Assembly: GCA_913063055.1 (NCBI GenBank)
Contig: CAJXZK010000032.1
Coordinates: 1 to 32,895 of the forward strand
Length of the DNA stretch: 32,895 nt
Origin: an uncultured bacterium
GTDB taxonomy: Bacteria > Cyanobacteriota > Vampirovibrionia > Obscuribacterales > Obscuribacteraceae
Direction of reading: 5' to 3'
The notes beneath the pieces were generated by a model, which was not told the DNA's origin, ran no database searches, and worked only from the letters and a program-made list of their open reading frames with translations. How positions within the stretch are numbered: position 1 is the first letter of the stretch; the number at the start of each line of letters is the position of its first letter. Below, piece after piece: positions 1-32,895 of the stretch. The position numbers were made by a program, and so were the translations under genes.

Positions 1-80
1 ATGATAGCGGATGCACCAAAGCAAAAGAGAAAGGCGTTACCAAAAAAATCTAATCAATTTTTCACTTTGGCGACAAAATC

Positions 81-171
81 TCTTGCGCTAGATCTCCTGC
101 ACTAGATTTCTTGCACTAGATTTCTTGCACTAGATTTCTTGCACTAGATTTCTTGCACTAGATTTCTTGCA
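81..171. repeat. 14-bp tandem repeat at the 3' end of hutU
   Basis: Six 14-bp units (TCTTGCACTAGATT on the plus strand) lie head to tail at 81-94, 95-108, 109-122, 123-136, 137-150 and 151-164, with a partial seventh at 165-171. The four units from 109 to 164 are identical. The two outermost units carry substitutions, so the array decays away from the gene. The proximal copy encodes the last codons and the TAG stop of hutU, so the array seems to have grown from the end of the coding sequence. Bases 1-80 hold no gene that I can support. Confidence 0.95.
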
Positions 172-1912
172 TAGGTATGCGGATATCTGTGCCAGCAGCA
201 AAATCAAGAGCTTCATCATAGCCAGCATCAACGTGGCGAATCACTCCCATGCCCGGATCAGTTGTAAGCACACGGGTCAAACGCTCGGCAGCCTCAGGGG
301 TGCCATCGGCAACGATGACCTGACCAGAGTGCAAGGAATAACCCATGCCAACTCCACCACCATGGTGCAGCGAAACCCAACTGGCGCCGCCAACCGCATT
401 GATCATGGCATTCAAATAAACCCAGTCGGCCACAGCATCAGAGCCGTCTTTCATCGCTTCAGTTTCACGATTAGGTGAAGCCACCGAGCCAGAATCAAGG
501 TGATCACGGCCAATCACAATTGGTGCTTTGACTTTGCCTTGAGCGACTAGATCATTCATGATCAAGCCCATCTTCAGGCGATCGCCATAGCCGAGCCAAC
601 AGATGCGAGCAGGTAGACCTTGGAATTTAACGCGCTCGGCAGCCAGTTTGATCCAGCGACAAAGCTCGATATTATCTGAAAAGTTAGCAAGGATGGCCTG
701 GTCGATAACAGCAATGTCTTGCGGGTCACCGGAGAGTGCAGCCCAGCGGAATGGCCCTTTGCCTTCGCAGAAGAGTGGGCGAATGAAGGCTGGAACAAAG
801 CCAGGGAAATCAAAGGCATCTTTGACACCGTGATTGAAAGCTTCTTGACGAATGTTGTTGCCATAGTCAAAAGTAATTGCGCCCCGTTTTTGAAATTCGA
901 GCATCGCTTTGACATGGGTAACAATGGCGCTGTCAGCCAATTGGAGATATGCAGCAGAATCGCTAGCACGCAAGCTAGTGGCAGCAGCAATCGACATGGG
1001 CTTGCCGTCTTTAGCCAGCGGAATATAACCATTGAGCGGGTCATGAGCCGAGGTCTGATCGGTAACAACATCAGGAAGGAAGCCAATTTCAAGCATACGA
1101 GGCAGCAGATCGGCGGCATTGCCACAAAGACCAATAGATACTGCCTCACCCTTTTCTTTAGCGGCTTTAGCCAAAGTGAGAGCATGCTCCAAACTGTCAG
1201 CCTGCACATCGAGATAGGCTGTTTCCAACCGTCTTTCGATTCTGCTTTGGTCAGCCTCGATACAAAGTGCAACCCCTTCATTCATAGTGACAGCCAATGG
1301 TTGAGCACCACCCATGCCGCCAAGACCAGAGGTGAGAACAATGCGCCCCTTGAGACTGCCAGCAAAATGTTTGCGAGCAAGAGAAGAGAATGTTTCATAG
1401 GTACCTTGCAAAATGCCCTGGGTACCTATGTATATCCACGAGCCAGCAGTCATCTGGCCAAACATCATCAGACCTTTTTTATCGAGTTCGCGGAAATGCT
1501 CCCAGGTTGCCCAATGTCCGACAAGATTGGAGTTGGCAATGAGAACTCGGGGGGCATTAAGGTGGCTTTTGAAAATGCCCACGGGCTTACCTGATTGAAT
1601 GAGCAAAGTTTCATCATTCTCAAGGCCAATCAAAGCTTTCACTATTGCTTTGAAACAAGTCCAGTTACGGGCAGCTTTGCCTGACCCACCATATACAACT
1701 AAGTCATTTGGACGTTCAGCCACATCAGGATCAAGGTTATTGAGCAGCATGCGCAGAGCAGCTTCTTGCACCCAGCCTTTAGTGTTGAGTTTGTCGCCGT
1801 GGGGAGCACGCACAGTAATCGCTTGATTGGAAGCGAGGATTGCTTTGACTAAATCGGCGCCAGAAGAAATATCTTTAGAGGTGCCGGCAGAAGTGCCTGC
1901 TGTGGTGGTCAT
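158..1912 (-). CDS. hutU: Urocanate hydratase (urocanase)
   Basis: This enzyme converts urocanate to 4-imidazolone-5-propionate, the second step of histidine degradation, in the cytosol with tightly bound NAD+. The 584-residue product carries the urocanase hallmarks: [11 protein letters not shown] near residues 74-84, the glycine-rich NAD-binding stretch GLGGMGGAQ at 196-204, [10 protein letters not shown] at 436-445 with the expected catalytic cysteine at 438, and [11 protein letters not shown] near the C-terminus. Length is slightly above the usual 550-560 because of a Thr/Ser-rich N-terminal tail of about 15 residues. An AGGGGA-type ribosome site precedes the ATG. No other hut gene is visible in the window, so it is either a lone gene or continues off the left edge. 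The stop codon sits inside the first unit of a 14-bp tandem repeat. Confidence 0.97.
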
Positions 1913-2140
1913 TTGAATTTTCCCCTTTGCTCAAGAATGAATTATGAGAGAATTTATGAAAGAATTACTGCATATGAGGCGTAAGAGCGGCTAAGCGGCA
2001 ATAATAGCTTAATTGCTCGGCTTGGCCCTCAGTACTTAATAAAGATCCAATTCTAAGAGAAGACGGTCAAAACTCTCAGTTCAAAAATTCAGTTCAACCA
2101 TCCAGTTCAAATAATCACAAACTAAAAGGGGTTACTCTTC

Positions 2141-3763
2141 ATGGTCAAGGAATTAAGTAAGAAAGAGCCGAAAGTCGAAAAGACTTTTGAGACCCTCTCT
2201 GGCATTCCGCTTAAGGCTGTCTATGGGCCTGAAGATATCAAAGATTTTGACTATAAAGCAGCCCTGAACGACCCGGGTAAATTCCCTTACACCCGCGGCA
2301 TCCACGACACCATGTATCGCGGCAAAATGTGGACCATGCGCCAGTTTGCTGGATTTGGTGGACCAGAAGAAACCAATGCCCGCTTTAAGTATTTACTGGC
2401 CACCGGTCAGACCGGTCTATCTACGGCCTTTGACTTGCCCACTCTCATGGGTCTTGACTCAGATAATCCAAAATCACACGGCGAAGTTGGTGTCTGCGGC
2501 GCGGCCATTGATTCGCTCGAAGACATCGAGATTCTATATAGAGATATTCCACTCGACAAAATTTCCACCTCAATGACCATTAACGGTCCAGCGGTAATCA
2601 TTTATTGCATGTTCCTGGCTAATGCTCGCAAACGCGGCTTTGACTGGAAGCTCCTGAACGGTACTCTGCAAAACGACATTTTCAAAGAGTACACAGCCCA
2701 AAAGACTTATTTGATTCCACCGCGTCCAGCTCTAAAACTGATTCAAGACATGATGGTTTTCTGTACAGAGAACGTACCGAGATGGAACACCATTTCAGTT
2801 TCGGGCTATCACATTCGCGAAGCTGGTGCTACAGCGGTTCAAGAACTAGCCTTCACCCTTGCTGATGGATTTGCCTACGTTGATGCTGGTCTTGAGGCCG
2901 GTCTCAAACTCGATGATTTCGTGCCACGCCTTTCATTCTTCTTCAACGCCCATATTGATTTCTTTGAAGAAATTGCCAAGTACCGCGCTGCTCGCAGAAT
3001 TTGGGCAAAGCGCTTGCGCGACCACTATGGCGCCACCGATGAGCGTTCACTCAAGCTGCGCTTCCACACCCAGACAGCAGGATGCAGCCTGACAGCTCCT
3101 CAACCAGAGAACAATATTATTCGCACCACCATCGAAGCTCTAGCTGGCGTACTTGGTGGCACACAGTCACTGCACACCAATTCAATGGATGAAGTGCTTG
3201 GTCTTCCTACGGAGAAAGCCGCTCACATCGCCCTTCGTACCCAGCAAATTATTGCTTACGAAACTGGTGTAGCAAACGTTTCCGATCCACTAGCTGGTTC
3301 CTATTATGTAGAGTGGCTGACAGACGAGATGGAGCGCGGCGCCAACGAATACTTCAAACAAATCGAAGAAATTGGTGGTGTCATTGCCGGCATTGAGAAA
3401 GGCTACTTCATGAAAGAAATCGCCGATTCAGCCTACAAGTTTGAGCAAAAAATGCAATCGGGAGACCGAGTCTTTGTGGGCCTCACAGGCTTCAAAGAAG
3501 AAGCTCCTGGAGCCAAAATTGAAGTGCTGAAGATTGGCCTAGAGTACGAAGAAAGACAACTAGCTCGCATCAAAGCCTTGAAAGAGCGCCGTGATAATGC
3601 CCGAGTTGAGAATAGCTTGGCCGCTCTCAAGCAAGGCATGCGCGATGGCAAAAATTCCTTCCCATTCTTGATGGAAGCAGTTGAAGCCTATGCCACATTA
3701 GGTGAAATTTGTGACGCTATGAAAGAAGTTTGGGGCGCTTATAGAGAAAACGCTGTTCTCTAG
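2141..3763 (+). CDS. B12-dependent acyl-CoA mutase large subunit, isobutyryl-CoA mutase-like
   Basis: This is the substrate-binding TIM-barrel subunit of the methylmalonyl-CoA mutase family. At 540 residues it lacks the C-terminal B12-binding domain, so it needs a separate small cobalamin subunit that is not in this window. Family motifs are clear: [15 protein letters not shown] (residues 65-79), [11 protein letters not shown] (174-184), [10 protein letters not shown] (221-230, with the conserved active-site His224) and [17 protein letters not shown]. By alignment from memory to the Propionibacterium mutase, Tyr89 corresponds to Phe69 and Arg207 to Gln187, with identical 118-residue spacing. 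Known isobutyryl-CoA mutases have exactly Phe and Gln there. I therefore favour isobutyryl-/n-butyryl-CoA interconversion, although automatic annotation would say methylmalonyl-CoA mutase. AAGGGG precedes the ATG. The gene lies 49 bp before the next plus-strand gene and is divergent from hutU. Confidence 0.85.
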
Positions 3764-3812
3764 GGTTCAGAGTTTCTAGTGTCATTTAAGTAAGAAGAGA
3801 GCAGGCGATCAG

Positions 3813-5090
3813 ATGAAGAAAACAATTGCCCACCTGGTCGCCGCTAAACTCTCGAAGGCAGTGCCAGTGTCTGCCATTACTTTTACCTCTGCCTTGGCTT
3901 GCAGCCTTGGGCTTACTTGCTTAAATGCTGACGCTGTTGAAAACAAACGGGACCAAGGCATCAAGCTCTATAACGCCAAAAACTTCAAAGACGCTGGTCA
4001 GTTGCTCGATCAGCATCTGACCGTTTATCCACAAGATGTCTACGCCCTCTATTACGACGCCCTCGCCTGTCAGGCTCTGGGCAATATGGGCAAGGCCAAA
4101 ATATATTATCGTCAGGTAGCAACACTGGCTCCTAATCATCAACTGGGCGGCTATGCCAAAGCCGTACTTCGACAAATAGATCCAAGTTTTTCTGGCGGCC
4201 AATCAGGTGGCTCTTCGGCAAGCTCCGGTTCATCCGGGGTGAGCAGCTACAACACTATGGCATCGGCATCGGCTTCCACCAAACTTGACCCCAGCATACC
4301 GATGGAATGGGATGTCTACTGCACGCCCGGTGATCACGGTGTTTGGGTAGACGTTGAAATTCAAGGACGCCGGGTAAAAATGCTGTTTGACACCGGGGCA
4401 CCAACTGTATTTATTGGCAAGAATCAAATGGAAGAAGCTGGTATTGCCATGCCGCAAGGCGCTGCCAATGCCAAAGCAGGCGGTTCATCAGCAGCCGGAC
4501 TAGTGGCAGCCTGGAATTTGCCCATGAAGGTTAAAGTCGGCCCTGTCGAGCGAACTGTCATGGTTCAAGTGGTTGAAACCAATCATGCTGACCCTCTTCT
4601 TGGCCAGAGCTATGCGGGGATGTTCGAATACACAATTGATCCTGGTGCTAAACGTATTCACTTCAAACAGCGTGGCTATAATACCGGCGCCAACCGCAAT
4701 GCCTACGAGGTACCTTACACCTTCAGACAAGCTGGCAGTCGCATTATCGTCAATGTTGAAATCAACGGCAAAGCTAACCCATGCATGTTCGACACTGGCA
4801 ACTCAGCCTGCGGCATTATGTTCCACAGCCCCGCTCAAGCCCTGCAATACGGTGTGCAAATTCCTGACGACGCAGAGACAATAATTACCGGCGGCGTTAC
4901 AGGCCAGAGTGCGGCTAAATCTTTTACAGTTAGAAGAGCAAAACTGGGGCCAATCGATCGCACAGACTTACCTATAACCGTATCAAACACAGGCAGCACC
5001 GAGCTACCGCTGCTAGGCCAGCCTTTCTGGCAAGGTTATGAGTACACAATCAATCACCAGAAGAAAGTAATTGAGTTCGTGCGCCGCTAA
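3813..5090 (+). CDS. Secreted TPR protein with two retropepsin-like aspartic protease domains
   Basis: The 425-residue product starts with a signal peptide (about residues 1-42). One or two TPR-like helical hairpins follow (about 45-125, with the phrase LYNAKNFKDAGQLLDQHL), then a Ser/Gly-rich linker (about 128-155). The rest is two similar aspartic-protease-like domains. The first has FDTGAPTVF with Asp193-Thr194-Gly195 and ends at LLGQSYAGMFEYTI. The second has FDTGNSACG with Asp327-Thr328-Gly329 and ends at LLGQPFWQGYEYTI. Each half shows the clan AA pattern of a DTG loop followed by a hydrophobic-Leu-Gly strand. Retropepsins dimerise with one DTG per subunit, so one chain with two half-sites could form an intramolecular active site; that is inference. 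A ribosome site like GAGCAGG precedes the ATG. The gene is convergent with uppP, only 17 bp away, and no terminator is visible between them. Confidence 0.82.
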   Translation: MKKTIAHLVAAKLSKAVPVSAITFTSALACSLGLTCLNADAVENKRDQGIKLYNAKNFKDAGQLLDQHLTVYPQDVYALYYDALACQALGNMGKAKIYYRQVATLAPNHQLGGYAKAVLRQIDPSFSGGQSGGSSASSGSSGVSSYNTMASASASTKLDPSIPMEWDVYCTPGDHGVWVDVEIQGRRVKMLFDTGAPTVFIGKNQMEEAGIAMPQGAANAKAGGSSAAGLVAAWNLPMKVKVGPVERTVMVQVVETNHADPLLGQSYAGMFEYTIDPGAKRIHFKQRGYNTGANRNAYEVPYTFRQAGSRIIVNVEINGKANPCMFDTGNSACGIMFHSPAQALQYGVQIPDDAETIITGGVTGQSAAKSFTVRRAKLGPIDRTDLPITVSNTGSTELPLLGQPFWQGYEYTINHQKKVIEFVRR

Positions 5091-5107
5091 ATTAGTATTT
5101 CTAAGAC

Positions 5108-5950
5108 TTAGTGGATCAGTCCGTTCATAGACATAATCAGCAGCGTAACACCAAAAATTAAGCGGTAGCCCACAAATATCCAGGTATTGTGCTGCTGTAA
5201 ATAACGAATCAGCCAGGCAATCGATAGATAGCTCACCACTGTGGAAGATACCAAGCCCACAGCAAGACTGGTCATCCCAGTGTCGCCACCCAAACCATCT
5301 TTAGCCATGTGATACAACTCAAGCAAACCAGCTAGAGTGACTGCCGGAATGCCAAGCAAGAAGCTGAAACGAGCAGCTTCAGCTCGCTTCAAGCCTAAGA
5401 GCATAGCCATGGTCAGAGTTGAACCACTACGAGAACAGCCCGGAATCAGAGCAATTGCTTGAGCTAGACCAACAAGAGCACCATCTTTTCCGGTAATGTC
5501 ATCAAGCGTACGCACATGTTTGGCAAATTTTTCTGCCACCACCAGTAGCAATCCCATTACTATTGAGGCACAAGCAATGACATTGATAGAACGGAATGGT
5601 CCCCCATCTTGCTCTAGCAGCGGCTTAAGCAGAAGACCAATAACACAAATAGGAATAGTACCGACAATAATGGCGCCAACCATGCGCAAATCGCGGTCAC
5701 CATAGTCTTTATTCTTGATGGCTGCCAGAGCACCAGTGGCGATACTAACTAGATCTTTAAAGAAATAAGCTAAGACAGCCACGACAGAACCCAACTGAAT
5801 AACTGCACTATAAGCGGCTCCAGGGTCTTGCCAGTGACAAAGAGCTGGCACCACGCGCAAATGGGCAGTAGAACTAATTGGCAAAAACTCAGTGAGGCCT
5901 TGGACAACTCCAAGAGTGAGAGCTTCTACCAGAGAGACAGGTTCGGCCAT
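5108..5950 (-). CDS. uppP: Undecaprenyl-diphosphatase UppP (BacA)
   Basis: This integral membrane phosphatase dephosphorylates undecaprenyl pyrophosphate and recycles the lipid carrier for peptidoglycan and other surface polymers. It has 280 residues, the usual family length, and is strongly hydrophobic with about eight predicted membrane segments. Both family signatures are present: QGLTEFLPISSTAHL at residues 17-31, containing the Glu and Ser residues of the first conserved region, and PGCSRSGST at 170-178, containing the catalytic Ser/Arg. The ATG is 44 bp from the end of rsmI on the same strand, so the two may be cotranscribed. It fits the peptidoglycan precursor genes murC-murB-ddl found about 5 kb away, but it is not part of that operon. 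Confidence 0.97.
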   Translation of the reverse strand: MAEPVSLVEALTLGVVQGLTEFLPISSTAHLRVVPALCHWQDPGAAYSAVIQLGSVVAVLAYFFKDLVSIATGALAAIKNKDYGDRDLRMVGAIIVGTIPICVIGLLLKPLLEQDGGPFRSINVIACASIVMGLLLVVAEKFAKHVRTLDDITGKDGALVGLAQAIALIPGCSRSGSTLTMAMLLGLKRAEAARFSFLLGIPAVTLAGLLELYHMAKDGLGGDTGMTSLAVGLVSSTVVSYLSIAWLIRYLQQHNTWIFVGYRLIFGVTLLIMSMNGLIH

Positions 5951-5994
5951 GATTGATACCTAGAAGAGCGAACGCTGTGCATTATCGCAGAACT

Positions 5995-6846
5995 TCACTG
6001 TCTGGCTAGAGCATCCCGATAGATATCTGATCGAGATATCGAAAATTCTTTAGCCGCTTCAGCGCAGGCTCTAGAGAGTTTTACACCAGACTGCATGGCA
6101 TCATTTATATAGGTATGTACTTTCTCTCTTTTCTCGTCGTTGCTCAGCCAATCGCTCATGTCCTCAGTTTGGCTCTCGCAGCCGCCTAAAACCAACACAC
6201 ATTCGCCGCGAACCGGCTGCCCTTTGACATGGTCCAGAATAGTAGCGAGAGTGCCACGTATAAATTCTTCGTGCAATTTGGTCAGCTCCCGCACAAGGCA
6301 GGCCTTACGCTCGCCACAATGATTGAGAAACGCTTCTATGGTGCGCTCTACTTTGTGTGGCGAAACGTAGTAAACAGAGGTACGTGTCTCTTTTGCCAGG
6401 GCCTGTACCTTGGTATTTAGCTCACCTTGCTTATCAGGCAGGAAGCCCTCGAAGCAAAAGCGGTCAAGGGGCAGGCCGCTGCCCACTAAGGCTAAAACAA
6501 AAGCCGATGGGCCGGCAATTGGAATGATGCTCATTCCAAGAGCAATGGCGCTCTCTACAACAGGATGGCCCGGGTCACTAATCAAGGGCATGCCAGCATC
6601 GCAAATTAGGCCTATGGTTTGCGACTGGTTGTTGATTTCCTCGAGAAAGCGCAAACGCTCATGCTCGTTGAATTTATGGCAGCTAATCATGCGTTTCTTC
6701 AAGCCCAAGTGATTGAGTATCTTGATAGATATTCTTGTGTCTTCTGCCAATATCAGATCGCATGTACTGAGAGCATCAATTACACGCGGAGATATATCTG
6801 CAAGATTTCCAATTGGAGTTCCTATTATGAACAACTTTCCCGACAC
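5995..6846 (-). CDS. rsmI: 16S rRNA (cytidine-1402-2'-O)-methyltransferase RsmI
   Basis: This SAM-dependent TPMK/SpoU-unrelated (tetrapyrrole methylase fold) enzyme 2'-O-methylates C1402 in the decoding centre of 16S rRNA. Seen in the sequence are the N-terminal GTPIGNLADIS motif, AEDTR, the stretch ICDAGMPLISDPGHPVV, and IAGPSAFVLALVGSGLP, all diagnostic of RsmI. I chose the GTG at 6846 (283 residues) because GAGGG lies about nine bases upstream. A longer TTG start at 6861 adds five residues but has no well-placed ribosome site. The C-terminal 60 residues form the usual small helical domain. The gene lies directly upstream of uppP on the minus strand with a 44-bp gap. Confidence 0.95.
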   Translation of the reverse strand: MSGKLFIIGTPIGNLADISPRVIDALSTCDLILAEDTRISIKILNHLGLKKRMISCHKFNEHERLRFLEEINNQSQTIGLICDAGMPLISDPGHPVVESAIALGMSIIPIAGPSAFVLALVGSGLPLDRFCFEGFLPDKQGELNTKVQALAKETRTSVYYVSPHKVERTIEAFLNHCGERKACLVRELTKLHEEFIRGTLATILDHVKGQPVRGECVLVLGGCESQTEDMSDWLSNDEKREKVHTYINDAMQSGVKLSRACAEAAKEFSISRSDIYRDALARQ

Positions 6847-6861
6847 GTTGACAACCCTCAA

Positions 6862-7507
6862 TCTCTACTTGTTCAAAAACTAGGCGGCGGTGGAAACACC
6901 CAGACAGACAAGTATTAGAGCATTTTATCTTTGAATGCAGTTAAGCTATATACACTTGGCAAGCAAAGTTTTGAACAGGTTTTCTACAGCTGTAAGTAAT
7001 TTAATTGAACAGCTTAAGCAGAGCAACTTGCTATGGAAAAAAAACCGTCTCTCCCTTGCGGCACAAACAAATCGGATGCTTGCTAAAAATTGCGATCTCA
7101 CCTTTCAAGCTTTCCTTCAATCAATTTGTAATAGAGCGCTTAACGTTAGCCTTTTCATCGGAACTCAAAGTGATAACGAAGTGGCGACTTTCTATATGCA
7201 AACTACTTCTTGGAAAACTCAAGCCCCTTCTTGAAGACACTGATATTAAGCGGATATGCGAAGTGGGCGAATTGCTCCCTCGAACAATACTTACTGCACC
7301 ACCGCTGGTTACGAGAGATAGAATTCGGCTGACGATCTTAGCTACCACAATTGATAGATTGCATATACTGTTGCCAATTGCTAGCAAGGGGAGCCACTTT
7401 GAAGCCACCCTATTGCAATTTACTTTGCTTTGATCTCTATAGATTTCGCCTCAACTCTTATGAGTAGGCCTTCACCTGATCATAAAAAGCGCTAAACTTT
7501 AGCAACT
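6862..7507. other. Gene-poor intergenic stretch (about 650 bp)
   Basis: No convincing gene is visible between the divergent rsmI and the 7508 gene. Open frames on the plus strand (7005-7433) and minus strand (7121-7408) have odd composition, no good ribosome sites and no recognisable motif. I see no tRNA, clear terminator or tandem repeat. The stretch is AT-rich near 6940-7050, which may hold the rsmI promoter. It could also contain a decayed gene. Confidence 0.5.
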
Positions 7508-9001
7508 ATGAAATATCAATCCACTCTTTTACTTATGTCATCTCTGGCGCTACCACTTTGGCCCCTGCTCCTCGCGACAGAAGCCCACAGTGAGCCGATG
7601 CAACAGAAAGTGATCAAACAGATCAAACAACTAAAACAAGTGGCGACGCCAAAACCAGCCAAGCCAGCAGTGCCTAGCATTCGCGACAAATGGGCCGTAT
7701 TAATTGGAGTGGGACGCTACAACGACAGTGCCATCGGCAATGTCAAATATGCCACCAGCAATGTCTTGAAACTGGCCAAAGTTTTGGTTGACCCAAATGT
7801 CGGCCGTTTTGCCCCAGATCATGTGCTGGTTGTTACTCAAGATAAGGCTAATAAAGCCAATCTTGCTCAAGCTGTATACGAAGATTGGCTGATCAAAAAA
7901 GCATTACCAAACGATCTGATTGTTATCTACATTTGTATGAAGACCATCCCAAATGATGCCCAAAACGACTTATTACTTTTTGGTGCAGATGGCTCGGCCT
8001 CAGAGAAAGAAAAAACAGCTTCGTCTCTTGCCGGCATGCTCGGCGAAGTGCGCAGAAGAACTCAGTCAAAAAACATAGTTTGCTTGCTCGATACCACCAT
8101 GAGCAATGCGTTGAACCATAGTCCGGCTGACAAGTATCCACGTGGCTTCAGTGAAATGCTTAAGAAGATTGGCGTGGATACCCAAACAACTATTTTGGCC
8201 GCCGATCTCAACTTGTTGCAATCAAAAGAGGCCAAACTTTCAAATAGTACGAGCTTTATTGAATATTTCACCGAAGGTCTAAAGGCTGGTGCAGGCATGC
8301 TGCCCATAGAGACAGTGGCCGGCTTCATAACTGAATCAATGGAAAAAGAAGGTGGAGCAGAGCCAGGCCCAGGAAAATCTCCCGGCTTGGGGCAAAAACC
8401 CGGTTTACTCATCAATCCCGAGAATCCGGAGCTAACTAAAGTCGCCTTTGGTATTCCTATAAAGAACACTGCCTTCTCGGCTGCCAATGTTCATGTGGGG
8501 CATTCCATCGAGCACCTAGAAGAAACCAACCCAGAGTTAGCAATTGCCGCCCGCCGCATGCAAGACATGCCAGATCCGACCAATCCCCAGAGCAAAATTG
8601 ACCAGCTCCTGCAATCCGAGCAAAAGGCAGTCGCCGCAGGAAGCCAAGGAAGCCAAGGAGGCAAAGCGGCAGCAATCCCCGCACCGGCCCAAGACGACGA
8701 AGACGATGATAATGACGGTTCAAACGTAGACTTTGCCCCATATATGGCGGCCATGAAGAAAGCCATTCAGGCAAAATGGGTCTCACCGAAAGGTTTTGAC
8801 AAGAAAAAAGTAGTCGCGGTCTTCTCCATTCTGCGCGATGGCCGTATTACCGAAGCTGAACTAGTAGAAAGCAGCGGCAGTGTCGAAATAGACAAATCGG
8901 CCATGCAAGCACTGAAGGATGCCTCGCCTCTGGCGCCTCTACCAAAGGGAGCGCCAAAGCATGTGCAAATTCGCTACCAATTCGACTACAAGGTCAATTG
9001 A
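7508..9001 (+). CDS. Secreted pseudo-caspase fused to a TonB C-terminal domain
   Basis: The 497-residue protein has a signal peptide (about residues 1-28), a basic/proline linker, a caspase-like (peptidase C14) domain (about 58-290), a Gly/Pro- and acid-rich linker containing a run of Asp/Glu near residues 400-405, and a TonB C-terminal domain (about 410-497, ending in the typical IRYQFDYKV strand). The caspase fold is recognisable from KWAVLIGVGRYND (61-73) and the paired hydrophobic strands. The expected Tyr-Phe-Ser-Gly-His-Gly strand reads YICMKT (141-146), and the expected Leu-Asp-Ala-Cys-His-Ser-Gly reads LDTTMSN (194-200). Both the catalytic His and Cys are therefore replaced (Lys145 and Thr197). 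It should be proteolytically dead, perhaps a periplasmic scaffold or sensor. TonB-C domains in such secreted proteins need not be energy transducers. It is followed by a small-protein gene after 234 bp. Confidence 0.85.
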   Translation: MKYQSTLLLMSSLALPLWPLLLATEAHSEPMQQKVIKQIKQLKQVATPKPAKPAVPSIRDKWAVLIGVGRYNDSAIGNVKYATSNVLKLAKVLVDPNVGRFAPDHVLVVTQDKANKANLAQAVYEDWLIKKALPNDLIVIYICMKTIPNDAQNDLLLFGADGSASEKEKTASSLAGMLGEVRRRTQSKNIVCLLDTTMSNALNHSPADKYPRGFSEMLKKIGVDTQTTILAADLNLLQSKEAKLSNSTSFIEYFTEGLKAGAGMLPIETVAGFITESMEKEGGAEPGPGKSPGLGQKPGLLINPENPELTKVAFGIPIKNTAFSAANVHVGHSIEHLEETNPELAIAARRMQDMPDPTNPQSKIDQLLQSEQKAVAAGSQGSQGGKAAAIPAPAQDDEDDDNDGSNVDFAPYMAAMKKAIQAKWVSPKGFDKKKVVAVFSILRDGRITEAELVESSGSVEIDKSAMQALKDASPLAPLPKGAPKHVQIRYQFDYKVN

Positions 9002-9235
9002 TAGTTTTCAAGCTTTTGGCACCTGTGCGGCTCGCCAGGGTTTTCATGAGGAATATTAAAGAGAGACTACGTAGAAACCACATTGACGGTGGGGTAGGCA
9101 GAGCGTAAATTCATAACATAAGCAGTGAGCTTAAAAACGAGCTGCCCCCGGACCGAATACTCCCCAATCGGTGTTACTAAACCTAATATTCTCTCTCCCA
9201 ATATTTTTGGGCTGGCAAAAAAGAAGGACACAATC

Positions 9236-9607
9236 ATGGCTAACGGCGAGCGTCACATTGATAAACATGAAAGCAAGAACGATGAAGTTCCTAGCTTAGG
9301 TGGACTTGGCGGCGATTTGCTTTCACAACCTCAGAAAGGTGCTGACAAAGTAGCCAACTTGCCTGAGGGAGATAAGACTACAGTTAAAGATCAAGTTGCC
9401 ACAAAGCTTGACGCTGCTGACATCAACCAACAAGTCGGCGCCAAAGTTGAAGAAAAAATGGCCATGCTCGGTCGCTCTAACCCTGGCGAAGCCAATGGTT
9501 TAGAACTTCTGAAGGCTAAGAACTCAGCTGGAGACACTGTGGTTGACGACTGGAAGAAACAGTTTAAGAACATCGACGCCAGCGTCTGGGCCAAGTTCGA
9601 GAAGTAA
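9236..9607 (+). CDS. Small soluble acidic protein of unknown function
   Basis: I do not recognise this 123-residue protein. I chose the ATG at 9236 because AAGAAGGA sits seven bases upstream. The frame stays open to an earlier ATG at 9125, but that extension is Cys/Pro-rich, unlike the rest, and has no ribosome site. The product is hydrophilic, Lys/Asp/Glu-rich and low in aromatics apart from two Trp residues near the C-terminus. It has no signal peptide or membrane segment. It begins with a Gly/Leu-rich patch (SLGGLGGDLLSQ) and is otherwise probably helical and partly disordered. A two-stage hairpin lies downstream, before rpsT. Confidence 0.72.
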   Translation: MANGERHIDKHESKNDEVPSLGGLGGDLLSQPQKGADKVANLPEGDKTTVKDQVATKLDAADINQQVGAKVEEKMAMLGRSNPGEANGLELLKAKNSAGDTVVDDWKKQFKNIDASVWAKFEK

Positions 9608-9648
9608 GCAAGTACTGATATTAACCGAAGATTATTAAGCACTTGAGA

Positions 9649-9705
9649 AACACATGCCCCCTGCTGAACACCTCAGCCCAAGGCATGTGTTATTCTTTGG
9701 GGGCA
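9649..9705 (+). promoter_or_regulatory. Hairpin with a mutually exclusive alternative fold upstream of rpsT
   Basis: A 10-bp stem (AACACATGCC at 9649-9658 with GGCATGTGTT at 9682-9691) encloses a 5-bp inner hairpin (GCTGA 9663-9667 with TCAGC 9673-9677) and is followed by ATTCTTT. It could simply end the 9236-9607 transcript. However TGCCCCC (9655-9661) can instead pair with GGGGGCA (9699-9705), which destroys the first stem. The two folds exclude each other, like an attenuator, just before the S20 gene. Confidence 0.6.
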
Positions 9706-9758
9706 ATACAAAGTTGTATCGAACGTATATATAGTGTTTTTGGCGAGAAAAGAGAACC

Positions 9759-10031
9759 GTGCCTAATATTAAGTCAGCGATCAAGAGAGTAGCCGTAGCC
9801 GAGCGTAATAACGTTCGCAATAGATTCTGGAAATCTACAATGCGTAGCGCCCGTACTAAGGTAGAAGATGCTCTTGAAGCGAAGAATCCAGAAGATACTT
9901 CAAAAGCTCTCAGCTTAGCTTTCCAAACCATCGACAAAGCCGTTAGCAAAGGTGTGCTGCACAAGAATGCTGCTAACCGTCGCAAGTCACGTCTGTCGTT
10001 GAGACTGGCCAAGCTTCAACCTAAAAAATAG
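9759..10031 (+). CDS. rpsT: 30S ribosomal protein S20
   Basis: S20 binds the 5' domain of 16S rRNA and is a primary assembly protein. The 90-residue product begins PNIKSAIKRVAVAERN and has the expected three-helix, Lys/Arg/Ala-rich composition, including HKNAANRRKSRLSLRL near the C-terminus. The start is GTG, preceded by a weak AGAGA-type site. Weak or non-AUG starts are common for S20 in other bacteria, where S20 represses its own translation. It is monocistronic, with a possible switchable hairpin upstream and a strong terminator 10 bases after the stop. Confidence 0.97.
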   Translation: MPNIKSAIKRVAVAERNNVRNRFWKSTMRSARTKVEDALEAKNPEDTSKALSLAFQTIDKAVSKGVLHKNAANRRKSRLSLRLAKLQPKK

Positions 10032-10041
10032 AATTCAAAAA

Positions 10042-10079
10042 ACAGAACTGAGAGCAATGCCTCAGTTCTGTTTCTTTTT
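10042..10079 (+). terminator. Rho-independent terminator of rpsT
   Basis: A perfect 11-bp stem (ACAGAACTGAG 10042-10052 with CTCAGTTCTGT 10061-10071) with an 8-base loop is followed by a T-rich tract (10072-10079). Confidence 0.95.
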
Positions 10080-10208
10080 GGAGTTTCCCGCTATAGTAAT
10101 GTGGCTGGAGCTCTTTTTTTTGTGCCAAAATCCAGTCAGGATGCAGGATGTAGCAGTTTTGCATATACGAAAATACAACATTGCCATATAGAGAGGCTGA
10201 GAAGCTAA

Positions 10209-11750
10209 ATGGAAATCGACGTTGGAGCTTTTTCGCAGGCGCAGCCACAAGCGCGCATTGACACTTCTCTTACTTCCAGCTTGAGACCTCAAATCATTAC
10301 TCCCCAAACAACTACAGTCGACTTACAGAAGATATCCGGCCCAGTTCACCTGGCCGGAATCGGTGGCATTGGCATGTCGGCCCTGGCACGTATCTTGCTG
10401 CAACGGGGGCACAAAGTCTCTGGCTCAGATAAGGCCGCCAGCCATATCACTGAAGAACTAAAAGAAATGGGCGCCGAGATTTTCATCGGCCATCAAGCTG
10501 AAAACCTGGCCTCTGCTGGAGCCCTGATAATTTCTACGGCCATTGTCGCTGGCAATCCTGAGCTAGAAGAAGCTAAGCGCAAAGGTCTACCAGTCTGGCA
10601 CCGCTCCGAACTTCTAGCCCATCTAGCCGAAGGCGACAAACTAGTAGCCATAACCGGCACCCACGGTAAGACCACAACCACAGCCATGGTCGGTCAGGCT
10701 CTTATAGAATGCGGTCTCGACCCATCTATTGTTGTCGGTGGTATTTTCCATCATATCGGCTCCAATTCAAGACTGGGCCAGGGCGGATATTTCGTCGCCG
10801 AGTCAGACGAATCGGATGGCACCCACATTCGTTCTTTCCCGTACATCTCGGTAATCACTAATATAGAAGCCGACCACCTGGAAAATTATCCTGGTGGACT
10901 CGATCAAATCCTTTCCACCATGGTCAAGTTTCTCAGCCAAACCAAAGCCATGAGTATTGTCTGCACTGACGATAAAGGTTGTCGCGACCTGCTTGAGCGC
11001 GCTTCGGCCGCAGTGGTCAAGGCCAAAATAGTGACCTATGGCACACAGAAGGCAGATAGTGCTCAACCAGGACAAGGCCCAAATTATGGACCAGAATATG
11101 GACTAATCAGCCTGCCTGGCTTTGAGATGCAGGTTTATCACTCAGGCAAACTGCTTGGTTCTATGACCATGAAAGTACCTGGCGAACACAACAAAATGAA
11201 CGCCCTGGCGGCCGTTGCAGTGGCAATGGAGCTAGGTAAGTCATTTGAAGAAGTAAGTGCGGCGCTTTCTACCTTTGGTGGCGTCGACAGACGCTTCCAA
11301 ATGATTGGCGAGAAAGCCGGAATTACAGTGGTTGACGACTATGCACACCACCCAACAGAAGTAACGGCCACTCTGAAAGCTGCCCAAGAATACCTGCGAG
11401 TTACGCGCACAAATCAAGGCAAAGAAAGAGGACGGGTAGTCTGCTTATTCCAGCCCCATCAACCAGCCCGCCTGAGAGATCTCTGGCAAGAATTCAGCGA
11501 ATCCTTTACTGAAGCTGATCTGGTACTTCTGGCCGACGTTTATATTGCCCGTGGTGGCACAATCGAAGGAATTGATTCTGAGCATTTTGTCAAAGCAATT
11601 AAGCATGACAATGCTCACCATCTATCGGGGCCCACCGCTCAACTGCCAAGTAAGCTTCTGCCCTACCTTCAGCCTGGTGACTTGCTTCTCACCGTTGGTG
11701 CCGGTGACGTCACTAATATAGGCAATCTCTTGCTTCCTCTTCTTCAATAG
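10209..11750 (+). CDS. murC: UDP-N-acetylmuramate--L-alanine ligase MurC
   Basis: MurC is the cytosolic ATP-dependent ligase that adds L-Ala to UDP-MurNAc, the first amino acid of the peptidoglycan stem. Residues 48-60 carry the N-terminal glycine-rich GIGGIGMSALA, residues 148-159 the ATP-binding ITGTHGKTTTT, then ESDESDGT for the metal/phosphate site, and VVDDYAHHPTEV in the C-terminal domain. At 513 residues it is longer than typical (460-490) because about 45 Gln/Thr/Ser-rich residues precede the first beta strand. Either these are a real extension or a downstream start is used. The ATG at 10209 is supported by GAGAAG closely upstream. It is the first gene of a tight murC-murB-ddl operon (7-bp gap to murB). 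Confidence 0.97.
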   Translation: MEIDVGAFSQAQPQARIDTSLTSSLRPQIITPQTTTVDLQKISGPVHLAGIGGIGMSALARILLQRGHKVSGSDKAASHITEELKEMGAEIFIGHQAENLASAGALIISTAIVAGNPELEEAKRKGLPVWHRSELLAHLAEGDKLVAITGTHGKTTTTAMVGQALIECGLDPSIVVGGIFHHIGSNSRLGQGGYFVAESDESDGTHIRSFPYISVITNIEADHLENYPGGLDQILSTMVKFLSQTKAMSIVCTDDKGCRDLLERASAAVVKAKIVTYGTQKADSAQPGQGPNYGPEYGLISLPGFEMQVYHSGKLLGSMTMKVPGEHNKMNALAAVAVAMELGKSFEEVSAALSTFGGVDRRFQMIGEKAGITVVDDYAHHPTEVTATLKAAQEYLRVTRTNQGKERGRVVCLFQPHQPARLRDLWQEFSESFTEADLVLLADVYIARGGTIEGIDSEHFVKAIKHDNAHHLSGPTAQLPSKLLPYLQPGDLLLTVGAGDVTNIGNLLLPLLQ

Positions 11751-11757
11751 CGCCATT

Positions 11758-12684
11758 ATGGAAGATGTACGAAATGCACCGCTAGCGCGTTATACCACCC
11801 TGAAAATTGGTGGTGACGCCGATAGGCTGTGTCATCCTCAAAACGTTGACGAGCTAGTAAATCTGGTGGCTGAGTTAAAAGCCGCCGGTCAGCCCTGGTA
11901 TGTAATTGGCGGTGGCTCCAATTTACTGATTTCTTCGGCTGGCTATCGAGGAACTGTAATTCGCACCACCCAGATGACCAATATTCGTATTCTCGATTCT
12001 GGTCTACTTGAAGCTGAAGCGGGTGCACGACTGCCGCACTTAGCCAAGCACGCCGCTCAAAAGGGTCTAGCTGGTCTAGAATTTGCTGTTGGTATTCCTG
12101 GCACCGTGGGAGGTGCTGTAATTATGAATGCCGGTGCTCACGGTAGCTCTATTTCAGCCATATTTGATAGCGCTATGGTTTTAGATAGCCTCACTGGTGC
12201 AGTAACTGAAATGCGCAGCGATGATATGGCTTTTCAGTACCGCCGTTGCGCCCTAGACCCAGCGCGCCATGTGGTTCTTTCGGCCAAGTTCAAAATGCCT
12301 TCTGATGTGCCTGAAGAAATCGAAAGGCGCACCAAACACAATGAAGACTATCGCTTCAAGACTCAGCCACTAGGTTTTCCTAATGCTGGCAGTACTTTTA
12401 AAAATCCTCTTCCTGACAAGGCCGCAGGCTTCTTGCTAGACCAGGCTGGGGTAAAAGATTTAAAAGTAGGCAATGCCGCAGTTTCTTCTATTCATGCCAA
12501 CTTCGTCGTCAATTTAGGTGGCGCCACCTCTGACGAAGTGATAACCCTGATGCAGCGCATGCAAGAGCGCGTGCACGACAAATTTAAGTTGGATTTAGTA
12601 CCCGAATGGAAGACTATGGGTACATTCACAGACGAGCAATTAAGCGTCTGGCATAAAAAGACAGCAGTGGAGAAAAAACAGTGA
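11758..12684 (+). CDS. murB: UDP-N-acetylenolpyruvoylglucosamine reductase MurB
   Basis: MurB is the FAD- and NADPH-dependent reductase that turns UDP-GlcNAc-enolpyruvate into UDP-MurNAc, supplying the substrate of MurC. The 308-residue length fits type II MurB. Visible motifs are NTTLKIGG-like TTLKIGGDAD at the start, the FAD-binding IGGGSNLL, GIPGTVGGAVIMNAGAHG, YRRC, NAGSTFKNP with the catalytic serine that protonates the substrate, and VPEWKTMG at the end with the conserved glutamate. The start lies 7 bp after murC, and its end overlaps the GTG of ddl by 4 bases (GTGA), so translation is likely coupled. Confidence 0.97.
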   Translation: MEDVRNAPLARYTTLKIGGDADRLCHPQNVDELVNLVAELKAAGQPWYVIGGGSNLLISSAGYRGTVIRTTQMTNIRILDSGLLEAEAGARLPHLAKHAAQKGLAGLEFAVGIPGTVGGAVIMNAGAHGSSISAIFDSAMVLDSLTGAVTEMRSDDMAFQYRRCALDPARHVVLSAKFKMPSDVPEEIERRTKHNEDYRFKTQPLGFPNAGSTFKNPLPDKAAGFLLDQAGVKDLKVGNAAVSSIHANFVVNLGGATSDEVITLMQRMQERVHDKFKLDLVPEWKTMGTFTDEQLSVWHKKTAVEKKQ

Positions 12685-13715
12685 AGATAGCACCTAAGAT
12701 GACCAAGGAAACCGTGGTAGGCGTGCTTTACGGTGGCCTCTCTAATGAACGCGAAGTCTCACTACGCTCAGGCAAAAATTGCTACAACGCCTTACTAAGA
12801 CTGGGCTACAAAAATACTGTTCTAATTGATGTCAGCGAAAACCTCACAGAAGACTTGAAAGAGAACGCTGTTGAAATCGCCTTTCTTTGCCTCCATGGCA
12901 AATACGGCGAAGATGGAACAGTGCAAGGCTTACTAGAGCTGATGAAACTGCCTTACACAGGCTCTGGAGTACTCTCCTCAGCTCTAGCCATGAACAAGCC
13001 CCTGACCAAGCGTGTGTTGAGTGCTCAGGGTCTGCCGTTCCCCACTAGCTATGTTATCGAAGAGCACGAAAGTGATAACTTTGATCAGTTCATCAAAACC
13101 TTGCCCGCACCACCAGTGATGGTGAAGCCATTAAACGAAGGCTCCTCTGTTGGGGTATTCAAAATCGATGAGGCCAGCGAACTGGCTGGCTGCGTCAAAG
13201 ATACTCTAAGAGAATTTGGTGGTGCCATTGTCGAAGGTTTTGTCAGTGGGCAAGAAATTACCATTGGCGTTTTGGAAGAAAGCCATGTCTCAGCCAGCGC
13301 TGGTATCGGCAGCCACAGCCATAGCAATGGCTCAGCTGTATTAGCTCACACAGGCACACAACTGGTGGCACTGCCGATTTTAGAACTTAGACCAAAGAGT
13401 AAGGCTGGCTTCTACGACTACGAAGCAAAATACACCAAAGGCATGACCGAATTTGTCTTGCCGGCCGAACTATCAGAAGCTCGCACTGCCGAGGCTCAAG
13501 AATTAGCCAAGAAGACTTTCAGAGCTCTTAACTGCAGTGGCTACGCTCGCGTAGACATGATTGCTGGTCATGACGGCAAGCTATACATATTAGAAGTGAA
13601 TACACTGCCAGGAATGACTGACACCTCCGACTTGCCAGCCATGGCTGAAGTAGCTGGTATCTCTTACGATCAGCTGGTAGAGCGCATCTTGCTAAGTGCT
13701 GGCCTGGACAAATAA
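12681..13715 (+). CDS. ddl: D-alanine--D-alanine ligase
   Basis: Ddl is an ATP-grasp enzyme that makes the D-Ala-D-Ala dipeptide used by MurF. The 344-residue product shows GGLSNEREVSLRSG near the N-terminus, LHGKYGEDGTVQGLLE, the ATP-grasp lid region VKPLNEGSSVGV, and EVNTLPGMTDTS with the metal-binding Glu/Asn. The phrase LPYTGSGVLSSALAMNK is typical for the family. The start is GTG, overlapping the TGA of murB, with GGAG eight bases upstream. No ftsQ or ftsA follows, unlike many dcw clusters; a convergent gene pair comes next. A stretch of Ser/His (HSHSN) near residue 215 is a small insertion in the central loop. Confidence 0.97.
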   Translation: MKIAPKMTKETVVGVLYGGLSNEREVSLRSGKNCYNALLRLGYKNTVLIDVSENLTEDLKENAVEIAFLCLHGKYGEDGTVQGLLELMKLPYTGSGVLSSALAMNKPLTKRVLSAQGLPFPTSYVIEEHESDNFDQFIKTLPAPPVMVKPLNEGSSVGVFKIDEASELAGCVKDTLREFGGAIVEGFVSGQEITIGVLEESHVSASAGIGSHSHSNGSAVLAHTGTQLVALPILELRPKSKAGFYDYEAKYTKGMTEFVLPAELSEARTAEAQELAKKTFRALNCSGYARVDMIAGHDGKLYILEVNTLPGMTDTSDLPAMAEVAGISYDQLVERILLSAGLDK

Positions 13716-13741
13716 TTCCGGCAGCAGCAACCATAATATTG

Positions 13742-13763
13742 AGCTAAAGACAGAGCTTTAGCT
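13742..13763. terminator. Possible bidirectional hairpin between convergent genes
   Basis: AGCTAAAG (13742-13749) pairs perfectly with CTTTAGCT (13756-13763) around a 6-base loop. It lies between the ends of ddl and the minus-strand 13762 gene, overlapping the latter's stop codon. No long T tract follows on either strand, so termination strength is uncertain. Confidence 0.5.
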
Positions 13764-14286
13764 AGTGCACTTTAAGTGAATTCAAGAAACGAACAGTCTT
13801 GGGCTGTTCTAAAGCGCCGCCAAAGACATAGAGAATGATGTTGTGCTTGTCTTCAACACACACTTGTATAGTGGTTTTCGAGCCGTCCGGTTTATCGAAT
13901 TGATAGAGTTTGCCGCGCCAATTGGCACCAGCGACTTTCTCATCAACTGAACGCACCGTGGGATAACCAGACTTCTTCATGCTGCGTTCAAAGGTATCGG
14001 CAAACTCACGGGCAAAGATTTCTATCTCTTCGTCCTCACTCAACTTCGAGCGCTGGTTGATACTGACTGTGTAACTGCACTCTCCATCTTTTGATTCATA
14101 TTGGGGCAATTGAGAACTTTTAGTTGAGGCAACCACAGGCATAGGCATATCAACCGTAAATTCGTGATCTGGATCAGTGAAAGACTGCCAATCACTGGCA
14201 AAACAAGCATTACCAAAAACACTACAAAAAGCACCAGTGCAGCCAACAATCAGAGCCAGGCTCAATAGCTGCCGCACGCCTCTCAT
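13762..14286 (-). CDS. Secreted protein of unknown function downstream of a protein kinase
   Basis: I do not recognise a named family. The 174-residue product has an N-terminal signal peptide (about residues 1-30, ending near CFASDW). The mature part has the look of a small alpha/beta sandwich: the motif FTDPDHEFTVDMP opens it, alternating strands follow, and it ends in a short helix with FLNSLKVH, resembling secreted PsbP/DUF1795-like folds. That resemblance is by shape only. Two cysteines in the mature part may form a disulfide. Its ATG overlaps the stop of the upstream kinase gene by 4 bases (ATGA), indicating translational coupling and a shared transcript. Confidence 0.75.
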   Translation of the reverse strand: MRGVRQLLSLALIVGCTGAFCSVFGNACFASDWQSFTDPDHEFTVDMPMPVVASTKSSQLPQYESKDGECSYTVSINQRSKLSEDEEIEIFAREFADTFERSMKKSGYPTVRSVDEKVAGANWRGKLYQFDKPDGSKTTIQVCVEDKHNIILYVFGGALEQPKTVRFLNSLKVH

Positions 14287-15518
14287 CTCTTAAACCAACT
14301 CATGATCTTAGCCAAGAAGCCCTTGCGCTCAGGTTTTAAATCTCGCACAGACTTCATTTGTGGACGCGAGACTTGCTGATTATCGCTGGCTGATATTCGT
14401 TGATTAGACTGCGAAGTACTTCTCTGTGAAGCGGTCTTGGGCTTCTGAGCAGCATTCTTTTGCGAGGCCGAAATCTTAGGATTGCGGGTAGAAGAAGGGT
14501 TAGGGTCGCGGCTACCAAAGGCCCTGAGACGGTCGAAACTGGCCCGTCCCGAGTTAACAGAGGCCGATTGCCGCTTCCGTTCGTTATCTTGCTCTTGGCG
14601 AAGAGCGCTGGCCGCTGCAGCCATACCTGACTTCATGATCTTCTGCGAGATAAACTGTTCTTCTTTTGTGGTGTTGGAACGCTGCAAGAAGACTTCATCA
14701 GGAATCTCAAACTCGGCGTGCATCTCCTGGTAGATACGATAAAGAGTATGGCGCACGTGCCTTGCCGTTGCTGGCCTATCCTCAGGGCTGTGCGAAGTGA
14801 GCTGCTTCACCAAGATATCTAGATTAGGATGCACATCAGCTCTGTGCTGACTGGGCTGACTGGCAGTAAGCGGTTTAGGCCTCACCCCAGTGAGCAGGTG
14901 ACCGATGGTGGCACCCAGGGCGTAGAGGTCGCTTCTAGTCTCAGGCTTACCAAAATATTGCTCGGGAGGTGAGTAGCCAGCCGTAACAACTCTAGTGGCA
15001 GATTCTTTCGGCATGAAGGTTCGGGCGATACCAAAGTCAATGAAGACTATCTGACCTTCCGGGGTCAGCATTAAATTGCTAGGTTTAAGATCTCGATAAA
15101 TGATTGGCGGCTCTTGGTCATGCAAATATTCCAAGACTTCGCAAATTTGAATGCCAACTTTGACTGTGTCATCGTCGTTGAAAGCGCCAAAGTCGTTTAT
15201 GACAGACTCAAGAGAACTACCGCGCACATAGTCCATCACTAGATAGTGCTTGCCATCTTCGGTTGAATAGCTGTCGAAAAACCGCACCACACCAGGGTGA
15301 TTCAGGCTTTTCAAGAGAGAAGCTTCGCGTTTGAACAGCCGCACTGCTTCTGAACGCTCTTCGGGGTCAGCGTATTTACTATTGAGCTGTTTAACAACGC
15401 AGGAAGAATTACCGGCAGCAGAATCCTCGGCCAAGTAGATAACACCCATGCCGCCAGTACCAAGCATCTGTAGCCATCTATAGCGCTTAAACCAAGGATC
15501 GGTCGAATCGGTCACCAC
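14283..15518 (-). CDS. Hanks-type serine/threonine protein kinase
   Basis: The 411-residue protein has a complete eukaryotic-like kinase domain (about residues 14-270): glycine loop LGTGGMGVIY (19-28), ATP-anchoring Lys43 in VVKQL, catalytic loop YRDLKPSN (141-148, Asp143), DFG at 161-163, and AGYSPPEQY in the activation segment. All catalytic residues are present, so it should be active. The C-terminal 140 residues are basic and Ser/Gln/Asn-rich, probably disordered. They end in an amphipathic basic helix (FLAKIMSWFKR) that might touch the membrane. There is no transmembrane helix and no PASTA domain, so this is a cytosolic kinase. It is the first gene of a two-gene operon with the secreted 13762 protein. 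Confidence 0.93.
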   Translation of the reverse strand: MVTDSTDPWFKRYRWLQMLGTGGMGVIYLAEDSAAGNSSCVVKQLNSKYADPEERSEAVRLFKREASLLKSLNHPGVVRFFDSYSTEDGKHYLVMDYVRGSSLESVINDFGAFNDDDTVKVGIQICEVLEYLHDQEPPIIYRDLKPSNLMLTPEGQIVFIDFGIARTFMPKESATRVVTAGYSPPEQYFGKPETRSDLYALGATIGHLLTGVRPKPLTASQPSQHRADVHPNLDILVKQLTSHSPEDRPATARHVRHTLYRIYQEMHAEFEIPDEVFLQRSNTTKEEQFISQKIMKSGMAAAASALRQEQDNERKRQSASVNSGRASFDRLRAFGSRDPNPSSTRNPKISASQKNAAQKPKTASQRSTSQSNQRISASDNQQVSRPQMKSVRDLKPERKGFLAKIMSWFKR

Positions 15519-15658
15519 AGGTCTCCTGCAAACCTCTAACTATGTTCCCTCGGATTCACCCTTTTTATTGTAAAGGCGCCAACTGCCGCAACAGGACTTT
15601 ATCTTGCTTATCGACACTTGAAAACACAAAATCTTCCAAAATACCAGACGAAAATATG

Positions 15659-15687
15659 TTGACATACGTTTGTATGGTTGGTATTAT
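15659..15687 (+). promoter_or_regulatory. Near-consensus sigma-70-type promoter of ssb
   Basis: TTGACA (15659-15664) and TATTAT (15682-15687) are separated by exactly 17 bases. The start codon of ssb lies 59 bases further on and is preceded by a very strong GGAGGTGAT ribosome site, which suggests high constitutive expression. Confidence 0.85.
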
Positions 15688-15745
15688 TTTCGAATCTCCC
15701 CCACCCAAGTTGTTAACGAAAGCTAGAAACTAGCGGAGGTGATTT

Positions 15746-16165
15746 ATGAGTCTTGCCAATGTATCACTGGTGGGGAACCTGGTAAAAGCTCCTGAACAAA
15801 TTCAATTCTCGAGCGGCAGAATAAAAACAACCTTGGTTGTAGCAGTAAATGGCTCAAACAAATCAGGAGCCAAAAATACGGATAGTGATAAGTCTGACAG
15901 ATCTGATGGTAGTAGTCCAAACAAGGAAAATACTGTCCCTGCAGACTTTTACAGGGTCGAGACCTGGGGTAAGTTAGCGGAACTTGCTTCCAAGTATTTG
16001 ACCAAGGGTAATCAGGTGACCGTCTCGGGCAAGCTTACTTTGGACCATTGGACCGATAAGCATGGCGCGAACCGAATTACTCCCGTGGTTGAGGCAAATC
16101 AGCTCTCGCTGCCGCCGAAACCGAAATCTTCGGAGTTTGACACCAAAGGCAAGGGGGCAAGTTAG
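15746..16165 (+). CDS. ssb: Single-stranded DNA-binding protein (OB fold), without acidic tip
   Basis: This OB-fold protein should coat single-stranded DNA during replication and repair. Family features are MSLANVSLVGNLVKAPE at the start, the strand FYRVETWGKLAELASKYLTKG (residues about 72-92), and GKLTLDHWTDKHG. Two features are unusual in its 139 residues. First, a hydrophilic Ser/Asp/Lys-rich insert of about 28 residues (about 39-66) sits in the loop before the Trp strand. Second, the protein ends in GKGAS and lacks the acidic Asp-Asp-Ile-Pro-Phe-like tip that normally recruits partner proteins. It may be an accessory SSB. It is monocistronic, with a strong promoter and a terminator 90 bases downstream. 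Confidence 0.92.
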   Translation: MSLANVSLVGNLVKAPEQIQFSSGRIKTTLVVAVNGSNKSGAKNTDSDKSDRSDGSSPNKENTVPADFYRVETWGKLAELASKYLTKGNQVTVSGKLTLDHWTDKHGANRITPVVEANQLSLPPKPKSSEFDTKGKGAS

Positions 16166-16256
16166 CTATAGACTGGTAATTAGAAGTGCAATAACTCTAG
16201 AATAAATATCGCTCCTCCCAACACACCACACACAAGTTAGGAAAGAGCAAAAGAAG

Positions 16257-16288
16257 AAGGAAAGGTTTCGGGCAACCTTTCCTTTTTT
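16257..16288 (+). terminator. Rho-independent terminator of ssb
   Basis: AAGGAAAGGTT (16257-16267) pairs with AACCTTTCCTT (16274-16284) around a 6-base loop. The T tract begins within the stem and runs to 16288. Confidence 0.94.
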
Positions 16289-16414
16289 GATGGTGTTGGA
16301 TTTGCCGCTATATACGGTACCGCTTGGAAAGCTTAAACCGGACTTAAGAAGCGCAAGTTGTCAAGCAAAGCTCTGTAGAATCGTAAGATTCTTAGTAGAG
16401 GCACTAGTGTCACC

Positions 16415-16822
16415 ATGGACCCATTTTTAGTTCTAATCGCGGTCATAGTAATCGGTATCAGTCTAATCAGTCGTTCTTCAGAAGAATGGTTCTTTTTTGA
16501 CCTCTTCAGCGGAAAAATGTTCGACTCAAATTACTCTACTAATCGAACCAATTTTGAGTTCAATGGTTTCTTCTACATTTTACTGACAGCAGTAGTTTTA
16601 GCCGGTGGTTGTCTTTTGTTTTCGACCTTGGCAGAGGATCAACCGAAGAGAGTATTTATTCCTATTGAAGACAGAAAAACCACAGTTGCCTCAGCTCATT
16701 TGCATCGAGCAGCATTAGCGTCACAGCACACATCACACCGCACCTCAAGTAGCCACAATGCTACAACGGTAATTGCGCATAAAGCCTTGCCTCATAAGGC
16801 TATAGCCCAAAGTAAACACTAG
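16415..16822 (+). CDS. Small two-TM membrane protein with His-rich tail
   Basis: I do not recognise this 135-residue protein. It has a membrane helix at about residues 3-19, a short Phe/Asn-rich loop containing SSEEWFFFDLFSG, a second helix at about 52-71, and a hydrophilic C-terminal tail of about 60 residues rich in His, Ser and Ala. Both termini would lie on the same side. The clustered His residues could bind metal, but nothing else supports that. The ribosome site is weak (AGAGG at some distance). It stands alone between the ssb terminator and the next gene. Confidence 0.6.
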   Translation: MDPFLVLIAVIVIGISLISRSSEEWFFFDLFSGKMFDSNYSTNRTNFEFNGFFYILLTAVVLAGGCLLFSTLAEDQPKRVFIPIEDRKTTVASAHLHRAALASQHTSHRTSSSHNATTVIAHKALPHKAIAQSKH

Positions 16823-17058
16823 CTTGACGAAGCCAATCTTTCAAAGAAGGTTTCCTGGCGTAAGCAGGGAAAAACTTTTCAGTGAACACTTAGCAGGAAC
16901 ATTCGAGAGCTAGAAATAGTCCTTGATTAAGTCAATTGGTTGTTATCGACTGACGAGGGAAACAGCGTTGTAAACTCTAACGTCTGTAGGTGTCTTCGGA
17001 ATGTAGCTAGAACTATAACCGCTGCAAGTGCAGACGATTTGGTTAGTTAGGAGAATAT

Positions 17059-18789
17059 ATGTTTGCAAGAAAAAATTTGGTACAAGCTGCGCTGATCGCC
17101 TCTTCGATCTCACTAGTAGCCGCCACCCAACCGGCTTGGTCTAATCAATGGACCGATATGTTCAGGACACTTTTACTGCCACAATCTGGTGTCGCCAGTA
17201 CTGATTCAATCGCAACCCGCGACACTCAGCTAACAAACCGAATCATTGATGCTATCAATGCCAATAAGTTAAGCACCTCTGACACCCAGAGCTTGAAATC
17301 ACAGCTAGACAAAGTAAAGACCATGGAAGCAAGCTACCGCTCTAGCCATGCCGACAACCAACTTGACGCCATCGAAACAGCTACATTGAACGCCGAGTTA
17401 AACAAAGTTGAAAACTCGCTCAATCAAATGCTGGGCTTGGCCTCCAGCACCACCTACGGTGCTTCAGTAACTACTAACGTAGACATTTCAGATGCTGCAC
17501 TTGCTGATATCAAACAGCGCATCACCCGCAACCTCACAACCGGTCGGCTAACAATTGACGAAGCCCGTTCACTGACTAATCAATACAACCGTGTCTTGAG
17601 TGATCGCAACAGCTTCAAAGCCGATGGCACCCTTTCTTTCGATGAAAACAATCGCTTGAACCAAGAGCTCGACGAACTCAAACGTAGTCTCTCAGCTAAT
17701 AGCCGCGATACTCAAGCCTGGCCTGGCATAGACGGCCAGCAAGCCGCCCAAGCTAAGCGCATCGACGACGGCATAGCCGCAGGTCGAGTTTCTCGCACAG
17801 AATATGAGCAACTAAAAGCTGAATCCAATCGCATCGCCAATCAAGAAGCTGCCGCAAGAGCAAACGGACTGCAACTAGAAGAAACACTGGCACTAGCCAC
17901 TAGCTTGAAAGACCTAGATCAACGTATCACTGTTTCATTGAAAAATTCAATTGGCTCAGGACCTAACTATGGCGGCAACCCGTACCAAGGTGGATGGTCA
18001 CATGATAGAGACGGAATGGGCGATAGAGACGGTCGCGATTTTGATATGCGTCAGAGCTATGTGCTTAAGAGAATCGATGAAGCCACTGCTAACGGTCGCT
18101 TAGACGCTGCTGAAGCTGCCGATTTGCGCGCTGACTACACTCGACTGGAGCAGCTAGAAGCTTCTTACCGTGCTGACGGCAGACTTAGCTCTTCCGAATT
18201 GAACGTCTTACAACAAGGCTTAGAAAGCATCACTAGCGAACTGAAGGAAAAATCAGCCTCGATTGCGGTGCAATACCCCGAGATTGATCGCAAACAAACC
18301 GAACTCAAAGCCAAAATTGATCTAGGCGTTTCAAGCGGTAAGATCAAGCGCTTTGACGGTCAAAAGCTAAGCGCCAGCCTAGCCTGGATTGCTTCTGTCG
18401 AAGCAGCATTCCGTCAATCAGGTGGCACACTAGAAAAAGCAGAAGCAGATCGCATCATCGCTGATCTCGATCGCTTAAGTGCAAAAATTGATCGCAGCTC
18501 TAGCAACCCATTGCAAGAGCTAATCACTCGCAAAAACGATCTGCAAAGAAAGATCGACGAAAACAGTGCTAGCGGAAAATTGTCCTACCGTACGGCTCGC
18601 AACCTCCGTCGCGAGCTAGACAGAATAAGCTTTTCACTAGCTGCTTATAGCCCAACTGCAACTATTCCAACTGCTGATATTGTTCGCATTACAGCTGACA
18701 TGGATAGATTGAACACCAGCATCACCACAGGTCTTACCTATGGTGGCAATTATGGCTCAGGCGGTCGTGGCGATTGGAATCAGCGCTAA
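17059..18789 (+). CDS. Secreted protein made of six helical repeats
   Basis: The 576-residue product has a signal peptide (about residues 1-29) followed by six repeats of about 65 residues: 58-125, 147-213, 231-295, 333-397, 413-479 and 491-559. Each repeat follows the pattern of an Ile-rich helix, a Gly-Arg/Lys-Leu turn, a helix rich in Leu and Glu, a short Asp-Gly turn, then two helices (for example NGRLDAAEAADL then ADGRLSSSELNVL). The paired Gly-containing turns resemble degenerate EF-hand loops, but they lack a full set of calcium ligands. A Gly/Tyr/Asp-rich spacer (about 300-330) divides repeats 3 and 4, and a similar Gly/Tyr tail ends the protein. AGGAG precedes the ATG. An extracytoplasmic structural or binding role is likely; the specific function is unknown. 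Confidence 0.8.
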   Translation: MFARKNLVQAALIASSISLVAATQPAWSNQWTDMFRTLLLPQSGVASTDSIATRDTQLTNRIIDAINANKLSTSDTQSLKSQLDKVKTMEASYRSSHADNQLDAIETATLNAELNKVENSLNQMLGLASSTTYGASVTTNVDISDAALADIKQRITRNLTTGRLTIDEARSLTNQYNRVLSDRNSFKADGTLSFDENNRLNQELDELKRSLSANSRDTQAWPGIDGQQAAQAKRIDDGIAAGRVSRTEYEQLKAESNRIANQEAAARANGLQLEETLALATSLKDLDQRITVSLKNSIGSGPNYGGNPYQGGWSHDRDGMGDRDGRDFDMRQSYVLKRIDEATANGRLDAAEAADLRADYTRLEQLEASYRADGRLSSSELNVLQQGLESITSELKEKSASIAVQYPEIDRKQTELKAKIDLGVSSGKIKRFDGQKLSASLAWIASVEAAFRQSGGTLEKAEADRIIADLDRLSAKIDRSSSNPLQELITRKNDLQRKIDENSASGKLSYRTARNLRRELDRISFSLAAYSPTATIPTADIVRITADMDRLNTSITTGLTYGGNYGSGGRGDWNQR

Positions 18790-18848
18790 TTTTAGTGCTA
18801 AGAATCAGTGCTAGACGACAGCAAATCAGCTAGTCTGAATTGAAATGA

Positions 18849-18882
18849 GAAAGGGTCAAGATTCGTCTTGACCCTTTCTTTT
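18849..18882. terminator. Strong bidirectional terminator between convergent genes
   Basis: A perfect 13-bp stem (GAAAGGGTCAAGA 18849-18861 with TCTTGACCCTTTC 18866-18878) has a UUCG tetraloop and is followed by TTTT. It lies between the ends of the plus-strand repeat protein and the minus-strand citrate synthase pair. A-rich sequence on the other side would allow use in both directions. Confidence 0.93.
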
Positions 18883-18892
18883 AGAGTTTCAT

Positions 18893-20128
18893 TTACACTT
18901 TACCGATATATTTAGCTCTCGGCCGAATAATGGCACCATAAGTACGCTGCTCAATAGCGTGCGCAATCCAGCCAGCAGTTCGACTAATAGCAAAAATTGA
19001 CGAACCAGAGCCTGCTGGTAAAGCTAATGCATAAGAAATAGCAGCCAAGCCCACATCTAAATTGGGTTCTTCCGACAACTGCTCACGCACTGCTTCAACT
19101 AATTCCAAAAGACGCTGCAAATGTTTATTCTTTGGCGAAATACTACTAGCTACTTCGATTAGGTATCTTGCTCTGGGGTCACCGCCTTCGTAAAGTTCAG
19201 TGCCAAAGCCAGGAATACTTGGATGATTGCGCAGATAGTCTTTGAGCCAAGCCTGGGAGCTCTTATACTGCATGCTATTACTTACTATCTCTTCAGCTCT
19301 TCGACTGGCAGAGCCGTGCAAGGCACCACTGAAGGTGCCTAAGGCGCTGAGCAAACATGAATATAGAGAAGCATCACAGGAAGCTGCGACCCTAGCGGCT
19401 AATGCCGAAGCATTAAGCTCATGGTCAGCACACAAGACCAAACAGCAATTAATTGCCTTAGCCTGTTCCGCCGATGTTTTGCCACTAAAGCCAGCCAGCA
19501 AAGTTTGAGCTACAGGGAAAGGACCATCGGTAATGTATTTCTGATTTTCGCCGATACCAGTGGCGATGGCCATAGTGACAATTAGACGGCGAGCCGTATC
19601 TAGTATCTCGCTCGATAAAAGCTGCCGACTAATTGGATCTTGCAGTTCAAGCCAAGACACCAACACTTTCAAGACATCAAGAAAATTGCCGTCCCTAGAG
19701 CTTAGGGCTCGAAGCGGCCGGGGAATACTGAGAGCTTTGGTTTGCCTCCAGGTGGAGTCATAAACCACTTGCGTGTCCCACAATAATTCAGCGACTTTGC
19801 CAAACGGGGTTTCGGCCCGAGCCAAATCAATAGCGCTCTGGCCTCGGTAGCGATGGCCATCCTCGCGAATCTCAGTAATTGATGACTTTACTACCGGCCC
19901 AGTCCAAACGGGTTCAGCATCTTTGGCATTTTTAAAGCCGCGAGAAGACTGTCTCAGTTTAATCAGATCACTGAGCCTGTATGAACGCTCACGGGCATTC
20001 TCCGAAGGCATACTGACAATCTGCCCACGGCTAGCATAAGCATACAAAGTAGCAGACTTAACTCCGAGAAATTCGGCGGCCTGTGCCCCGGTTAAGAGCT
20101 TGTCTTCAGGGTCAGCCATGGCTGCCAA
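18893..20128 (-). CDS. MerR-like HTH fused to a catalytically impaired citrate synthase
   Basis: The 411-residue protein has an N-terminal MerR/excisionase-type winged helix (about residues 10-62, with LTGAQAAEFLGVKSATLYAYASRG split over 12-35) and then a citrate synthase fold (about 75-405). Of the three catalytic positions, the first His is present (LHGSA, His271) and the Asp is present (NLDVG, Asp358). The second His, expected in GFGHxxY, is replaced: the sequence reads GFGTELYEGGDPRA with Thr310. The citrate-binding Arg next to it is Glu. The synthase is therefore probably inactive or altered. HTH-citrate synthase proteins are a known family, but I recall them keeping GFGHPLY. The start overlaps the end of the intact synthase by 17 bases, so translation is coupled. 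I infer a metabolite-sensing regulator of the divergent glyoxylate genes. Confidence 0.88.
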   Translation of the reverse strand: MAAMADPEDKLLTGAQAAEFLGVKSATLYAYASRGQIVSMPSENARERSYRLSDLIKLRQSSRGFKNAKDAEPVWTGPVVKSSITEIREDGHRYRGQSAIDLARAETPFGKVAELLWDTQVVYDSTWRQTKALSIPRPLRALSSRDGNFLDVLKVLVSWLELQDPISRQLLSSEILDTARRLIVTMAIATGIGENQKYITDGPFPVAQTLLAGFSGKTSAEQAKAINCCLVLCADHELNASALAARVAASCDASLYSCLLSALGTFSGALHGSASRRAEEIVSNSMQYKSSQAWLKDYLRNHPSIPGFGTELYEGGDPRARYLIEVASSISPKNKHLQRLLELVEAVREQLSEEPNLDVGLAAISYALALPAGSGSSIFAISRTAGWIAHAIEQRTYGAIIRPRAKYIGKV

Positions 20129-21245
20129 TATATGTGGAAGCAGGACGAATTAAACGTCCTAGTGCACGCTGTTCGGCAATATGTGCCAACCAACCGCCCA
20201 CTCTCCCGGCAGCGAACATTGAAGAAAAGGAGAGATGATGAATCTTCAGTGTATCAAGCAAGACCGCTGTATAAAATTCAACGTTCGCTTTCAGCGGCTT
20301 TTCCGGATGACGCTCAGCCAATATGCGCTCAGCATTGCGTTCGACCGCCCGAGCCAAAAGCAGACGCTCACTGCCTGAATGATTCTGCTCTTCAAGCAGA
20401 CTAATTGCCTTTTCAAAAATTGCCGCCCGGGGATCGCGCACCTGATAAATGCGGTGTCCCATACCCATAATGCGTTTGCCATGATCTAATTCATTAACCA
20501 GCCATGCTTCGGCCTTATCAGGCGAGCCAATCTCATTGAGCATCTCCAAAACCGGACCAGGAGCGCCGCCATGAAGTGGTCCTTTTAGGGCACCAATTGC
20601 AGCGACAACGCAACTGACATTGTCTGATTCAGTTGAGGCAACCACGCGAGCAGTAAAAGTAGATGCATTCATGCCGTGGTCAGATACTGTTGTGAGGTAA
20701 GTATCTAGCGCTGCAATTTCTTCAGCCGTAGGCATTTTATCGGTCAGCATGCGCAACAAGTCGCCAGCTTGACTGAGGTTGGCATCTGGGGCCAAAGGCT
20801 CTAAGCCCTTTTGTACCCTTGACCAGGTAGCAGCAAAGAATCCGACAGCCGCCGCAATCTTTATATAGGCAGCCAGAGTTTTCTCAATTCCGCCGCTGAG
20901 CAAACTGGTGGTTGTGCGCAGCACTTCCATTGGCTCACTTCTCTTAAACAGACTGAGATTTTCTTGGGCCAACTGAAATGCTTCGCAGCGCCCCTGGTAA
21001 AAAGCTTGTTTCATCTCAGCCAGGGTCATTGTCTCTGGCACTAGCCCCTGCCATAGCAAGCTGCATGTCTCTTCAAAGGTAGAGGTGAAACCAAGAGTCT
21101 CAGCATCAACACCTTTAATGATCAGGCGTCCCAATTTTCCATCAACTTCTGAAACTACTGTCTCAGCGACGACAACGCCGTCTAGTCCACTGTTTACTTT
21201 TTCCAATTTTGGCCTACCTAGGGTAGAAACGGTAACGCTAACCAC
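20112..21245 (-). CDS. Citrate synthase (or 2-methylcitrate synthase)
   Basis: This enzyme condenses acetyl-CoA (or propionyl-CoA) with oxaloacetate. Active-site motifs are intact: GPLHGGAPG (His225 from the chosen start), GMGHRIYQVRDPRA (His264) and NVEFYTAVLLD, where Glu323 replaces the usual Asp, a variant I recall in many Gram-positive-type synthases. The short length (377) fits that dimeric group, so citrate and 2-methylcitrate activity cannot be separated by eye. I chose the GTG at 21245 because GGAG lies nine bases upstream; the TTG at 21251 adds two residues but sits too close to that site. It heads an operon with the HTH-fused paralogue and is divergent from aceB-aceA. Confidence 0.92.
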   Translation of the reverse strand: MVSVTVSTLGRPKLEKVNSGLDGVVVAETVVSEVDGKLGRLIIKGVDAETLGFTSTFEETCSLLWQGLVPETMTLAEMKQAFYQGRCEAFQLAQENLSLFKRSEPMEVLRTTTSLLSGGIEKTLAAYIKIAAAVGFFAATWSRVQKGLEPLAPDANLSQAGDLLRMLTDKMPTAEEIAALDTYLTTVSDHGMNASTFTARVVASTESDNVSCVVAAIGALKGPLHGGAPGPVLEMLNEIGSPDKAEAWLVNELDHGKRIMGMGHRIYQVRDPRAAIFEKAISLLEEQNHSGSERLLLARAVERNAERILAERHPEKPLKANVEFYTAVLLDTLKIHHLSFSSMFAAGRVGGWLAHIAEQRALGRLIRPASTYIGSHG

Positions 21246-21263
21246 GAACAATCTCTCCGGGTT

Positions 21264-21381
21264 TTGATGTATTGACTCAACTTATTCAATATATCAACTC
21301 AAGTGCTGAAATGATCTATTTTGCGCGCAAAAGTCGAGATTAACATATTGATGACTTGATTTTAGCCAATCAATATATCAA
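21264..21381. promoter_or_regulatory. Four 12-bp operator-like boxes in the divergent glyoxylate promoter region
   Basis: The box TTGATATATTGA occurs four times between the citrate synthase operon and aceB. Plus-strand copies are at 21264-21275 (one mismatch) and 21340-21351 (two mismatches). Exact minus-strand copies are at 21286-21297 and 21370-21381 (read as TCAATATATCAA). They form two inverted pairs, and the two exact copies are 84 bp apart, eight helical turns, so on the same DNA face. This is the expected layout for a regulator controlling both directions; the HTH-citrate synthase is the obvious candidate. Confidence 0.7.
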
Positions 21382-21445
21382 TATATAGCTAACAGGCAAC
21401 ATTAATCAGCAATCGCTCTTAAGACACGTGATAGGAACAAAAAAA

Positions 21446-23083
21446 ATGGCCAATCAATGCAGTAGCGACCAAAATGCACTTACTAAGAAAGAAAGAGAAA
21501 TAACGCAAGAAGCCAGCGCAAGCAACCAAGACAGCGAGCGTGTTCTTACCGAGCAAGCCAAAGACTTTCTTCAAGCCCTACACCACGCCTTCAACCCGGC
21601 CATTAAGAAGCTACTAGAAGCACGTCAAGAGCGCCAGGTGGCCATTACCAAGGGCGAAACCCCAGACTTCTTGCCCCAAACTGTTGATGTGCGCAAAGGC
21701 GATTGGCAAGTCGCCCCAGTTCCAGCCGATCTAGCCGACAGAAGAGTTGAAATCACCGGGCCAGTTGAACGCAAGATGATGATCAACGCCTTAAACTCAG
21801 GCGCCAAAGTATTCATGGCTGACTTCGAAGACTCGCTAGCACCAACCTGGCAAAACATTATTGATGGCCAAATCAATTGTATGGATGCAGTAAGAGGAAC
21901 GCTGTCATTCACAAGCCCTGAAGGCAAGGCCTACACACTAAAAGAACAAAGCGAACTAGCAACCCTAGTGGTTAGACCACGGGGCTGGCACCTGACAGAG
22001 AAGCACTATCTAGTAGACGGTGAGCCAATTTCGGCAAGCTTGTTCGACTTTGGTCTGTATTTCTATCACAACCACCTTGCGCTTTTAGAGCGCGGCACTG
22101 CGCCCTACTTCTATCTACCGAAACTAGAAAGCCACCTCGAAGCCAGACTGTGGAATCAGGTCTTCCACTTTGCCCAAGATCGCCTTAGCGTTCCCCGAGG
22201 CACAATCAAAGCCACCGTGCTAATTGAAACTATTCTTGCCGCCTTTGAAATGGAAGAAATTCTCTTTGAATTAAAAGAGCACATCGTCGCCCTCAATGCC
22301 GGCCGCTGGGACTACATCTTCAGCATGATCAAAAAATTCAGCAGCAGAGCTGATCGCCCCGCCCTGCCTGACCGCGCTCAAGTGACTATGGCAGTGCCTT
22401 TCATGAGTGCTTATGCAAAGCTACTGGTCGCCACCTGTCACAAACGCGGGGCCCACGCCATTGGCGGCATGGCTGCATTTATTCCTAGCCGCAAAGACAG
22501 CAAAATCAATGAAATTGCTTTTGCAAAAGTGCGCGAAGACAAAAATCGCGAAGCATCTCTGGGCTTTGATGGCACCTGGGTGGCTCACCCAGACCTAGTA
22601 CCTGTGGCCAAAGCAGTCTTCGACGAAACCCTTGGCACAAACCCCAACCAGGTACATATTCTCCACAATGATCTTAAAGTAGCCGCTTCAGACCTGCTCG
22701 ATACCACTATTAGTGGTGGCAAAATCACAAAAGCTGGAGTCGCAGCGAACGTAGACGTTGCCTTGCAATACATAGAATCTTGGCTGAGTGGAGTAGGAGC
22801 AGCAGCAATTCACAACCTCATGGAAGATGCAGCCACGGCCGAAATTTCCCGAGCCCAAATCTGGCAATACATTCGCAGTTCTGCCAAAACCGATGAAGGC
22901 GAGATCATCACCGCCGAACTCTACAAAGAGCTGCGCGATGAAGCCTTAAAAAATCTCAGAGAGAACCCACTAACAAAAGCTGATAGCAGACGCTTTGATG
23001 ACGCCGCTGAGATTTTAGACCAAATCATTCTTACCGAGCAATTCGTCGATTTCTTGACCATCCCTGCCTATAAGCACATCTAA
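21446..23083 (+). CDS. aceB: Malate synthase A
   Basis: Malate synthase condenses glyoxylate and acetyl-CoA to malate, the second reaction of the glyoxylate shunt. The protein (545 residues from the chosen start) is of the A type, with [60 protein letters not shown] and [14 protein letters not shown] all visible. I chose the ATG at 21446 because ATAGGAA sits at the proper distance. A GTG at 21428 would add six residues but has no ribosome site. The first 35 residues are hydrophilic and not part of the family core. It is followed 29 bp later by aceA and forms an operon with it. Confidence 0.97.
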
Positions 23084-23112
23084 AACCCACACCCACTCTG
23101 AGGACCAGCCCT

Positions 23113-24465
23113 ATGCAATCTAATTCTCGCCCTACTTCTAGCCCTAATTCTAGCGTCAAACAAAGCTTTGCCCAACAAGTTGAAGAGCTAAATCAAAAAT
23201 GGGCCAAAGACTCAAGATGGCGTGGCATCAAAAGAGACTATACAGCAGCTGAAGTAGTACGTCTGAGAACCTCAATCAAAGTTGAGCACACCCTTGCTAA
23301 AGTGGGTGCCGAGCGCTTCTGGCAGACGCTGAACACTGAACCTTATACCGTAGCTCTGGGAGCCATGAACGGCTCACAAGCAGTACAAATGGTGCGTGCT
23401 GGTCTCAAATCGATTTACCTCAGCGGCTGGCAAGTGGCTGCTGATGCCAATTCTTCAAAACAGACTTATCCTGATCAAAGTCTCTATCCTTCAAACAGCG
23501 CCCCAGAACTAGTGAAGCGCTTAAACAACGCTCTGATGCGCGCAGACCAAATAGATGTTAGCGAAGGTAAAAGCAATATTGATTGGTATGTGCCAATCAT
23601 GGCCGATGCCGAAGCTGGCTTTGGCGGCCCAGTGCATGCCTTCGAGCTAATGAAGAGCATGATTGAAGCAGGCGCTAGCGGCGTTCACTTTGAAGATCAA
23701 TTAGCTTCTGAGAAAAAGTGCGGCCACCTCGGTGGCAAAGTTTTAGTGCCGACGGCTCAATTCATCCGCACACTAACAGCAGCCCGCCTGGCTTCTGATG
23801 TATTAGATGTTCCAACCATCATAGTTGCTCGCACCGATGCCCTCGGCGCCACACTTATGACTTCAGACATTGACCCAGCCGATCGTCGCTTTATCAAAGG
23901 CGAGCGCACCGTAGAAGGTTACTTTGAAGTAGAAGACGGCATCGAGCCAGTAATCGCTCGCGGCCTAGCCTATGCACCATACGCCGATGTACTCTGGTAT
24001 GAAACATCAAAACCAGATTTGGAAGAAGCAAAACAATTTGCAGAGGCCATTCATGCACAGTTCCCCGGCAAGCTTCTAGCCTACAACTGCTCACCATCAT
24101 TCAACTGGAAAAATCATCTCGATGACAAAACTATTGCTTCGTTCAACGAACAGTTGGGCGCTCTTGGTTATGTCTTCCAATTCATCACTCTAGCTGGCTG
24201 GCATGCCACCAATATGAGTGCCTTCAAACTAGCCCACGCCTTTGCTCGCAAAGGCATGTCTGCCTATGTAGAACTGCAAGAGCAAGAGTTTGCCAGTGAA
24301 GACCTAGGCTACACAGCAGTAAGACACCAGCGCGAAGTCGGCACTGGCTACTTTGACCAAGTGTTAATGGCAGTATCTGGTGGCAAGGCTACAACTGGCG
24401 CTCTAAAAGGCTCAACTGAAGAAGAGCAGTTTCAAGTAAGCGAACTAGTTCCAGTATTGGCATAG
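23113..24465 (+). CDS. aceA: Isocitrate lyase
   Basis: Isocitrate lyase splits isocitrate into succinate and glyoxylate, the committing step of the shunt. The 450-residue protein contains the signature [13 protein letters not shown] with catalytic Cys203, the metal-binding ADAEAGFGG (164-172), VARTDALGA and YNCSPSFNW. Length matches the E. coli-type enzyme, not the longer fungal forms. A Ser/Asn/Pro-rich N-terminus of about 17 residues precedes the core. AGGA lies before the ATG. It is the last gene of the aceB-aceA operon, with a clear terminator 35 bases downstream. Together with the citrate synthase next door, it would let the cell grow on acetate or fatty acids. Confidence 0.98.
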
Positions 24466-24499
24466 CACCTAGATTTCACTCGGTCGATTCGGGAAGAGG

Positions 24500-24535
24500 G
24501 CTCAGTTCAATATTTGAACTGAGCTTTCTCGTTTT
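24500..24535 (+). terminator. Rho-independent terminator of aceBA
   Basis: GCTCAGTTCAA (24500-24510) pairs perfectly with TTGAACTGAGC (24514-24524) around a 3-base loop and is followed by a T-rich tract to 24535. Confidence 0.93.
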
Positions 24536-24599
24536 CATTGGGCCAATTTAAGGCGCGAAATCGACCAAACAGACAAAATTCTCTATAAAATAGGTCAAA

Positions 24600-25955
24600 A
24601 TGAAAGACTTCTTTTTGACATCCAGCGCAAGCAGAGCAGCAGCAATGCTATCAGCCTCATTGCTATTGTCATTAGTATTTGCGGCGATACCAAGCCAGGC
24701 ACTGCCAATTTCAGGTAAAAAAGCGCCCACTACTTCTGCTGCTCCTTCGCAAGAATTTGATAGAGCGACGAGACTGTTTCATCCGGATGCATATGCCAAT
24801 ATTCCTGAAGGGCGAAGTGGAAAAACCATTGGCTTAGCGATTATTCCCAGATTGCACGCTAAATCGGATGGCGGCGAGAAATCTATAGCAGAACTAATTG
24901 GACATATTCCAGCGATTAGCATGGCCATAACAATGCCACCAAATGATCCACTTTATCTTTCCAAATTTTTGAAGTATCTAAAATCCACTGGCCGGAAAGT
25001 CGATTTTCTCTTTATTGCCGGCCATGGTCTGCAAAAGATCGAGAATGACGATGTTGTCGCAATTAACCTAGGCTCTGATGAAAGCCAGCGGCTAACGCCA
25101 GCAGTACTAAATGTAGTGGCGCTAGAAAAGGAAATCGCCAAGTTAGAGGCCTCCGGGGCAAATCCAGAAAAGAAGAAAGAATTGTGCAACAAAGTTGACT
25201 TGATTTACGAAGGAGCCTCCGCTCTAATTCCTGGCGCCCAGCTTATTTTGCATAGCTGTTATGCCGGCCATTCAGATCAAACAGAAATGATGAAAACGTT
25301 TGCTACAGCTTTTCTTGGTGTCAATGGTGGCAGCGCTATCGGACCAAAATACGCAATAAGATCAGAAATGCTTGGCACAAATGGCGATCCTAAAGGAATT
25401 GCGGAAACACTTTCAGCAACGATTTCCACCCGGGCCTTGCAAATTGGCAAAATTTTGAGGGCCAAGCGCTACGTTCGGCCGGGGGACGCATATCTAGAAA
25501 CCCAGTTCTACACTGAGCTATCCGTGCCGGCCAACCAAATCAAAGTACCAACTTGCTGCGGTCAAGATAAAGAAGCCTGGCGCAAACTAGTTGGCCTCTG
25601 GCGCAGCTCAAATGGCAGGGTAATAAGAATTAGCTGTTCTGCATCAAATGAACTAAGTGGAGTCTTTGAATCTCTTCCTGCTGACTGCAACTATGCAATC
25701 ACCCCAGGAGCATTATCGTTTAAGAAGGGACTAGCAAAATCAAGCAATACAGTACGGTCAGATAATGGTTATTGCTATTCTAAGAAAGCAGATAATTTAA
25801 CTCCTCATAATTCGTGCCCAATAGAACTAACAGTATCGGCTGACGGCCAAAAAGTCAGTGGCAAGCAAACTGTTTATCAATACTACGATGGCTCAAAAAC
25901 TTGGGATGCTGGAGCTGTCGAAATTCCAATAGATTGGACGCGCATAGGCAATTGA
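24600..25955 (+). CDS. Secreted caspase-fold (clan CD-like) protein with intact His/Cys dyad
   Basis: The 451-residue product has a signal peptide (about residues 1-36, ending near SQALP) and then a caspase-like alpha/beta domain (about 55-285). The strand FLFIAGHG carries His142, and the strand LILHSCYAGH carries Cys220. Spacing of 78 residues and the hydrophobic strands before each residue are what clan CD peptidases show (families C14, C13, CHAT). An insert between them contains a Lys/Glu-rich helix. The C-terminal 110 residues (from KLVGLWRSSNG) look like a small beta-barrel/lipocalin-type domain with several cysteines, preceded by TCCGQD. The protein is probably an extracytoplasmic protease. 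It sits beside the Ro60 region, but no functional link is shown. Confidence 0.8.
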   Translation: MKDFFLTSSASRAAAMLSASLLLSLVFAAIPSQALPISGKKAPTTSAAPSQEFDRATRLFHPDAYANIPEGRSGKTIGLAIIPRLHAKSDGGEKSIAELIGHIPAISMAITMPPNDPLYLSKFLKYLKSTGRKVDFLFIAGHGLQKIENDDVVAINLGSDESQRLTPAVLNVVALEKEIAKLEASGANPEKKKELCNKVDLIYEGASALIPGAQLILHSCYAGHSDQTEMMKTFATAFLGVNGGSAIGPKYAIRSEMLGTNGDPKGIAETLSATISTRALQIGKILRAKRYVRPGDAYLETQFYTELSVPANQIKVPTCCGQDKEAWRKLVGLWRSSNGRVIRISCSASNELSGVFESLPADCNYAITPGALSFKKGLAKSSNTVRSDNGYCYSKKADNLTPHNSCPIELTVSADGQKVSGKQTVYQYYDGSKTWDAGAVEIPIDWTRIGN

Positions 25956-25980
25956 TGACGCCTGAAGTTTTGCATACAAA

Positions 25981-26004
25981 ATTTCGTTACCCAGAGCAAA
26001 ACAC
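25981..26004 (+). repeat. 24-bp repeat, copy 1 (upstream of the Ro60 fragment)
   Basis: ATTTCGTTACCCAGAGCAAAACAC-like sequence at 25981-26004 recurs exactly at 27622-27645, upstream of the full-length Ro60 gene. Together with the Ro60 fragment that follows, it shows that regulatory and coding DNA were copied together. Confidence 0.9.
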
Positions 26005-26012
26005 ACTTAAGC

Positions 26013-26137
26013 TCCAGTCAAAGCTACAGCTAATTTGGTGCCCAACAACGCCTGTGGTCTCAGCTTTGCTGTAGACGATTGGACAATGCTGCGACGTTTT
26101 CTCGCGCTCGGCAGCGAGGGTGGCTCCTATTATTTTG
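26013..26137 (+). pseudogene. Duplicated 5' fragment of the Ro60 gene
   Basis: This stretch matches 27773-27897, the start of the intact Ro60 gene, with no gaps and about eight mismatches over about 120 bases. It encodes roughly residues 16-57 of Ro60 in frame (VKATANLVPNN onward to GSEGGSYY). Most differences are synonymous. After 26137 the similarity stops abruptly. Compared with the intact locus, the fragment lacks the sequence between the 24-bp repeat and Ro60 codon 16, including the start codon. It is a remnant, not a working gene. It most likely reflects a past tandem duplication with loss of the rest. Confidence 0.88.
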
Positions 26138-26390
26138 TATTTGCCAGTTCGCACGAGATTGTAAACTCGTCGTCCCTCGGAAGTAACCGCGTATTCATCT
26201 CCCAAACCGGTCATCCATTTTCGGTCGAGAGAAAACTGTCTAGCGACAATGTAGTCGGATATTCCAGTGCTTCCAGCGGTATTTCTCACCACATCTCTGA
26301 ACAGAATATTCCAACCTCAGCGATATCTCTAGCTGAACTCACCTTCGGTGGTTACCACTTGGTTCTATTTGTGCGAAACTTGCAATAGTA
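26138..26390 (-). pseudogene. Possible remnant of an unrelated gene, minus strand
   Basis: Just after the Ro60 fragment breaks off, the minus strand reads a protein-like sequence of about 75 residues (VSSARDIAEVGIF at 26341 downward, then DYIVARQFSLDRKWMTGLG and DEYAVTSEGRRVYNLVR). Its amino-acid use is more natural than the plus-strand frame. It runs straight into the reversed Ro60 fragment, so it cannot be a complete gene. I do not recognise the family. A start of another gene, truncated by the rearrangement, is the likeliest reading. Confidence 0.4.
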
Positions 26391-26433
26391 TTGGGAATGA
26401 CACACTAGCGCAGGTTGAGCAAAGAAGTAGAGT

Positions 26434-27570
26434 TTGACAAAACTAGAGTTCAAGACGAAACTCCCGCCTTTCGTCCTAGCGATTACTACAGTTTCATTGA
26501 TTTCTTATGTGCTGGCATTCACTACATACGAGGCTACTGCGCGAAATCACAAAGATAGACCTTTACCAGCAGCTAAAACCAAGAATCTAGCAAAAACGTC
26601 AAAAGCAGCACTTTCCAAGAAAGTTTATCGACAAGGCAAGGTAGTTGTCGAACTATACTCCAACAGCCTTGGCATAAATTCCATCAGTGCTTACAGCGAT
26701 CGGAGACTACTACTTCACAAGTCACTTAAAAGAGACTACAAAGATGGTCACCTCATGTGGCTTAGTTTTCCCTATGTGAGTAAACGAACAAGACCTGTCC
26801 ATACATTTGACGGGGGTATAGACGATTTCATTTCTATTAGCGAAAAATCGGCCTCATCTCCGTTTGTCCACTTTGATAGGACTGGAGCAGTCAATTTGAT
26901 TGTGGCTCACAACCTCGGAAACGCAGCAACCATCTATAACATCTACTCACTTCAAGGTCGCGGCGAGGAACTTCCTGCAATATCGGCAACGCGTAGCGAG
27001 GCACAGTTCATAGATATTGACCATGACGGGGTTTGCGAAGTTATCTCATCCGACCCTAGTTTCTTTGGATGGAAAACAAGCAATGCCGGTTCGCCTATGC
27101 CTATGGTTGTGCTTAGGCTGGACCACAAGCGATTTAAACTAGCAACGACACTTATGACAACCAATCCCCCATCCGAAAGCCGACAGCAGGAAATCTTGAA
27201 TTCTTGGCGCAAGATTTGCACTATATCTTTAGCTTCCTCAAATGCAACAAGTGAAAAATTGAAGCCCAGTCAGATGACCTTCAAGGTGGCACCAGTCGTA
27301 TGGAGAGACATGCTCAACCTAATCTATTCAGGTAATTCAGGTATCGCCTTCAAGCTGCTCAATAAATTCTGGTCTCCATCTTGCTTTGCAACGAATTTAG
27401 AAGTGAATGACGATTCCACAGAAGTTCGCACAAGCAAAGAAAAGTTCGAATTGATGTTCCTGCATCAGCTTTCATGCAGCGAGTATTTGGAAGGGCTCAA
27501 ACTGCTAAACAATCGCGATGCCCGCATCCAGGCTCTAAACCCTCAAAAAGATCGTGCAAGCAGCATCTGA
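26434..27570 (+). CDS. Membrane-anchored or secreted protein of unknown function
   Basis: I do not recognise this 378-residue protein. It uses a TTG start preceded by GAAGTAGAG. An N-terminal hydrophobic segment (about residues 10-30) acts as signal or anchor and is followed by a basic Lys/Ala-rich linker. The central part is rich in beta strands and contains FIDIDHDGVCEVISSDP, an Asp-rich loop like those of FG-GAP/VCBS calcium-binding repeats. The last 120 residues look helical. It lies between the two copies of the Ro60 5' sequence, so it may have arrived or been trapped during that duplication. Nothing shows a function. Confidence 0.68.
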   Translation: MTKLEFKTKLPPFVLAITTVSLISYVLAFTTYEATARNHKDRPLPAAKTKNLAKTSKAALSKKVYRQGKVVVELYSNSLGINSISAYSDRRLLLHKSLKRDYKDGHLMWLSFPYVSKRTRPVHTFDGGIDDFISISEKSASSPFVHFDRTGAVNLIVAHNLGNAATIYNIYSLQGRGEELPAISATRSEAQFIDIDHDGVCEVISSDPSFFGWKTSNAGSPMPMVVLRLDHKRFKLATTLMTTNPPSESRQQEILNSWRKICTISLASSNATSEKLKPSQMTFKVAPVVWRDMLNLIYSGNSGIAFKLLNKFWSPSCFATNLEVNDDSTEVRTSKEKFELMFLHQLSCSEYLEGLKLLNNRDARIQALNPQKDRASSI

Positions 27571-27621
27571 TACTAATGCAAGCCGAAACCTGAATGACAC
27601 TTCAGTTTTTCCGAAAACGAT

Positions 27622-27645
27622 ATTTCGTTACCCAGAGCAAAACAC
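27622..27645 (+). repeat. 24-bp repeat, copy 2 (upstream of intact Ro60)
   Basis: This is an exact copy of 25981-26004. It lies 82 bp before the Ro60 start codon and probably belongs to the Ro60 promoter/leader. Confidence 0.9.
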
Positions 27646-27727
27646 TATTGCCAATATTATGAACTGCGACTAATATAGAAATCTTGCCCTTATATTCAGG
27701 TGGCACCCAGTATGTGGGTGAATTTCT

Positions 27728-29314
27728 ATGCCGAAACTAAATCTGCACTTTTTTACACGCAACAAGAAGGCCCCAGTCAAAGCTACAGCTAATCTGGTGC
27801 CCAACAACGCCGGTGGTCTCAGCTTTGCTGTAGACGACTGGACGATGCTGCGCCGTTTTCTCGTGCTCGGCAGCGAGGGCGGCACCTATTATGTGGGCGA
27901 AGCCAAACTCACTGTCGATAATGCCCAGGCGGTTATGCGACTACTTCTGGCTGAGCCATTAAAAGTAGTAGATGAAATCGTAGCGATTTCAAAATCAGGC
28001 CGTTCGGCTAAGAATGACGCTTGCCTTTTTGCCCTGGCAATGGTGGCAGGCCACGCCAATGATGAAGGCAAAGCAGCCGCACTGGCAGCCCTGCCATTGG
28101 TGGCGCGCACAGCCACTCATCTATTTACTTTCGTTGAATACGCCCAATCATTTCGCGGTTGGGGCCGTGGCTTAAGGCGTGCTGTCGCTAACTGGTATAC
28201 AAGTATGCCGCTAGACCGACTGGCATTGCAGCTAACTAAATATCAGCAACGCAATGGCTGGTGCCACCGTGATTTGCTGCGACTATCGCATGCTAAAGCC
28301 GACGATAGCGCTCGCAATTTGCTTTTCAAATTTGCCATAAATGGTTCTGTCGAAGGAATTGAAAACCCAACTATTCTTGCATTCCAAAAATTGCGCGAAG
28401 AAGGGCTCGACGATGCTGCCGCAGCAGTCATTGTCGATCAAAATAGTGTGCCAATAGAACTGGTGCCAGCAGAACTGCGCGGCCCAGCAGTCTACAAAAC
28501 CCTGACACAACATGCCGGCCTTGAGTGGTTGGTACGCAACGTTGGTAATCTATCTAAGGCTGGCGTTCTCACTGTACAAAACCCCGAAACACTCAAGCTT
28601 GTCGCTGATAGGCTGGGCGACAAAGCCGCTTTGGAAAAATCACTAATGCACCCGCTCAAGCTGCTGGCTGCGCTTGTGGTCTATCGCAGTGGTCACGGGG
28701 TGCGCGGCTCAGGAAGCTGGGTACCAAGCCCGGTGATTGTTGATGCCTTGAATGATAGTTTTTATAGCGCCTTCAAATCAATCACTCCCAGTGGCAAGAG
28801 GCTATGCCTTGGTCTTGATGTATCTGGCTCCATGGCCAGTATGAACGTTAATGGTATCGCTGGTCTAAGGGCCCGCGAAGCCTGCGGTGCCATGGCTTTG
28901 GCCACAGCCAAGGTTGAAGAAAATCCAACATTCGTGGCCTTCGATGTCTCGCCCTATCATCTTGCCCTAAGTGCAAACCAAAGGCTTGATGATGTGGTTA
29001 GCCTTCTAGCTCGCACTGGTGGAGGTGGCACCGATTGTTCGATTCCAATTAAATGGGCGCGCGAAAATAAGGTTCCTGTTGATGTTTTCGTCATCTATAC
29101 CGATTCTGAAACCTGGTATGGAAACGAACACCCCGTGCAGGCGCTAGATAGCTATCGTCAAGTTATGGGCATCGAGGCTAAGCTCGTTACTGTTGCTATG
29201 GCGGCTAACAAGGTATCGTTGGCCGATTGCACTGACAGTCGTATGCTCAACGTGGTCGGCTTCGACACCAATACGCCAGAAATAATTTCGCAGTTCATTA
29301 GAGGTGAGATATAA
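27728..29314 (+). CDS. rsr: Ro60 orthologue (Rsr), TROVE and vWA domains
   Basis: Ro60 is a ring-shaped RNA-binding protein. Its HEAT-repeat ring holds the 3' ends of misfolded RNAs and binds Y RNAs on its outer face. In Deinococcus it works with exoribonucleases in rRNA maturation and stress RNA decay. The 528-residue product has the TROVE HEAT region (about residues 28-350, with SKSGRSAKNDACLFALAMVA and FVEYAQSFRGWGRGLRRAV) and a C-terminal vWA domain (about 355-528). The MIDAS metal site is DVSGSM (Asp364, Ser366, Ser368), with GGGGTDCS and IYTDSE completing it. Length is typical. GGGTGAA lies before the ATG. A Y RNA begins 2 nt after the stop codon, probably on the same transcript. A damaged copy of the 5' end lies 1.76 kb upstream. 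Confidence 0.96.
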   Translation: MPKLNLHFFTRNKKAPVKATANLVPNNAGGLSFAVDDWTMLRRFLVLGSEGGTYYVGEAKLTVDNAQAVMRLLLAEPLKVVDEIVAISKSGRSAKNDACLFALAMVAGHANDEGKAAALAALPLVARTATHLFTFVEYAQSFRGWGRGLRRAVANWYTSMPLDRLALQLTKYQQRNGWCHRDLLRLSHAKADDSARNLLFKFAINGSVEGIENPTILAFQKLREEGLDDAAAAVIVDQNSVPIELVPAELRGPAVYKTLTQHAGLEWLVRNVGNLSKAGVLTVQNPETLKLVADRLGDKAALEKSLMHPLKLLAALVVYRSGHGVRGSGSWVPSPVIVDALNDSFYSAFKSITPSGKRLCLGLDVSGSMASMNVNGIAGLRAREACGAMALATAKVEENPTFVAFDVSPYHLALSANQRLDDVVSLLARTGGGGTDCSIPIKWARENKVPVDVFVIYTDSETWYGNEHPVQALDSYRQVMGIEAKLVTVAMAANKVSLADCTDSRMLNVVGFDTNTPEIISQFIRGEI

Positions 29315-29316
29315 TC

Positions 29317-29464
29317 GAGAAGCCGGGTCGAAGGATTCAGGTTATCAATGGTCGATAGGTCACAGGTTCAATTCCTGTAGAAGAATTTGGCAACAAATTC
29401 TTTGTAGCTCAGTGTTAGAGCAATTGAATAAACACCTGCTCCAAAACTTATCCGGCACCTCTTT
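29317..29464 (+). ncRNA. Y RNA with permuted tRNA-like domain (YrlA type)
   Basis: The ends pair: GAG 29317-29319 with CTC 29459-29461, and GCCGG 29322-29326 with CCGGC 29452-29456. Next come GGA with TCC, and CAGGT 29338-29342 with ACCTG 29434-29438. The 5' strand carries GGGTCGAAGG and GTTATCAA, strikingly like the Ro-binding strand of animal Y RNAs. The far end is a tRNA read in permuted order. It begins with a variable-loop-like AGGTC (29357-29361) and a T arm (ACAGG 29362-29366, loop TTCAATT, CCTGT 29374-29378). An 8-bp acceptor stem AAGAATTT/AAATTCTT (29381-29388, 29395-29402) follows, closed by GGCAAC. Last come T8-A9 and a D arm (GCTC 29407-29410, loop AGTGTTA, GAGC 29418-29421). ATTGA 29423-29427 pairs with TCAAT 29345-29349 as the anticodon-stem equivalent. 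This matches bacterial YrlA RNAs. Confidence 0.93.
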
Positions 29465-29785
29465 CACAAGAAAATTGAACTGAACCTTATTGCCAGTTAC
29501 CTCGATGCCATTTGTTAATTCTTTGCTGGTTCAATGCGAATTTTATAACAATTACCGACGTTAATTCTTTAAGTTAGAAGCTCAGTTAGCTACCGCGGGG
29601 TTTATCAGCCCCTGACTTAGCGACGGACACAAATGGGTGAAGGCAACGGACAATTGCCGGGCCATTGAGTGTTAGATTCTTACTGATACAATATATTTCT
29701 CAAAAAATCTAAGTAGCTTGGTCGCGCCAGCTTCCGTCAAGTGCCTAGGTTTTTCGCTAAATTACGTCGCCTGGGGTGAGTTGAA
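29465..29785 (+). promoter_or_regulatory. Non-coding, probably structured leader of the large exoprotein gene
   Basis: No gene is visible. Several stems can form: GGGG 29597-29600 with CCCC 29609-29612, flanked by GCTA/TAGC; AATGG 29632-29636 with CCATT 29662-29666, enclosing GGCAA 29642-29646 with TTGCC 29654-29658; and TAGATT with AATCTA around an AT-rich loop (about 29673-29712). I compared it from memory with c-di-GMP, c-di-AMP, cobalamin and other riboswitches and found no match. GGGGTGAG at 29773-29780 serves the TTG start that follows. Confidence 0.45.
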
Positions 29786-32700
29786 TTGAAGAGAGTCATA
29801 TTCAGTTTGGTAAGTGTGGGCTCTTCATTGGTCCCAAGCTCCTTCAAGCCGGCGCCAAGCTCTAACAAGAGACGACAGCTTAGTCGCACCTATAGCCTCG
29901 AGAAGACCGGGATGACGCAAAAGCTCCTTGCCGCCTCACTGTTATTGCTAGCTTCCGCACCGGCACTGACTTCGGTTCGAGCATATGCCCAGGTCTTTGA
30001 CCAACCGGCTACTGTCAACACCGTTCCTCATAGCGTGAGTCTAGACACCACTACGTCTTCAGCTGTTTCAGTGGCAGGAATAGGCGCTGGGTCGACCCAG
30101 GGCATCCTTGTCACAACGACCGAAATGATTCCAAAGGGCACTTCCACCGATTCACAAAGTGGCACCGGAGCAAACGCCCCTACTGTACCTCAAGCTCCCG
30201 GAACACCGCAGGTTGATGTCGTTAGTGGCTTGATTCCAGCCGTTGCGGCAGTGACCTTGACTCCAGATGTACCAGTACTTCCAACGGCTAATACACATTC
30301 AACAACTTCCAGCACCGTAGCTAATGCGGCTCCAGTCACTGACTCAACTACGAACAATCCGATTAATCCTGTTGGCACCAGCGCTCATTCTGGAACGGTT
30401 ACTGTAACCACTGCCCCATCCACCAGCAGCCAAGATTCCTCAGCAACTGCTACAGCTCCGGTTTCAGCCACCCCACATTCTTCAACTGTTTCCGCAGCTC
30501 CGGTTGCACCTAATGCCGATACATCTGGAAGTATTCCTTCCGCGCCTGTAGCAGCACAAACTGTCGTGACCACTCCCACTACTCCCTCAGCTCATATCAC
30601 CCTAACCAATGGAACCGTCTTTGGCACTGGTCTTGGTCTCGATCTCAGCTCTAGCCAGACAACAATTGCAGCTCCTGTAGACCAGCCCGTTAACATTGTA
30701 GTAGGGGGCACAATAGGTGCTAATGGGATTGTGACCGGCGGAACCACAGTGACAATTGCTCCTGGGCAAATGATTACTGCTTCACAATATGTAGCGCTAA
30801 CGCAGGTGGTCGAAAACGGCAGTCAAAGTATCGTAATTACTGCCACTGGCGCAGCTGATGGCGGCAGTTTTTCATTACTGGCTGGGCAGACAGGAACTTT
30901 GAGCAGCCTGGTTTTGCCAACCAATGTAACTCTAGGTGGTATTGGATTTACCGATGCTAATCCATTCACAGTTAGTGGTTCAGCAAGTATCCTTGGTTCG
31001 TTCTTCAGCCTGCAAACGAATTCATCGTCATCTTCAATACTGAACTTTGGCAATTTAACGGTAAGCGGCCTTCTCTCGGGTGACTCGTCACAACTAATTT
31101 CCTCTGGACCTTTTCATATCCCAAGCGGCTTATTCTCCTCTTCGGCTTTAACACTGAATACGGTTGGCTCTCTACAAAACTTCGGCACCATCAGTTCGGC
31201 CGGTATACTTAACATAAATGCCGGATCTGACTTCACCAACAGTGGCATAATTAATGCTGCTACAGCTCTCAATATCAATACGCCCCAAATTTTCAATCTT
31301 TCTGTAGGCAACCAGGCGGCTTCTATTCTTGCTGGTCAGAGCGTCAATCTTAACATCGCGCAGCTAGTTAACTCCGGCAACATCGCTAGCATGTTGGGCG
31401 ACATCAACGCCTCTAGCAAAGCTAGTTTGTCTGTAGAAAATTCTGGTGGTGCGCTGAAAGCTACCAACGGCACAATCAACTTAGTCAGCAACAATGACAC
31501 TTTGAGAGTCATGGGTGGCAATTTCGATGCACCTTCTCTCAACCTCAAGGCTGGACACTCAATAGTTGAGCTGCAAGCCGACGCAGTAAGCGGTGTGGTT
31601 AATGCTTCTGCCGACAACGTACATTTATATACAAGCCAATCAGATCTCAGACTAGGCAATATTGATGCCTCTGGAGATCCGACTCTGGCTAGCCAAGCCA
31701 ATATCATTATCGATGGCACTATTGCCCCTACCAATGGTGCGAACCTGGCGATTGTTGCTGGCGGCAATATATTGAGCGGTGTCGGAGGCCAGCTCGATAC
31801 CCGTGTGCTGACACCAGCTGGTGGCAATGGTGGAAACCTTAGTTTAATAGCGGGTGCGAACTTTACTGTCGACGGTGGTGGCAATGTCGTATTGACCGAT
31901 TCGGCTAATGCTGGCAAGGGGAGCATTACTGGCGGCTTCATTGATCTGACCGGCAACAACGGTGGCACTGGACCGATAACCACTATCACCACAGCTGGTA
32001 CTGGCGCAACAGGTAACGCAGGCTACGTTCAACTCGTAGCCTATTCCGGCACTGGCACTGGGAACGGGATAGGTAGTGGTTCTATTATGCTGCCCACCAC
32101 TGTTTCAATAGATGCCAGCGCGGCTAATGGAAATCGCGGTGACGTCAGCATTATTTCAGGCGGAACTGTTCAGACGGGTTCTATTACCGCCAATAAAGTG
32201 TCAATTTCGACCTTCACACCAACTGTTGGCAGTGGAATGTTCTTTGATGGCACAGGCACCGCCAGCAACGGCATTAACTCATTTGCGACAAGTGGTACTG
32301 TCAAGAACACTGTTGTTCAAATTATAGGAAATACTTCAGCTACAAACGATGTAAGTATTTCTAGCGGAACCGTGAGTATAAACGGAAATATTTCAGCGAA
32401 CGGCGCTGGCGGTCAGAGCGGCGCTTCACTTGACGGTGGTGATGGACATAACATCAACATCAACGCGGTTCTCGGCGTTATTATGCAAGGCAGCTTGAGT
32501 GCCGTGGGTGGAGGTGGAGCCGGCAGTGGCTCAGCTACATCCACTATGGACGGAGGCAAAGGCGGCAATGGTGGCCAAGTTACTTTAACGACGACTCAAG
32601 CTCTTTCTCAAGCAATCAATATTAATGGCGGAATTAACGTCTCTGGCGGCGGTGGAGGCGGTGGAGCTGGTAGTTCTGAAACAACAGCTGCAACGAATGG

Positions 32701-32895
32701 CGGCGCTGGCGGTGTTGCCGGACTAGTGAAGATAAGCTCAGCTGGTGGCGTCATAATATCCGGAAAAATACTAGAGCATGACGGTGGCGCTGGTGGTGCT
32801 GGAGCCAATGTGATTGGCGGGGTCGGCGGTGGCGGCGGCGGTGGCAGCGCCTACGGCGGCGGTGGCGGCGGTGGCGGTGGTGGCACAGGCAACAT
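29786..32895 (+). CDS. Large filamentous-haemagglutinin-like exoprotein, C-terminus beyond window
   Basis: The frame is open from the TTG at 29786 to the window edge (over 1,030 codons, incomplete). The TTG follows GGGGTGAG by five bases. An in-frame ATG at 29912 is the alternative start. Residues from that ATG form a clear signal peptide (MTQKLLAASLLLLASAPAL, cleaved near AYAQ). With the TTG start there is a 42-residue basic extension, as in very large secreted adhesins. A Pro/Thr/Ser/Val-rich stalk of about 190 residues follows. Then come strand-turn repeats rich in Asn, Gly, Ser and Ile (such as NFGNLTVSG, LQNFGTISSAGILNINAG, SGGTVQTGSI), typical of right-handed beta helices in haemagglutinin-like proteins. 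The last 150 residues become a nearly pure Gly stretch with Gly-Ala linkers. It is probably a cell-surface adhesin; its secretion partner is not in the window. Confidence 0.88.
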   Translation, partial: MKRVIFSLVSVGSSLVPSSFKPAPSSNKRRQLSRTYSLEKTGMTQKLLAASLLLLASAPALTSVRAYAQVFDQPATVNTVPHSVSLDTTTSSAVSVAGIGAGSTQGILVTTTEMIPKGTSTDSQSGTGANAPTVPQAPGTPQVDVVSGLIPAVAAVTLTPDVPVLPTANTHSTTSSTVANAAPVTDSTTNNPINPVGTSAHSGTVTVTTAPSTSSQDSSATATAPVSATPHSSTVSAAPVAPNADTSGSIPSAPVAAQTVVTTPTTPSAHITLTNGTVFGTGLGLDLSSSQTTIAAPVDQPVNIVVGGTIGANGIVTGGTTVTIAPGQMITASQYVALTQVVENGSQSIVITATGAADGGSFSLLAGQTGTLSSLVLPTNVTLGGIGFTDANPFTVSGSASILGSFFSLQTNSSSSSILNFGNLTVSGLLSGDSSQLISSGPFHIPSGLFSSSALTLNTVGSLQNFGTISSAGILNINAGSDFTNSGIINAATALNINTPQIFNLSVGNQAASILAGQSVNLNIAQLVNSGNIASMLGDINASSKASLSVENSGGALKATNGTINLVSNNDTLRVMGGNFDAPSLNLKAGHSIVELQADAVSGVVNASADNVHLYTSQSDLRLGNIDASGDPTLASQANIIIDGTIAPTNGANLAIVAGGNILSGVGGQLDTRVLTPAGGNGGNLSLIAGANFTVDGGGNVVLTDSANAGKGSITGGFIDLTGNNGGTGPITTITTAGTGATGNAGYVQLVAYSGTGTGNGIGSGSIMLPTTVSIDASAANGNRGDVSIISGGTVQTGSITANKVSISTFTPTVGSGMFFDGTGTASNGINSFATSGTVKNTVVQIIGNTSATNDVSISSGTVSINGNISANGAGGQSGASLDGGDGHNININAVLGVIMQGSLSAVGGGGAGSGSATSTMDGGKGGNGGQVTLTTTQALSQAININGGINVSGGGGGGGAGSSETTAATNGGAGGVAGLVKISSAGGVIISGKILEHDGGAGGAGANVIGGVGGGGGGGSAYGGGGGGGGGGTGN

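What the first reader, a model, noticed from the sequence alone, without database searches (positions are those of the whole stretch)
29317..29464. An unannotated Y RNA with a circularly permuted tRNA mimic directly follows Ro60
The sequence shows both halves of a Y RNA. There is a Ro-binding stem whose 5' strand (GGGTCGAAGG...GTTATCAA) resembles animal Y RNAs, and a tRNA-like head in the order T arm, closed acceptor stem, D arm. The T loop TTCAATT, the variable-loop-like AGGTC and the D arm GCTC/GAGC are all at tRNA spacing. Established knowledge: bacterial YrlA RNAs tether Ro60/Rsr to exonucleases and mimic tRNA. Inference: the RNA is cotranscribed with Ro60, beginning 2 nt after its stop codon, and cut out. 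This would extend the Ro60/Y RNA system to the lineage of this genome.
Basis: partly seen in the sequence, partly recalled or inferred. Interest (0 to 1): 0.85.

Follow-up and report, generated by a model that had tools for sequence, protein, structure and literature searches.

The report
tRNA-mimicking Y RNA beside Ro60
Directly behind a gene for the RNA quality-control protein Ro60, this uncultured Obscuribacterales bacterium encodes a real partner RNA whose tip copies a transfer RNA with its ends rewired, and its relatives show whole-tRNA copies with an anticodon arm and a second such RNA family tied to a ubiquitin-like operon.

Summary
Window 29319-29464 encodes a conserved structured RNA directly behind an intact Ro60 gene. 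Homologues follow Ro60 in four other genomes at once and covary strongly (9 pairs with two-sided changes, 97% of pairs kept). It is a bacterial Y RNA: a Ro60-binding basal stem plus a circularly permuted tRNA module whose acceptor stem is closed by a GNRA loop.

The family goes further than the finding. (1) Most relatives, and Y RNAs of actinophages, keep a short anticodon arm (U33 in all 25 arms counted), so they mimic a whole tRNA; Rfam's YrlA model has none. The window copy has lost a canonical arm, while a paralogue elsewhere in the genome keeps it. (2) Cyanobacteria and an Anaerolineae carry unpermuted tRNAs with a Ro60-type hairpin inserted between D and anticodon arms beside Ro60. (3) Ro60-lacking Obscuribacterales carry a second Y-like RNA class linked to a divergent Ro60-like protein and a ubiquitin-like operon.

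Expression and binding are untested, and the primary Y RNA papers were not readable here.

The parts
27728..29314 (+). Ro60 (Rsr) gene, 528 aa, TROVE + vWA with intact MIDAS motif (DVSGSM)
   Evidence: Pfam PF05731 and PF25045; 2NVO E 1.9e-120
29287..29292 (+). -35-like hexamer TTCGCA
   Evidence: consensus match only
29310..29315 (+). -10-like TATAAT overlapping the Ro60 stop codon (29312-29314); probable Y RNA promoter
   Evidence: conserved in G001, G015, G032, G039 and in paralogue loci
29319..29464 (+). Y RNA gene (ends inferred; core structure 29322-29456)
   Evidence: covariation; CM hits; Rfam YrlA sub-threshold match
29322..29328 (+). basal (Ro60-binding) helix, 5' strand GCCGGGU, pairs with 29450-29456
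   Evidence: helix 1, 100% of cells paired, one pair changed on both sides
29325..29346 (+). conserved Ro60-binding motif GGGUCGAAGG N5 GGUUAUC (29325-29334, 29340-29346); helix 3 CAGGU 29338-29342 pairs with 29434-29438
   Evidence: nearly invariant in homologues
29343..29357 (+). site of the anticodon arm; here only UAUC/GAUA with loop AAUGGUC, no U33; canonical arm present in the paralogue and most relatives
   Evidence: window and G001 score 2; others 4.5-7
29357..29361 (+). variable-loop-like AGGUC
29362..29378 (+). T arm, loop TTCAATT
   Evidence: helix 4, two two-sided changes
29381..29402 (+). acceptor-like stem closed by GNRA loop GCAA (29390-29393)
   Evidence: helix 5, six two-sided changes
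29407..29421 (+). D arm GCTC/GAGC, loop AGTGTTA (G19 replaced by T)
29434..29456 (+). 3' strand of the Ro60-binding stem (ACCUG...UCC...AUCCGGC)
   Evidence: helices 1-3

Best explanation
The element is a bacterial Y RNA of about 140 nt, made next to Ro60 and probably from its own promoter. Its basal stem, with the conserved GGGUCGAAGG/GGUUAUC motif, binds the outer surface of the Ro60 ring. Its tip is a tRNA cut open between the D arm and the anticodon arm and closed at the acceptor end by a GNRA loop. Most likely it gates Ro60 and tethers it to an RNA-processing partner such as PNPase, with the tRNA-like tip as the docking and tRNA-mimicry module. Shown here: structure by covariation, location, and co-occurrence with Ro60. 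Inferred from work in other bacteria: Ro60 binding, PNPase tethering, tRNA-type modification. The anticodon arm kept in most relatives suggests that the tip can be read as a whole tRNA, for example by anticodon-acting enzymes; the window copy has lost that feature and its paralogue keeps it.
For: Covariation. CM R1 finds the RNA at E <= 1e-8 in 9 of 10 genomes of the window's family that have Ro60; the tenth Ro60 is cut by a contig end. Only 1 of 40 family genomes without Ro60 has a close match of this class (Fisher p = 3.9e-8). Directly downstream of Ro60 in G000, G001, G015, G032, G039, with related hairpins in G018, G031, G033, G044. The same model finds RNAs next to annotated Ro proteins in actinophages and next to Ro60 in Enemella at 49-72 bits. 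Rfam YrlA is the best family match. The genome has a PNPase. YrlA tethering is described in PMC8394870 and the circular permutation in PMC11472068.
Against: No expression or binding data. The Rfam YrlA score (21.8 bits) is far below its cut-off of 69, though phage Y RNAs beside annotated Ro proteins also fail it (at most 46.8). The window copy has lost the anticodon arm and D-loop G19, and its closest relative also has U56 in the T loop, so its tRNA elbow may be weakened.
Confidence: 0.88

Rival explanations
1. A circularly permuted tRNA gene, as in red algae, whose precursor is circularised and processed into a working tRNA.
For: Re-ordered sequences of 18 of 21 RNAs are accepted as tRNAs by ARAGORN; most keep an anticodon arm with U33.
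Against: The ARAGORN test is not specific: with the arm shuffled, 65-90% are still accepted. The acceptor is closed by a 4-nt loop with no room for CCA or processing sites; the basal Ro-type stem is among the most conserved parts; the window copy has no usable anticodon arm; ARAGORN calls no native gene in the window.
Confidence: 0.03
2. A cis-acting element of the Ro60 mRNA 3' end (stability element, attenuator or autoregulatory Ro60 site) rather than a separate RNA.
For: It starts within about 8 nt of the Ro60 stop codon.
Against: A paralogue lies far from Ro60 in the same genome with the same promoter-like box; G005 has a copy without Ro60; actinophage members lie upstream of Ro60.
Confidence: 0.06
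3. A Y RNA whose main job is that of a decoy or sensor for tRNA-cleaving ribonucleases: the tRNA-like tip competes for or reports anticodon nuclease attack and Ro60 carries it to repair or decay.
For: Anticodon arm with varied anticodons in relatives and phages; tRNA genes near Ro60 in several phages; PMC7790460 raises the competitor idea for YrlA.
Against: The window copy lacks the arm; in Salmonella YrlA was not cut by the anticodon nuclease (PMC7790460).
Confidence: 0.2

Closest known systems
YrlA (bacterial Y RNA, Rfam RF02553; Salmonella, PDB 6CU1)
   Same: Basal Ro-binding stem; circularly permuted T arm, closed acceptor, D arm; location near Ro60/Rsr.
   Different: Below the Rfam cut-off. 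The Rfam consensus has only 4 nt between basal helix and T stem, that is no anticodon arm, whereas the paralogue and most relatives carry one; longer acceptor stem with GNRA loop.
Deinococcus radiodurans Y RNA / Rsr / PNPase (RYPER)
   Same: Ro60 is a close homologue of Rsr (E 1.9e-120); PNPase present; presumed tether.
   Different: D. radiodurans Y RNA sequence could not be compared here; tethering not tested.
Animal Y RNAs
   Same: GG..CGAAGG N GUUAUC-type motif (own knowledge); 7-bp helix followed by a bulge (description in PMC4726728).
   Different: No tRNA-like module in animals (own knowledge); no Rfam Y RNA match here.
Permuted tRNA genes of algae and archaea
   Same: 3' part of a tRNA upstream of its 5' part (own knowledge).
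   Different: Acceptor end closed by a tetraloop; ends joined to a Ro60 stem; no tRNA product expected.

Membership tests
Bacterial Y RNAs (functional class) | Encoded near a Ro60 (TROVE-vWA) gene | tested here: met
   about 8 nt after the Ro60 stop; directly downstream in five genomes
Bacterial Y RNAs (functional class) | Basal stem with conserved Ro60-binding sequence, kept in relatives | tested here: met
   helices 1-3 100% paired; only one two-sided pair because the stem is so conserved
Bacterial Y RNAs (functional class) | tRNA-like module with T, acceptor and D arms in permuted order | tested here: met
   helices 4-6, eight two-sided pairs; Rfam alignment
Bacterial Y RNAs (functional class) | Co-occurrence with Ro60 across genomes | tested here: met
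   9/10 vs 1/40, p = 3.9e-8
Bacterial Y RNAs (functional class) | Binds Ro60; tethers PNPase; carries dihydrouridine and pseudouridine | not testable with these tools
   needs RNA and protein
Rfam RF02553 YrlA | Score at or above the curated cut-off (69 bits) | tested here: not met
   21.8 bits, E 0.027; not filed as RF02553
tRNA gene / permuted tRNA gene | Recognised tRNA with processable acceptor end | tested here: not met
   none by ARAGORN; acceptor closed by GCAA
Whole-tRNA mimic with anticodon arm (subtype defined here) | 7-nt loop with U33 and a stem of at least 3 bp before the variable loop | tested here: not met
   window and G001 copies score 2; paralogue and other relatives meet it

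The most novel reading that the evidence does not exclude
Bacterial Y RNAs are whole tRNAs, anticodon arm included, that acquired a Ro60-binding hairpin between the D and anticodon arms. Cyanobacteria and an Anaerolineae still carry the unpermuted form, often in tandem beside Ro60, and the permuted Y RNA is the same circle cut elsewhere (acceptor closed by a tetraloop, Ro stem open), perhaps the internal unit of a tandem array. In Obscuribacterales a second, divergent Ro60-like protein has its own class of such RNAs and is wired to a ubiquitin-like conjugation operon.
Probability: 0.55. Interest if true: 0.85.

Novelty: new variant of a known kind. Interest (0 to 1): 0.66.

Why it matters
It places Ro60/Y RNA in an uncultured lineage related to Cyanobacteria and gives a covariance model (R1) that finds Y RNAs Rfam misses. 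The comparative set suggests that many Y RNAs copy a complete tRNA with an anticodon arm, and offers an origin for the circular permutation: a tRNA with a Ro60 hairpin inserted at the D/anticodon junction. The link between a divergent Ro60-like protein, Y-like RNAs and a ubiquitin-like operon makes a connection between RNA quality control and bacterial protein conjugation directly testable.

Tried and rejected
(1) Re-ordering the RNAs and running ARAGORN looked striking (18/21 accepted), but shuffling the anticodon-arm segment still gave 65-90% acceptance; dropped as proof and replaced by a direct arm test. (2) CM hits below about 35 bits were not used: several are neighbouring tRNA genes that mimic the permuted order (G066 tRNA-Arg pair, own C39 tRNA-Asn). 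(3) Rfam 'RMST_3' match on the minus strand: E 1.7, chance. (4) L003/L004/L008/L010 were first read on the wrong strand, which hid the RNAs; corrected. (5) First alignment A1 misplaced a one-base indel; A3 used instead. (6) Intrinsic terminator scan negative.

Full report
WHAT IS THERE. The window is contig C32 of an Obscuribacterales MAG; its nearest named relative is JAKFVU010000050. An intact Ro60 gene (27728-29314; TROVE and vWA_Ro60; D. radiodurans Rsr 2NVO E 1.9e-120) is followed at once by a structured RNA. The 148-nt segment given folds at -43.9 kcal/mol against -31.0 +/- 3.5 for shuffles (z -3.7). Rfam at gathering threshold finds nothing; at relaxed threshold YrlA RF02553 is the best match, aligning exactly the T arm, acceptor stem and D arm (21.8 bits, E 0.027).

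IT IS CONSERVED AND COVARIES. Homologues lie directly after Ro60 in G001, G015, G032 and G039, and a second copy (78% identical) lies in the window's own genome on contig C221, far from Ro60. On six sequences the named structure keeps 97.0% of pair cells (shuffles 89.9 +/- 1.3), with 9 pairs changed on both sides and a covariation score of 0.318 against 0.174 +/- 0.024 (0/500); sliding the partners drops pairing to at most 44%. Two-sided changes lie in the basal helix, the T stem and the acceptor stem. The acceptor is closed by GNRA loops (GCAA, GUAA, GAAA).

IT TRACKS Ro60. Covariance model R1 over 117 relatives finds the RNA at E <= 1e-8 in 9 of the 10 genomes of the window's family that have Ro60 (TROVE search; protein search); the tenth Ro60 runs off its contig. 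Of the 40 family genomes without Ro60 only G005 has this class. Fisher p = 3.9e-8. In G018 two hairpins with the Ro motif follow Ro60, the first without and the second with a tRNA module; G031, G033 and G044 have short hairpins directly after Ro60 plus full RNAs a few hundred bases further on.

OWN PROMOTER. TATAAT at 29310-29315, 17 nt after TTCGCA, overlaps the Ro60 stop codon. As one hit against 0.8 expected this is weak, but the six bases survive as NTA-TAA-T in G001, G015, G032 and G039 while the coded residue changes, and they precede the displaced paralogues of G000 and G005. The RNA therefore probably starts near 29322 from its own promoter; read-through from Ro60 is not excluded.

AN ANTICODON ARM IN THE RELATIVES (not in the window copy). 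Between the Ro motif and the variable loop most homologues carry a hairpin with a 7-nt loop, for example UCGA-CUUCCAA-UCGA (G039), UCA-CUGCCAA-UGA (paralogue in the window's genome), UCG-CUACGAA-CGA (G031). With positions fixed from the T stem (variable loop of 4 to 6), twelve non-redundant Obscuribacterales RNAs score 62.5 against 25.8 +/- 3.9 for shuffled segments (maximum 41.5 of 2000); shuffling ignores relatedness, so the number overstates independence. A second set beside Ro60 in actinophages, Actinomycetota and Alphaproteobacteria, fetched afterwards, scores 69.0 against 34.9 +/- 4.7 (maximum 51.5). Among 25 RNAs with the arm the three inner pairs are paired 25/25 through 3-5 pair types, U33 is 25/25 and A38 25/25. 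That table leaves out members that lack or misfit the arm (window, G001, Enemella by this scoring, TunaTartare 1, Stigma 1, Bosea, Rhizobium, Jay2Jay) and close copies such as Tonenili, G005 and G032, so it describes the arm and is not a frequency. Re-ordering to tRNA order and running ARAGORN is not proof. The Rfam YrlA consensus leaves only four bases between basal helix and T stem, and a review lists D, T and acceptor arms as the mimic (PMC8394870). The circular permutation of YrlA relative to tRNA is already known (PMC11472068). Whether the arm is already described cannot be settled here, since the primary papers are not held. The window and G001 copies have lost the arm; both have T instead of G19 in the D loop, and G001 has U56 in the T loop. 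The Ro60-adjacent copy of this genus may be the derived one.

UNPERMUTED RELATIVES. In Picosynechococcus plasmids the stretch upstream of Ro60 holds three tRNA-like units in normal order; in the first (L100 ~2042-2170) a Ro-type hairpin with its own GUAA loop is inserted between D arm and an Asn-like anticodon arm. Rfam's tRNA model accepts the other two with 45-50 inserted bases. Further tRNA hits of about 105-138 nt with such inserts lie at Ro60 loci of sampled cyanobacterial genomes and two further Picosynechococcus plasmids, and one at the Anaerolineae Ro60 locus (L014 1592-1721). The permuted and unpermuted forms are the same circle opened at different places. Tandem units read in the permuted frame also match R1, which suggests, as inference, that a permuted Y RNA could arise as the internal unit of a tandem array. 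No covariation count was made on these units.

A SECOND CLASS. R1 also found RNAs in family members without Ro60 (G012, G017, G034, G036, G037, G038, G040). They have a different basal stem (GCCUGU.CUCC..GGAGCAUACA..CCGCU), the same permuted module and an anticodon arm; 14 pairs change on both sides against 5.0 in shuffles. Model R2 gives 8 strong genomes, all 8 among the 13 that carry a 300-aa protein encoded with a ThiF/E1-like and a JAB-like protein and a small putative Ubl (p = 1.9e-9; related genomes are not independent). Weaker copies flank the same operons. A 527-aa protein beside these RNAs, in 10 of the 13 genomes plus G033 (p = 3.4e-11), has a vWA MIDAS motif, matches Ro60 weakly by sequence, and its AlphaFold model (mean pLDDT only 65) has as its five best PDB matches human, phage and Deinococcus Ro60, probability 1.00. 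It is most likely a divergent Ro60. The naming of the small protein as Ubl and of the operon as ubiquitin-like rests on gene order and the ThiF and JAB matches.

MECHANISM. Shown: structure, location, co-occurrence. Inferred from established work: Ro60 binding by the basal stem, gating of the ring, tethering to PNPase (present in this genome) and recognition of the tip by tRNA enzymes. A role as decoy or sensor for tRNA-cleaving nucleases is a live rival for the members with an anticodon arm.

VERDICT. The finding is a real Y RNA in a lineage where no report was found in the searched library, a new variant of a known kind. The wider family evidence is more interesting than the single element.

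Noticed in passing
window 25999-26139: Fragment of a second Ro60 (aa 11-57, 81% identity, one stop) about 1.6 kb upstream of the intact gene: remnant of a partial duplication.
   Followed up: partly
G000:C221:6518-6655 (L024/L017): Y RNA paralogue with canonical anticodon arm (Gly GCC-like loop CUGCCAA) away from Ro60, between a thioredoxin-like gene and a hypothetical gene; near-identical copy in G005, which has no Ro60 detected.
   Followed up: partly
L078, L079, L080, L081 and G016, G028, G045, G048: Y-like RNAs with permuted tRNA module flanking a ubiquitin-like conjugation operon (ThiF, JAB, small putative Ubl) and a divergent Ro60-like protein (527 aa).
   Followed up: partly
L100 2042-2444; L109/L110; L118, L122, L123, L127, L129, L136, L138, L139, L140; L014 1592-1721: Unpermuted tRNA-like genes with a Ro60-type hairpin inserted between D arm and anticodon arm (in some replacing the anticodon arm) at Ro60 loci of cyanobacteria and an Anaerolineae.
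   Followed up: partly
L004-L006 just after the main RNA; L007/L008; L010; L009 2880-2950: Additional short hairpins with Ro-type motifs (e.g. GACCGGGACG..GAGGGTTAT..CCGGTC) and no tRNA module: possible short second Y RNAs.
   Followed up: partly
L104 2171-2237 (phage SM23): Annotated by the submitters as tRNA-Asn, but it lies inside a Y RNA upstream of the Ro-like gene.
   Followed up: partly
L092, L096, L101, L102, L105, L113, L114: Ro60 genes of actinophages and some cyanobacterial-phylum genomes lie next to tRNA arrays.
   Followed up: no
window 29786-32893: Very long Ser/Gly/Thr-rich repetitive ORF (adhesin-like) starting about 320 bp after the Y RNA, running off the contig.
   Followed up: no
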